Assembly: GCA_023132135.1 (NCBI GenBank)
Contig: JAGLYR010000046.1
Coordinates: 1-55,158 of the forward strand
DNA from: Candidatus Eiseniibacteriota bacterium
GTDB taxonomy: Bacteria; Arandabacterota; Arandabacteria; JAGLYR01
DNA length: 55,158 nt
Direction of reading: 5' to 3'
Below the pieces are notes generated by a model. It was not told the origin of the DNA, did not search any database, and worked only from the letters and a program-made list of their open reading frames with translations. Of this stretch, positions 1-55,158 are shown piece by piece. Positions within the stretch are counted from its first letter, which is position 1; each line of letters begins with the position of its first letter. Made by a program: the position numbers and the translations under genes.

Positions 1-34
1 CTCGCAGCCCATGGACCGGTACCGCAGCAGAAAC

Positions 35-53
35 CTGGTGAGAAATGCAGGCT
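35..53 (-). repeat. Dispersed repeat, GGTGAGAAATGC type
   Basis: This copy reads CTGGTGAGAAATGCAGGCT and overlaps the stop codon of the methyltransferase gene. Related copies lie at 1721-1738 (degenerate), 2139-2157, 24754-24805 (an inverted pair) and 55091-55106. All are at gene ends or between genes. Its function is unknown. Confidence 0.5.
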
Positions 54-735
54 ACTTGTCGACGCAGCATGCGGCAACGATGAAATCGCCCCAGGGGAGT
101 CGCGCTCCTTGCCCGAGCCATTCCAGCGGACGGGCCGCAAACCGCGGCCATGTGAACGCGACGGCTCGCACTCTGGGCTTCCCGTAGGGAGCCAACCATT
201 CACGAATGGACCCGACCGTCGGCATTTCCGCGTTTGCGAAGATGGGCGTTCGCCGGAGTCGCCGGCGAAGCCCGAGGAGGGAGTTCCGGTTCAGGGCCCC
301 AAGGACAAGAACGCCTCCGGGGCGTGTGCAGCGCGCCATCTCCTCCAGAACCGGATGGAGGTCCGCCACGAATTCGAGGACCGTGATCCCCGCCACCACA
401 TCGAATGACGCGGATGGAAAAGGGATCTCGGCAGCATCCGCCACCAGAAACCCCGCCCCTTCGATTCCCTTGCCGCGGGCAACGCTCACCATGGCGGGCG
501 AGCAATCGAGGCCGGTCACGAGGAATCCCTCCCCGGCGAAGAACCGGCTCCAGTGCCCGGTGCCTGAGCCGACCTCGAGAAGATGGATCCCGCCCGAAGG
601 AGAAGGCAGGAATTCGCTTACTGCCCGTTTCTCGATACGGTCATACAAGGCGCCTATGGTGGTGTCGTACCAGCGGTCGTAGGAGCCCGCAATGGAATCG
701 AAATCGAAGCGACTGACGCGCAAGGAAAAGGACAT
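52..735 (-). CDS. Class I SAM-dependent methyltransferase
   Basis: The 227-residue protein has the layout of a class I (Methyltransf_11/25-like) SAM methyltransferase. The SAM-binding loop LLEVGSGTGHW lies near residues 52-62. An acidic strand end (LDCSPAMV) follows, then VADAAEIPFPSASFDVV, which matches the post-motif II segment, and a motif III region near RPGGVLVLG. There is no signal peptide or membrane segment, so it should be cytosolic. The substrate cannot be inferred: the C-terminal half, which sets specificity, has no signature I recognise. It stands alone, facing the same way as the DUF5320-like pair upstream of it. No clear Shine-Dalgarno precedes the ATG at 735, but the N-terminal DSIAGSYDRWY motif is typical for the family and supports this start. 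Confidence 0.85.
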   Translation of the reverse strand: MSFSLRVSRFDFDSIAGSYDRWYDTTIGALYDRIEKRAVSEFLPSPSGGIHLLEVGSGTGHWSRFFAGEGFLVTGLDCSPAMVSVARGKGIEGAGFLVADAAEIPFPSASFDVVAGITVLEFVADLHPVLEEMARCTRPGGVLVLGALNRNSLLGLRRRLRRTPIFANAEMPTVGSIREWLAPYGKPRVRAVAFTWPRFAARPLEWLGQGARLPWGDFIVAACCVDK

Positions 736-742
736 GAGAACC

Positions 743-766
743 AGTCCCTAGTCCGGAGTCCCTAGT
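743..766. repeat. Direct repeat AGTCCCTAGT x2
   Basis: Two copies of AGTCCCTAGT (743-752 and 757-766) are separated by CCGG, just upstream of the methyltransferase start. This is a short low-complexity repeat with no visible coding or promoter role. Confidence 0.5.
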
Positions 767-819
767 TCCAAGTCCAAGGAAAAGAGCATTGGAAGCGGTG
801 CTTCGTACCACGTGGTTTT

Positions 820-853
820 CTGGAGGAACGCATGGTCCGGCGTTCCTCCAGAA
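820..853 (-). terminator. Hairpin 3' of the zinc-ribbon gene
   Basis: Perfect 13-bp arms (TCTGGAGGAACGC at 820-832 and its complement at 841-853) flank an 8-nt loop, beginning 10 bp after the minus-strand stop at 863. No U-tract follows on either strand, so it is not a classical intrinsic terminator. It may instead be a transcript-stabilising 3' stem. Confidence 0.45.
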
Positions 854-862
854 CGGTTCTCC

Positions 863-1096
863 TTATTGACGCGTCATCCGGGCGCCGCACTTCGGACACT
901 CGACTTGAGTACAAGGAACACCGAGCTGATGGGACCCAGTCGCCCCGCAGGCTGGGCACACACAATTCCCTCCAGCACCGCCACCAGAGCCTCCCATTCG
1001 TCCTCCACCACCACCTCTTCCCTGTCCCCCTCCTCCGCCACGCCCTGTTCCGGGGCCTCCGCCCCCCATCGGCCCGGTTCCATCCCCCCTTGGCAT
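863..1096 (-). CDS. Small Gly-rich protein with C-terminal zinc ribbon
   Basis: A 77-residue protein starts at an ATG at 1096, with GGAG a few bases upstream. It opens MPRGDGTGPMG, the same signature as the neighbouring DUF5320-like protein. A long Gly/Arg/Met-rich stretch follows, then a C-terminal zinc-ribbon-like tail with two Cys pairs (CPACG and CPKCG) plus two further cysteines (NCVC and PCTQ). The longer open frame upstream of this start lies inside the next gene and is not used. It is probably co-transcribed with the upstream gene, 13 bp away. In other genomes such proteins sit beside metal-cofactor or redox genes, but nothing here shows the partner. The role is unknown; a small metal-binding protein is the most one can say. 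Confidence 0.7.
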   Translation of the reverse strand: MPRGDGTGPMGGGGPGTGRGGGGGQGRGGGGGRMGGSGGGAGGNCVCPACGATGSHQLGVPCTQVECPKCGARMTRQ

Positions 1097-1109
1097 AGTA
1101 AAATCTCCT

Positions 1110-1511
1110 TTACTTGTCGGATTTGCCGCTCGCGGCTTCCAGCTCTTCCATCCGCTTCCGAAGTCCCTGGAGCTCGCTCTCCAGAAACTCCGCCTGCGCC
1201 CGGAGGGCTTCCTTTTCCTGATCCGGGGACGGTTGAACCTGTGGCCCCGGCCCGTAGGCCGGGCTTCCGTAGCTCCACCCTTCCGGTGCCCAACCTGGAG
1301 CGCCCATGGCAGCGTACCCGCGGCCCCAACCTCGGCCCCAGCCGCCACCTCGGCCAAAACCGCCACCTCTACCAAAACCGCCGCCTCTGCCAAAACCGCC
1401 GGCCGGCCCTGGGTTCATGAATCCGGGAACCCCGTATCCCGCACAGTAGCCTGCACCCCGGCCTGTCATCGGTCCCATTCCCATCGGTCCTGTTCTATCG
1501 CCTCTTGGCAT
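1110..1511 (-). CDS. DUF5320-like protein
   Basis: This 133-residue protein begins MPRGDRTGPMGMGPMTGRG, the hallmark of DUF5320-type proteins. It continues with aromatic/Gly/Arg repeats (FGRGGG three to four times, residues ~40-62). It ends with a charged coiled-coil helix (EKEALRAQAEFLESELQGL onward), which probably mediates oligomerisation. The ATG at 1511 is chosen over an upstream GTG because it has GGAGGTG at good spacing and because the family begins MPRGD. No enzymatic motif is present. The family is often found near nitrogenase-accessory-like or iron-sulfur assembly genes, but no such neighbour exists here. Function is unknown. Confidence 0.8.
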   Translation of the reverse strand: MPRGDRTGPMGMGPMTGRGAGYCAGYGVPGFMNPGPAGGFGRGGGFGRGGGFGRGGGWGRGWGRGYAAMGAPGWAPEGWSYGSPAYGPGPQVQPSPDQEKEALRAQAEFLESELQGLRKRMEELEAASGKSDK

Positions 1512-1815
1512 TGTAATCACCTCCTGTCCTGTATCACAAAGCACAGCCCGTGCCAACGGGTGGCCCCCACACCAAGGATGAAGTCTACCAATTGATACAT
1601 AATGCTTTACAGCACTCCGAGGAGCAACACTTCAAGGAGAAGCGGTGGCCATGGTTGCAGAAGATGGTTGCGCTACTGCAACTGCTGTTGCACAACTGCA
1701 ATCCCATGTCGTCGCCCCACCTGCTGAGAAACGCAGGCCAAACGGGATCATGCTCTGACCAGCTCCGGGCCGAGCCCAAGGGGAGGGTCGAAGGGTAGGA
1801 TTCTGAGAAGATCTG

Positions 1816-1844
1816 TTGACGCACTGCAGGAGATGTGATAGAAT
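1816..1844 (+). promoter_or_regulatory. Sigma70-type promoter
   Basis: A -35 TTGACG (1816-1821) and -10 TAGAAT (1839-1844) are separated by exactly 17 bp. A TG lies one base before the -10 (TGA-TAGAAT, an extended -10). Transcription should start near 1851, inside the inverted repeat GTCACC-ACG-GGTGAC. It would drive a transcript of about 215 nt ending at the terminator at 2041-2069. Confidence 0.65.
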
Positions 1845-1860
1845 CCCTTTGTCACCACGG

Positions 1861-2013
1861 GTGACGACAAATGTTCAGACAATTGCCAATGTGGCGAGAC
1901 GGCAACGGCAACCAGCCGGCAGCTGGTATGTTGACAACATCACGATTCAGGTCAACGAAGCTACCGCTGCAGACGAAACCTCCTGGGGTGGCGTCAAGGC
2001 GATGTACCGCTAG
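1861..2013 (+). pseudogene. 3' tail of a lost secreted-protein gene, or a 50-aa ORF
   Basis: The frame ends with the segment WYVDNITIQVNEATA followed by TSWGGVKAMYR and a TAG stop, 27 bp before a strong terminator. From memory, a terminal TWG.(I/V)KA.YR motif after a DNI.I beta strand resembles the C-termini of secreted proteins in Eisenbacteria-like genomes. That comparison is inference. The only plausible internal start is a GTG at 1861, about 10 nt from the predicted transcription start and without a Shine-Dalgarno. Either the 5' part of a larger gene has been deleted up to a promoter, or this is a very short leader peptide. Confidence 0.4.
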
Positions 2014-2040
2014 ATTGTTTCCTGTAATACGCTCAGCAGC

Positions 2041-2069
2041 AGAGGCAGCCCTTCGGGGCTGCCTCTTTC
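2041..2069 (+). terminator. Intrinsic terminator
   Basis: A perfect 11-bp stem (AGAGGCAGCCC paired with 2056-2066) is closed by a UUCG tetraloop and followed by a pyrimidine run TTCTC. This is the strongest intrinsic terminator in the window, oriented for plus-strand transcription from the promoter at 1816. Confidence 0.85.
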
Positions 2070-2163
2070 TCATCCGCCCCTCCGGATTCACGGATATCCC
2101 CTGTCACCGGGAGGACTTGTGCTCTTCGCTCACTCGCGCTGGTGAGAAAGCAGGGCAGGAGTG

Positions 2164-3261
2164 TCAGCGCCCTTTCAACCTGTCGAGCAGATTCCCCGGC
2201 ACCTGATCGAGCTTCTTGATTCCTCGCCACGCATGGCGGATCTGGCTCAACAGTTGTCCGGTCACGCCGCTCGGATCATAGGCCTTCAGAAGAGCGTACA
2301 GCATAACAGGATTGAACCGCCGTGGCCAGAACGCCAGATAGCGGCCTTCCCACGAGGTAGGACCGAATTGTACCTTGAACTGGTAGAGAGGCTTGTATCG
2401 ATGAAAGTACCCCAGACGGTCGAACGCGAGATTCAGTGCCATCTCTATGATGCGGCTTTGGCTCGGATCATCCACGTGCTCGCTGGCGAGAGGGGCCGTA
2501 CCGAGAGTAGCCATCGTGTACCCCTGTTCCTTCAGGAGCCGGAAGGATTCGGCAATCAACAACTGGTTCGTGCCACGCAGCGTCTTCTCCTTGCGGCGCA
2601 TCAGATCGAAATAGATGCCGTTTCTCGCATAGACGGGGGTGCATACTACGAAGGCTTCAACCTGGTCAGCTAGTAGAACCAGGAAATACTTCCGCTCTCC
2701 CGGATCCGCAAGACCCGGCTCACCTATCATGAACGCGAACTCACCCGAGCCCTTGAATTTCATCCAGGCCGCTGAGAGATCCTCCATTTGCTTCTCCCAA
2801 TCCGGCCTCCGCCCCGCAAGCGGACAATACTCGACTACGGTCAAGCCGTGCTTCCTCGCACTCCTGCTGTCGTTACGCAGATCCTTGAACTTGCCACCCG
2901 CCCACGACAGCTTGCCCAGCTCGAAGATCGGCTCCTCGCCGATCTTGATCATGCCGAAGCCCAGCTCTTCAAGGATCCCCATGCAGCGATCCGTGACAGC
3001 CTGGAAGCAGCACCGCCATTTCTGCGCAGTGCAGAACTGCCTGAATTCAGCAATGAACTCGCGGAGGTTGCAAGGGTCACACACTGCGTCACCCGCGGCC
3101 AACACAACGTTGGCACGGACCACATATGCGATCACTCCATCAATTCCGGAGGGCGAGAAGAAGTATGACTTGTCACTGCGGAGGATGCTGTACGACTGGG
3201 ATTGATAGGCGTAGCGCTTCAGGTATTCGAGGACTCGCTGCTCTTCGTCTTCAGGCCTCAT
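2164..3261 (-). CDS. DUF2156 (MprF C-terminal-like) protein
   Basis: A 365-residue protein of the DUF2156/LPG_synthase_C family, the GNAT-like aminoacyl-transferase fold at the C-terminus of lysyl-phosphatidylglycerol synthases. Typical features are the N-terminal segment SILRSDKSYFFSPSG, the GDAVCDP strand, the ARKHGLTV region and LRGTNQLLIAESFRLLKEQG, with the closing FKVQFGPTSWEGRYL. No membrane domain is fused, so it resembles the stand-alone soluble forms. It is the last gene of the RND operon, suggesting a link to envelope lipid modification or drug resistance. I prefer the ATG at 3261, with GGGAG 8 nt upstream. A GTG at 3345 would give 393 residues and a 4-bp GTGA overlap with the previous gene, and is a real alternative. 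Confidence 0.8.
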   Translation of the reverse strand: MRPEDEEQRVLEYLKRYAYQSQSYSILRSDKSYFFSPSGIDGVIAYVVRANVVLAAGDAVCDPCNLREFIAEFRQFCTAQKWRCCFQAVTDRCMGILEELGFGMIKIGEEPIFELGKLSWAGGKFKDLRNDSRSARKHGLTVVEYCPLAGRRPDWEKQMEDLSAAWMKFKGSGEFAFMIGEPGLADPGERKYFLVLLADQVEAFVVCTPVYARNGIYFDLMRRKEKTLRGTNQLLIAESFRLLKEQGYTMATLGTAPLASEHVDDPSQSRIIEMALNLAFDRLGYFHRYKPLYQFKVQFGPTSWEGRYLAFWPRRFNPVMLYALLKAYDPSGVTGQLLSQIRHAWRGIKKLDQVPGNLLDRLKGR

Positions 3262-3341
3262 GACCCCCACTCCCTTTCTCCGGATCAGCTGCCCGAGAGA
3301 AACGAACAAGATCTCTTCCGTACCTTCTCTCTTTACACCTC

Positions 3342-3638
3342 TCACCCTTCGCAGGCATCATCAAGCGTCCAACACATTGCCGTGATCCCCTCATACTTGA
3401 CCTTCTGATTGTGCTTCCGCGCCCCATCCATGACCGCCGTCGCGATCTCATCCTGCGCTGCAAAGAACAGCGCGCTGTTGTGTCCCGGCCACACATGCGT
3501 CCCCAGCCTCGGGTGGCCCTTGGCGGGTTTCCCTCGGACCTCACGCCAGTGCGTGTAGGCCGAGATCTGCAGATCTTCCAGCAATTCCATCACTTTGTCC
3601 TCGACACCTATGTAGTAGGTCACAAAGAGCATCTTCAT
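3342..3638 (-). CDS. PG0541-type PII-like transporter-associated protein
   Basis: A 98-residue protein resembling the PG0541 family of small PII-like proteins encoded next to RND transporters. Visible family features are the beta strand MLFVTYYIG, the helix DKVMELLEDLQI, the THWREVRGKP loop, HLGTH-like PRLGTHVWPGHNSALFF and the closing GITAMCWTLDD. Such proteins are cytosolic trimers thought to sense a metal or small ligand; the ligand here is unknown. The ATG at 3638 has GGGAG 8 nt upstream and overlaps the pump's stop as ATGA, implying translational coupling. It lies between the pump and the DUF2156 gene, and a role in modulating pump activity is inferred from position. Confidence 0.8.
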   Translation of the reverse strand: MKMLFVTYYIGVEDKVMELLEDLQISAYTHWREVRGKPAKGHPRLGTHVWPGHNSALFFAAQDEIATAVMDGARKHNQKVKYEGITAMCWTLDDACEG

Positions 3639-6600
3639 CTTCTGTCTCCCGCAAATCGCTTCAGGCGAGCCTCGAAGATCGCATAGATCGTCGGGACCAG
3701 AATCAGTGTGACCAGGCTGGAGACCAACAACCCTCCGATGATCGTGATTCCCAGTGGCCGCCACACTTCGGAACCTTCATGACGCGACAGGGCCAGCGGG
3801 AGGACGCCAAACATCGTGGTAAACGCTGTCATGAGCACCGGCCGGAGACGGTGCCTCCCGGCGACGCGTACCGCTTCGCCGAGCTCCAGACCGCGCGAGC
3901 GGAGGATATTGGTGTAATCCACCAGGACGATGGCGTTTTTCACCACGATTCCCATCAGCATGATGATACCAACGAAGGAAACGAGACTCAAGGTCGTTCC
4001 GGTCACGAAGAAGGCCCACAGGACCCCCACCAGCGCAAACGGGATGGCGAACATCACCACGAAAGGATCCAGGAACGACTCGAACTGCGATGCCATCACC
4101 ATGTAGACCAGAGCAATGCCCAGAATGAGCAGGAACAGCAGATTACTGAAGGCCTTCCGCTGCTCTTCCACCTCGCCGCCGAATTCCACTGCAACATCCG
4201 GAGGGATTTCAATGCCGGCCAACTCGCTGCGGATGTCTGCCACCACCTCTCCAAGCGCTCGACCGTATAGACCTGCGTCCACCCTGACCACCCGTTCCCT
4301 GTTCTCACGAAAGATCACGGTTGGGCTGGCACCCTCTTCGATAGAGGCGACGTTTTTCAGTCGCACGTTCAGGCCGGTGAGAGAGGGGACGACGAGATTC
4401 TCAATATCCTCGATAGTCTGTCGCTTCTCGGCCGCTGCGCGTAGAAGGATCCCGTACTCCTCCCCGCCCTCACGGAATGTCGTCGCCTCCACACCGTAGA
4501 TCTCCGAACGGAGCGCCTGTCCGATGATGGCCGCATTGAGCCCGAGCCTTGCGGCCTTTTCTCGATCAATGACAACGTGGAACTCGGCCCGCTTCTCGCC
4601 GCGACGGATGCGCGCGCCCGTCGCTCCCGGAGTGCGCTTGACGATCCCCTTGATCTCCTCCGCAAGCTGATTGGCCACCGCCATGTCATGGCCCCTCACC
4701 TCAATTGAGATGGGTTTGGCCCCGGCAAAGAGAGCGGACTGCAGAATGCTACCGGTGCCAATGTCCATTTTTGCGATGCCGGGGATCTTCTCCAACTCCC
4801 GACCCAGCTGGTGAGCGATTTCCTCCGAGGATCGCCTCCGGCATTTGCGGTCGACCAGCTTGACAGCACCGCTAACGACGTGGGGGCCATCCTCCCTCCC
4901 CATCAGGGACAGGATCCCCATTTCCTCCTGGCCCACCATGGTGTAATAGTTCACCATCTCGGGAATGTCCTCCTGCAAGAGGGCTTCGATCCGTTCTGCC
5001 ATCTCCTCGGAGTGTTCAATTCGAGTTCCCGGTGTCAGCTCCACTGTGAACTGGATATCACCCGTGTCACTGGTAGGCAGGAACTCTGTTTTCATGAGAG
5101 TCACCAGTGACAGCGAAGCGCCAAGAACGATGACCGCTGCCGAAACTGTGAGCCTCTTGTGAGCAAGAACCCACCCCAGCGCCCGGCCGTAGGCTTCCTC
5201 AAGGGCAACAAAGCCTCGTTCGCTCGTCCGGAAGAACCTGTTCCAGAGTCCCTCACGGGTGTCCGCGCGCCGGAGAAGAAATGAGGAAAGCATCGGGGTC
5301 AGTGTTTGGGATGCAAAGAAGGATGTCAGCACTGTCACGATGACGATGAAAGCCAGCTGCTTGAACATGGTGCCAATGAGACCCGTAGCGAACATCATCG
5401 GGGCGAAGACGGCTACTACGGTCAGCGCCGAAGCCATGACCGCTAGCCCCACCTCGGAGGCGCCAAAGGCAGCCGCCTCCCGAGGGCGCTCACCCTCCTC
5501 CGTGTGGCGGGTGATATTCTCCAGCACCACGATGGCATCATCTACCACCATCCCGATCACCACAGCGAGACTCATCAACGACACCATGTTGAGCGTGTAG
5601 TTGTAGAGGTGCAGAACCAGGAAAGCCATGATTACCGAGAAGGGAATTGCCAGGGCGATAATCACGCTCGCTCGGAATCTCCTCAAGAACGCGAAGACGA
5701 CCAAGACCACAAAGATCCCGCCGTAGACCACTGCCTCGCTCAGGTTGCGGATGGATCGCGTGATGAACTCCGCCCCGTCGATGATCTCGACGATCTCGAT
5801 GTCGGAGGGGAGCGTTTGCCGGAGCTCCGCCATCCGGGCTCGGCACGAGCGGGCCACCTCAACGGTGTTCGCGCCGGATTGCTTCAGGATGATCATGACT
5901 ACACCCGGGCGACCGTTGGCCCTGGCTGTCATGGTCGGTTCCTTGAAACCGTCCGACACCTCCGCAACATCCGCCAAGTGGATCACCCTGCCTCCACTCT
6001 GCCCCACAATGAGCCGACGGATCTCGGAGACGTCCGCGAATTCCCCGGGAAGGCGGACCATGTATTCGGTGCGCCCGATCTTGATACTACCGGCGGGGAT
6101 ATTGACATTCTCCGCTGCCAGGACCCCGGCGATCTGTGTGTACGGAATTCCGTAGGCTGCCATCCGATTCGGCTGGAGAGTCACCTGGATCTCACGTTCC
6201 ACCCCTCCCAGGACAATCAAAGAACCGACGCCGGGAATCTGCTTCAAGGCTTCGCCGACGTTGTCCTTCATGATCCTCCGGAGACCTCCGTAGCTCTCGT
6301 CCGCCGCGGCTCCGTAGACCAACACCGGCATCATCGCTGTGTTCATTTTCAGGATCGTGGACCGCTGGATGTCACTCGGGAGATCATTCGTGACTAACTC
6401 AAGGCGGTCGCGGATCTCGTTGCTGACCTCGTCCAGATCCGTCTGCCAATCGAATCGGGCCGTGACAGCAGAGACGTTGTCACGAGAGGCGGAGCTAATG
6501 TCCCTCAGATTGCTCACGGTCGAGACCGCGTCCTCGATCACTTCCGTGACCCTGCTTTCCACATCGTTGGGTCCAGCACCCGGGTAGAGTGTTATGATTG

Positions 6601-6736
6601 TGATTGCCGGCAACTCGATTTCCGGGTAGAGGTCGACCGGAAGACGCAGAAGGGACACCATGCCAAAGAGCATCAGAGCAAGGAAGAGCATGAGAACAGT
6701 GACCCTGCGGTGGACCGCGAACTCGGGAAGATTCAT
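3635..6736 (-). CDS. RND efflux pump, HAE1-type inner-membrane permease
   Basis: A 1033-residue AcrB/MexB-class (ACR_tran) proton-driven drug efflux permease. It begins MNLPEFAVHRRVTVLMLFLALM, then TM1 and the first periplasmic porter domain (LPVDLYPEIELPAI). TM4 carries VVDDAIVVLENI, the paired Asp proton relay of the hydrophobe/amphiphile branch. A second periplasmic half and mirror TM set follow, with the late motif GIVVKNAIVLVDY. Length is normal. It forms a tripartite complex with the adaptor and TolC-type channel encoded just upstream. Start and stop both overlap neighbours by 4 bp (ATGA), so the subunits are translationally coupled. The substrate is unknown: probably lipophilic compounds rather than metals. 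Confidence 0.95.
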   Translation of the reverse strand: MNLPEFAVHRRVTVLMLFLALMLFGMVSLLRLPVDLYPEIELPAITIITLYPGAGPNDVESRVTEVIEDAVSTVSNLRDISSASRDNVSAVTARFDWQTDLDEVSNEIRDRLELVTNDLPSDIQRSTILKMNTAMMPVLVYGAAADESYGGLRRIMKDNVGEALKQIPGVGSLIVLGGVEREIQVTLQPNRMAAYGIPYTQIAGVLAAENVNIPAGSIKIGRTEYMVRLPGEFADVSEIRRLIVGQSGGRVIHLADVAEVSDGFKEPTMTARANGRPGVVMIILKQSGANTVEVARSCRARMAELRQTLPSDIEIVEIIDGAEFITRSIRNLSEAVVYGGIFVVLVVFAFLRRFRASVIIALAIPFSVIMAFLVLHLYNYTLNMVSLMSLAVVIGMVVDDAIVVLENITRHTEEGERPREAAAFGASEVGLAVMASALTVVAVFAPMMFATGLIGTMFKQLAFIVIVTVLTSFFASQTLTPMLSSFLLRRADTREGLWNRFFRTSERGFVALEEAYGRALGWVLAHKRLTVSAAVIVLGASLSLVTLMKTEFLPTSDTGDIQFTVELTPGTRIEHSEEMAERIEALLQEDIPEMVNYYTMVGQEEMGILSLMGREDGPHVVSGAVKLVDRKCRRRSSEEIAHQLGRELEKIPGIAKMDIGTGSILQSALFAGAKPISIEVRGHDMAVANQLAEEIKGIVKRTPGATGARIRRGEKRAEFHVVIDREKAARLGLNAAIIGQALRSEIYGVEATTFREGGEEYGILLRAAAEKRQTIEDIENLVVPSLTGLNVRLKNVASIEEGASPTVIFRENRERVVRVDAGLYGRALGEVVADIRSELAGIEIPPDVAVEFGGEVEEQRKAFSNLLFLLILGIALVYMVMASQFESFLDPFVVMFAIPFALVGVLWAFFVTGTTLSLVSFVGIIMLMGIVVKNAIVLVDYTNILRSRGLELGEAVRVAGRHRLRPVLMTAFTTMFGVLPLALSRHEGSEVWRPLGITIIGGLLVSSLVTLILVPTIYAIFEARLKRFAGDRR

Positions 6737-7782
6737 CGCTCGCTCCTTCCCGAGGAAACCACTTGCACTTCACAACCATCTTGCACGAGGGTTTTTCCAA
6801 CCACGATAACCGTGTCTCCCTCGGCCAGGCCCGTCAGGATCGCTACGTTCTCCGCGTAGGAACGCCCGACCTCCACATCGGATCGTTGAGCCTCGCCTTC
6901 CACAACCTTGAAAACGTAGTAGATACCTGTCCCTACTTGCCGGATCAGGCCGTCCCTGGGAAGCAATAAGGCGGGCTCTTCGCCGACCGAGATCGACACA
7001 TCCGCAAACATGCCGACCCTCAGCGATCTCTCCGGGTTTGCAACCCTGATCTCGACCTCCGCAGTTCGTGTTCTCTCGTCGACCGAGGGCTCGATACGAA
7101 AGACCTCGCCCGTGAAGGAACGTCCGGGATAGGCGTCCACCCTAAGCGTAGCCGCCTGCCCTGCCTGAAACTCCGGGATGTCCACCTCCGGAACGGAAAC
7201 GACCACGTTCACGGTGTCTACCTGCTCCAGTCGAAGAAGAGCCGGACTTCCCGCGGGCCCTGGAAACAGGGTGAAAACCTCGCCCTCCTCCAGATATTTC
7301 TCCGTCACCACGCCGGCGAACGGAGCCCGAACCCGAGTGCTCGCCAGCACAAGCTCGTATCCAGCCTTCGCCCCTTGGTGGGCAGCATCAACTTGATCGA
7401 AGGCCTGCTGGGTCACCACCCCCTTGTCAAAGAGGGACCTCATGCGCTTCCAGTCCTTCTCCAAGGCTGTCAATTGCGCTGCAGCCTGGGTGAGCTGCTC
7501 TCCTCCCATCTCAACCAGCAGTTCCCCGCCATCGACCACGTCGCCAACCTCCACCATCATCCTTTCCACCTTCCCCGGCATCGCTGCCCCGAGGGAAGCC
7601 TGACGCCAAGGCCGGATGCTTCCGGAGACGGAGATTGAGCGCTCGATCTCTTCCGCTACCACACTGACGACCTCGACCGCAATCGCTTCCGGGCGAGCAA
7701 GGTCATCCGACTTCTCGCCGCGCCCACACCCTCCCACGGTCAGGAGAATGAGCCAAGAGATGATCTGCCTGTTCCTGTTCAT
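6733..7782 (-). CDS. RND periplasmic adaptor (membrane fusion) lipoprotein
   Basis: A 349-residue HlyD/AcrA-type adaptor. The N-terminus is a lipoprotein signal with a lipobox-like TVGGC, giving lipidated Cys19. The lipoyl-like half GKVERMMVEVGDVV follows, then an alpha hairpin (QLTALEKDWKRMRSLFDKG to QQAFDQVDAAH), the second lipoyl half (VRAPFAGVVTEKYLEEGE), a beta barrel and a membrane-proximal domain. It bridges pump and outer-membrane channel. The start at 7782 is taken from the signal sequence and the 4-bp ATGA overlap with the tolC-like gene; a longer open frame upstream lies within that gene. The helical hairpin is short, typical of pumps with a compact adaptor. Confidence 0.92.
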   Translation of the reverse strand: MNRNRQIISWLILLTVGGCGRGEKSDDLARPEAIAVEVVSVVAEEIERSISVSGSIRPWRQASLGAAMPGKVERMMVEVGDVVDGGELLVEMGGEQLTQAAAQLTALEKDWKRMRSLFDKGVVTQQAFDQVDAAHQGAKAGYELVLASTRVRAPFAGVVTEKYLEEGEVFTLFPGPAGSPALLRLEQVDTVNVVVSVPEVDIPEFQAGQAATLRVDAYPGRSFTGEVFRIEPSVDERTRTAEVEIRVANPERSLRVGMFADVSISVGEEPALLLPRDGLIRQVGTGIYYVFKVVEGEAQRSDVEVGRSYAENVAILTGLAEGDTVIVVGKTLVQDGCEVQVVSSGRSER

Positions 7783-9287
7783 CGACCGCTCCCCGTTGGT
7801 GATGCGCCAGAGGACCAACCCGTCGCAATGTCTATCTTTTCCTTCGCAAGCCGAAGGCCAGCCACAGCATTGACTCTCCCCGCCTTTGCACGAGTGAGCA
7901 AAGCCTCGGCGTCGAGGAGATCCGTGCTCGTGGCTACACCCTCCCGGAAACTCTCCAGGGCTAATCTGTGATTCTCTTCGGCCTGTGCCTTTGCCTGGCC
8001 TGCCAGATCCACTGCCCGGCGGGCCTCCTCCCATGCCAAGTAGCTCTGCTTGACTTGAAGCAGGATGCCGTCGGTGAGAATCTCGGCATTCTCTTCAAGC
8101 TGCCTTTGCTCCATCTCCGCATGCGCAACCTGGTGATGGATAGCGCCCCAATCGAACACATTTGCCTTGAGAGCAAGCGTGACGTTCCAGCTACGGTAGA
8201 ACTCGGGCTCATATTCCCGGTCCGGACGCTTCCACTCATGGTTCCCGATCAGGAAAACGCTGGGCAGGTACTGGCCCCGCCTGAGGGCAATCGTGCGTTG
8301 TCCAATCTCAAGATAGTGTTCCATTGCCCGGAGTTCGGGTCGCTCCCGCAGCGCCAGCTCGTTGCAATCACTCAGCGTGCGGGTCTCCGCCTCCGCTTTC
8401 AGGGGATCCGTGGGAGTGATCCCTGTGTTCAGGGGAACCCCAAGCTGGTGGCAGAGGTTGGCCGTGGCCAGATCAACCGTGTTCGCGGCGCGGTTCACCA
8501 GCAGAGCGGCATTGGCAAGCTCAACCTCTGCCCTCAACAAGTCGTTTTGGATCACCATGCCCTCCCCGAGGAAACTCTCGAGGTCCACGATGTGCGCCTC
8601 GAGCTGGTGCACCGATTCCTTGGCAACTTCCAGGAATGCCTTGGCTCTCACAAGACCGACATACGCCTCCGCCACAGCAAAGCGAACCTCATTCTCGTCC
8701 CGCTGCCTGTTCCACTTCTCGGCTTCCAAGGCGTGCTTCGCAATGCGGTAGGTGTTCCTGATGCTGAACCCAGTGAAAATCGGTTGCTCGACCGTAACTC
8801 CAAGAGCATAGTTGTCCTTATCCCCGATGTAGATTCTGCTTGGTCCGCCGGCCTCGAGCCCGGCGAGTGCTCCAGGATCAAGGTAGCCGTTGCTGACAAG
8901 ATCCTCGAATGGGACATGCAGAGGGTCAAACATGCTTGAGAAGCTCGCGCCGGAGATGTAGGGTGTCTGGTCCAGGCGCGTGTAACTCCCCTTTCCAGAG
9001 ATCTTCGGAAGGAAGGCTGTGCGGGCCTCCCGAACCCTTTCCGCGCTTGCACCCATCCTGGCATCCGCGATCTTGAGAGTCCGGCTGTGTTCAAGAGCCA
9101 GCTCGACTGCCTCGGTGAGAGTCAGGTTGAGTTCGCCATCCGCGGAGACGGCAAACGCAGACGAGGTCGCCGTGATCGGGCACACGACAACCAAAGATGC
9201 CACAATCGCTCGTAGAAGACGCTTGACGGACGGACGGCTAGACCGTATTGGTTTTCTGGTCACACGCGACAAGAAAAAAAACGTCAT
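7779..9287 (-). CDS. TolC-type outer-membrane efflux channel
   Basis: A 502-residue outer-membrane efflux protein (OEP family). It has a basic N-terminus, a hydrophobic signal (LLRAIVASLVVVCPITATSS) and cleavage near SAFA. Two OEP repeats follow: the first opens LTLTEAVELALEHSRTLK, the second includes CNELALRERPELRAMEHYLE. Long helices are rich in Ala/Glu/Gln. The GAG-GAG Shine-Dalgarno before the ATG at 9287 fits. That ATG overlaps the repressor's stop as ATGA, so the repressor is co-translated with the channel. It supplies the outer-membrane exit duct for the pump encoded downstream. Confidence 0.92.
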   Translation of the reverse strand: MTFFFLSRVTRKPIRSSRPSVKRLLRAIVASLVVVCPITATSSAFAVSADGELNLTLTEAVELALEHSRTLKIADARMGASAERVREARTAFLPKISGKGSYTRLDQTPYISGASFSSMFDPLHVPFEDLVSNGYLDPGALAGLEAGGPSRIYIGDKDNYALGVTVEQPIFTGFSIRNTYRIAKHALEAEKWNRQRDENEVRFAVAEAYVGLVRAKAFLEVAKESVHQLEAHIVDLESFLGEGMVIQNDLLRAEVELANAALLVNRAANTVDLATANLCHQLGVPLNTGITPTDPLKAEAETRTLSDCNELALRERPELRAMEHYLEIGQRTIALRRGQYLPSVFLIGNHEWKRPDREYEPEFYRSWNVTLALKANVFDWGAIHHQVAHAEMEQRQLEENAEILTDGILLQVKQSYLAWEEARRAVDLAGQAKAQAEENHRLALESFREGVATSTDLLDAEALLTRAKAGRVNAVAGLRLAKEKIDIATGWSSGASPTGSGR

Positions 9288-9877
9288 GCATGCACTCCTC
9301 TCGGAACGATCCCCCGGAACAGAATGTCGAGCAACGTGTCGATCGTCTGCTCCAGATCTTTCGATCCGCGTTCGAGTATCCACTTCAACTCAAAGCCCTT
9401 GAGGGCTGTGACGATCGCGTGAGAAACCAACTCAACGTCAGTGACGGCGATCTCGCCCGCCGCGACTCCATCGGACAGAATCGCTGCAATGATCTTCTCC
9501 TCTTCCGTGAAATAGCGTTCTCGCTCCCCATCGACGTGTGGCCAGAGCTCGCTCACCGTTTCCCTTGTGACGCGGTAGAAGTTGACGACGGCCCGGATGC
9601 TCGTATTCTTCGTTAGAAGAAACGCTCGCATTCTTGACCGCGCAGTCCCAGTGCTACTCACAGCCTCTCGGATCTGACGCACGAGACTTGCGGATTCCTC
9701 TCGCACGACCTCCTTGAAGATCTCATCTTTGCTGGGGAAGAACTTGTAGATCGTGCCCTTGGCGACACGGGATTCCCGAGCAATCTCCTCGACCGAGGTT
9801 TTCCGCAGCCCGAACTGCGCGAAGAGCTTCCCCGACACTCGCAGGATTTCCATCCTCTTGTCATCGTCGCCGTGCAT
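9284..9877 (-). CDS. TetR-family repressor
   Basis: A 197-residue TetR/AcrR regulator. The N-terminal HTH is clear (ILRVSGKLFAQFGLRKTSVEEIA, then VAKGTIYKFFPSKDEIF, residues ~11-55). The helical C-terminal ligand domain resembles TetR_C regulators of efflux pumps. I place the start at the ATG at 9877 because the preceding open frame has no family similarity and contains the promoter. It is the first gene of the efflux operon, so it probably represses its own promoter and is released by a pump substrate. A candidate operator lies at 9929-9943. Confidence 0.9.
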   Translation of the reverse strand: MHGDDDKRMEILRVSGKLFAQFGLRKTSVEEIARESRVAKGTIYKFFPSKDEIFKEVVREESASLVRQIREAVSSTGTARSRMRAFLLTKNTSIRAVVNFYRVTRETVSELWPHVDGERERYFTEEEKIIAAILSDGVAAGEIAVTDVELVSHAIVTALKGFELKWILERGSKDLEQTIDTLLDILFRGIVPRGVHA

Positions 9878-9928
9878 CGCTAACCCTTTGCGACAGCATG
9901 CAGTAGCACCACAGGAACTGTGAATAGT

Positions 9929-9985
9929 AAACCATTCCGGTTTTCGAGTCAGGTTTATGGTATGACCAGCGCGGCGTTCTGTCAA
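9929..9985 (-). promoter_or_regulatory. Efflux-operon promoter with candidate TetR operator
   Basis: On the minus strand TTGACA (9985-9980) is followed after 17 bp by TACCAT (9962-9957), a perfect -35 with a moderate -10. Just downstream lies the inverted repeat AAACC-ATTCC-GGTTT (9929-9943), overlapping the expected start region. A dyad here, directly before a TetR gene, is the natural candidate operator. No biochemical support is available from sequence. Confidence 0.5.
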
Positions 9986-10144
9986 GTGGAAAACGCTCTT
10001 TGTGACACGGGGGGGCTTCTGCGCGAGATTGACAGACCACGACCTCCCGAGCGGCAACGCCAGTCGCCAACCGATCAGTTCCAGAAACCAGTGTCGTGTC
10101 CCCAGATTCCGCGATCTTGTCTCTCCGACCCCCGTCCCCCCAGC

Positions 10145-10173
10145 TTGAGCGAGAACAGCGGATGTGCTATCAT
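10145..10173 (+). promoter_or_regulatory. Sigma70-type promoter
   Basis: TTGAGC (10145-10150) and TATCAT (10168-10173) are separated by 17 bp, with an extended -10 TG one base before. It should drive the truncated secreted-protein ORF and the rubrerythrin-like gene that follows. The interval 9878-10214 otherwise holds only this promoter and the divergent efflux promoter. Confidence 0.6.
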
Positions 10174-10214
10174 CCGGGCCCAGTGCGTACAGCAACCAAG
10201 AGGGCAAAGCCGGA

Positions 10215-10550
10215 ATGCCTCGAAGACTCCTGATCCTGAGCATCGTCCTGGCACTTGTCCCACTGCCGGCTATTGCTCAGTTCGCTGATTTCCAGAACTT
10301 CCTCGACCAGGTGAACGCGTTGCCGAGCGCTGCCGAGCGCGACAGCGTCATCGGCGTCTTCATGGACTTCGCTCAGAACAACGGAGGAGAAGATTATGAG
10401 CACATTTGGTTCAGCAGACGAAGTCCTCGACTTTGCCATCAAGAGCGAACAGGAAGCGGTGGATTTCTATACCGACCTGGCCGGGAAGATGGAAAACCCG
10501 GCGATGAAGAAGGTCTTCGAGGAGTTCGCCAAAGAGGAGATGGATCATAA
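10215..10550 (+). pseudogene. Truncated secreted-protein gene (signal peptide plus short N-domain)
   Basis: The frame starts with a textbook signal peptide (MPRRLLILSIVLALVPLPAIA, cleavage after AIA or AQ). About 35 residues follow (FADFQNFLDQVNALPSAAER then DSVIGVFMDFAQNNG). These look to me like the start of secreted esterase-like proteins that have a small helical N-domain before the main fold; this is from memory. Native-looking sequence stops near 10384, exactly where the Shine-Dalgarno of the next gene begins. The remaining frame to 10550 is only the other-frame shadow of the rubrerythrin gene. I read this as a deletion that joined a 5' fragment to the next gene. A genuine small secreted protein is the alternative. 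Confidence 0.45.
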
Positions 10551-10854
10551 GGCGAAGCTGACTTCCGTAAAGTCGGGCAAGCGCCTCATGAAGAGCGGCG
10601 CGCGAAAAGTGACAGACCTCAAGATCGCCGACTACACGGTAGAGGCAGAGCCCACCAAGGACATGGACTACCGGGAAGCCCTGATCCTCGCCATGCAGAA
10701 TGAGAAGGCGGCGTTCAAGCTCTACAGTGATCTGGCGGCAACCGCTCAGGATGACGATCTCAAGGATCTCTTTCTCGCTCTGGCCCAGGAAGAGGCGAGG
10801 CACAAGCTGCGCTTCGAGCTGGAATACGATGACGATGTTCTCAAGTGCAACTAG
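10396..10854 (+). CDS. Rubrerythrin/ferritin-like di-iron protein
   Basis: A 152-residue four-helix ferritin-like protein. Two matching halves each carry a di-iron half-site. The first is EQEAVDFYTDLA with EEFAKEEMDHKAKL; the second is NEKAAFKLYSDLA with ALAQEEARHKLRFE (Glu plus E-x-x-H in each). The C-terminal rubredoxin domain of classical rubrerythrin is absent, so it is the short form. Such proteins are linked to peroxide or oxygen detoxification in anaerobes and microaerophiles. The start has GGAGGAG six bases upstream and is certain. The gene sits inside the tail frame of the truncated signal-peptide ORF and probably shares its promoter. Confidence 0.9.
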   Translation: MSTFGSADEVLDFAIKSEQEAVDFYTDLAGKMENPAMKKVFEEFAKEEMDHKAKLTSVKSGKRLMKSGARKVTDLKIADYTVEAEPTKDMDYREALILAMQNEKAAFKLYSDLAATAQDDDLKDLFLALAQEEARHKLRFELEYDDDVLKCN

Positions 10855-10861
10855 CCTGCAT

Positions 10862-10888
10862 TTCTGGCGAGCTCGTGGCTCGCCGGAA
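10862..10888 (+). terminator. Hairpin after the rubrerythrin-like gene
   Basis: An 11-bp stem (TTCTGGCGAGC with 10878-10888, one G-U pair) and a 5-nt loop sit 7 bp after the stop. A T-rich segment (TGTTCCTCTTC) follows. It is a probable intrinsic terminator with an imperfect U-tract. Confidence 0.5.
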
Positions 10889-10892
10889 GCTG

Positions 10893-10929
10893 TTCCTCTT
10901 CGTGGGCTTCGTGGTTGAAGCTTTCCAGA
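10893..10929 (+). repeat. Dispersed TTCGTGG-type repeat, copy 1
   Basis: The core reads CTTCGTGGGCTTCGTGG followed by TTGAAGCTTTCCAGA. Other copies are at 14624-14648 (partial), 24899-24940, 34252-34271 (partial), 48824-48863 (inverted), 48920-48960, 49841-49882 and 53297-53345. All are intergenic. Confidence 0.7.
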
Positions 10930-10969
10930 GGCGCCGCCGTGCCTGTCGCCCGTTTCTATGCGGTTGAGT

Positions 10970-10998
10970 TTGAAAACCCTCGGCGAATGTGGTAGAAT
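10970..10998 (+). promoter_or_regulatory. Sigma70-type promoter of the GH57 gene
   Basis: TTGAAA (10970-10975) and TAGAAT (10993-10998) are separated by 17 bp, with an extended -10 TGG before it. The predicted transcript begins about 35 nt before the GH57 start codon. Confidence 0.65.
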
Positions 10999-11037
10999 GC
11001 ATGTGCATTCCTTCGATCGGGGGCCCCCTTGCGTTTC

Positions 11038-14000
11038 ATGGCACGATGGTATGTCGCCCTACTCCTTAGCTCGACAATTCTGCTTCCGGCAACACGGTCT
11101 TTCTCCGCCCCGGTCCGGGTCGAATTCCGTTTCCAGCACGAGTCTGCCTCCACGGTCAACCTTGCGGGTAGCTTCAACAGCTGGTGCAATCCGGGACCCG
11201 GCGGCATCGATACCGGAATCGATCCCATGGGTGGACCCGATTCAGACAGCTGGTGGACCCTGGAGAAGCTCCTGGATCCTGGTGATTACGAGTACAAATT
11301 CGTCGTGGACGGAAACCAATGGTTCACCGATCCTCTGAATCCCCGGATCAACCACTCCAACTACGACAACTCCATGCTCGAGGTGACCAACCCGCTGGTC
11401 TACTATCTCCAGCCCATGGATGGATCGCTGGAAAGCAATCCGCTTCCCGAGATCAGCGCCTATCTGGCCAGGTCCGACGGCTCGAGTTTCGATCTGGATG
11501 AACTCAGGATCCTACTGGACGGCGATCTCGTTGCTGAGGGAGCTCCGCACTATGATCCCTCGACCCACCGGGTGAGCTTCACGCCCGCCGATACCCTTGA
11601 GAGTGGCATGCACGGCGCCAAGGTGAGGGTCGCTCTCGTAGGTGGAGCTTTAGATGCCGATACGACGGCTTTCGAAATCGACGCGGATCTCAGCCCTCCG
11701 GCCATTGCCCATGTTCCTCCGGCAGGAGCTTCCGCCAACGCGGCCGTTCACCTGGAGTGCACCATAACCGACGATCAGGGGGTCGAGTCGGCGCGTCTTT
11801 TCTACCGCAACGCCGGCGGCCCCGGCTTTGTCGAAGCAGCGCTCCATGAAGGATTGGAGGAAGTCTGGACAGGTACGGTTGTTTCCGGATTCACCGTAGC
11901 CGGGACTGACCTCGAGTACTACTTCGAGGCCGATGACCGCACAAATACAACGCGTGATCCGTCGGGGGGGACCCACTCGATCGTGGTCACACCCGATACG
12001 ACTCCCCCCGTGATCTCCGAGGCGTTCACCTCTCCGACGCCCTTTTCTCCCGCCTGGGTCAACAACGAGACCCGGCTGTCCTTCTACTTGTCCGAGCCCA
12101 CGGTGACAACCGTGGAGGTCACAACAGTCGGCGGCAGCCCGGTCAGGACCCTCATCAGCTCGGGGAACCTCGGGCCCGGGTATCACCAGACGGTATGGGA
12201 TGGGAGGGATGGGGGAGGAGCGCCGCTACCCGAAGATGCATACGTTTTCCACATCAATGGAATGGATGCCGCTGGTTTGCCCACCGAGGCAGTCACGGTC
12301 CCGGTGGTCGTGGACAACAGTTCGGAATCGGGACCGATCCGTGTGGTTGTCCTGTTTCATGCGAATCAGACTCTTAACCACTACGGCGACATCGCCAATG
12401 ATGTTTGCTTCAACGGGCTCCTCGATGTTCTCCGCCGTCACCCGCAGCTGAAGTTTGCGATCCACTTTTCGGGTACCCTTCTTCATGACCTGAGCTGGTT
12501 CAATTTCCGGCACAGCCCGTCCACCATCGACATGCTCCGGGCAGGCCACACCGATGGTCAGTTTGAGATCATCGGTAGCACGTATGCGCAGAATGTCCCC
12601 TACGCAACACACATGTGGGACAACGAGCGGCAACTGGAGGTGCACAGGGAAGTCATCCAGAAAATATTGGGTGCGGAACCCAAGATCTTCTGGAACGCGG
12701 AACGCTGCTGGAAGCAGGGGTTGGTGCCGCTGCTGGCGGACCATGGCTACCAGAGCACGTGGGTGGAGAGTCACATCCTGTGGGACAGCGGCAGTTCGGC
12801 CCCCGAGCACGCGGTTCGGAAAACCCGCTTGGGGGACGACGAGGTGATTGTCTTCAACGATGACGGGGATTTCATCGGTCTTCTGGACAGCGCCATCAAC
12901 AGCGGCTACTCGGGTGACCTCATCGGCTATCTGGATTGGCTGAGATCACAGGACACGTACCGGGACTGGGTTGTTTGCTATGCTCAGGACGCCGAAACAT
13001 CGGGTCTCTGGGATTACGAAGGCGGCGGAGATCCGCAGGACAACTGGGACAATCTCGACCAGGTGCTGACGGATCTCGAGAACACGGGATGGATCCAATT
13101 CACCACCTTCAGCGAGTACCTGGAGGATCGTTTTCCCACGGAGGAGTTAACACCCATCGTCGACGGTCAGGCCAACTGGATGGTCTGGCCATCCCAACAG
13201 GCGGGCTACGCAGACTGGTTCGACTTCAACGAGCGGTCTCCGCTCCTGGCGGCATACAGGGATTTCTACACGGGTCTCCGGGCACGAATCCAGGAAGTGG
13301 AAGCCCTAGTGAGTCCGGGAACGCCGGCGGCGAATCTGGTCAAGCATGCCATTTGGAACCTGGCCGCGCACCAGTTCGAGTTCGGATGCATCGGGTGTGG
13401 GAACCTGGGTTGCCAGGACTACCAGAAGGCAGAGACACTGGAAGGGGCTCTGCTGGCAGCCGAGGCGTGCCTGGGGAAGCGGAAGGGCACGGGGATCGAG
13501 CAGGTCGATGCCAACGGCGACAGCATCCCGGATTGGGTGATCACCACGCCCACCGACCTCTATATCCTCTCTGATACCGGGGGGCGATTGTTGCGCTGGT
13601 TCGACCTGAACCGGGGAGAGGAAGTTCTCGGAAACGAGCTCTTTATGTGGGGGCTCTACTACCTTGGCTGGCGGCACTGGTTCTCGGGGTCCGGCTACAA
13701 CGATGATCAACACTACATGGATGATGCCGAGTGGACAGCGCCCAACTGGGTTCCCGCTGCCCAGCCCTTCCACCGGAGTTACGGCACCAGGAAGCATGCG
13801 TTCAACGATTTCCTCTCCATCGATGGAGGTGCCGGCACGGTCATCCTGGATGCGGGCTATGCCGCGACCGTGAACGGCGATACGCTCAAGTTCACCTATG
13901 CAGGGTCGGGGCTCAGCATCACAAAGAACTGGATTGCCCAGGATGCCGTTCTCGAAGTCGTGTACGAACTTTCCAACACGAGCGGCGCCTCCCATCTCTA

Positions 14001-14610
14001 CGAGCTCCGGATCGAGAGCGAGCTCAACCCGTCCCTTCTGGAAGTGATGAACGGGGGCAGGGGAACCCTCATGTACTGGGATGGGACAGACACCAGCACG
14101 TCACCGACTCCATTGTCTGTCGGGGTAGTCAACGTACTAACGGAACAGGCGGTGGAGTTCAGCTTCTCCGAACCGCCGGCGACTATTACCGGCGGGGAAA
14201 CCGTGCATGGCCTGCTCTATGGTCCGACCTTTGAATTCTCCATGGATCCGGGACAAACGAAGACCCTGCACTTGTTTGTGGGGGCACGAATGACATCAGT
14301 CGATGCCCGCGATGAGGATGCGCTGCAGTCGCGACCCCTCCGACTTCATCAGAACTACCCGAACCCTTTCAATCCGGTAACGAACATACTGTTCGAACTG
14401 CCCTCTGCGGGAGAAGTATCTCTTCGTGTGTACGACGTCCTGGGCAGGAGGGTGAGAACCCTCGTTGATGCTCTGATGCCTGCCGGGCATCATCCGGTTG
14501 TCTGGGATGGCACCGATGATGACGGACATCGGGTGTCTACGGGCCTTTACCTGTACCGGCTGGAACATGAAGGACACATCCGGTCCATGAAGATGGTCTT
14601 GCTGAAGTAG
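11038..14610 (+). CDS. Secreted GH57-type glycoside hydrolase with FlgD-like C-terminal domain
   Basis: A 1190-residue multidomain secreted enzyme. The order is: signal peptide (MARWYVALLLSSTILLPA); an AMPK/CBM48-like glycogen-binding domain (LAGSFNSW to GDYEYKFVVDGNQW); Ig-like linkers including a FlgD-like segment near residues 325-420; and a GH57-type catalytic domain from about residue 435. The catalytic domain has HANQTLNHYGD, the nucleophile region IFWNAERCW (~residue 553) and the acid/base region YAQDAETSGLWDYEG (~652). A beta-rich domain follows, then a C-terminal FlgD-like/Por-type domain with LHQNYPNPFNP and KMVLLK at the end. Known GH57 enzymes act on alpha-glucans such as amylopectin or glycogen. 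The C-terminal domain suggests export and surface attachment. A TTG at 11029 is an alternative start; neither start has a good Shine-Dalgarno. Confidence 0.85.
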   Translation: MARWYVALLLSSTILLPATRSFSAPVRVEFRFQHESASTVNLAGSFNSWCNPGPGGIDTGIDPMGGPDSDSWWTLEKLLDPGDYEYKFVVDGNQWFTDPLNPRINHSNYDNSMLEVTNPLVYYLQPMDGSLESNPLPEISAYLARSDGSSFDLDELRILLDGDLVAEGAPHYDPSTHRVSFTPADTLESGMHGAKVRVALVGGALDADTTAFEIDADLSPPAIAHVPPAGASANAAVHLECTITDDQGVESARLFYRNAGGPGFVEAALHEGLEEVWTGTVVSGFTVAGTDLEYYFEADDRTNTTRDPSGGTHSIVVTPDTTPPVISEAFTSPTPFSPAWVNNETRLSFYLSEPTVTTVEVTTVGGSPVRTLISSGNLGPGYHQTVWDGRDGGGAPLPEDAYVFHINGMDAAGLPTEAVTVPVVVDNSSESGPIRVVVLFHANQTLNHYGDIANDVCFNGLLDVLRRHPQLKFAIHFSGTLLHDLSWFNFRHSPSTIDMLRAGHTDGQFEIIGSTYAQNVPYATHMWDNERQLEVHREVIQKILGAEPKIFWNAERCWKQGLVPLLADHGYQSTWVESHILWDSGSSAPEHAVRKTRLGDDEVIVFNDDGDFIGLLDSAINSGYSGDLIGYLDWLRSQDTYRDWVVCYAQDAETSGLWDYEGGGDPQDNWDNLDQVLTDLENTGWIQFTTFSEYLEDRFPTEELTPIVDGQANWMVWPSQQAGYADWFDFNERSPLLAAYRDFYTGLRARIQEVEALVSPGTPAANLVKHAIWNLAAHQFEFGCIGCGNLGCQDYQKAETLEGALLAAEACLGKRKGTGIEQVDANGDSIPDWVITTPTDLYILSDTGGRLLRWFDLNRGEEVLGNELFMWGLYYLGWRHWFSGSGYNDDQHYMDDAEWTAPNWVPAAQPFHRSYGTRKHAFNDFLSIDGGAGTVILDAGYAATVNGDTLKFTYAGSGLSITKNWIAQDAVLEVVYELSNTSGASHLYELRIESELNPSLLEVMNGGRGTLMYWDGTDTSTSPTPLSVGVVNVLTEQAVEFSFSEPPATITGGETVHGLLYGPTFEFSMDPGQTKTLHLFVGARMTSVDARDEDALQSRPLRLHQNYPNPFNPVTNILFELPSAGEVSLRVYDVLGRRVRTLVDALMPAGHHPVVWDGTDDDGHRVSTGLYLYRLEHEGHIRSMKMVLLK

Positions 14611-14623
14611 CACTGCCAAATAA

Positions 14624-14648
14624 GGAACTCCTTCGTGCTCTTCGTGGA
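14624..14648 (+). repeat. Partial TTCGTGG-type repeat, copy 2
   Basis: The short segment GGAACTCCTTCGTGCTC followed by TTCGTGGA lies between the convergent GH57 and lipoprotein genes. It matches the left half of the fuller copy at 48917-48960. Confidence 0.55.
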
Positions 14649-14660
14649 CCCCGACCGCGC

Positions 14661-15125
14661 CTACTTGAATCTGACCGCTGTCTCGCCCACCAGATCCTTC
14701 TCGCAATACCGTGGCCGGAATTTGATCGTCACCGTGCCGGATGCCCGGGTCGGCTTCTCGTAGAACTCCGAGTACGCTATGCGGCCGACCGGAAAGGCGA
14801 TCCAGCTCTGTGCTCCCTCTTTCCCGGACTTCATCTTCCGGAAACGCGACTTCAGGACAGGAAACTGCCCGCGGAACAACTCCGTCTCCGCTGTCCCGGA
14901 TTCCGCGTACGGATCGCTCCTACTCTCCGTGATCCGTACCGTGGCTGCCCCATCCGCCGTGGTCATCGTCCCCGCCACATCGCTCAACACCAGGTAAACC
15001 CCAATGGCGCCCGCGTTGTCGTCCGGTATAGCGATCACACTCGCCGAGGTTGGCGGATTGTCGTTCGGTCCGCAGGTGGGAATCAGTACCGCGGCCAGGG
15101 CCAGAAAAAGAGCCGTCCTTTTCAT
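14661..15125 (-). CDS. Small putative lipoprotein, unknown function
   Basis: A 154-residue protein with a hydrophobic N-terminus (MKRTALFLALAAVLIPTCG) ending in a weak lipobox at Cys18, so it is probably exported and perhaps lipidated. The mature part is beta-rich (GAIGVYLVLSDVAGTMTTAD, ATVRITES, GTVTIKFRP) and ends YCEKDLVGETAVRFK. I recognise no family. The start has GGGAG at suitable spacing. It converges on the GH57 gene and is separated from the DUF262 gene by about 195 bp, in which I see no convincing gene. Confidence 0.65.
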   Translation of the reverse strand: MKRTALFLALAAVLIPTCGPNDNPPTSASVIAIPDDNAGAIGVYLVLSDVAGTMTTADGAATVRITESRSDPYAESGTAETELFRGQFPVLKSRFRKMKSGKEGAQSWIAFPVGRIAYSEFYEKPTRASGTVTIKFRPRYCEKDLVGETAVRFK

Positions 15126-15319
15126 CGCACCACTCCCAAATGCCGGTCGTCAGAGGTGGCGTCTTCGTCGATCCAGTCCTCCTCGGTGTAGGACATGCCT
15201 TTTCGCCCCGGATTCGCGGCTGAACGCTGACAACACGGCCCGACCCCGCGACTTTCTCCATGCCGGCTTTCACCCTCGCCATCAGTCTTTGCTCCGTGTG
15301 TCGGTATTCGATTCTTCTG

Positions 15320-17164
15320 TCACGTGGATACCTCCGTTGTCGGCGTCTCGCCCTGCGCATTAGCCACGTTCTCTATGGAGGGCCTCGGCCAAATCTTCAG
15401 CGCAAGGTCGAACATCTTCTCGCCACGATCAGCGATTGTGGTTTCGTTCCATCTGGTCGCATCCTGGAACTTTCGGTTCATGGCGAGAGCGCTGTGCTCC
15501 ATGATCGCCGCCTTCTTCTCTGCCCATGCCGCGTTCGACAGCGACGGATTGAGTTTCCCGGTAACAAGTGTCAGGTTGCCGAAGCGGTGGAGCGTCTCAT
15601 TGCGTTTCGCCTCGTCTTCGGGGGTCGCATCATCCGGCATCGGCCAGTTCAGTCGCCATTCCTGTGGCATGATATGTTCGATGGTCAGTTTCTCGCGAAT
15701 GGCGATTTTCTCGGACTTGCCGTCACGCATTGCCCTTTCAATTGCCTCAAGCACCATTCGCGTCCGAGCCTGTTTCATCCATTTGTAGATCTCGTACTCG
15801 CAGAAGGCCTTTCGGAACTGGTCATCCGTCGGCCACTCCGCGCTGTCACCCTTACGAGCAAGGAGGAATGTGAGTAGCTCCGATGACGATAATCTTGTGG
15901 ACGCAAGGTGCTTGATCATGTCCACGAAGATGCGGTTGTAATTCTTATAGGTGAGGCAGCACACGGCCCGACGCACCAAGTACGATTCGAGGTAATCTAG
16001 GAACAGGTTCTTGTCTTCTTCGGAATCCGGTTTTCGGAGCACCTCAAGCAGAACGGGAATGGCCATGTTTGTGTCGAGTGCTTCCAACCGCTGGAAGAAG
16101 AGAGCCTCGCGCGACCCCTCGGGATATTGATCGAAACCGTGATAGACATCAGCATAACTCCGCAGCTGCCGAATGTGTTCCTCCGCAGCTGTTTCGTTAC
16201 CATCTGTGAAATACTCGCGGAACTCGCCAAACAGATGGGTCATGCTTACCACGTCTTTGCGTAATAGCGTCAGGTAGTGCGCAAGAAACAGATCTATGCG
16301 ATGCCATTTGAGGCGGCCTTGCCGTATCTCCTCTCGCCAGTAGGAGACATTGTCGTCGAATGGCCGCCACATCTGCTCGTAAAGAACTGGTGTATCGGCC
16401 CCCTGGCGCTGCGCCCAGTGAAACAGGAAGTTCTTCACGAGGTCTGCAGGTTGGAGAGGTGTGCCAAGAGCGTTCAGGGTTTCAAAGATGAGTTGCGGAT
16501 CATCATCGCTCCCAAGGTCCACAACAACAAGAACAAGGTCTTGCCGTATTGCGTTGAACAAGAGATCAAGCCTATCATTCAGGGCATCGCCTTCTACTCC
16601 GTCAAGCCATTCCAGAACCTGATCGTGGAAGTACTTATAACAGTTGGGAATAAGGTGGCCGTAGTCTCTGGCATTAGCCTTTACCCCATACTGCCCGGCA
16701 AGCGCGTCGAGCGACCTAGCCGTCATTGCCTGGCCGAAGTGCTCCCGGTCGACGTTGGTGGGCCAGACCTTGAAGGTGCTCTCCAGATTCTTCTTGGATG
16801 GCACGTAATTCTCCGACAGGCGTTTGAAGGCTTCCTGGTAATCCGCCGATCCTTTGACCGCACAGATGTCCCGGATCGCCGCGATCATGAGTTGAAGGGT
16901 CGTCAGGCGTTGTTGTCCATCGATCACTTGCCGCGCATCCACTTCGCCAGTCTCGGTCTTCAGTTGCTCTAGGACAATCGCGCCTAAAAAGTGGGGCCGG
17001 ACTGTGCTTCCCGTCAATCGCCGGTCGGCAGCGGTTCTAATAGACTCCCACAATGGTTCCCAGTTATCATTCTGCTTCCACACATAGGGTCGCTGGAACA
17101 AGGGAACGAGAAATCGCACTGTGGTTTCGAATACCACGCCAAGTGTTCTATCTTCCGCGTGCAT
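15320..17164 (-). CDS. DUF262/DUF1524 (GmrSD-type) nuclease
   Basis: A 614-residue fusion of DUF262 and DUF1524. The N-terminal ParB-like DUF262 half shows LFQRPYVW (residues 22-29) and the nucleotide-binding signature IDGQQRLTTL (81-90). The C-terminal HNH-like nuclease half shows EHIMPQEW (496-503) and FGNLTLVTGKLNP. This is the architecture of GmrSD/BrxU-type type IV restriction enzymes, which cut modified phage DNA using an NTP. It is the last gene of the type III-like operon, 21 bp after the small 87-residue ORF. It would complement the type III system by attacking DNA whose modification defeats ordinary restriction. The ATG at 17164 has AAGGAG upstream. Confidence 0.9.
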   Translation of the reverse strand: MHAEDRTLGVVFETTVRFLVPLFQRPYVWKQNDNWEPLWESIRTAADRRLTGSTVRPHFLGAIVLEQLKTETGEVDARQVIDGQQRLTTLQLMIAAIRDICAVKGSADYQEAFKRLSENYVPSKKNLESTFKVWPTNVDREHFGQAMTARSLDALAGQYGVKANARDYGHLIPNCYKYFHDQVLEWLDGVEGDALNDRLDLLFNAIRQDLVLVVVDLGSDDDPQLIFETLNALGTPLQPADLVKNFLFHWAQRQGADTPVLYEQMWRPFDDNVSYWREEIRQGRLKWHRIDLFLAHYLTLLRKDVVSMTHLFGEFREYFTDGNETAAEEHIRQLRSYADVYHGFDQYPEGSREALFFQRLEALDTNMAIPVLLEVLRKPDSEEDKNLFLDYLESYLVRRAVCCLTYKNYNRIFVDMIKHLASTRLSSSELLTFLLARKGDSAEWPTDDQFRKAFCEYEIYKWMKQARTRMVLEAIERAMRDGKSEKIAIREKLTIEHIMPQEWRLNWPMPDDATPEDEAKRNETLHRFGNLTLVTGKLNPSLSNAAWAEKKAAIMEHSALAMNRKFQDATRWNETTIADRGEKMFDLALKIWPRPSIENVANAQGETPTTEVST

Positions 17165-17185
17165 GTTCTGCTCCTTCAGTCACGG

Positions 17186-17449
17186 CTATTGTTTCCTTCT
17201 TCCGGTTCCCCCGAGACTGTCAGCCGCTGGGCACCACCCCGACCCCACCAGTTTCGCCAGAACAGGATAGGCGACGTAGCCAGCTCCGTACTTCTGGATT
17301 GTGGCGAAGTGGTATTCATCCACCAGCCGGTCATGAATCCCACGCAGGTTTTCGGGCAATGAATTGCGCGCCTCGACGAACTTTGCGCGCTTCCGTTCGC
17401 AAGGCAGGGCAGCTTGTTGCTTCTTGTCATTATCAAGATGTCTTGTCAT
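17186..17449 (-). CDS. Small unknown protein of the defence operon
   Basis: An 87-residue protein starting at an ATG inside the 3' end of the Res gene (17-bp overlap). It opens MTRHLDNDKKQQAALPCERK. A charged helical stretch (RAKFVEARNSLPENLRGIHD) and EYHFATIQKYGAGYVAYPVL follow. No known domain is visible. Gene overlap, operonic placement and absence of low-complexity sequence support it as real. It may be an accessory or regulatory subunit of the flanking enzymes, but function is unknown. Confidence 0.6.
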   Translation of the reverse strand: MTRHLDNDKKQQAALPCERKRAKFVEARNSLPENLRGIHDRLVDEYHFATIQKYGAGYVAYPVLAKLVGSGWCPAADSLGGTGRRKQ

Positions 17450-20400
17450 CGGTTGATATCTTTTCCGCGAACTTCTCGAAATTGTTGGCCACAGTGAATC
17501 CCACTTCTGTTCCGAGCGCCTTGAAGTGCTCACGACCGCAATCGATCTTTGCCTGCTCCGTCGGCCGGAGGGCATCGGAGAACAGACCGCCCTTAGTCTC
17601 CACCACGAAGTACAGCCGCTCCCGGCCTTCCATCTCGACCAAAACCGCCCAGTCAGGGTTGTAGCTGCCCAGCGGCGTATCGATCTTGAACCATCCCGGC
17701 AGCTTGGCGTAGACCTTCATGTCGTCGCTTAGCTCGAACGACCGGGCAAACTCCTCCTCCACGCCCGAGTCGTAAACGACATGGTCGAAGACCGACTTCT
17801 TGCTTTCCAGCATGTTCTTGCTGAGGTAACCGTACAGTTCGTTTTCCGCGAAGAGTTCCTGCGCGTAGTAGTACTCGTCGCCGAGCCTCTGGTACTTGAT
17901 GCCGTCGACGATGAACAGCTGCATCTGGTGGTTGATGATTGCTGACACCTGCTCGATGTACTTCTGCGGGTTGTTCTTAAAATCCTGGAGCCGGTCGCTC
18001 CGCTTCATGATCTCCACCAATGTTCGCCGGGTTAGGTTCGTCTCGTTTTGAAGGTAGCTGACTACATCTGGAAGCTGATAGTCGCGAGCCCCGTAGACGG
18101 CTGCGCTCTCATAAACGACTTCAGCCTGGACTCCGCCTCGATCTACGTCAAGGCGTGCCTTGCGAGTGATGAATCGGGCCCGGCCGACCACCAACGATTT
18201 CTGGATTTCTGCAGCGCATTTCTCGATCAACTTGGCCGAATCGAATTCCACGCGGAAGGTTGTCCGATACTTGATCCTATCCCACAACTGCTTGAATTCT
18301 TCGCCAAGGTACACCGCCTTGTTAAGCTTGACCAGTTTGCGGTCGTCGGCGTTCTTGATGTTCAGCTTACCGGCAACCTTTCGCAACACTGCGGTGATCT
18401 GCGCGACGTGGTCCTTCACCTCCTCCGGCAGGTTGACTTTGTCGGCCTTTAGGTCTGTTCGGAGCGAGTCCTGGACCTTCCCGTTCGCGTCGATGTAGCC
18501 CTTGGCCTTCAGGTGATCCCACACCTTCTGCGAGGTCTCCACCCCCAGGTACTCGGTCCGGTGATCGTCAGTCAGAACCGGGATGTTGGCGAACAGGTGC
18601 CTCTCGACGACGCCGAACCTGATGCCTTCTTCCTCTTCAATCTCCTTCTGCAACTGCCGGGCGAAATCCTCATAGGATTCATTAGCCATCACGGTCAGCC
18701 TGTTCACGTCGAAGCCGTGAACTCTTTTGCCCTGCTGGTTGACGGCGATTCGCAGCCCCCGTCCGATCTCTTGTCGTTTCTTCATAACCGAACTCGTCTC
18801 GTTGAGCGTGCATATCTGGAAGACGTTCGGGTTATCCCAGCCTTCCCTCAAGGCCGAGTGCGAGAAGATGAACTTCAGCTTCGAGTCAAAACTGAGCAGC
18901 CGCTCCTTGTTCCGCATGATGAGTTGGTAGGCGCTCGCGTCAGCCTGCGTCGTCCCCGCCCCGCGAGACTCCTTGAGCATGCCGTCCCCGGTCGCATCCT
19001 TCTTCTTGTCCACTGCAAAGTAGCCGTCATGGACGCCCTCGGCCGCTGTCTCCAGGTCCGCTCCCTCGAACAGGATGTGATACTTCGGCTTGCGGATCGC
19101 CCGGGCGTATTCCTCCTCGAACATCCAGGCGTACTTGCCTGGTTGCGAGTTGCCATCATCGTCGTACCAGCGATAATTCGCCACTCGGTCGATAAAGAAC
19201 AGGCTCAGCACCTTGAGACCCTGCGGCCGGAGCTGCATCTCCTTGTCCAGGTGTTCCTCAATGGTCTTGCGAATCTGGAGCCGCTTGTACTCGTCGTCGT
19301 TGACCTCGCCGATGGCTTGGTTCAGCCGCACGATTTCCGGCTTGCTGGTGAAGCTGATGTACTCGTTGCCCTTCTCGCAGTAGATATCCTCGATGATGTA
19401 GCCGTCGTACACGTTTCTGCCGCCGGAGAGGTCCAGTAGGTCATCGCCGCTGCGGACCCACTTCTTCTTTCGGGCCACTTCGCCGTTCCGCTGGACAATA
19501 TCCAGATCGATGTGAGCGCGGATCGGGCTTCTTCTGTTGTCCACCTTCAGGAGCTTGATGTACGCCTTGTTGTGGCTGTCCCGCACCTCAATACTCGCCA
19601 CCTCAATCTGCTTGACCAACTTCCGCTCGTAGGCGTCCACCGAATCGAGCCTGTACATCATGTGGTGCTTGTCGATGTGGGTCGCCGAATAACGAAGCGT
19701 GCAGAGAGGATTGAGCGACGCGATGGCCTCTTTGCTTTTTTCGGTCGTGGCCACGCTCTGCGGCTCGTCGATGATGACGATGGCACTTGTCGCCTGGATA
19801 AACTCGATTGGGCGGCTGCCGGTCATCCGGTCGTGGGGCCGGTGAATGATATTGGCCTTGTCTTCCTTCTCGGGGTCGGTGAAGCTCTTGCGGAAGGCGT
19901 CGATATTGATAACCATGATCTGAATGTAGTCGCTGGTGGCGAAGTTGCGCACCTGGCCGAGCTTCTGCGAGTCGTACACGAAGTAGTCGAACTGGACGTT
20001 ATCGTAGAGCCCCTTGAAGTGCTCCTCTGTCATCTGAAGTGACTTGTAAACGCCCTCCTTGATGGCCACGGAGGGCACCACGATGATGAACTTCGTGAAG
20101 CCATACAGCCGGTTCATCTCGAAGATCGTGCGCAGGTAAACGTAGGTCTTGCCCGTGCCAGTCTCCATCTCCACCGTGAAGTCCATCGAGCCGAGCACCT
20201 CCGAGGGGGCCAGCCCGTTGCGGAGCTGGACCGCCTTGACGTTCTCATGGATGTCCTCGTCCAGGAGGCGCAGGCGGTTGCCGATGCCAAGGTCATTCTG
20301 ATCCATTCCAGCAAACAAGCCGTCCATCTGCTTCAGCGGGGCAACTGTGAAGTTTGTCCGGCAGATCTCCTGGCCGTCGAAGAGGTCCACGACGGCACTG

Positions 20401-20450
20401 ATTGCTTCGCGCTGAAAGTCCAGATTGGGATCGAATTGAATCTTCATCAT
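17433..20450 (-). CDS. res: Type III restriction enzyme Res subunit
   Basis: A 1005-residue type III Res-like helicase-nuclease. Walker A is METGTGKT (residues 95-102), the motif II region is VIIDEPQSV (DEP at 228-230), and helicase motifs follow around HSALREGWDNPNVFQ and RQEIGRGLRIAVNQQG. The C-terminal PD-(D/E)xK nuclease shows NPDWAVLV (Asp933) and VVETKG (Glu951, Lys953), so the catalytic set appears intact. With Mod it should form a complex that translocates or slides on ATP hydrolysis and cleaves unmethylated DNA. The ATG at 20450 has AAGG 8 nt upstream; a longer frame has no family similarity. Confidence 0.93.
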   Translation of the reverse strand: MMKIQFDPNLDFQREAISAVVDLFDGQEICRTNFTVAPLKQMDGLFAGMDQNDLGIGNRLRLLDEDIHENVKAVQLRNGLAPSEVLGSMDFTVEMETGTGKTYVYLRTIFEMNRLYGFTKFIIVVPSVAIKEGVYKSLQMTEEHFKGLYDNVQFDYFVYDSQKLGQVRNFATSDYIQIMVINIDAFRKSFTDPEKEDKANIIHRPHDRMTGSRPIEFIQATSAIVIIDEPQSVATTEKSKEAIASLNPLCTLRYSATHIDKHHMMYRLDSVDAYERKLVKQIEVASIEVRDSHNKAYIKLLKVDNRRSPIRAHIDLDIVQRNGEVARKKKWVRSGDDLLDLSGGRNVYDGYIIEDIYCEKGNEYISFTSKPEIVRLNQAIGEVNDDEYKRLQIRKTIEEHLDKEMQLRPQGLKVLSLFFIDRVANYRWYDDDGNSQPGKYAWMFEEEYARAIRKPKYHILFEGADLETAAEGVHDGYFAVDKKKDATGDGMLKESRGAGTTQADASAYQLIMRNKERLLSFDSKLKFIFSHSALREGWDNPNVFQICTLNETSSVMKKRQEIGRGLRIAVNQQGKRVHGFDVNRLTVMANESYEDFARQLQKEIEEEEGIRFGVVERHLFANIPVLTDDHRTEYLGVETSQKVWDHLKAKGYIDANGKVQDSLRTDLKADKVNLPEEVKDHVAQITAVLRKVAGKLNIKNADDRKLVKLNKAVYLGEEFKQLWDRIKYRTTFRVEFDSAKLIEKCAAEIQKSLVVGRARFITRKARLDVDRGGVQAEVVYESAAVYGARDYQLPDVVSYLQNETNLTRRTLVEIMKRSDRLQDFKNNPQKYIEQVSAIINHQMQLFIVDGIKYQRLGDEYYYAQELFAENELYGYLSKNMLESKKSVFDHVVYDSGVEEEFARSFELSDDMKVYAKLPGWFKIDTPLGSYNPDWAVLVEMEGRERLYFVVETKGGLFSDALRPTEQAKIDCGREHFKALGTEVGFTVANNFEKFAEKISTDDKTS

Positions 20451-20479
20451 ATTCTCTACCTTCGTCGTTTCCAAGTTGG

Positions 20480-21562
20480 TCAGTACCAGCCGTAAAGTCT
20501 GATTCCGTGCTTGCGTGTCATCGTTCGACACCAGGAATCTAGGGCGTAGGACTTGGCAACGACGTCGTCCAATTCCATTCCCGGCCTCAAGATCCGAAGA
20601 CGGATCGGAGCGCCGCCTTGCAATCCGCGCTCCACGAGGGCAATGCCGTTGTGATGTGCTCTTGCCCATTGAACGTTCTTTGTATCGTTCGGCACGTTCA
20701 AGCGAAACATGTTGTTATCCTTGTAGTAATTGTATTTCATTTGGCACGTCCGATTATCATCGGGACATGACACCTGCAGGTAGCCATCCCGACTCGTTCG
20801 CCTGCCGACAAGCCTCCGTATGACCTCGCCTGCGGCGCGAGGAAACTCAACCTGAAACATGTAGTCCCCAGTGAAAGATTGAAGGCCGGCCCACGCGGCA
20901 ACGGCGAAGACATTGCCAACCACACCCTTGCGCGGGGAACGCTGGCGACGGACTTCCGCAACAGAGCGGTGTTTCCGCCCATCGCTTACACCGAGGGCGT
21001 CAAGCTCTCCCGCGCTCCGTTTCCGATTTTTTTCGGCAAATGAGGCCGCATAGTCATTGAGGGCCACCTTGTCGGCAGCAGCAGCCCGTGACCACAATTC
21101 CTGGAAGGCGGACGATGCATCATCCACACAATCGTCGCCCGTCGATATCAGGCTGCACTCCGTGTTCTTCGACAGTCCACAGAGAGTGAGGTTCGCCGAC
21201 CCAATGCACACAAAACAGGGTTTCACAACGCCACCAGCCCTGTTGAAGCGGTCCCCGCCCACCATCAGCTTGGGGTGAAAAATGGCCGGCGGTGCCGGCA
21301 ACTTCCCCAGCTTCACTTTCCACCCTTGAGATTTCGCAATATTCAAAGCCTCGGGGTGTGTGATAAAGTGACTCGTGCCAGCAACCAAGCGACATTGCCC
21401 TACGCCAAGGCGTGCCATCGCCTTTGTCAACTTATCGAGGCCATCGGTGGTTACAAACGCCGATACAATACCAAGCACGCGAGGACGTGCTTCGCGGAGA
21501 CACGTACGGATCTTCTCATCAAGCAACTGCCCGTACCCGCTGTTTACGATGGCTTGCGACAC
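20480..21562 (-). CDS. PLD-superfamily protein of the defence operon
   Basis: A 360-residue protein with a phospholipase D-like fold. FHPKLMV (H96-x-K98) followed by CIGSANLTLCGLSKNTE (from residue 119) gives one HxK...GS-N signature, like restriction-linked PLD nucleases. The C-terminal ~200 residues are a basic, beta-rich region with no family I recognise, perhaps a DNA-binding domain. It is inserted between mod and res, which is unusual for type III systems. Only one HKD half-site is visible, so activity would need a dimer. The start is a GTG at 21562 with AAAGGAG about 10 nt upstream. Confidence 0.8.
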   Translation of the reverse strand: MSQAIVNSGYGQLLDEKIRTCLREARPRVLGIVSAFVTTDGLDKLTKAMARLGVGQCRLVAGTSHFITHPEALNIAKSQGWKVKLGKLPAPPAIFHPKLMVGGDRFNRAGGVVKPCFVCIGSANLTLCGLSKNTECSLISTGDDCVDDASSAFQELWSRAAAADKVALNDYAASFAEKNRKRSAGELDALGVSDGRKHRSVAEVRRQRSPRKGVVGNVFAVAAWAGLQSFTGDYMFQVEFPRAAGEVIRRLVGRRTSRDGYLQVSCPDDNRTCQMKYNYYKDNNMFRLNVPNDTKNVQWARAHHNGIALVERGLQGGAPIRLRILRPGMELDDVVAKSYALDSWCRTMTRKHGIRLYGWY

Positions 21563-21611
21563 GATCCTGTATCTCCTTTCCCGACGCTGCGCGTCCGTTC
21601 TTCAATATCGC

Positions 21612-23528
21612 TTACAAGCTCTTCATAGCCTCAATTCCCGCCTGCCGTAGGATCTGAACGGCGTTCGTTTTCACAACGTCCTCCTTGAAGCCGGCATCCT
21701 TGAAAATAACACGCATGATCTCCGGTGCTAGCTCCGCCTTCAGTGCCGCGATGCCCTCAACCAAATCCAGGGTCACGCCGTCGGCTAGGCATACCACCAA
21801 GGCACCCGCACCAATGATGCAAACCATCTTGCCGTCGATCTTTCGCTCTTCTATTGGCACGGCCAGATCCAGGCCGTACTTCACCAACAGCTCGTAGAGA
21901 ACATCTCCTTCGCTACGATCGCTCTTAATGTTATCGACGGCGTTGAGGAGCGTTTCCTGCAAGTTTTCGAAGTCAGGGTCCCATGGTCTGATGTTGCTGG
22001 AATCCAACTTGAACACCTTGACCCCAAGGTCCAGGTCATGGTCATGAGCTTCATCATCCATTCCTGGCAGCGCCAATTCCGCCTCTGCGACCTTCATGTC
22101 CCGATCGGCTTCGATCTTCTGAATCACTCGGCGAATGCGCTCCTTGCCAACGTCGGCGATCGTCTTGAATCCGGCTTTGTAGGCCGCTGACTTCTTGTCA
22201 CATGGCTCCTGGATCTGCACCATCAAGAAACGTCGCGTTCCGCCATCTTCCACGTTCATCTCGAGTACCGCTTGTGCAGCCGTGCACGACCCGGCAAAGA
22301 AGTCGAGGATGATGGAGTCGGCCGCACATGAGTGTTCGATGGCACGACGGATCATGAGCACCGGCTTTGGGTTGTCGAATACCTTTTCGGCAATCAACGC
22401 GCGGAGATCGCGTGTCCCGTCGTCTGTGTTCCCAGCGTAGTCATGTGGCCAGAAGTTGACCGGCGTTAGGCCGCGCGCGTCGGAAAGGAACATCTTGATC
22501 GACGGCACCGCCTGCGTGCCGTCACTTCCCCAATACAACCGATTGTCCGCCAAAAGGCGCTCGTATTCCTCGCGGCTACGCCGCCATGCATGCGTCGTGG
22601 TTTCCGTCACATGTTTCGTGTTCGGGTTCTCGATTGGGTAGCACAAGTTCGGCCGCTGATCCGGTGTCGCCGGATTCAGAAACGATGCGCCCTTCCAAGG
22701 GCCCCGCAGATCATTGTCCGGATTGCCGTACCGCGCGTCGGCCTCCTCCGTCCGAGGCAGCAGGTTCACCATAAACGCCTCCGATTTTGCGTAGACGATC
22801 AGGTGCTCTACCACCGTCGTGAAATCCACTGTGTTGTTGCTCCGCGTGTATCGCTTCTGCCAAGCGATATCAGCCTTGAAGTTCTCCTCCCCGAAGATCT
22901 CGTTGCAGACATGCCGCAGATTATGCGCCTCATGGTCATCAATGGAGATGAAGATCGCGCCGTCATCGCGCAACAAATTGCGGGCAAGCTTCAGCCGCGG
23001 GTACATCATGTTCAGCCAGTTGGTGTGGTAGCGTCCAGATGTCTCAGCGTTTACAGTTAGTTTCCGACCTTCTTCATCCGTCTGTCCTGTCAGCTCCATG
23101 TAGTTCTTGATATTGTCACGGAAGTCGTCGGGATAGATGAAATCCCCACCGGTGTTGTACGGCGGGTCGATGTAGATCATCTTGACCTTCTTATGGTAAG
23201 ATTTCTGGAACAGCTTGAGGACTTCCATGTTGTCGCCTTCGACAAAGAGATTTTTTGTCGTGTCCCAGTTGACGGACTCTTCCGGGCATGGCCGGAGCGT
23301 GCCGGTGGACGGCGTCTGGGCGATGCGGCGTGCCCGAGCCTTCCCGTTCCAGGTGAAACTGTAGCGTTCCTGGCGGTCGTCAGCATATTCGCCGAGCGTC
23401 TCGCGCAGGGCGTCGAGGTCGACCCTTCCCTCCGTGAAGACGTCGGGGAAGAGCGCCTTCAGCTTCTCGATATTTTGCCCGACGATGTCGGTCGTTGCGC
23501 CGTCGGCTTTCGGGTCCAGCTTTTCCAT
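21612..23528 (-). CDS. mod: Type III DNA methyltransferase Mod subunit
   Basis: A 638-residue site-specific adenine/cytosine-N4 methyltransferase of the beta class. The catalytic motif DPPYNTGGDF (121-130) precedes the SAM-binding motif ILDFFAGSCTAAQAVLEMN (~405-424). The N-terminus (IEKLKALFPDVFTEG) and the mid segment NLFVEGDNMEVLKLFQKSY are typical of type III Mod. It sets the recognition site and methylates host DNA, probably as a dimer with Res. The ATG at 23528 with AGGAGG upstream is preferred over a longer frame that lies across the 100-residue gene upstream. Confidence 0.95.
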   Translation of the reverse strand: MEKLDPKADGATTDIVGQNIEKLKALFPDVFTEGRVDLDALRETLGEYADDRQERYSFTWNGKARARRIAQTPSTGTLRPCPEESVNWDTTKNLFVEGDNMEVLKLFQKSYHKKVKMIYIDPPYNTGGDFIYPDDFRDNIKNYMELTGQTDEEGRKLTVNAETSGRYHTNWLNMMYPRLKLARNLLRDDGAIFISIDDHEAHNLRHVCNEIFGEENFKADIAWQKRYTRSNNTVDFTTVVEHLIVYAKSEAFMVNLLPRTEEADARYGNPDNDLRGPWKGASFLNPATPDQRPNLCYPIENPNTKHVTETTTHAWRRSREEYERLLADNRLYWGSDGTQAVPSIKMFLSDARGLTPVNFWPHDYAGNTDDGTRDLRALIAEKVFDNPKPVLMIRRAIEHSCAADSIILDFFAGSCTAAQAVLEMNVEDGGTRRFLMVQIQEPCDKKSAAYKAGFKTIADVGKERIRRVIQKIEADRDMKVAEAELALPGMDDEAHDHDLDLGVKVFKLDSSNIRPWDPDFENLQETLLNAVDNIKSDRSEGDVLYELLVKYGLDLAVPIEERKIDGKMVCIIGAGALVVCLADGVTLDLVEGIAALKAELAPEIMRVIFKDAGFKEDVVKTNAVQILRQAGIEAMKSL

Positions 23529-23545
23529 GTGTGTTATCCTCCTGC

Positions 23546-23848
23546 CTAAAATCCGGCAGCTTTCTTCTGCAGTTGCTTCTGCATTTCCTTCATCTTCGCA
23601 TTCAGCTCCGCTTGGCGGTTGAACTGCGTTTCCTTGAACGGCTGTCCCTCTCCGGGTACTGCAGCGCTGTCGTTCGAGGGAATGAGGAGACGCAGTGCGC
23701 CTGCCCGCACCAGTTGCTTCTTCAGGGCAGAATAGCCGTAGACGGAGAAGAGGCCGGACAGGATGGCAAGGCGAGCATTCGCCTCTATGCTCTTTGCAAG
23801 AGCATCGCCAACCTTCCCTTGGCCCTTGTTGTCCAGAAGTACGGTCAT
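23546..23848 (-). CDS. Short protein resembling an isolated PLD-like N-terminal domain
   Basis: A 100-residue protein starting MTVLLDNKGQGKVGDALAKS. The segment ARLAILSGLFSVYGYSALKK then RAGALRLLIPSND resembles the opening of PLD-like domains fused to SNF2-type helicases in defence loci, which begin with a LLDN...G.V...L motif and an S.FF..YG segment. That similarity is from memory. A charged Gln/Lys-rich helix ends it (NRQAELNAKMKEMQKQLQKK). It is either a dedicated small partner or a truncated remnant of a larger protein. It lies 17 bp upstream of mod, and the Shine-Dalgarno is weak. Confidence 0.6.
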   Translation of the reverse strand: MTVLLDNKGQGKVGDALAKSIEANARLAILSGLFSVYGYSALKKQLVRAGALRLLIPSNDSAAVPGEGQPFKETQFNRQAELNAKMKEMQKQLQKKAAGF

Positions 23849-23888
23849 CTCTTTCGGTCATCCTCCATCTTCATGGTTATTTCAGCCA

Positions 23889-24101
23889 TCACTCCGGGTC
23901 CCCGGAAGGGCCATCGGCGGAATCCTCACCGTCACCTTGTCGCACCCACTCGTCTACTTCGGACAATTTGAAACGAAACAGTCGGCCGACCCTGTGCGCG
24001 GGGAAACCCTTCTTGCTTGACCAGCGATACACAGAGTCTTTGTTGACGCCGAGATGTGAAGCCACATCCTCGACCCCGACCCAGCGTTCTTCAGCAGTCA
24101 T
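23889..24101 (-). CDS. Excisionase-like helix-turn-helix protein
   Basis: A 70-residue winged-HTH protein of the excisionase/MerR-like HTH_17 family. It shows GVEDVASHLGVNKDSVYRW (residues 9-27), KKGFPAHRVGRLFRFKLSE and EVDEWVRQ, followed by an acidic tail. It is the first gene of the defence operon. In restriction islands such proteins usually control their own operon; no integrase gene is nearby, so an excision role is less likely. GAGGA precedes the ATG at 24101. Direct repeats around the promoter at 24151-24191 are candidate binding sites. Confidence 0.85.
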   Translation of the reverse strand: MTAEERWVGVEDVASHLGVNKDSVYRWSSKKGFPAHRVGRLFRFKLSEVDEWVRQGDGEDSADGPSGDPE

Positions 24102-24150
24102 TACTATTCCTCTTCGCCAGTTCTCAGCCAGACACCCACGAACACCAACG

Positions 24151-24191
24151 AAACCAAGCGAAAATATATCAAACCAAGCCGTTCCTATCAA
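24151..24191 (-). promoter_or_regulatory. Defence-operon promoter with flanking direct repeats
   Basis: On the minus strand TTGATA (24191-24186), 17 bp and TATATT (24168-24163), with an extended -10 TGA, form one of the best promoters here. Two copies of AAACCAAGC (24151-24159 and 24171-24179), exactly 20 bp apart, flank the -10 on the same face of the helix. This suggests a repressor site, perhaps for the HTH protein encoded 50 bp downstream. Confidence 0.65.
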
Positions 24192-24421
24192 GGGCAAAAA
24201 CTGCGCGTGTCGGTGCCGCATCTTGCCATGCCAAAAAATCGGGCCCAAAGTATTGGCGTACAATCGGTTGATATTGCGGGCATGGCCGGGTTTGCCAGGG
24301 ATCAGAAGAAACACATCTGCAAAGGATTAGGTCTAGAAATGTGGCATGGCAAGATCCGACCTCAAGGCCTAAGCGGACCACGGGAGCGGGAAACGCTTTG
24401 ATGCCATTTCCAGAATAGATT

Positions 24422-24601
24422 CCGCAGACAGCATCTGCGGTTTTCCGGATGGTGTCCGGATTTTCGTCGGCGCCGATTCTATCGACACTGTCGAGAGAAT
24501 TGGATTGTCCAATTCTATCGGCGGTGTCGAGAGAATTCGCTAAGGGTACACACCCAGCCAAGGTTACCAGTTCGGATTCGGCAGACGGCGTCTGCCAAAT
24601 C
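24422..24601. repeat. Palindromic repeat array, order A-B-B-A
   Basis: Element A (CCGCAGA-CAGCA-TCTGCGG, 24422-24440) and a related A' (24575-24601, 12-bp arms with one mismatch around GGC) share GCAGACrGCrTCTGC. Between them two B elements (24476-24501 and 24512-24537) start ATTCTATCG and end TGTCGAGAGAATT; each is a near-palindrome. The B-B junction forms AGAATTGGA-TTG-TCCAATTCT (24496-24516). The whole 180 bp is thus a nest of dyads of unknown function. Confidence 0.7.
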
Positions 24602-24753
24602 TGGCAGTCACCGCCACAGACTGCTGTGCATTTGTTGCGGGCGCTCGACTTCACCTTATGCCCCTTGGCCCCTTTGTGGCCCCTTTCCCCATCTTGTAGA
24701 AAGTTCCCTTGCCGGTTCTGCCTACCTTGTCGAAGATACCCTTCTCTACGAGA

Positions 24754-24827
24754 AGCCCGCATTTCTCACCAAGCTTCGTCGCGAGGCTGGTGAGAAATGT
24801 GGGCTAAGGTCGCAACTTGCGACCTTA
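24754..24827. repeat. Two adjacent long stem-loops
   Basis: The first is an inverted pair of the GCCCGCATTTCTCACC-type repeat (24754-24770 and 24789-24805, one mismatch in 17), with an inner stem AGCTTCG/CGAGGCT. The second, 24805-24827, is a perfect palindrome with 11-bp arms (TAAGGTCGCAA) around a single C. No gene end is near enough to make them obvious terminators. Confidence 0.7.
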
Positions 24828-24863
24828 GCGAACTCTGTGATTCGCAATCGGTTAACGCCGTTC

Positions 24864-24940
24864 TTCGGGATTGCGGGACGTGAGTCCCGAAATCCCGAGA
24901 AGAACTCCTTCGTGGGCTTCGTGGTCGGAGCTTTTCAGAG
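24864..24940 (+). repeat. GTCCCG-arm palindrome plus TTCGTGG-type repeat, copy 3
   Basis: Left arm TTCGGGATTGCGGGAC (24864-24879), 4-nt spacer, right arm from GTCCCGAAATCCCG (24884-24897), followed at once by ACTCCTTCGTGGGCTTCGTG and GAGCTTTTCAGAG. The same order of palindrome and repeat occurs at 48881-48960, so the two behave as one composite mobile or expanding element. Confidence 0.7.
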
Positions 24941-24971
24941 CCCTTCCCCGAGGGGGACGAGAAGATTGATG

Positions 24972-24999
24972 TTGCCTCATCCCCGGCAAGAGATAGAAT
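24972..24999 (+). promoter_or_regulatory. Possible promoter of kinase 1
   Basis: TTGCCT (24972-24977), 16 bp, then TAGAAT (24994-24999). The -10 matches those of the other strong promoters here; the -35 is weak. It lies 60 bp upstream of the kinase 1 ATG. Confidence 0.4.
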
Positions 25000-25058
25000 G
25001 ATGGGGTGGTCGAAGATTGTTGTCGCCGTCGCCTCCCTTCTGTCCTCGGTGGTAGCCC

Positions 25059-27971
25059 ATGATCGGAAAGACCATCTCGTACTACCGGATCACGGAGAAA
25101 CTGGGCGAAGGCGGGATGGGGATTGTCTATAAGGCCGAGGACACGCGTCTCAACCGCAGTGCGGCCCTGAAGTTCCTCTCACCCCATGCTCTTGGAACGG
25201 ACGAAGAGAAAGCCCGGTTCGTGCGGGAAGCCCAGGCGGCAGCCGCTCTCACTCACCCCAACATCTGCACGATCTACGGAATCAGTGAGGCCGAAGGGCA
25301 AACCTTCATCGAGATGGCGTACGTCGAAGGTCGGAGTCTCAAGGAGGCGATCGCCCGTGGTCCGCTCGATTCCGACGAAGCCATCCGAATCGCCTTCCAG
25401 ATCACGGAAGGACTCCGGGAAGCTCACGAGAAGGGCGTCATCCACCGCGATATCAAGCCCGCCAACATCATGATCACCCGCGACGGTCGCCCCATCATCA
25501 TGGACTTCGGATTGGCGAAGCTGGTCGAGTCGACGACCGTCACCAGGACGGGAGCCGTCGGAGGCACGGCCGCCTACATGTCCCCCGAGCAGGCAAGGGG
25601 CGAGACCATCGACCACAGGACGGACCTCTGGTCCCTGGGCGTCGTCCTCTACGAAATGGTCACCGGCCAGCGACCCTTCAAGAGCGATTATGAACAGGCC
25701 GCAGTCTACGCCATCCTGAACGAGGATCCCCCCTCCCCCAGCGAACTGCGCCCGGACGCGCCGGAGGAACTCGTTCACACCATCCGAAAATTGCTGGAGA
25801 AGGATCCCGGGAATCGATACCAGACCGCGGATGGAGTTCTGGGCGACCTGCGGAAACTCGCGTCCGGATTTCCCATCTCGGATACTCCCACTGCGGCGAG
25901 ACCCTCTGCGAGCCGCATCTCCCCCGTTCTGATTTCCCTGGCCGCCGTTGCCGTTCTGGTGGCGGCTTTCCTTCTTCTGAGGCCCTTCCTGTTTCGCGAG
26001 GTCCTGGTCTCGGAGCCCAAGCCCATCGCCATCGTGGCCTTTGCCAACCAGACGGGCAACGAGGCCTTCGACTATCTCGAGGAGGCGATCCCCAATCTCT
26101 TGATCACCAGCCTCGAGCAGTCCGGCTACCTGAGGGTGACCACTCGAGAACGCCTGAGGGATCTCAAGAAGCAAGCCGGAAGAGACACGAGGGAACCCAT
26201 CGACAAGGACCTGGCCTTCGAGCTGTGCCGAATGGACGGCATCGAGGCGCTCGTCGTCGGCAGCTTTACAAAGGCCGGAGATGTTTTTGCCACGGACGTG
26301 AAGGTTCTGGATGTCGAGAGCAAGCAGATCCTCGAAAGCGCCAGCTCACGAGGGCGGGGTCCCGCGAGTATACTGGAGAAACAGATCGACGAACTCAGCA
26401 GGAAGATTTCCAGGGGCATTGGCCTTTCACAGCGCTCGATGACCGCATCCCAACCCATTCGTGATGTCACCACATCATCTCTGGAAGCGTACGATCTCTA
26501 TCTCCAGGGACGGGAAGCGGCCGACAGGTACTACCAACGAGAGGCAGCCGACTACCTGAAGAAGGCCGTCGAAATCGACCCCGAGTTTGCCGCTGCCTAC
26601 CTTCACCTGGCATGGGTCTATGATCCCATCGGGGATGCGAAAGCCCGCAATGAGGCCATTTCAAAGGCGTGGTCTCTCTCGGACAAGGCCTCTCCCAAGG
26701 AGAGACTTTACATCGAGGCCGGCCACGCGCAATACATCGACCAGGATCTGGGACGCGTCGCCGAGATCATGGCGGGGATCGTCCGGAGATACCCTCAGGA
26801 GAAACTCGCCCATCTTCTTCTGGCCCGACTCCATCGGAACTTCCACCGACACGACGAGGCCATCGCACAGTTCAACATCGTGCTTGACCTGGATCCCAGC
26901 TACACTCCTGCGATGAACTCCCTGGCGTATACGTACGCCGACATAGGTCAGTACGAGAGGGCCTTTGAGCTCTTCGGCCGTTACGCGGCCGCCGCTCCCG
27001 GGGACGCCAATCCCTACGACTCCATTGCCGACATCTACTTCCGTATCGGGAAGCTGGACCAGACCATCGCGAATTTCGAGAAGGCCCTCGAGATCCGCCC
27101 GGACTTTGCATCGTCCATCGGCAAACTGTGGCACGTCCATGCCATCCTGGGGGAATACGATCGGGCCGTGGAGTGGATCCGGCATTGGATCGAGACGGCT
27201 CCTCTCGACGAGTCCAAGGCTAGCGGGCAGCGTTGGTGGGGGTACTTCGACTACTGGTTGGGCAGGGAAAAGGTCGCGCTTCGGCGCATCGAGTCGTCCA
27301 GGGAGCTGTCCGGGGACAACACCGCGGGGACAACGCTTAGCCTCATGACGCTGGCGTGGATTCACTACGACCTAGGAGAGACGCTGGCGGGCAGGCAATT
27401 CGTGGAGCGTTCCGCTGAGCTGATGGGAGACTACGCCGCACCTCGTTTCATAGTTGTTGATGAGGCTACGCGGGTTTTCTACCACGGTCTGTCGGATGTG
27501 AAAGAAGGTGGTCTGGCGGCGGCCAGGACCCGGCTTGCGGAGCTCGGGACTCTGGTTCCCGAAGGCAGCTCGGCATACAAGCCCACCATAGAGTTCTACC
27601 ATCGGCTGCTCCTGGCCGAGATCCTGTTTGCCGAGGGAAAACCCGCCGACGCTATCGAGGTGTTCAAACAGGCCCAGCCGTACGCAGTCGACCATCTCCA
27701 CGATGGTCTCCTGCTGGCCGTGTACACCCCCCGCAAAGACGTCGTTGCGCGCGCGTATCTGGATATGGGGCAGGTCGCAGAAGCTATCGCCGAATACGAG
27801 CGCCTGACCAGCACCGATCCCAACGTGCGGGGGCGCATGTTGCTCCGCCCCCGGAACCTCTACCGGCTTGGGAAGCTGTACGAGAAAACCGGGCAGGTGG
27901 AGAAAGCGAAGGTCGCCTACGAGCGCTTCCGCGATCTGTGGGAGGATGCGGATGAGGCACCTGGCGGGTAG
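25059..27971 (+). CDS. Transmembrane Ser/Thr kinase with TPR sensor (kinase 1)
   Basis: A 970-residue PknB-like (Hanks-type) kinase. The kinase domain (about residues 8-270) has GEGGMGIVYKAED, invariant Lys in AALKFL, catalytic HRDIKPANIM, DFGLAKL and the APE-like SPEQARGE. One TM helix (~286-312, VLISLAAVAVLVAAFLLL) separates it from an extracytoplasmic half. That half has a TolB/FlgO-like nucleotide-fold segment (~320-460, IVAFANQTGNEAFDYLEEA) and then many TPRs to the end. It should phosphorylate Ser/Thr in response to envelope signals. It is the first and most divergent member of the five-kinase array, and its ATG has only a weak Shine-Dalgarno. Confidence 0.93.
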   Translation: MIGKTISYYRITEKLGEGGMGIVYKAEDTRLNRSAALKFLSPHALGTDEEKARFVREAQAAAALTHPNICTIYGISEAEGQTFIEMAYVEGRSLKEAIARGPLDSDEAIRIAFQITEGLREAHEKGVIHRDIKPANIMITRDGRPIIMDFGLAKLVESTTVTRTGAVGGTAAYMSPEQARGETIDHRTDLWSLGVVLYEMVTGQRPFKSDYEQAAVYAILNEDPPSPSELRPDAPEELVHTIRKLLEKDPGNRYQTADGVLGDLRKLASGFPISDTPTAARPSASRISPVLISLAAVAVLVAAFLLLRPFLFREVLVSEPKPIAIVAFANQTGNEAFDYLEEAIPNLLITSLEQSGYLRVTTRERLRDLKKQAGRDTREPIDKDLAFELCRMDGIEALVVGSFTKAGDVFATDVKVLDVESKQILESASSRGRGPASILEKQIDELSRKISRGIGLSQRSMTASQPIRDVTTSSLEAYDLYLQGREAADRYYQREAADYLKKAVEIDPEFAAAYLHLAWVYDPIGDAKARNEAISKAWSLSDKASPKERLYIEAGHAQYIDQDLGRVAEIMAGIVRRYPQEKLAHLLLARLHRNFHRHDEAIAQFNIVLDLDPSYTPAMNSLAYTYADIGQYERAFELFGRYAAAAPGDANPYDSIADIYFRIGKLDQTIANFEKALEIRPDFASSIGKLWHVHAILGEYDRAVEWIRHWIETAPLDESKASGQRWWGYFDYWLGREKVALRRIESSRELSGDNTAGTTLSLMTLAWIHYDLGETLAGRQFVERSAELMGDYAAPRFIVVDEATRVFYHGLSDVKEGGLAAARTRLAELGTLVPEGSSAYKPTIEFYHRLLLAEILFAEGKPADAIEVFKQAQPYAVDHLHDGLLLAVYTPRKDVVARAYLDMGQVAEAIAEYERLTSTDPNVRGRMLLRPRNLYRLGKLYEKTGQVEKAKVAYERFRDLWEDADEAPGG

Positions 27972-28086
27972 CATTCCTCCGCCGCGGGAATTTCAAAGAG
28001 CTTTTCGTGCTAGCCGCCGTGTACCGAACAGGTTACAATTCCTGAGTACCCCTCTGCAACTCCGTCCCACCGATCAGGAGTGCATG

Positions 28087-29400
28087 ATGGCCGACAAGAA
28101 CACTGGCGACAGCCGACTGGAATCCCTGGATCAGGAAAACCGCAGGCTGAAGCGGGCCGTCGAAGAGCTGACCATCCTCAACGACCTCGCCAGGGAGATC
28201 GGCGCGTCCACGAATTCCCAGAAGATCATGAATACCATCATCCGCCGAGCACTTCGGGCCGTCCGTGCCGAGCAGGGCGTGATCACACTGGTGGACCGGA
28301 AATCCAGCACGCCGATGAGAACTCTCGTCCGAACGATGATCAGCTCCGCCGACAGCAGGCCATTCCACCTGGACCAGAGCATTCTGGGCTGGATGATCCT
28401 CAACAAGAAGCCTCTGATGGTGAATGATCCCCCGGTGGATGACCGTTTCCGCGGGGTCCGTTGGGATGAGTCGATCCAGACCCTTCTGGCCGCACCCCTT
28501 CTGGTCAAGTCCGAGCTGATCGGAGTCCTGACCCTGTACAACAAGAAGGAGGAGGACGGCGGCTTCGCAGAAGAAGACCAGCGCCTTCTTGCCATCATTG
28601 CCACCCAGTCCGGACAGGTTGTGGAGAACGCCCGCCTCTACGAGGAGGAACAGGCTCTGTTCAGAATGAAGGAAGAGCTGCGCCTCGCTTCCGGGATCCA
28701 GCACCGGCTGTTGCCGAAGACGTCACCACAGGTTTCGGGGTACGACATTGCGGGGGTCAGCATCCCGACCGAAGCTGTCGGCGGAGACTATTTCGACTTC
28801 ATGTTGCTCGATGGCGGGCGCCTGGCCTTCTGCCTCGGGGACGTTTCCGGCAAGGGGCTTCCGGCCGCCCTTCTCATGTCTAACCTACAGGCCACAGTTC
28901 GCGGGCAGGCCCCCCTGGCGCACTGTCCCAAGGAGTGTATCGAGCGCGCCAACCGGTTGCTCTTCGGCAGCACCGAGCCGGACCGCTTCGCAAGCCTGTT
29001 CTACGGTATTCTTAATCCCCACAATCACGATCTGTGCTACTGCAGCGCCGGCCACGAGCAGCCCTTCCTCATTCGCAAGGGTGCGGAACCGTCCCGCCTG
29101 GAAGCAGGCGGGATGCTCCTGAGTTTCCTGGAAGAGGTCTCCTACGAAGAGGCCTGCGTTTCCCTCGATCCGGGAGATGTGCTGGTAATCTACTCAGACG
29201 GAATTACCGACGCCCTCAATGGCCTCGATGAGGCCTATGGGGAGCCTCGTCTCCTGGATCTGATCCAGAACAGCATGGAGGAATCGGCCGCCGATCTCAT
29301 GGGCCGGATCATTCGCGAAGTCCGGGAGCACGCCGGGGACCGCCCCCAGTTTGATGACATGACGCTGGTGGTCATCAGGCGAGAGGTGAGCGAGACATGA
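28087..29400 (+). CDS. GAF-SpoIIE (PP2C-type) serine phosphatase
   Basis: A 437-residue cytosolic protein. A short N-terminal coiled coil (ENRRLKRAVEELTILNDLA) leads into a GAF domain (~30-185, ending AIIATQSGQVVENARLYEEE). A linker and a SpoIIE/RsbU-type PP2C domain (~215-435) follow, with GGDYFDFMLLDGG, GDVSGKGLPAALLMS, SAGHEQPFLI and YSDGITDALNG, which includes the metal-binding Asp residues. It can reverse phosphorylation made by the neighbouring kinases or act in a partner-switching pathway; the target is not shown. I chose the ATG at 28087 because AGGAG lies six bases upstream. Its stop overlaps the next kinase start as ATGA, so phosphatase and kinase 2 are coupled. Confidence 0.93.
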   Translation: MADKNTGDSRLESLDQENRRLKRAVEELTILNDLAREIGASTNSQKIMNTIIRRALRAVRAEQGVITLVDRKSSTPMRTLVRTMISSADSRPFHLDQSILGWMILNKKPLMVNDPPVDDRFRGVRWDESIQTLLAAPLLVKSELIGVLTLYNKKEEDGGFAEEDQRLLAIIATQSGQVVENARLYEEEQALFRMKEELRLASGIQHRLLPKTSPQVSGYDIAGVSIPTEAVGGDYFDFMLLDGGRLAFCLGDVSGKGLPAALLMSNLQATVRGQAPLAHCPKECIERANRLLFGSTEPDRFASLFYGILNPHNHDLCYCSAGHEQPFLIRKGAEPSRLEAGGMLLSFLEEVSYEEACVSLDPGDVLVIYSDGITDALNGLDEAYGEPRLLDLIQNSMEESAADLMGRIIREVREHAGDRPQFDDMTLVVIRREVSET

Positions 29401-31742
29401 TCGGCAAAACCATCTCCCACTACAAGATTCTCGAAAAGATCGGCGAGGGCGGCATGGGTGTCGTCTACAAGGCCGAGGATACAAAGCTCAAGCGCACCGT
29501 TGTGCTCAAGTTCCTTCCCTCCGATCTGACATGCGACGCCGACTGCAAGGAGCGATTCGTCAACGAAGCCCAGGCCGCGGCAGCTCTCAATCATCCCAAC
29601 ATCGTGACCATTCATGAAATCGACGAGACCGAGGGCCAGGTCTTCATTGCGATGGAACTTGTCGAAGGGCGATCTTTGCAGGACATGATCGCAGAGGCCG
29701 GGACCGCGGGCCGGTCACTCCCCGACATCAACCAGGCCATAGACATTGCAGGGCAGATCTGCAAGGGACTCGACAAAGCACATGGGGCGGGCATCGTCCA
29801 TCGCGATATCAAACCCGCCAACATCCTGGTCGATCCGGACGGGCAGGTGAGAATCCTGGACTTCGGGATTGCAAAGCTCAGGGGTGTGAGCGCTCTCACG
29901 AAGGAGACCTCCACCCTGGGGACGGTCCACTACATGTCTCCGGAACAAACCCGGGGAGAGAGCGTGGACCATCGCACGGACATCTGGGCGGTCGGCGCTG
30001 TTCTCTACGAGCTGCTGGCCGGCCTCCCTCCCTTCAAAGGAGATTATGAACAGGCTGTCATCTATTCGATTCTGAACGAGGATCCCGAGCCCGTCACGTC
30101 GATGAGGAGCGATGCCCCTGAGGGGCTGGCCAAGATCCTCGCAAGAGCCCTTGCCAAGAATCCGGAAGAGCGCTACCAGAACCTCGGTCACATGCTCGCC
30201 GACCTGCGGGCTCTCGAAGAGGGCGCGGAGCTTGCGGAGACCAGGGAAATTCTTCGAGACGCGTCCCCCAGAAGAAGGAAGAGGGTCTATCTCTACCCCG
30301 GGATCTCGGTTCTGCTCCTTCTTCTCCTCCTGAGCCAGGCCCATCGTCTGACGTGGCGCGCCCCGGCGGTCGATTCTCTCGCCGTTCTTCCGCTCGGGAA
30401 CCTGTCGGGCGATCCCAACCAAGAATACATCGCCGACGGGATGACCCAGGCGCTCATCATGGAACTATCCAGGATCAAGGCCTTGCGCGTCATATCGAGA
30501 ACCTCCGTCATGCGCTACAAGGAAACGGACAAGTCCCTGCCGGAAATCGCCAAGGAGCTCGACGTCGACGTGGTAGTGGAAGGTTCGGCCATGCTTGCGG
30601 GAAACCAGATCCGAATCACGGCGCAGCTCATCGATGCGACCACAGACCAGCATCTGTGGGCGGAGAGCTACGAACGGGAGTTCCGCGATGTTCTCGCTCT
30701 TCAGAAAGAGGTCGCCAGGGCCATCGCAGGAGAAATCCGGATTGCCCTGACCCCTGAGGAGCAGGAACGACTCGCCTCCGCGCCGCCCGTGAATCCCGAA
30801 GCCCACGAGGCTTATCTCAAGGGCATCTTTCACCGGAACAAGCTCACGTTCGAGGGAATCGACAAAGCGATCGGGTACTTCGAAGAGGCCCTGGATCTGG
30901 ACCCCGACTACGCGCCTGCGCACGTGGGGCTCGCCTTGTGCTACGACGATCTTACCAGCTTGGGCCGCATGCCGGGCGAGGAGGCCTGGCCCAAAGTGAA
31001 GGCCCAGGCGATGAGAGCCCTCGAGATCGATCCAACGGAAGTTGAGGCCCACGCTCTGATTGCAGATGTGAAATTCCTCCACGACTGGGACTGGGAGGGC
31101 GCGGAAGCGGAATTCAAACGAGCGATCGAGCTCAACCCCGGACATCTTACGGCCCATGGCTGGTACGCGATGTACCTGATTGCCATGGGACGGTTCGACG
31201 AGGCGGTGATGGAAAGCCGAAAGGCGGTCGAGATCGATCCTCTGTCCATCGGCATGCAACAGAACCTGGCCGTGTCGCTTCGCTACGCTTCCAGGTACGA
31301 TGAAGCGGAGGAGCAGATGAGGGAGATCCTGGACATGGACCCGGATCTCGCCATCGCCCACCTCGGCCTCGGAATCATCTACACAGACCAGGGAAAACAC
31401 GCGCAGGCCATCCAGGAGATCGAGAAAGTGATGGAGTTGGTGGGATACGGCTTGACCGCCCCTTTGCTTGCCAGGGCCCATGCACTGTCGGGCAACCGGA
31501 GCAAGGCGGAGGAGATCCTCGAGAATGTCGCCCGCCTTTCCTCCGAGGAGCGGTTCCTGCCCCTTCACATGGCCGGGGCCTGTGCTGCTCTGGGCAGGGA
31601 CGATCAGGCGATGGAATGGCTGGAAAGAGCATACGATCAGCGCCAGACGCACATGGTATTCTTAAGGGTAAATCCGGCGTTCAGGGATCTGCACTCCGAT
31701 CCACGGTTCATCGCATTACTGGAAAAGATGCGGCTGGAGTGA
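29397..31742 (+). CDS. Transmembrane Ser/Thr kinase with TPR sensor (kinase 2)
   Basis: A 781-residue Hanks-type kinase beginning MIGKTISHYKILEKIGEGGM. The kinase core is complete (VVLKFL Lys, HRDIKPANIL, DFGIAKL, SPEQTRGE). A TM helix is at ~296-318. An extracytoplasmic TolB/CadC-like domain follows (SLAVLPLGNLSGDPNQEYIA and ELSRIKALRVISRTSVMRYK), then TPRs (~470-780). It is near-identical in layout to kinase 3, whose domain shares the ELSRIKALRVISRTSVMRYK block, so one arose from the other by duplication. Its ATG overlaps the phosphatase stop, suggesting a kinase/phosphatase pair. Confidence 0.93.
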   Translation: MIGKTISHYKILEKIGEGGMGVVYKAEDTKLKRTVVLKFLPSDLTCDADCKERFVNEAQAAAALNHPNIVTIHEIDETEGQVFIAMELVEGRSLQDMIAEAGTAGRSLPDINQAIDIAGQICKGLDKAHGAGIVHRDIKPANILVDPDGQVRILDFGIAKLRGVSALTKETSTLGTVHYMSPEQTRGESVDHRTDIWAVGAVLYELLAGLPPFKGDYEQAVIYSILNEDPEPVTSMRSDAPEGLAKILARALAKNPEERYQNLGHMLADLRALEEGAELAETREILRDASPRRRKRVYLYPGISVLLLLLLLSQAHRLTWRAPAVDSLAVLPLGNLSGDPNQEYIADGMTQALIMELSRIKALRVISRTSVMRYKETDKSLPEIAKELDVDVVVEGSAMLAGNQIRITAQLIDATTDQHLWAESYEREFRDVLALQKEVARAIAGEIRIALTPEEQERLASAPPVNPEAHEAYLKGIFHRNKLTFEGIDKAIGYFEEALDLDPDYAPAHVGLALCYDDLTSLGRMPGEEAWPKVKAQAMRALEIDPTEVEAHALIADVKFLHDWDWEGAEAEFKRAIELNPGHLTAHGWYAMYLIAMGRFDEAVMESRKAVEIDPLSIGMQQNLAVSLRYASRYDEAEEQMREILDMDPDLAIAHLGLGIIYTDQGKHAQAIQEIEKVMELVGYGLTAPLLARAHALSGNRSKAEEILENVARLSSEERFLPLHMAGACAALGRDDQAMEWLERAYDQRQTHMVFLRVNPAFRDLHSDPRFIALLEKMRLE

Positions 31743-31762
31743 AAGCAGGCAGGTGACGCGAT

Positions 31763-34135
31763 ATGATCGGTAAGACCATCTCTCACTACCGCATCCTCGA
31801 AAAGCTCGGCGAAGGCGGCATGGGCGTGGTCTACAAGGCCCAGGACACCAAGCTGGATCGCACCGTCGCGCTCAAGTTCCTCCCTCCCGACCTGACGAAT
31901 GACGACGACGTGCTCGATCGTTTCCGCCGCGAGGCCAAGGCAGCTGCTGCCCTCAACCACCCCAATATCATCACTATCTACGAAATCGCCGAATCCGAGG
32001 GCCACACATACATAGCCATGGAGTATGTGAAGGGCCGATCTCTGGAAGAGGTGATGAGAGACCGCAGAGCCATTGGGCAGCAGGGCCTTCCGATCCTTGA
32101 GGCCGTGGGCATCGCAGCCCAGATCTCGGAGGGACTTGAAAAAGCCCATCGGGCAGGCATCGTTCACCGGGACATCAAACCGGGCAACATCCTCGTCGAT
32201 CAGGACGGCCGGGTGAAGATCCTCGATTTCGGTCTTGCCAAGCTGCGGGGTGTCAGCAAGCTAACTAAAGAGGCTTCGACGCTTGGAACCGTCCAGTACA
32301 TGTCGCCGGAACAGACCCGCGGCGAAGAGGTCGATCACCGAACCGACATGTGGTCGTTTGGCTGTGTTATGTATGAGATGGTTACAGGAAAGCTGCCCTT
32401 CACGGGAGATTATGAGCAGGCCGTGGTTTACTCCATCCTCAACGAAGATCCGAAACCTGTCACCTCTCTTCGCTCGGATGCTCCATCAGGGTTTGACCAG
32501 GTGACCGCCCGAGCACTCGCAAAGAGTCCTGACGATCGGTACGACAGCTTCAATGGTGTGTTGGAAGACCTGAGTAGCCTCACGGGTATTTCCGGATTGG
32601 ATCAGGTCGCACCGGCGTCGAAATCCCGGAAAGGCTCGCGACGCAGAAGGTTCTTCCTGTATCCCGGGATCCCGGTCCTGCTGCTGGTTCTCATCGCCCT
32701 AACCGATCGATTCGGTCTGTTCAGCGGACTCTCGCCTCCCGCCAAGACGATCGATTCGATCGCCGTTTTGCCGCTGGAGAATCTTTCTGGTGATTCAGAG
32801 CAGGAGTACTTCGTCGACGGGATGACCGAAGCCCTGATCACGGAGCTCTCCAGGATCAAGGCCCTACGGGTGATCTCCCGGACGTCCGTGATGCGTTACA
32901 AGGGCACGGACAAGTCCGTACCGGAGATCGGGAGGGATCTGCGCGTCGACGCCGTGGTCGAAGGATCGGTGGTGCACGCCGATGGGCGGATTCGGATCAC
33001 CGCCCAACTGATCGAGGCAGAATCGGATTATCACCTGTGGGCCGAGAGCTACGACCGTGATCTTCGCAATATCCTGTCCCTTCAGAAGGAGGTCGCCCGT
33101 ACCATCGCGCGAGAAATCCGGATCGCCCTGACACCCGAGGAGGAGAGGAGACTCGCGTCCGCCGAAACAGTAGACTCGGAGGCATACAAGCTCTACCTCA
33201 AGGGTCGACACCACTGGAACAAGAGAGCCGAAGAAGAGATCCGGCAGAGTATTGAGTACTTCCGACAGGCGATTGACAGAGATCCGACCTATGCCCTGGC
33301 GTACGCCGGCCTGGCGGATAGCTACGGCATCCTCGCGTTCAATGGGCATGTCCCTCCTGCGGAGGCGATCCCCCAGTCCCGAGCCGCAGTCCTGAAGGCC
33401 CTGGAGATCGACAGCATGCTTGCCGAGGCCCATGCCTCTCACGCCGGAATCCTGTTTCAGTTTGACTGGGATTTCCCCGCGGCTGAGGCCGAGTTCCGGC
33501 GCGGGTTGGAGCTGAATCCCAGCTATGCAACCGGACACCAGTGGTACGGCCTCTTCCTTGCGAGCATGGGCAGGTACGCTGAGGGAATTGCTGAACTGGA
33601 GCTGGCCCAGGAACTGGATCCCCTCTCTCTCGTGATTCCCGTCGCCCTGTCCATGGTACTCTACTACGGTGGTGAGTACGACCGTTCCCTTGAGGCGTGC
33701 TACAAGAGCCTCGAGCTGGACCCGGACTTCTTCTACGCCCGTGGCCAGATGTCTTTGCTCTGCGAGGCTCAGGGCAACTTCGATCTGGCAGTATCCGAAT
33801 TCAAGCAGTATTTGAGGGCCAGCTACGGGGCGTCGGCCGAAGAACTGGACGCCCTCGAGCGGGGCTTCACGGAGGGTGGCATGGAGGCTGTCAATCGATG
33901 GTACGTCAGCTACCTCCTTGACCTGTCGAGAAGACGATACGTGAATCCGCTCGAGATTGCCTCCGAATTCGCCCGGATTGGAGAAGTGGACGAAGCGTTC
34001 ATGTGGTTGGAGAAGGCATACCAGGAGCGGGATGTCTTCATCGTGGATCTGAACATGGATCCGGTGTGGGCTGATTTCCATTCGGATCCTCGTTTTCAGA
34101 GGATTGTAGAGGGGATTGGCCTTCCGCAGCGATAG
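31763..34135 (+). CDS. Transmembrane Ser/Thr kinase with TPR sensor (kinase 3)
   Basis: A 790-residue Hanks-type kinase (MIGKTISHYRILEKLGEGGM). It has an intact catalytic core (VALKFL, HRDIKPGNIL, DFGLAKL, SPEQTRGEEVDHRTDMW). A TM helix lies near 297-318 and the TolB/CadC-like domain starts SIAVLPLENLSGDSEQEYFV. TPRs fill the C-terminal half and the protein ends MDPVWADFHSDPRFQRIV, a closing motif shared with kinase 2. The 17-bp leader GCAGGCAGGTGACGCGA just before the ATG recurs exactly upstream of kinase 4, evidence of recent copying including the ribosome-binding region. Confidence 0.93.
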   Translation: MIGKTISHYRILEKLGEGGMGVVYKAQDTKLDRTVALKFLPPDLTNDDDVLDRFRREAKAAAALNHPNIITIYEIAESEGHTYIAMEYVKGRSLEEVMRDRRAIGQQGLPILEAVGIAAQISEGLEKAHRAGIVHRDIKPGNILVDQDGRVKILDFGLAKLRGVSKLTKEASTLGTVQYMSPEQTRGEEVDHRTDMWSFGCVMYEMVTGKLPFTGDYEQAVVYSILNEDPKPVTSLRSDAPSGFDQVTARALAKSPDDRYDSFNGVLEDLSSLTGISGLDQVAPASKSRKGSRRRRFFLYPGIPVLLLVLIALTDRFGLFSGLSPPAKTIDSIAVLPLENLSGDSEQEYFVDGMTEALITELSRIKALRVISRTSVMRYKGTDKSVPEIGRDLRVDAVVEGSVVHADGRIRITAQLIEAESDYHLWAESYDRDLRNILSLQKEVARTIAREIRIALTPEEERRLASAETVDSEAYKLYLKGRHHWNKRAEEEIRQSIEYFRQAIDRDPTYALAYAGLADSYGILAFNGHVPPAEAIPQSRAAVLKALEIDSMLAEAHASHAGILFQFDWDFPAAEAEFRRGLELNPSYATGHQWYGLFLASMGRYAEGIAELELAQELDPLSLVIPVALSMVLYYGGEYDRSLEACYKSLELDPDFFYARGQMSLLCEAQGNFDLAVSEFKQYLRASYGASAEELDALERGFTEGGMEAVNRWYVSYLLDLSRRRYVNPLEIASEFARIGEVDEAFMWLEKAYQERDVFIVDLNMDPVWADFHSDPRFQRIVEGIGLPQR

Positions 34136-34151
34136 ACCAAGACGGGGACCG

Positions 34152-34210
34152 GAGAGGCGAAAGCCGAGAGGCGAAAGGCGAGAGGCGAAAGGCGAGAGGC
34201 GAAAGGCGAG
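34152..34210 (+). repeat. 14-bp tandem repeat, four units
   Basis: Four copies of GAGAGGCGAAAGGC (the first with CC for GC) plus a partial GAG, between kinases 3 and 4. A related 7-bp array (CGARAGC) lies at 39619-39674 after kinase 5. The minus strand reads as a run of RLSPFAS-like codons, but no gene is supported. Confidence 0.8.
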
Positions 34211-34220
34211 ATTCAGAGCT

Positions 34221-34271
34221 GGCCACAGATTACGCAGATTGCGCAGATGGGATTCGTGGTTGAAGCTTTTG
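34221..34271 (+). repeat. Short dispersed repeats upstream of kinase 4
   Basis: A CCACAGATTACGCAGATTGC segment (34222-34241), resembling short direct-repeat junk found in many metagenomic genomes, is followed by a partial TTCGTGG-type repeat (ATTCGTGGTTGAAGCTTTTG, 34252-34271). Confidence 0.5.
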
Positions 34272-34292
34272 CCTGCAGGCAGGTGACGCGAC

Positions 34293-36913
<2,621 letters not shown>

Positions 36914-36917
<4 letters not shown>

Positions 36918-38176
36918 TCGGCAAAACCATCTCCCACTACAAGATCCTTGAGAAGCTCGGCGAAGGCGGTATGGGGGTCGTCTACAAAGCCGAGGACACC
37001 AAGCTTCAGCGCACGGTTGCCCTCAAGTTCCTTCCTCCCGCATTGACGATCGACCCCGACGCCAAGGAACGTTTCATCTACGAGGCGCGGGCTGCATCCG
37101 CCCTGGATCACCAGAACATCTGCACGATCTACGAAATCAATGAAGCCGATGAACAAACCTTCATCGCCATGGCTCATATCCAGGGCCAGACCCTGAAGGA
37201 GAAGATCCGGTCCGGTCCGCTGAAGCTCGATGAGGCTCTCGATATCGGCATCCAGATCGCCGAAGGTCTGCGTGAAGCCCACAGGAAGGGCATCGTTCAT
37301 CGAGACATCAAGAGCGCCAACATCATGGTCACGGATGACGGTCAGGCGAAAATCATGGATTTCGGACTGGCCAAGCTGACCGGGCGGACGAATCTCACCA
37401 AGGAAGGCACTACGCTCGGGACCGTTGGCTACATGTCTCCCGAACAGGCTCGGGGAGAAGCCGTGGATCACCGGACCGACATCTGGTCTCTTGGCATTTT
37501 AGTGTACGAGATGGTAACCGGACGGCTGCCCTTCAGGGGCGACTACGAGCAGGCCGTCGTCTACTCAATCCTGAACGAAGAACCCGAGCCGATGACGGCC
37601 CTGCGCACCGGTGTTCCGATGGAACTGGAACGAATTGTGGCCAAGGCGATGGCGAAAACACCGGGTGAACGCTACCAGCACGTGGACGAAATCCCCGTGG
37701 ACCTGAGAGCGATCAAGATGATGCCGAGTGGCGTCTCGAGCAGCTACTCTTCAATGATCAACGTGTCTCGCGCCTCTGCATCGCGCCCTACGCGATGGAA
37801 ACGAGCAATTCCCTGGGCTCTGGTTGTCCTCCTGGGGATCACTGCGGGTGTTGCCTGCCGGAGATTGTGGGGCAGAGCTCCAGAAGGATCGTCTGCAGTC
37901 AGGCGTCTCACTCTACGTCTCCCTGATACAGAGCCTCTCTGGTTAAGCCTCGGGTTCCAGGAACCCAGCATGGCGTTGTCGCCGGATGGGACAGAGCTCG
38001 TTTACGTTGCATACCGTGACGGCGCTCGACAGCTGTACTTGCGAGAGATGGATCAGTTTGATGCCAGACCGATCCCCGGCACGGAAGACGGGCGGAATCC
38101 AATATTTTCTCCGGATGGAGAATGGATTGCCTTCTTCACCGGCGGCAAGCTGAAGAAAATCTCCCTGAGTGGCTGA
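36914..38176 (+). CDS. Ser/Thr kinase 5, N-terminal part of a gene split by TGA
   Basis: A 420-residue product: the complete Hanks-type kinase domain (MIGKTISHYKILEKLGEGGM, VALKFL, HRDIKSANIM, DFGLAKL, SPEQARGEAVDHRTDIW), a TM helix (~297-315) and the first blades of a TolB/WD40-like propeller (MALSPDGTELVYVAYR, IFSPDGEWIAFFTGG). It ends at LKKISLSG followed by TGA at 38174-38176. The same reading frame then continues as propeller to 39589, so the gene once encoded about 891 residues. HRDIKS instead of HRDIKP is a small departure from its relatives. The kinase half may still be made and membrane-bound, but with a truncated sensor. Confidence 0.85.
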
Positions 38177-38182
38177 GCATCC

Positions 38183-39589
38183 GTGATTCTCTGTGACGTT
38201 CTCCCGGATGTTTGCAGTGGAGGCCATTGGGGGAACGATGACTGTATTCTCTTTGCGCCTGGGCCCGGCCACGGGCTGGTCCGGGTCTCTGCCAACGGCG
38301 GTGAACCTGAGATTGTGACCATCCCCGACCTAACCAGAAACGAGCACGGACACCGCTACCCCGAGATCCTGCCTGGCGGTGAAGCGGCTCTCTTCACCAT
38401 CGCCGAAGTGGGCGGCTTCAGTACCGCGAGTATCGGGATCCTGTCCCTCAGGACCGGGGAGTGGAGAACTCTGATCAGTGGAGGCACGAGCCCTCACTAT
38501 CTGCCCACAGGCCATCTGGTCTATGCGCAGACCGGGGCATTGCTGGCCGCTCCATTCGACCTGGACAGGCTCGACGTGACTGGCCCACCCGTGCGAGTTC
38601 TCGAGGGTGTGATCACGATGGGCGGTGCCGAATACAGTGTGTCATCGGATGGCTCGTTGGCCTACGTGCCTGGAAGTGGCGGGTGGCCAGCGCGTGCCCT
38701 GGCTTGGGTGGATCGTCAGGGGCACTTTGAGCCACTGCCCCTCCCACCCCGGCATTACACTCTACCCCGCCTTTCGCCCGACGGCCGGCACATCGCCGTG
38801 GCGATCATCGACCGGCAGACCGGCAACCCGGACATCTGGGTGTGCGAGCTGGCTAGGAACACGCTGAGCCGGTTGACAACCAGTCCGGACGTCGATTTCA
38901 CACCTGTGTGGACCCCGGATGGCAAGAGGGTGACGTTTGCCTCCGCGGTGAGAGGACCCGAGCCCCGGCTGGATCTGGTGTGGATGCCTGTCGAAGGGAC
39001 GGAGCAGGAAGACATACTCCGGGATATGAAGGGCGCGCAATTCGCCAATTCCTGGTCCCCCGATGGCAGGACTCTCCTCTTCACGGATGAACACCCCGAA
39101 ACCAAGTTCGACATGTGGGCCGTGTCTCTGGAAGAAGGGAGCGAGCCGCGACCCCTGATCCGGACCCGCTTCAATGAAACGGCCGCTGTCTTCTCTCCGG
39201 ATGGCCGCTGGATTGCCTATCAGTCAGACAGGTCCGGACGTCACGAAGTGTACGTGAGACCCTGGGGAGAACCCGGACCCGACTACCCGATCTCTACGGA
39301 AGGCGGCACCGAGCCTGTGTGGTCTCGCGCCGGAAGTGAGCTTTTCTACAGGAACGCGAGCAGGATGATGGTGGTCGCGGTGAAAACGCGTCCTGAGTTT
39401 TCCGTATCAACGCCCGAGCTGCTCTTCGAGGGTGGCTACGAAACGTACAGGCTTGCTGCTAACTACGACGTTTCAGTAGACGGCCAACGTTTCCTGATGG
39501 TCTGGGAACAGGAAGCCGCTCCGACCGAGATCAATATTGTTCTTAACTGGGCTGAGGAAGTAAAGGAGCTATGCCCCACGGGGAGATGA
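38183..39589 (+). pseudogene. Propeller (sensor) half of kinase 5, downstream of the premature TGA
   Basis: An uninterrupted 468-codon frame in phase with the kinase upstream, from a GTG only 6 bp after the TGA. It encodes TolB/WD40-like blades (DDCILFAPGPGHGLVRVSAN, YSVSSDGSLAYVPGSG, RLSPDGRHIAVAI, VWTPDGKRVTFAS, SWSPDGRTLLF, VFSPDGRWIAYQSDRSG) and closes with LNWAEEVKEL. No Shine-Dalgarno or signal peptide precedes it, so independent export is unlikely. In related proteins the junction reads SLSGGA-V-LC, so the stop replaces a glycine codon. It is either an orphaned remnant, a readthrough product or a sequencing error. Confidence 0.75.
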
Positions 39590-39618
39590 AAACCGACGAG
39601 GGTACGGGGGGACAGGAC

Positions 39619-39674
39619 CGAAAGGCGAAAGCCGAGAGCCGAAAGCCGAGAGCCGAAAGCCGAAAGCCGAAAGT
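39619..39674 (+). repeat. 7-bp tandem repeat, eight units
   Basis: Eight consecutive 7-mers of the form CGARAGC (first CGAAAGG, last CGAAAGT). It is related to the 14-bp array at 34152-34210. It lies 30 bp after the kinase 5 stop. Confidence 0.8.
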
Positions 39675-39682
39675 GAGAAGGC

Positions 39683-39766
39683 GGGAGATCTGGGGACATA
39701 ACCCGATCTCCTCATAACGAGGCATTCTCCCGGAACAGGAGATCGGGATTGTGTCCCCGATCTCCC
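39683..39766. repeat. 30-bp inverted repeat flanking a 24-bp spacer
   Basis: The arms are 39683-39712 (starting GGGAGATCTGGGGACATAA) and 39737-39766 (ending GTCCCCGATCTCCC); they match with one indel and about two mismatches. GGGGACA-type arms resemble REP/RAYT-associated palindromes known from other bacteria, but no transposase is present. The element lies just before the kinase 6 stub. Confidence 0.7.
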
Positions 39767-39788
39767 GGTGGGACCAAGTGAGAATCCA

Positions 39789-39854
39789 ATGATCGGAAAA
39801 ACCGTAAGCCACTACAAGATTCTGGAAGAGATCGGCCGCGGGCCTGGGGCGTAA
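39789..39854 (+). pseudogene. 5' stub of a sixth Ser/Thr kinase gene
   Basis: The sequence reads MIGKTVSHYKILEEIGRGPGA and then TAA. The first 18 residues match the start of all five kinases upstream (MIGKxISHYxILEKLGEGGM), but the frame leaves the family right at the glycine loop. Everything downstream is lost: the next gene ends convergently 30 bp away. It is a clear remnant of a kinase gene removed by deletion. Confidence 0.85.
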
Positions 39855-39883
39855 GGAGGGCGGAAAGGCGAAAGGGTAAGCCT

Positions 39884-42800
39884 TCATGGTTTCTCCCCGG
39901 CTCTCTCTTCGACAACGGAGTACAGCGCAGGAAGAACCAGAAGAGTCAGGACCAGCGCGGACGCAAGCCCACCGAGAACGACCGCCGCCAGGGGGCGCTG
40001 GATTTCCGACCCGCTGCCGGTGGCAAAGAACATGGGCGTTAGGCCGAGAAGCGTGGTCAGGCTCGTCATGAGGACGGACGTGAAGCGCAGATGGCACCCC
40101 TTTTCCACTGCCGCCATCGGGCTGAGCCCTTCCTGGCGAAACCGGTTGAAGAAGGACACCATCACCGTGCCGTCCTCCACAGCGATCCCGAAAACCGCTA
40201 TGAACCCGATAGCGGCCGAAACGCTGAGGTTGATGCCGAGGAGGAAGATGGTGAGCACGCCGCCCACCAGGGCGAAGGGGAGATTACTCAGTACCAGGAG
40301 TGCGCTCCGGAGAGATCCGAAGGCCGAGAACAGCATGAGAAAGATGAGAGCGATGGAGATGGGCACCACGATGCTCAACCGGCGCATCGAGCGTTGCTGG
40401 TTTTCGAACTGCCCCCCGAATTCAAGGAAATACCCGTCGGGCAGGCCTTCCACAACGGGCTGGAGCTTTTCCCGGGTTTCCTCGACGAACCTGCCCATGT
40501 CCCGGCCTCGAATGTTACACTCCACGGCAATCCGCCGGTGGTTGTTCTCTCGCGTAATCTGCGCGGGCGCCTCCACCTCTTCGATCCGGGCCAGCTGCCC
40601 CAGGGGAACGCTCGTTCCTTCCGGGGATCGGACCAGAATCCGCCTGAGCGTTTCGAGGTCCCGGCGGGCCGACTCCGGATAGCGAACCAGAACTGCGAAG
40701 CGCTTCTGCCCCTCCACGACCGTCGTGGCCACCCTGCCACCCACGGCCGTCTCAATGATCTCGTTGATGTCGGCCACGTTGATCCTGTAGCGGGCGATCG
40801 CCTTCCGGTCCACCACAACCTCGATCTGGTGGAACCCGCTGATCTGCTCTACGACCACGTCCCTGGCGCCCTCCACCTCGCTTACGACACCGGCCACCTT
40901 CCCGGCGCTCTCCATGAGAAGGTCCAGGTCCGGCCCGAAGATCTTGATTGCCAGATCGCTCTTGATGCCGGAGATGAGCTCGTTCACCCGAAGAGCTATG
41001 GGCTGGGAAAAGGCGAAGCGAAGTCCCGGAATCTGACTCAGGTCCGCTTCGATGTCATCCACGAGTTGCGCCTTGCTGCGGCCAGTGTTCCACCGGCTCT
41101 TCGGATGGAGCATGATGATGATGTCGCTCTGCTCCGGTCCCATGGGATCTTCGGAAATCTCCGCCCGGCCTGTTTTGGTGACGACCGTTCGAACTTCGGG
41201 GAACCTGGCCAGCCGCTTCTCGATGAAGGTTCCGACGGCGACGGATCCGTCCAGAGACGCCGACGGAAGCCGGACGACGTTGATGGCAATGGCTCCCTCG
41301 TCCAGCGGCGGCAGGAACTCCGTCCCCAGAACCGGAACCAGCGCCAGCGAGATAACAAAGAGGCCCAGCGCGATCCCGATGGTCAATCCCCTTCTTCGCA
41401 ATGCAACTCTGAGAAGGGACGTGTATCCCCGTTTCAATGTTCGCACCATCCAGTTTTCCCTGGAAACGGGCCGCCCCCCGAGAATCAGCGAGGACAGGAC
41501 CGGCACGATGGTCAGAGCCACCACCAGCGAACCGAGGGTCGCAAAACACATGGTGAGGGCCAGGGGCTTGAACATCTTGCCCTCCATCTGTTCCAGGGTA
41601 AAGAGGGGGATGAAGACGATCACGATGATCAGGATCGCAAAGAGGATAGGCCGGGCCACCTCACGGGTCGCCTCGAAGGCAATGTCCCTGTACGCACGTC
41701 CCGAGCTGCGTTGCTCCGACAAATGCCGGGCGATGTTCTCCGAGACAATGATGGATGCATCCACAATCATGCCGATGGCAATGGCCAATCCTCCGAAACT
41801 CATAAGGTTCGCCGTAACCCCCGAAGCCCCCATCAGGATGAACGCGAAGAACGCTGTGAGCGGCAGGGATACGGCCACCACCAAGGCGGCTCTCAGGTTT
41901 CCGAGGAACAGGAACAGCACGAGAATGACAAGGATTCCACCCTGGACCAGGGCGCTGCTCACAGTTCGGATACAGGCTTGAATGAGGGCCGTCCGGTCGT
42001 AGAAGGGCGAGATTCTCACATCCTCGGGAAGCCTCGCCTGGATTCGAGAGACTGCCTCCTTGACGCGATCCACGACCTCCTTGGAGTTGGCTCCCTTCAG
42101 CATGATGGTCATTCCGGCAACGGTCTCACCCCTTCCGTCCCGGGTCACTGCACCCTGCCGGGTCTCGCCGCCGAGGGTCACGCGGGCGACATCCTTGATG
42201 AACACGGGCGTGCCGTCCTTTGCCTCGAGCACGATATCCTCGATGTCCTCTACGGACTGGATGAGTCCCAGGGACCGCACGTACGCCTGCTCCCAGCCTT
42301 TGACGATGTAGTTGCCGCCCGCGTTGGCGTTGTTGGCTTCCACCGCCTCGACCACATCACGCAGGGTGACGCCGTACTGCAGGAGCCAATCGGGTTCGAC
42401 CAGGACCTGATACTGTTTCACGTAGCCGCCGAAGCTGTTCACCTCGGTGATGCCCGGCAGGGGCCTGAGCTGGGGAGCCACCAGCCAGTCCTGAATCGTT
42501 CGTAGCTCCATCAGGGAGCGCGTGTCGCTCTCCAGGGTATACTGGTAGATTTCTCCCAGACCGGTGCTGATGGGCCCCATTTCCGGCTGGGCCCACTCGG
42601 GAAGATCGCCCTTTGCAGATGCCAGCCGCTCGAACACCAGCTGGCGGGCGAAGTAGATGTCCACCCGGTCCTCGAGGATCACGACGACCTGCGAGAGGGC
42701 CGACTTGGACAGTGAGCGGACCTGCCGCACGCCCGGCAACCCCTGCATCGCCAGCTCGATGGGGAAGGTGATCCGTTGCTCCACGTCCACGGGTGAGAGG

Positions 42801-42964
42801 CCCGGGGCCTCGGTCAGGATCATGACCTGCACGTTGGTCACATCCGGAAACGCGTCGATGGGCAACTGCCGCCAGGCTACCATGCCCCCGGCAATCAAAA
42901 TCGCCGTCAGGATCAGAACCAGCACTCGCTGGGACAACATGAATCTAATCAGACCGTCCAACAT
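39884..42964 (-). CDS. Heavy-metal RND efflux pump (CzcA/CusA family)
   Basis: A 1026-residue proton-driven RND permease of the heavy-metal (HME) branch. It begins MLDGLIRFMLSQRVLVLILT, shows LPIDAFPDVTNVQVMILTEA and has GMIVDASIIVSENI in TM4, with the single Asp pattern typical of HME pumps. The porter segment LPPLDEGAIAINVVRLPSAS and TGRAEISEDPMGPEQSD are closer to Czc-type than to Cus-type pumps. The length is standard. The ATG at 42964 follows GGAGGGAG. It is last in a C-B-A operon after the adaptor and channel genes. Divalent cations (Zn, Co, Cd) or Cu/Ag are likely substrates; sequence alone does not decide. Confidence 0.93.
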   Translation of the reverse strand: MLDGLIRFMLSQRVLVLILTAILIAGGMVAWRQLPIDAFPDVTNVQVMILTEAPGLSPVDVEQRITFPIELAMQGLPGVRQVRSLSKSALSQVVVILEDRVDIYFARQLVFERLASAKGDLPEWAQPEMGPISTGLGEIYQYTLESDTRSLMELRTIQDWLVAPQLRPLPGITEVNSFGGYVKQYQVLVEPDWLLQYGVTLRDVVEAVEANNANAGGNYIVKGWEQAYVRSLGLIQSVEDIEDIVLEAKDGTPVFIKDVARVTLGGETRQGAVTRDGRGETVAGMTIMLKGANSKEVVDRVKEAVSRIQARLPEDVRISPFYDRTALIQACIRTVSSALVQGGILVILVLFLFLGNLRAALVVAVSLPLTAFFAFILMGASGVTANLMSFGGLAIAIGMIVDASIIVSENIARHLSEQRSSGRAYRDIAFEATREVARPILFAILIIVIVFIPLFTLEQMEGKMFKPLALTMCFATLGSLVVALTIVPVLSSLILGGRPVSRENWMVRTLKRGYTSLLRVALRRRGLTIGIALGLFVISLALVPVLGTEFLPPLDEGAIAINVVRLPSASLDGSVAVGTFIEKRLARFPEVRTVVTKTGRAEISEDPMGPEQSDIIIMLHPKSRWNTGRSKAQLVDDIEADLSQIPGLRFAFSQPIALRVNELISGIKSDLAIKIFGPDLDLLMESAGKVAGVVSEVEGARDVVVEQISGFHQIEVVVDRKAIARYRINVADINEIIETAVGGRVATTVVEGQKRFAVLVRYPESARRDLETLRRILVRSPEGTSVPLGQLARIEEVEAPAQITRENNHRRIAVECNIRGRDMGRFVEETREKLQPVVEGLPDGYFLEFGGQFENQQRSMRRLSIVVPISIALIFLMLFSAFGSLRSALLVLSNLPFALVGGVLTIFLLGINLSVSAAIGFIAVFGIAVEDGTVMVSFFNRFRQEGLSPMAAVEKGCHLRFTSVLMTSLTTLLGLTPMFFATGSGSEIQRPLAAVVLGGLASALVLTLLVLPALYSVVEERAGEKP

Positions 42965-43003
42965 AGCTCCCTCCGGCACGGGCCACGCCCATGGCTAGTC
43001 CGC

Positions 43004-44389
43004 TCAGGTGGCTCCCATCTTGGACCGCAGCACGTCGGATTTCAGAAGAAACGCGCCGTGGGTGACCACCTGCTCCCCGGCCTCCAGACCGGCCAGGATC
43101 TCGACCCGATCGTCCAGCGGGCGCCCCGCCGTCACGAGCCGCCGCATGAACAGGTCAGCCTCGAGATGCTTGAAGATGAAGTCCCTTCCCCCATCGGCGA
43201 GGACGGCTTCGCGCGGAACAGCCAGGGCCGCCCGGGGGATTCCCAGCATCGCCCGGACGTCACAGAACATCCCCGGCCGCAGGAGGCCCTCGTCATTGGC
43301 GATGGTCGCCCGGACCCGGACCGTCCGGGTCCGTTCATCCATCGTGGCCCCGATGTAGTCGATGTGCCCGGGAAACAGGTGCCCGGGGAACGCGCGCACG
43401 GAGACCTCCACCGGGATTTCGCCCCGCCGGCGCGCCTCGATCAGGGCCGCCAGGTCCGGCTCGTAGATGTTCGCCCAAACCCAGACGGTCCCGAGGTCTG
43501 CCAGCAGCATCACCTCATCCTCCGGATCCACACGCTCTCCGGCCGCGGCATGCTTCTCGATGATCGTACCGTCGATAGGGGCCCGAAGGGGCAGGCGACC
43601 GAAGCGGAGTCCACCGGCGTTCGGATCGAGCCCCTCGATCTCCCCGGCCGTCAGGCCCAGTACACGAAGCTCCGATTCCCCCGCCCGAAGAGCAATCTGG
43701 TACTCTTCATACTCCATCTGGGCCCGGATCATGTCCCACTCAGACGAGATCTTCCTCTCGAACAGGGTCCGCTCGCGTTCGTAGTTCCGGCGGGTCAGGC
43801 CGGCCATGGCCCGGTTCTTCTCATAGTCGCCGAGCGCCCGCCCCAGTTCCGTACTCTCCATCTCAAAGAGCACGTCACCCCGGCTCACCCGGTCACCGAT
43901 ATCGACCGTCATGGTGTGGATGATCCCCGGGATTCGCGGCCGGATGTGAACGGCCCGGTTCTCGTCGAGCCCCACTTCCCCCGTGGCCTGCAGCATGGAG
44001 GGCTGCCGGATCTCCTGTGCCCGCTCCACCCGGACCAGTTTTCCCTCGGCCCGTTCAGGGGCGGTGAGGGACTCATCGACTCTAACGACTCCGACCTCGT
44101 AGCGGCAGTCGTCGCAGAGGTGCGCCGACAGTCCGTGCTCGCACACGGCCGAGAGAATCTCTTCAATCGTCATATCGAGATCCGCGGAGCCCTCCCCCGC
44201 GCCGTGCTCGAGGCCCGCCTCATGGTCGTGGGCGCAGGCTTCGTCATGTCCGTCGTGATCATGGGCGGAGTGGTCCTCGAGGGCAACGGGTGGCGATTCC
44301 GCCGGACCCGTCCGGACAAGCCGGACCACGCCGACGACCCCCAGCACGACGGCCACGATCATCACTGCGATCAGGGTTCGATCCTTCAT
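43004..44389 (-). CDS. Heavy-metal efflux adaptor (CzcB/CusB family)
   Basis: A 461-residue periplasmic adaptor anchored by one N-terminal TM (LIAVMIVAVVLGVVGVVRLV). It carries a His/Asp-rich metal-binding segment (residues 40-62) and a Cys/His cluster (CEHGLSAHLCDDC, 83-95). The usual lipoyl halves and coiled hairpin follow (PGIIHTMTVDIGDRVSRGDV, RAPIDGTIIEKHAAAGE), then beta-barrel domains. The two extra metal-binding segments suggest it hands periplasmic metal to the pump. A GGAGGGAG sequence precedes the ATG. It is encoded 39 bp upstream of the pump gene. Confidence 0.92.
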   Translation of the reverse strand: MKDRTLIAVMIVAVVLGVVGVVRLVRTGPAESPPVALEDHSAHDHDGHDEACAHDHEAGLEHGAGEGSADLDMTIEEILSAVCEHGLSAHLCDDCRYEVGVVRVDESLTAPERAEGKLVRVERAQEIRQPSMLQATGEVGLDENRAVHIRPRIPGIIHTMTVDIGDRVSRGDVLFEMESTELGRALGDYEKNRAMAGLTRRNYERERTLFERKISSEWDMIRAQMEYEEYQIALRAGESELRVLGLTAGEIEGLDPNAGGLRFGRLPLRAPIDGTIIEKHAAAGERVDPEDEVMLLADLGTVWVWANIYEPDLAALIEARRRGEIPVEVSVRAFPGHLFPGHIDYIGATMDERTRTVRVRATIANDEGLLRPGMFCDVRAMLGIPRAALAVPREAVLADGGRDFIFKHLEADLFMRRLVTAGRPLDDRVEILAGLEAGEQVVTHGAFLLKSDVLRSKMGAT

Positions 44390-44407
44390 CGTCCACTCCC
44401 TCCAGCA

Positions 44408-45775
44408 CTACTGACCTTGTCCGGCAGGGAAAAGAACATCCCCGACGAGTTGCTCCACATCCGCGACGGCTTCGTGATAGTCCGTCAACGCACCGATCCA
44501 GTGTTCCCTGACTTCGAAGTAGATCCTCTGGGCATCCAGCATATCCAGGTATCCGAGCCGGCCCTCCCGGTATGCTTCCTCGGTCGCACTGAGCGCCTCT
44601 CTCGCCGCGGGCAGAACCACATCTTTCAAGCTGGAGGCTTCCGCGTAAGCGGCCGCAAGATTCCCGTACGCTTCGCCCAGGGCGAGGCGGGCCTTGACAT
44701 CGGCCGCTCTCTGTTGTTCCCCGGCTTGCGCCAAACGGTACTCGGTTTCCCGCACGCTCCCCTGGTTACGGTCGAAGAGAGGAAACGGGATGGACAGCTC
44801 GACCACGTACGCGTGATCGCCGGTTTCGTTGAATCGCTGGATTCCACCGCTGAGCGTGAGGTCCGGAATGCGCCCCGCCTTTTCCATTTCCACGCTCGCG
44901 TGGCGGCGCTCCGTCTCGGTATTCCATCGTGCGACCTCCGGGTTCCGGGCAGTCTGAACGAGCAGCGCCTCCAGGGGTGGAATCTCTGTCACACCCTCCA
45001 GGCGGCCCTCCACCCCGTCGAAGGTTACCGAGTTCGCCCCCCATGCCGCGGCCAGTCGTTTCCGGGCCACATTCAGATCACGGCGGGCGTGTTCATGCTG
45101 GATTCGAGCGGTGGCCAGAGTGACTCCGGCCCTGGTTTCCTCCAGGGAGGAAACCCTTCCGGCTTCTACGCGAATGGATACCGCCTCGTGGATCTCCACA
45201 GAGAGGCGCACCATGTCCGCAGTCAGTGCGAGTCGCTCCTGGGCTCCCAGCACTGCGACAAAGGCCTTGCGCGTCTCTGTGAGAACATCCAGCCGCTTGG
45301 ATTCATAGTTCCACCCGGCGAGATCCTTCTCGAGGGCTGCGACTCTGGCCCGCTTCGAACGCTTTCCTCCCAGCTCGAGCCGTTGGCTGAGCATGGGTTT
45401 GATCACGGCCGCGTCCAGCTCGCGCTGCCCGCCGGTCCCGCCGAATCCCTCCACCTCCACACCGATCTCCGGGTTGGGTCGAAGCCCGGCCTGAACCGCT
45501 CGCGCCTCGGCGGCCCGGACTTCCCATGAGAAGGCGGCCAGATCCGGGTTCAGCCGGAGGGCATAGGCTAATGCGTTCTCAAGGGTCACCGTCCCGGTGG
45601 GCCCGCCCCGATCGGACTGGGGAAGCTCCGCTCGCGTCGGTTCTTTGGGCGCTTGAAAGGTCTCGTACTGCCCGCCCAGCGGTCGGGGGTTCGGACCGCC
45701 TCCGGAATGCACCGCGCACCCGCTGAGCACGACAGTGACGATGACCGCCTGTATTGTGAAACGGATTTCTTTCAT
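44408..45775 (-). CDS. Outer-membrane channel lipoprotein (CzcC/CusC family)
   Basis: A 455-residue TolC-family protein with a good lipobox (VVLSGC), so it should be a lipidated outer-membrane channel like CusC. Two OEP repeats are seen (LENALAYALRLNPDLAAFSW and the second half from AVSIRVEAGRVSSLEETRAG). The ATG at 45775 with GAGGG upstream is preferred to a longer frame. It forms the outer-membrane exit of the metal pump encoded downstream. Confidence 0.92.
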   Translation of the reverse strand: MKEIRFTIQAVIVTVVLSGCAVHSGGGPNPRPLGGQYETFQAPKEPTRAELPQSDRGGPTGTVTLENALAYALRLNPDLAAFSWEVRAAEARAVQAGLRPNPEIGVEVEGFGGTGGQRELDAAVIKPMLSQRLELGGKRSKRARVAALEKDLAGWNYESKRLDVLTETRKAFVAVLGAQERLALTADMVRLSVEIHEAVSIRVEAGRVSSLEETRAGVTLATARIQHEHARRDLNVARKRLAAAWGANSVTFDGVEGRLEGVTEIPPLEALLVQTARNPEVARWNTETERRHASVEMEKAGRIPDLTLSGGIQRFNETGDHAYVVELSIPFPLFDRNQGSVRETEYRLAQAGEQQRAADVKARLALGEAYGNLAAAYAEASSLKDVVLPAAREALSATEEAYREGRLGYLDMLDAQRIYFEVREHWIGALTDYHEAVADVEQLVGDVLFPAGQGQ

Positions 45776-45882
45776 AAGAATCCCTCGGAACAGACTCGAC
45801 TCATGAATCCCATGGGGACCGGGACAGGGCGCGAATCGGCGCATATCCCGGAGGTGCGATCTGGCGAATCAGCTCCGAGGGA

Positions 45883-46323
45883 TCAGATAAGAAGAACAAC
45901 GCTGCGGATGGAAGTGAGACGTGGGGGGTTCCAGGGCGGCGGGCGAACCGGCATCTTCCTGCACTGCACGTCCGACGAAAACGGCTCGCGGGAAACGTCC
46001 GCCAGGAAGTGGACCTCGAGCCCGGAGGATGCCTCCGGAGCCCGGGAGTTGTTCTGATACACGGGGACCTGAATGTCTATGCAGGGGCCGCAATGACACC
46101 CGGGCTCAAGGCTCCCGCTCGCGTCCGCTGCGTGCGAACAACACCCGGGGGAGACCTGGCCGGGAGGGAAGGGGCAATGACCCTCCCGGGAATCCTCGAC
46201 GACGACGCGCCCACTCCCACTGATGCAGAACATTGGCGACTCGAGGGCTCCCGGCACTACGACCGGGAGGTACGTCGCGAGGCACACGCATATCCAGAGA
46301 ATCGACGCCCGGAATGTTCTCAA
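45883..46323 (-). CDS. Cys-rich secreted protein heading the metal-efflux operon
   Basis: A 146-residue protein with an N-terminal hydrophobic segment (ILWICVCLATYLPVVV) and a Cys-rich mature part (Cys33, 50, 61, 62, 76, 78, 81; CHCGPCIDIQVP). I know similar unnamed proteins only as first genes of czc/cus-like operons; a periplasmic metal-binding role is inferred from that and from the cysteines. The start is a TTG at 46323 with AGGA nine bases upstream; no ATG exists in frame. It is separated from the channel gene by 107 bp, in which I see no further signal. Confidence 0.6.
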   Translation of the reverse strand: MRTFRASILWICVCLATYLPVVVPGALESPMFCISGSGRVVVEDSREGHCPFPPGQVSPGCCSHAADASGSLEPGCHCGPCIDIQVPVYQNNSRAPEASSGLEVHFLADVSREPFSSDVQCRKMPVRPPPWNPPRLTSIRSVVLLI

Positions 46324-46377
46324 GAACCCACATCCTGATGGAGGCCCATTATTATCTGCTGTGTCTGATATAGATAT

Positions 46378-46406
46378 AGTATATAGCTTCCTCCGGCCCC
46401 TGTCAA
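46378..46406 (-). promoter_or_regulatory. Metal-efflux operon promoter
   Basis: On the minus strand TTGACA (46406-46401), 17 bp and TATACT (46383-46378) give a nearly perfect sigma70 promoter. Immediately downstream is an AT-rich dyad/direct-repeat block (plus strand GATATAGATATAGTATATAG, 46367-46386), the only AT island nearby, suited to a repressor. The 17-bp spacer argues against a MerR-type activator. Confidence 0.7.
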
Positions 46407-46438
46407 CCCCGTTCCTGTTCTTTACGTTGCGGACTCTG

Positions 46439-47338
46439 CTATTTCTTCTTCAAATAGATATCTCCGCTGAATGAGTTCACCTCCACGCGGGCGGCGCCGG
46501 ATCCGAGGGTGAAGAAGAGTTCCTTGCCCGGCGAGTACTTCCCTGAACGTTCGCCGTCGGACCCGAAGTCATTGTCGATGTCCCCGCTGAAGGTTGTGAT
46601 CTCGAACTCGGCATCAGACTTCCTGGCCAGTGTGAGGACCACATCGCCACTGTGGGAATCGAATGAGAACGAACCGTCTCCCACGATCCGCCCGGCGAAT
46701 TCGACCTCTCCGGAAACGCTTTCCATTCGAATGGATGCGAACTCCCCACCGGAAATCCGGCAGTCCCCGCTCACGGTTGCGATGTTCAGCTTCCCAGAGG
46801 CGCCCTCCACGTGCAGATCGCCGCTGACACTGGCGGCCACGACATCGTCACAGTCCACCTCGAGGTCGACGTCGCCACTGACCGATTCGGCCTCCAACCT
46901 CTCCATCCGGCCGATCACGCCGACATCACCGCTCACACTCTGAATACTGATCTTGCCCTCACACTTGCTCACATCCACGTCCGCGCTCACGGCGGAAACA
47001 TCCAGTCTGCATCCCTTGGGCACCTTGATGTCCAGAATGGTTTTCTCCACGTTTCTCGAGTGCTTGGGGAGCTCCACACGGATTTCCAGGCGCTTCTTGT
47101 CGCCCTCCACCGCGAGCCGCTCAGCTCCCTTCCCCAGTGTACCCTTGATCTCGACCTTGTCCCGGCCCCAGCCCGTAACCGTAATCGACCCGCTGATGTT
47201 GCTGATGATCACGGTGCCGTCACTCTTGAGGCTCGCCGATTCGTCGATTTTCTCCTGCGCAACCACCGGGCAAGCGATGACCGCCACAGCGAGTGCGAGG
47301 GCCACGACCATTGTGAGATTCCGGGAGTTGGTTCTCAT
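46439..47338 (-). CDS. DUF4097-type beta-repeat protein
   Basis: A 299-residue secreted protein with a signal peptide (LTMVVALALAVAVIACPVVA) and a repeated beta pattern (VSGDV/VSGDL/SVSGEV motifs every ~18-20 residues) typical of DUF4097/DUF4098 adhesin-like solenoids. Ten or so turns form the whole mature protein. It follows the anti-sigma gene by 60 bp in the same orientation, so it is probably part of the ECF regulon or operon. Such proteins often accompany ECF sigma/anti-sigma pairs; the molecular role is unknown. GGAGAG precedes the ATG. Confidence 0.85.
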   Translation of the reverse strand: MRTNSRNLTMVVALALAVAVIACPVVAQEKIDESASLKSDGTVIISNISGSITVTGWGRDKVEIKGTLGKGAERLAVEGDKKRLEIRVELPKHSRNVEKTILDIKVPKGCRLDVSAVSADVDVSKCEGKISIQSVSGDVGVIGRMERLEAESVSGDVDLEVDCDDVVAASVSGDLHVEGASGKLNIATVSGDCRISGGEFASIRMESVSGEVEFAGRIVGDGSFSFDSHSGDVVLTLARKSDAEFEITTFSGDIDNDFGSDGERSGKYSPGKELFFTLGSGAARVEVNSFSGDIYLKKK

Positions 47339-47398
47339 TTTGCTCTCTCCTTCGCGTTCGGCCCGGGATGCAACGCTTCCCCCGCGCCCATCTTTGGA

Positions 47399-48085
47399 TT
47401 ATGTGTCCGCTGCCAATCGGCTTGCCCGTCCCTGAAGAGCGATTTTCGTGCGGTAGGCCGCCGCCAGCATCCTGGCAATCCTGGGACTGTCGGAGTTGGC
47501 GCTCCATGCCTCCCGCAATTCCGCAATGCTTCTGTTCACGATTCGCACATTCTCCATGATCAGCCCGACCACAGGCAGTTCTCTTTTGATATCCCGTTCG
47601 GCGGTGTACGCGGCGAGCTCGAGATATCCCTGCTCGCACTCCGCCTCCAGAGACTCGATGAGAGCTCCGGCCATCGGATCGGGGCCCGGCCACTCCGCCG
47701 GACCCGGTTCGCTCGGCATACGGGCCGGTCCCTGAGTGCCCAGAGCAATGAACAGCGCCAGAACAGCCACGGTTGTCGCCGGTACCGCCACGGGCCAGAA
47801 CCCGCGCCACGCCGTCAGCAATCCGAGAAATCGTCGGAACCCGCCCGCCCTCGCGAATGGTTCCACTTCGCTGGTTCTTTCCGCAACCGCCGCCCAGAGA
47901 TCGTGCTCGGGCTCGATGCTGCGGGGAAGAGATCCTGCCTCCTCGATGATGGCGCGCAGCTGTTCCACCTCGTTGCGGCAAGTCCGGCATTCCTCAAGAT
48001 GGGCCTGCAGATCCTCCGCCTGCTCCGACGGGAGAAGCCCGTCAACGTAGCCGCCCAGGAGCTCCCGCGCTTCTTCGTGCTTCAC
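47399..48085 (-). CDS. Zinc-finger anti-sigma factor
   Basis: A 228-residue membrane anti-sigma factor. The N-terminal zf-HC2 motif is HLEECRTC (His29, Cys33, Cys36), in the anti-sigma domain that binds and holds the ECF factor. A single TM helix (WPVAVPATTVAVLALFIAL, ~96-114) leads to an extracytoplasmic helical region ending IALQGRASRLAADT. The gene starts with GTG, overlapping the sigma gene stop as GTGA, so the two are produced together. The signal that releases the sigma factor is unknown. Confidence 0.88.
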   Translation of the reverse strand: MKHEEARELLGGYVDGLLPSEQAEDLQAHLEECRTCRNEVEQLRAIIEEAGSLPRSIEPEHDLWAAVAERTSEVEPFARAGGFRRFLGLLTAWRGFWPVAVPATTVAVLALFIALGTQGPARMPSEPGPAEWPGPDPMAGALIESLEAECEQGYLELAAYTAERDIKRELPVVGLIMENVRIVNRSIAELREAWSANSDSPRIARMLAAAYRTKIALQGRASRLAADT

Positions 48086-48696
48086 TGGCCCATCACCTCC
48101 CTCGATTTGCTCCGGCTCTCGCCGAGCGCGCCCCTGAGCAGTTTTCTGGCCCGGTGCAGTTGGGCCCGCGCCGTCCCTGACGAGAGCCCCATCATTTCAG
48201 CAATCTCCCTGTGACGATAACCGTACACGTCGTGAAGGACGAAAACAGACCGTGCTCCATCCGGCAGACAGCGAATGGCTCTTTCCAGGTCGATGGCGTC
48301 CCCGGGGTGACTGACACCGTGAGAACCGCCTGCGTGCATTCCGGCTGCCTCTCCATCGAGGTCCCTCCACTTCGACCACCGGGCTTCCGCACGCCAGCTC
48401 TCGATGACCACGTTGATTGCCAGGCGCCGGAGCCAACCGCCAAAAGATCCGCGTCTCCCATATGAGCCCAGTTTCTCCCAGACCCGGACGAAAACGTCCT
48501 GGGTCAGAGTTTCCGCCTGTTCCTTATCGGCGATCATTCGCAGGCAGATCGCGTACACCCAACCCACATGAAGCCGGTACAGCCGCTCGAAGGAAGCATG
48601 ATCACCCCGCTGCGCTCTGGCAACCAGCTCCGGCACAGCCGGATCCACTTCCGCGCCCTTGCGGTCTTTCTCGTTCAGTACTCTCGAGTCCTCCAA
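48082..48696 (-). CDS. ECF-type sigma factor
   Basis: A 204-residue RpoE-like ECF sigma factor. The sigma2 region is FERLYRLHVGWVYAICLRM with QDVFVRVWEKLGSY and the WLRRLAINVVI core. A linker precedes the sigma4 region (LPDGARSVFVLHDVYGYRHR and EIAEMMGLSSGTARAQLHRA). The start codon is TTG with AGGAGG six bases upstream. The Shine-Dalgarno lies in a small dyad, CCTCCAGGAGG, which may modulate initiation. It probably controls this operon and envelope genes. Confidence 0.9.
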   Translation of the reverse strand: MEDSRVLNEKDRKGAEVDPAVPELVARAQRGDHASFERLYRLHVGWVYAICLRMIADKEQAETLTQDVFVRVWEKLGSYGRRGSFGGWLRRLAINVVIESWRAEARWSKWRDLDGEAAGMHAGGSHGVSHPGDAIDLERAIRCLPDGARSVFVLHDVYGYRHREIAEMMGLSSGTARAQLHRARKLLRGALGESRSKSREVMGQ

Positions 48697-48743
48697 AAGC
48701 GTCCTCCTGGAGGTGGTGTCTTGCTACCGGCTTCCGTATGATT

Positions 48744-48770
48744 GACGGCGGCAGCAGGAGAAACGTTTAA
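48744..48770 (-). promoter_or_regulatory. Candidate ECF-dependent promoter
   Basis: On the minus strand TTAAACGTTT (48770-48761) precedes CGTC (48747-48744); AAAC and CGTC are 17 bp apart, as in many AAC/CGTC-type ECF promoters. It lies 48 bp before the sigma start, consistent with autoregulation. It is a short match and could be chance. Confidence 0.4.
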
Positions 48771-48823
48771 CCCGATTCTGCATCAGCCGCCGATATGGCA
48801 AGTGGGCAAAGAGCAAGACTCCA

Positions 48824-48960
48824 AAGCTTGAACCACGAAGCCCACGAAGAGCACGAAGGGGAACGGCTGGGACCTGTGTTTTCGGGATTCCGGGACATAT
48901 GTCCCGAAATCCCGAAAGGAATTCCTTCGTGCTCTTCGTGGGCTTCGTGGTTCGAGCTTC
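48824..48960. repeat. Composite cruciform: two inverted TTCGTGG repeats around a palindrome
   Basis: The left arm (48824-48863, minus orientation, AAGCTTGAACCACGAAGCCC onward) and right arm (48920-48960, TTCCTTCGTGCTCTTCGTGG onward) are inverted copies of about 38 bp. Between them lies a near-perfect palindrome with 16-bp arms (48881-48896 and 48901-48916, spacer ATAT). The total is 137 bp, and elsewhere in the window only halves of it are found. It sits between the ECF and FKBP genes. Confidence 0.8.
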
Positions 48961-48970
48961 TGGTCCTTCC

Positions 48971-49681
48971 CTACTCTCCGATCGAAAGCAATTCCACTTC
49001 GAAGATAAGCGTGGCGTTGGGTCCGATGATCTGGCCCCCGCCCCGCTCTCCGTACGCGAGTTCTGAGGGAATGAAGAACCGGTACTTGCTTCCGACAGAC
49101 ATCAGCTGCACACCCTCGGTCCATCCCGGAATCACCTTGTCCAGCTGGAAGCCGGCCGGCTCGCCGCGCTTGTACGAACTGTCAAATTCCGTCCCGTCCA
49201 GAAGGGTGCCCAGGTAGTGAACGGAGACGACATCGGTTGCCTTGGGCTTGGGGCCGTCTCCCTCGGTTATCACGGTATACTGCAGCCCGCTCTCGGTCGT
49301 CACGACCCCGTCCGCCGTCTTGTTAGCCTCGAGGAACTTCCGGCCCTCCTCGATATTGGTTTTGCTCAGACCATCGCGCTTCTTGGCGCCCTCTTCCTGC
49401 ACCTTCTGCTGGAATTCCATCATCACGGTGCTCATCTCCTCTTGGGTCAGGAGGCACTCCCGCTCCTCGACTGTGTCCTTGAGCCCCTGGAGGAGGGAGG
49501 CCAGATCAATGTCCACCGGCATACCCTTCACGTAGGATCCGAAATCCATCCCCAGCGCGTAGCTGGATTTCTCCGTGAAATCCTTCAGGCTCGTCTTGCC
49601 GGCCGTGTCTCCCGTCTTTGCGCAAGAGAGGAGAGAGAAAATCGCAGCGACGACTACAGTCACTGCCATGCCCCGCTTCAT
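48971..49681 (-). CDS. FKBP-type peptidyl-prolyl isomerase, lipoprotein
   Basis: A 236-residue Mip/FkpA-like foldase. The lipoprotein signal (MKRGMAVTVVVAAIFSLLSC, Cys20) is followed by an N-terminal helical dimerisation domain (SYALGMDFGSYVKGMPVDID to KFLEANK). The FKBP domain runs from about residue 130 (TTESGLQYTVITEGDGPKPK, VHYLGTLLDGTEFDSSY, VIPGWTEGVQLMSVGSKYRF, IPSELAYGERG). It should assist folding of envelope proteins in the periplasm. A weak promoter is proposed at 49781-49809. Confidence 0.93.
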   Translation of the reverse strand: MKRGMAVTVVVAAIFSLLSCAKTGDTAGKTSLKDFTEKSSYALGMDFGSYVKGMPVDIDLASLLQGLKDTVEERECLLTQEEMSTVMMEFQQKVQEEGAKKRDGLSKTNIEEGRKFLEANKTADGVVTTESGLQYTVITEGDGPKPKATDVVSVHYLGTLLDGTEFDSSYKRGEPAGFQLDKVIPGWTEGVQLMSVGSKYRFFIPSELAYGERGGGQIIGPNATLIFEVELLSIGE

Positions 49682-49780
49682 GTGCGTATCCTTTCAACTC
49701 GGGTTCAGAAGGCCTCGAGGGCGGGATGGTTCCGGGACCCTCGAGGGTTGGCTTGTGTGGATGAATGGTCGTGTGTTCCC

Positions 49781-49809
49781 AAACTACGGGGAATCGTACA
49801 TCGCGTCAA
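49781..49809 (-). promoter_or_regulatory. Possible promoter of the FKBP gene
   Basis: On the minus strand TTGACG (49809-49804), 17 bp, TAGTTT (49786-49781). The -35 is good, the -10 only fair. It would give a 5' leader of about 90 nt. Confidence 0.35.
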
Positions 49810-49840
49810 CGGATAATGGAAGGGGAAGAGACAGGCTCTC

Positions 49841-49882
49841 CCCCTTCGTGTATTTCGTGGACTTCGTGGTTGAAGCTTTTTT
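49841..49882 (+). repeat. TTCGTGG-type repeat, copy 7
   Basis: CCCCTTCGTGTATTTCGTGG followed by ACTTCGTGGTTGAAGC and a run of six T. It lies directly 3' of the tricorn-like gene. Confidence 0.7.
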
Positions 49883-49898
49883 CCTATTGCCCTCTGGC

Positions 49899-52800
49899 CT
49901 AGTGGTCCTCGGGGCGGATACCCATGCCGCTTCGATCCGGATAGTCCGGGCGGTCGGGCGCGCGATACGGACTGCGCCGGATTTCGTCCAGCATGTGCTC
50001 GATGGCCGCGTCCAGCTGGGGATCGCCCCCGTCCGCCATCAACGCCGGATCGTCGACCACCTCGATATCCGGATCCACACCATGGCCCTCGATGCCCCAT
50101 GTCCCGTCCTTCTCGTAGAAGGCGAAGGTGGGAACGCTCGTGTATCCGCCGTCGATGAGCCGCGGGTTTCCGCTCATCCCCACCAGGCCACCCCAGGTCC
50201 GGGTCCCGACCAGTTTGCCCAGCCCTGAAGCGCGAAACCAGAACGGGAAGTAGTCTCCTCCGGAGCCGGCCAGCCCGTTGATGAGCATGCATTTGGGTCC
50301 GTGGTGAGCATCCCCGGGCGTCACGTACTCGTCCGCCTGGTTGTAACGCGTCGCCCAGTAGTTGGCGACAGGGCGGTTCAACAGCTCGATCATGCGGGTC
50401 GGGACAAAGCCGCCGCCGTTCCACCGTTCATCAACAATCAGCGCCTCTTTCTCGAGCTGGCCCACATACTGGCGATGGAGCTCGTTCACGCCCTGGTGCG
50501 CCGTGTTGGGCACGTAGATGTAACCGACCCTGCCGTTCGATTTCTCATCCACGTAGGCTCGGCTCTTCTCCACCCAAGCCCGGAAGCGAAGATCGGAGTC
50601 GCTGTCCATGAGATCCACCACGACCTGGCGGGTGTCGTCATCGATCGTCGACTTGTCGCTCACCGTGAGGGTGACGGTTTTCCCCGCCAATCCCTGGAAT
50701 GCGGCCCACGGATCCTTGGCCGCGTCCAGGTGAATCCCGTTGACGGCCAGGAGGTAGTCGCCCACCTTCACGTCCACTCCCGGCTGGCTGAGGGGACCCC
50801 GGTCGTCGATGTCCCAGGTTCCGCCCTCATAGATCTTCGAGATTCTGTACGCGTCCCTGGACAGCTCGAAGTCGCACCCCAGCATCCCCACGGACATCCG
50901 CGGGGGCGTCTCGTAGTCACCGCCGAAATAGTATGCGTGGCCGACGTTGAGCTCGGAAATCATCTCCCCGATAATGAAGCCGACGTCCTCACGCGACGCG
51001 CAATCATCCAGCATCGCGGCATAGTGTTCACGCATCCCTTCCCAGCCTACCCGGTGCATGTTCGGGTCATAGAAGAAATCCCGGTGAATCCGCCAGGCCT
51101 CGTGGAAGATCTGCCGCCACTCTTCCCGGGGGTCGATCGTGACCGTCATTCCGTCGGTGGAGATCATGTTCTCCATGGTCTGCTCGGGCTTGGCCTCGAC
51201 AATGGCCATCCCGCCCTCCTCCTGGACGACGAGCAGCATCTTCCCGTCTCCCGAGATGGCCATCCCCCCGGGGCCGGCCAGGACCGTCTTCTCGCGTTCT
51301 TCCTCCTTCTCCTCGTCAAGATCAAAGAGTTGGATGACCGGATCGTCGTCCGTTCCGCGAAGTGGGTGCCGAATGTACAGGAGTTTTCCCTCGTCGTTGA
51401 AGCAGAGGTTCGAGAAATTCCCCCGGGAGACGGGGACAGACACGGCCCGGCGCTCAAAGCCCTCAAGATCGATCTCCACGGGTTCGGGCTCTTTCTTCTT
51501 GTCCTTGTCGTCTTCGCCATCTTCGCCATCTTCGTCCTCGTCCCCGGATTCCTCCTCGTCCTCGCCCCAGGTTTCGCCGTCGCTCTCGGGCGCAAACGGA
51601 GAAGGCGTATCGTTCTTCAGGGGGACAAGGTACAGCCGGTCCGTATGGGCGTGAATGAAGCTGTTTCCGTAGTCGTCGTACATCGCGGAGGAAAAGTCCC
51701 GTTCGGAGGCGAAGAACAGGTACTTGCCTTCCCGGTCGAAGGTCGGCCAGGTATCGTTGAACATGCCTTCGGTGACGCGATGCTTCTTGTCCTTGTCCAC
51801 GTTGTAGAGCCAGATGCTGAAGGGCTTTCGACTGGTCTCGGAAAAGGCGAACGCCAGCCAGTTGGAATCGCTGGACCAGCTCACCGGAGCCCGGTATCCG
51901 CCCGGCGTACGGTGGATGGTCCGGATCCTCCCCTTGTCCACGTTGTGGATGTAGAGCGAGCCTTCCAGGTCCCAGAAGGCCACCCATTTCGAATCGGGGG
52001 ACCACAGGGGGTCGTACAGGTAACCCTTGCCCTCGTCCGTCAGCTTGCGCGTCTCCCCCAGGCCGTCGGACTGGGCCAGGTACAACTCGTAGTCTCCCGT
52101 CTCGTCCGAGAAGTAGGCAATCCACTGTCCGTCCGGACTCCAGGCCGGATCGCGCTCGGCAATCCCGTTGGTCCGGGTCAGGTTGACGGGTGAGCCCTTC
52201 TTGGCGGGCAGTGTCCAGATGTCGCCCCGGGCCTCCACAACGGCCCGCTTTCCTGTCGACGAGATGTTGCGGTCGAAGACGAGACTGCTGACGTCTTCCG
52301 CCTGAACCCGGACCTCGGGGCGGTCCCCGGGAATCGTCACTTGGACAGTCCGGGCTTTTCCCGTATCGAGGTCGAGAAGGTAGAGATCCGGGCCCATCTG
52401 GAACACGATGTCGCTCGGGCCCACCGACGGCCATTTGACATCGTAGTCGGCGAAGCGGGTGACCTGTTTCCGCTCACTGGTCCTGGTGTTGTACACCCAG
52501 ATGTTCAACCGGTGGTTGGGACCTGCATCGGAAAGATAGTAGATGTCGTCGCCGTGCCACATCGGGAAGGAATCGGTGCCGCCCCATTCCGTGATCTTCC
52601 TGGAGGTGTGCTTGGTCAGGTGGAAGAGCCAGATGTCTGTGGCCATCCCGCCCATGTACCGTTTCCATGTGCGGTGGTCGCGAGTGTACGGGAGATAGGC
52701 CAGCCACTTGCCGTCGGGGCCGATGCTGGCCATCGCGCCGTACGGCACGGGAAGTTGCTCAGGAAGACCGCCCCCGGATGAGACCGTGAACAACTCGCTG

Positions 52801-53216
52801 GACCTTGGATACGTGGCCATGCCCCAGGCGAAGAATATGATCCGTCCGTCGCCCGTCCACTCCGTGAGGATCTCGGCGTGCGGGTGGTGCGTCACCCGGA
52901 ATGGCATCCCGCCCGATACGGGGATCGTGTAGATGTCGGAGTTCCCGTCGTAGTTGCCCAGGAACGCAATCGTCTCTCCATCGGGACTGAACTTGGGGAA
53001 GCGCTCGGCGCCCGGCGGGCTGGCCAGAGGCACGGCAGTGCCGCCATCCCTGGACACCAGCCACAGATCATTGGAGTACACAAAGGCAATGTGGGTGGCG
53101 CTCACGTCCGGGTAGCGCAACATTCCGGCGTGTGGTTCGACGGCGAGGGCCGGGCTCGCTGTAAATCCCAGGAGAGCGAGGATCGCGATGGACAGGTATC
53201 GGTGCTTTGACGACAT
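49899..53216 (-). CDS. Tricorn-like protease (S41 family)
   Basis: A 1105-residue secreted protein with a signal peptide (MSSKHRYLSIAILALLGFTA...ALA). Two beta-propeller regions follow (SDIYTIPVSGG, FPKFSPDGETIAF, AWSPDGQWIAYFSDETGDYE, LWSPDSKWVAFW). An acidic linker rich in Glu/Asp lies at about residues 540-580. A PDZ-like segment (GVDVKVGDYLLAVNGIHLDA) precedes the S41 catalytic region. The likely catalytic Ser lies in LINGLAGSGGDYF and a His in LNVGHAYYF. Compared with the archaeal tricorn I remember, the residues beside them (Ser before His, Asp after Ser) appear to be Gly, which needs checking. It probably degrades periplasmic peptides. GGAGG precedes the ATG. Confidence 0.9.
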   Translation of the reverse strand: MSSKHRYLSIAILALLGFTASPALAVEPHAGMLRYPDVSATHIAFVYSNDLWLVSRDGGTAVPLASPPGAERFPKFSPDGETIAFLGNYDGNSDIYTIPVSGGMPFRVTHHPHAEILTEWTGDGRIIFFAWGMATYPRSSELFTVSSGGGLPEQLPVPYGAMASIGPDGKWLAYLPYTRDHRTWKRYMGGMATDIWLFHLTKHTSRKITEWGGTDSFPMWHGDDIYYLSDAGPNHRLNIWVYNTRTSERKQVTRFADYDVKWPSVGPSDIVFQMGPDLYLLDLDTGKARTVQVTIPGDRPEVRVQAEDVSSLVFDRNISSTGKRAVVEARGDIWTLPAKKGSPVNLTRTNGIAERDPAWSPDGQWIAYFSDETGDYELYLAQSDGLGETRKLTDEGKGYLYDPLWSPDSKWVAFWDLEGSLYIHNVDKGRIRTIHRTPGGYRAPVSWSSDSNWLAFAFSETSRKPFSIWLYNVDKDKKHRVTEGMFNDTWPTFDREGKYLFFASERDFSSAMYDDYGNSFIHAHTDRLYLVPLKNDTPSPFAPESDGETWGEDEEESGDEDEDGEDGEDDKDKKKEPEPVEIDLEGFERRAVSVPVSRGNFSNLCFNDEGKLLYIRHPLRGTDDDPVIQLFDLDEEKEEEREKTVLAGPGGMAISGDGKMLLVVQEEGGMAIVEAKPEQTMENMISTDGMTVTIDPREEWRQIFHEAWRIHRDFFYDPNMHRVGWEGMREHYAAMLDDCASREDVGFIIGEMISELNVGHAYYFGGDYETPPRMSVGMLGCDFELSRDAYRISKIYEGGTWDIDDRGPLSQPGVDVKVGDYLLAVNGIHLDAAKDPWAAFQGLAGKTVTLTVSDKSTIDDDTRQVVVDLMDSDSDLRFRAWVEKSRAYVDEKSNGRVGYIYVPNTAHQGVNELHRQYVGQLEKEALIVDERWNGGGFVPTRMIELLNRPVANYWATRYNQADEYVTPGDAHHGPKCMLINGLAGSGGDYFPFWFRASGLGKLVGTRTWGGLVGMSGNPRLIDGGYTSVPTFAFYEKDGTWGIEGHGVDPDIEVVDDPALMADGGDPQLDAAIEHMLDEIRRSPYRAPDRPDYPDRSGMGIRPEDH

Positions 53217-53296
53217 GCTTCTACCTCCGATTAGGTGTGAGCTCGGCTAGCGCCTTCACCAGATTAGAACGTGTCCAATGCGCATTTTGTTACAAA

Positions 53297-53345
53297 AGAA
53301 TTCCTTCCTGCCCTTCGTGGGCTTCGTGGTTCGAGCTTTTCAGAT
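53297..53345 (+). repeat. TTCGTGG-type repeat, copy 8
   Basis: AATTCCTTCCTGCCCTTCG then TGGGCTTCGTGGTTCGAGC and TTTTCAGA, between the antiporter end and the tricorn-like gene start. It is the plus-strand orientation also used by the right arm at 48920. Confidence 0.7.
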
Positions 53346-53360
53346 AGGCTTTGCATATGT

Positions 53361-55058
53361 CTATTCATCTTCCGTATGACTGCGAACGAGAGTACACTGC
53401 CGGGAGATCTGCTCCGAATCGATCTGGTGTCTCTTCAGAACGCGAGAAGCAACCTCCACCGCCGACTCCCGTTCCGCCGTTATCACCTCGTTAGCCCCTG
53501 CGGCCAGAAGCGGCTCAATATCCAGCAGGTAATATGTTCGCACTATGATATGTAAATCCGGAGCCAGGCTTCGGGCGATTCTCACAGCTCGTTCCGCCGC
53601 GGAAGGATCATTGATTACGAGTATCAGCTCCTTTGCTCGTGCTGCCCCCATCTGCATAAGTACTTCATAACTGGTGACATCACCGAAGAATGCTCGAGCG
53701 CCTTTCTGGGTTGCCATGCGCACATTCGCAATATTGATATCCACAACAACGTTCGGGATGTCGCACTCATCAAGAGATCTTGCCAGTTCCAGACCGGCAA
53801 ATCCATATCCACCGATAATCACATGGTCCTTTATCCTGGCCATGCGATCCGGGGCATTCTCAGCAGGGCCTACTTCCAGCATCCGGTTCAGGACGCGCAG
53901 CCTGCCTGCACCGGCAGCCAGCCGAGGACCAAAGGCCAGGGCAAAAGGCGCCAGAAACATGGACAGAACTGCTGCCGTCAGCAGATTACTTTCGAGTGGT
54001 TCACCGACTAAACCACTTCCCTTGGCGGCAAATGACAGAACAAGAGAGAACTCACCAACCTGTGCCAACGCAACTGCCGACAACAAGCACACCCTGAGTG
54101 GCATTCGGACTATGAGGGCAGTGACAAAGACTATGAGGGATTTGCCAAGCAGGATGGCGACCAGAAGAACCAGTATCGGCACCAGGTTCTCAACTAACAT
54201 AACCGGCGCAAGCAGCATTCCTACCGAAACGAAGAACAAACTGGCAAATACTTCTCGAAATGATATCAGGTCCGCAAGCGCCTGATGACGGTACTCGGTA
54301 CCGGCGACAACCAATCCGGCCAGAAACGCACCAATCGCAAGCGTAGCCCCGGAGGTAGTAATGAGCCATGCTGTTCCACTGCAGATAACGAAAATGGTAA
54401 GAATGAACAGATGTCGCTGTCGTGTCTTGGCTATGCATTTCAACAGGCGGGGAACAATGAGATAGGCGGCGAGTAACACTCCAACAACAACCGCCAGGGA
54501 AGACAGCATCGCGCCGAAAACATTCTGTGTGAAGCCACCCTGGCCACTCAGGAAGGGAATCAGCAACATCATTGGCACCACTGCGAAATCCTGAAATACC
54601 AGGATGCCCAGTATCAGACGTCCATGTGGCGCATCTACTTCGCTTCTCTGTTGCAAGCCTCTGAGCACTATGGCAGTGCTTGACAAAGCAACAAGAAAAC
54701 CCACAAAGAGCGCCGTGTTGGGTGGCAAACCCCAGAGTCTTGAAATGGCAAAAGCAGCTACGGTACTGAGACCGACCTGGATCGATCCACCCATCAGGAT
54801 CATTTTCCAGAGACGGCGCAGTTTCTTCAGCGAAAGCTCCAGTCCAATACCAAACAACAGGAGCGCCGCCCCGATTTCCGCCAGAACTTCAACCTGCTGT
54901 ACGTCGTCTATTATTCCCAGACTGTGGGGACCAACAACGGTGCCGACAACGATGAGACCTGCGATAGATGGCAACTTAAGCTTGTGGAATATCGCAACTA
55001 CTACAATACCAAAACCCAGGATCACTACCAAATCTTGTAGATATGTTAGCTCTTGCAT
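53361..55058 (-). CDS. Kef-type cation/proton antiporter (CPA2)
   Basis: A 565-residue membrane protein. About twelve TM helices of the Na_H_Exchanger/KefB type (LIVVGTVVGPHSLGIIDD, LLLFGIGLELSLKKLRRLW, VGFLVALSSTAIVLRGLQQR, GILVFQDFAVVPMMLLIPFL) are followed by a cytosolic TrkA-N/RCK_N domain starting at about residue 413 (HVIIGGYGFAGLELARSL, then VVVDIN and ARAFFGDVTSYEVL). No RCK_C domain follows, so the regulatory half is shorter than in full-length KefB. It probably exchanges K+ or Na+ for H+ under nucleotide or ligand control. Base composition looks noticeably lower in GC than the neighbouring genes, hinting at transfer. No clear Shine-Dalgarno precedes the ATG at 55058. Confidence 0.9.
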   Translation of the reverse strand: MQELTYLQDLVVILGFGIVVVAIFHKLKLPSIAGLIVVGTVVGPHSLGIIDDVQQVEVLAEIGAALLLFGIGLELSLKKLRRLWKMILMGGSIQVGLSTVAAFAISRLWGLPPNTALFVGFLVALSSTAIVLRGLQQRSEVDAPHGRLILGILVFQDFAVVPMMLLIPFLSGQGGFTQNVFGAMLSSLAVVVGVLLAAYLIVPRLLKCIAKTRQRHLFILTIFVICSGTAWLITTSGATLAIGAFLAGLVVAGTEYRHQALADLISFREVFASLFFVSVGMLLAPVMLVENLVPILVLLVAILLGKSLIVFVTALIVRMPLRVCLLSAVALAQVGEFSLVLSFAAKGSGLVGEPLESNLLTAAVLSMFLAPFALAFGPRLAAGAGRLRVLNRMLEVGPAENAPDRMARIKDHVIIGGYGFAGLELARSLDECDIPNVVVDINIANVRMATQKGARAFFGDVTSYEVLMQMGAARAKELILVINDPSAAERAVRIARSLAPDLHIIVRTYYLLDIEPLLAAGANEVITAERESAVEVASRVLKRHQIDSEQISRQCTLVRSHTEDE

Positions 55059-55090
55059 GGGCGATACCTACAGTTCCGCTACTCCGGGAC

Positions 55091-55106
55091 AAGCCCGCAT
55101 TTCTCA
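55091..55106 (+). repeat. Dispersed GCCCGCATTTCTCA-type repeat
   Basis: The segment AAGCCCGCATTTCTCA upstream of the antiporter start matches the left arm of the inverted pair at 24754-24770. It lies in the last 100 bp of the window, where no other feature is seen. Confidence 0.5.
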
Positions 55107-55158
55107 AAGGAAGCAGGGAGTTCTTCCAATGCGGTTCTCCGAGCGCCATTTACCATTT

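Follow-up and report, generated by a model that had tools for sequence, protein, structure and literature searches.

Recent nonsense mutation of one gene in a tandem kinase array, leaving a membrane kinase without its sensor, is the most economical reading, and probably the correct one, of an interrupted gene in the window analyzed here (the whole stretch of 55,158 nucleotides, from a Candidatus Eiseniibacteriota bacterium). The gene starts with an ATG at 36914 on the forward (+) strand, and its frame, encoding a kinase, a transmembrane (TM) helix, and a propeller, meets an in-frame TGA at 38174-38176, after ...KLKKISLSG, past which the phase is unchanged and the frame stays open for 470 codons, to a stop at 39587-39589. 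An earlier, sequence-only reading of this DNA was right about these coordinates and about the same-phase continuation (its 468 codons are counted from the GTG at 38183, the 470 from the TGA), and the observation of a gene with a single in-frame stop codon is confirmed. The finding is real but ordinary, and the stop does not look like a recoding signal.

As read, the kinase open frame (36914-38176, +) specifies 420 amino acids followed by the TGA, and comprises a kinase domain, a linker, one TM helix, and the first propeller blade. The protein kinase domain (residues 9-254; 36938-37675, +) matches Pfam PF00069 at 2.5e-51, with the catalytic motifs GEGGMG, VALK, HRDIK, and DFG all intact, and a single TM segment (RAIPWALVVLLGITAGVAC; 37802-37858, +) is predicted from a hydropathy of 1.8 over 19 residues. 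The rest of the TolB/PD40-type propeller (38177-39589, +) occupies the 470 codons beyond the TGA, in which no further stops and no frameshifts are found. Pfam places one PD40 blade before the TGA and several after it (2.1e-27), and the solved structure matching the propeller best is TolB. With a Pfam kinase domain ahead of the TGA, PD40 blades on both sides of it, and homologs that align continuously, the open stretch past the TGA is genuine coding sequence and not a product of chance. The propeller is not complete in one chain, as the stop falls after the first blade, with the remaining blades in the same phase.

Our comparison set consisted of 23 full-length homologs from another phylum (genomes G032, G095, G097, G129, and others), all of which can be aligned through the TGA site without a change of frame, mostly with identities of 33-39%, and with single open frames of mostly about 880-1180 amino acids. 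The column at the TGA is occupied by Gly in 18 of the 23, by Ala in four, and by Glu in one, while a stop, Cys, or Sec is found there in none of them. The relatives share a conserved turn at this site, with the consensus of about K[KR][IV]-x-x-x-GG-x-P-x-x-[IL]-C. The sequence-only reading had given SLSGGA-V-L-C for related proteins; the GG turn and the glycine position stand, with the motif corrected to the above consensus, and the glycine itself is not invariant. The single-base origin of the TGA from a glycine codon that it proposed is plausible, as some relatives use GGA at this very column, and GGA makes up 54 of the 268 Gly codons (about 20%) in the kinase cluster. No sister species or strain was encountered in the genomes searched: among eight genomes of the organism's own phylum no match spanning the propeller was found, and one scan of genome contigs gave a single weak match, of 34% over part of the propeller. 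Internal stops are absent from 21 of the 23 relatives. The other two, L100 (TAG, residue 800) and L107 (TAA, residue 187), are kinase-propeller genes in other draft genomes, each with a single in-frame stop away from the site discussed here, and these stops fall at conserved Trp and Tyr positions. Isolated stops are thus nothing exceptional in the kinase-propeller family.

The propeller beyond the TGA keeps 48 of 52 conserved columns, ranking 15th of 23, and is in this respect comparable to the intact relatives. Neutral decay was simulated as the divergence accumulated until the next stop or frameshift. With 10% indels, the second lesion arrived at a median of 0.6% divergence, and by 2.1% in 95% of the runs; without indels, the respective values were 1.6 and 6.6%. 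As no second lesion is present and the conserved columns are kept, the stop must be of recent date unless selection still acts on the long frame. The absence of further lesions equally fits a young stop, a long form that is still translated, or a wrong base in the assembly. The last of these, an assembly or consensus error, or else a minority strain allele, would mean that the organism has a sense codon at this position and a normal full-length sensor kinase. The contig (C287) belongs to a 3.4-Mb draft genome of 345 contigs, and no other flaw is seen in the gene, both of which agree with such an error, but the change is a substitution outside any homopolymer, a type of error that short-read consensus rarely makes, and we consider this explanation unlikely.

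If the TGA is real, it is to be read in a genome in which TGA is a working stop codon. The genome encodes prfB (RF2; G000:C60, L148), and at the 5' end of this gene there is a frameshift site of the classical autoregulatory type (AAG GAG TTT CTT TGA C, after ...ELKEFL), from which the conserved body continues in the +1 frame. Such a site makes sense only if RF2 acts on UGA, and therefore TGA is a stop here. Of 187 gene ends scored by coding potential over 386 kb, 99 are TAG, 71 are TGA (about 38%), and 17 are TAA. The tRNAs read include an ordinary Trp(CCA), along with Gly(GCC) and Gly(CCC), the only Gly tRNAs found, and no UCA-anticodon tRNA for Gly or Trp was present among them besides tRNA-Sec, the genome being 96% complete. 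Genome-wide recoding of UGA is rejected on all three counts, RF2 with its autoregulatory site, TGA at over a third of the scored ends, and no suppressor tRNA; its exclusion in the sequence-only reading holds, now on stronger evidence. While a UGA at a Gly position is reminiscent of genetic code 25 (UGA = Gly, in SR1/Gracilibacteria), this genome differs in possessing RF2, in using TGA as a stop, and in that tRNA-Gly(UCA) was not found in it. A survey of the same 386 kb for other interrupted genes produced 11 candidates by coding potential, in most of which a start codon closely follows the stop, the arrangement seen between neighboring genes; one of these, tested by Pfam, proved to be two separate genes and not an interrupted gene.

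Leaky readthrough of the UGA by a near-cognate tRNA (Trp) would make a little useful full-length kinase, the stop being either tolerated or regulatory. The propeller past the TGA shows no decay, as would be expected in this case, and in-frame stops in bacteria, conserved and with purifying selection downstream, have been reported to be widespread (Belinky et al., PMC7918605). The present gene resembles those described by Belinky et al. in having a single stop within an otherwise coding frame, but the non-artefact set in that work (PMC7918605) is conserved between species, whereas the kinase TGA is found in no second species, including any of the 23 relatives. The only tRNA-Trp found is the ordinary Trp(CCA), and no special RNA structure is apparent at the TGA: the 120-nt fold is no better than shuffles (z = -0.20), and the 40-nt fold after the TGA, at -10.6 kcal/mol, is equaled by 5% of shuffles and by 23% of the window's TGA sites. 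RNA folding after the TGA, where the sequence-only reading had suggested looking for a stem-loop, is accordingly unremarkable, and Rfam has no match in the window. On balance, leaky readthrough appears improbable.

Alternatively, the truncated, sensorless membrane kinase may itself be the selected product, and the intact kinase motifs, the TM helix, and the translational coupling to the upstream kinase are compatible with this. Against it, none of the 23 aligned relatives stops at the TGA site, and decay of the propeller remainder would be expected, making this proposal very unlikely. We assign similarly little credence to the TGA being kept as a switch, with termination giving the sensorless kinase and rare readthrough, near-cognate or by selenocysteine insertion with an atypical SECIS, giving the full receptor; if it were true, sensing would depend on translational leakiness or on selenium status.

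The selenocysteine reading, in which the kinase TGA is decoded via the organism's own machinery, needed testing, since this machinery, missed in the sequence-only reading, is present in full and UGA readthrough is therefore physically possible in this cell. The genome encodes tRNA-Sec (C107, 70 bits, anticodon UCA), SelB (C95, 356 bits), and SelD, the latter by two genes (G000:C86:3990-4913, (-), L170; and G000:C44:14710-15633, L169), one of which has an in-frame TGA within the SGAG-U-ACK motif and is a selenoprotein itself. This genome decodes UGA as selenocysteine, and a Sec-decoding member, with tRNA-Sec, SelB, and a Sec-containing SelD, is shown here for a sparsely sampled phylum. As a criterion for the bacterial SECIS we used a hairpin having 4 or more base pairs in its stem and a G-containing apical loop of 3-8 nt, positioned 12-37 nt after the TGA, with the Sec-SelD gene as a positive control. 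The control passes, with a 7-bp stem and a GGA loop located 17 nt after the UGA (hairpin of -7.2 kcal/mol, a value reached by 8% of the window's TGA sites). After the kinase TGA, in contrast, no such hairpin is found within range: in the stretch tested (38177-38236, +) there is no small G-containing apical loop, the best alternative hairpin has a UCCC loop, the minimum-energy fold has an apical loop of 15 nt, and the stability of the 40-nt fold is commonplace, as noted above. Published selenoprotein pipelines also require Cys homologs at the TGA, and the aligned residue in the relatives is Gly, Ala, or Glu, never Cys or Sec. The kinase gene thus shares with bacterial selenoproteins such as Sec-SelD an in-frame TGA in a genome with Sec machinery, but it has neither a SECIS nor Cys homologs, and the selenocysteine reading is close to refuted. 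This negative result is of use, in that an in-frame UGA from a truly Sec-decoding genome failed when judged against an internal SECIS control.

Finally, termination at the TGA followed by restart at the GTG at 38183-38185 (+), the only nearby candidate, to yield a kinase and a separate propeller, deserves next to no credence: the GTG does lie close enough for a restart, 6 nt beyond the TGA, but its ribosome-binding site is weak (-3.0 kcal/mol versus -6.0 to -10.1 for the kinases of the array), the propeller remainder is preceded by no evident signal peptide or TM segment, so that the product would be cytoplasmic, on the wrong side of the membrane and also missing the first blade, and the relatives encode one chain, not the two separate proteins with a conserved GTG start that the sequence-only reading had named as counterevidence.

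The surroundings of the gene bear on its history. It comes fifth in a tandem array of kinase genes (25059, 29397, 31763, 34293, and 36914), which also holds a GAF-SpoIIE phosphatase (28084-29397). The other four kinases possess TPR repeats, and the TGA of the immediately upstream kinase-TPR gene (34293-36917, +) overlaps the ATG of the interrupted gene (ATGA). The kinase domain of the latter is closest to its array neighbors (62% amino acid identity, and 74% DNA identity over the first 722 nt), while full-length matches to the propeller occur only in another phylum, and codon scores for the propeller are -0.06 to 0.09 versus 0.27 for the kinase part. The sensor likely originated through domain shuffling or from a foreign source. 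A CCGAAAG tandem repeat follows the gene (39618-39673, +), and with a related copy at about 34146-34205 such repeats flank the block of the last two kinase genes; they are possible end points of duplication or recombination. Further downstream, at 39789-39854 (+), lies a kinase stub (MIGKTVSHYKILEEIGRGPGA, ending in a stop), whose DNA is 85% identical, over 48 nt, to that of the kinase at 29397. It retains a 21-codon kinase N-terminus (MIGKTVSHYKILEEIGRG), cut off by a stop immediately ahead of an AcrB-family gene that runs on the opposite strand. This stub is a remnant of a sixth array kinase, and direct evidence of gene loss in the array.

Among the known receptor kinases, the Hanks-type Ser/Thr kinases with a C-terminal PD40/TolB-type propeller are alike in the kinase-TM-propeller order, in the PD40 repeats, and in TolB as the best solved match. 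They are encoded in a single frame, whereas the present gene is interrupted after the first blade, and it further differs in that the codon statistics of its propeller depart from those of its kinase part. Another example is PknD/Mbk of Mycobacterium tuberculosis, composed of a kinase, a TM segment, and an extracytoplasmic NHL propeller thought to be a receptor (PMC1262709). The topology is the same, but the repeats in PknD/Mbk (PMC1262709) are NHL and uninterrupted, while those in the present gene are PD40 and interrupted.

Returning to the recent nonsense mutation as the preferred reading, it is based on the sequence, homology, the genome's machinery, and the absence of a SECIS, and is further favored by the sporadic single stops in relatives and by the neighboring kinase stub; on the opposing side, the kinase part is itself intact. 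On this reading, the gene is one for a membrane Ser/Thr kinase whose sensor is a TolB-like propeller outside the cytoplasm, and a single-base nonsense change, probably recent, has occurred at a glycine turn in the propeller. Given the machinery of the genome, RF2 would terminate translation at the UGA, and the main product would be a 420-residue kinase with a TM helix and about one blade, lacking a folded sensor and presumably unable to sense; about 84% of the propeller would never be made at useful levels. Positioned at the 3' end of an array that also contains a truncated kinase stub, the interrupted gene is probably best regarded as a young allele within a family undergoing turnover. Of the three options listed in the sequence-only reading, the evidence agrees best with a recent loss of the long form, while selected truncation and readthrough are without positive evidence. 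Only retention of this TGA in a sister genome would make the case more important; as it stands, it illustrates turnover in tandem bacterial receptor-kinase arrays.
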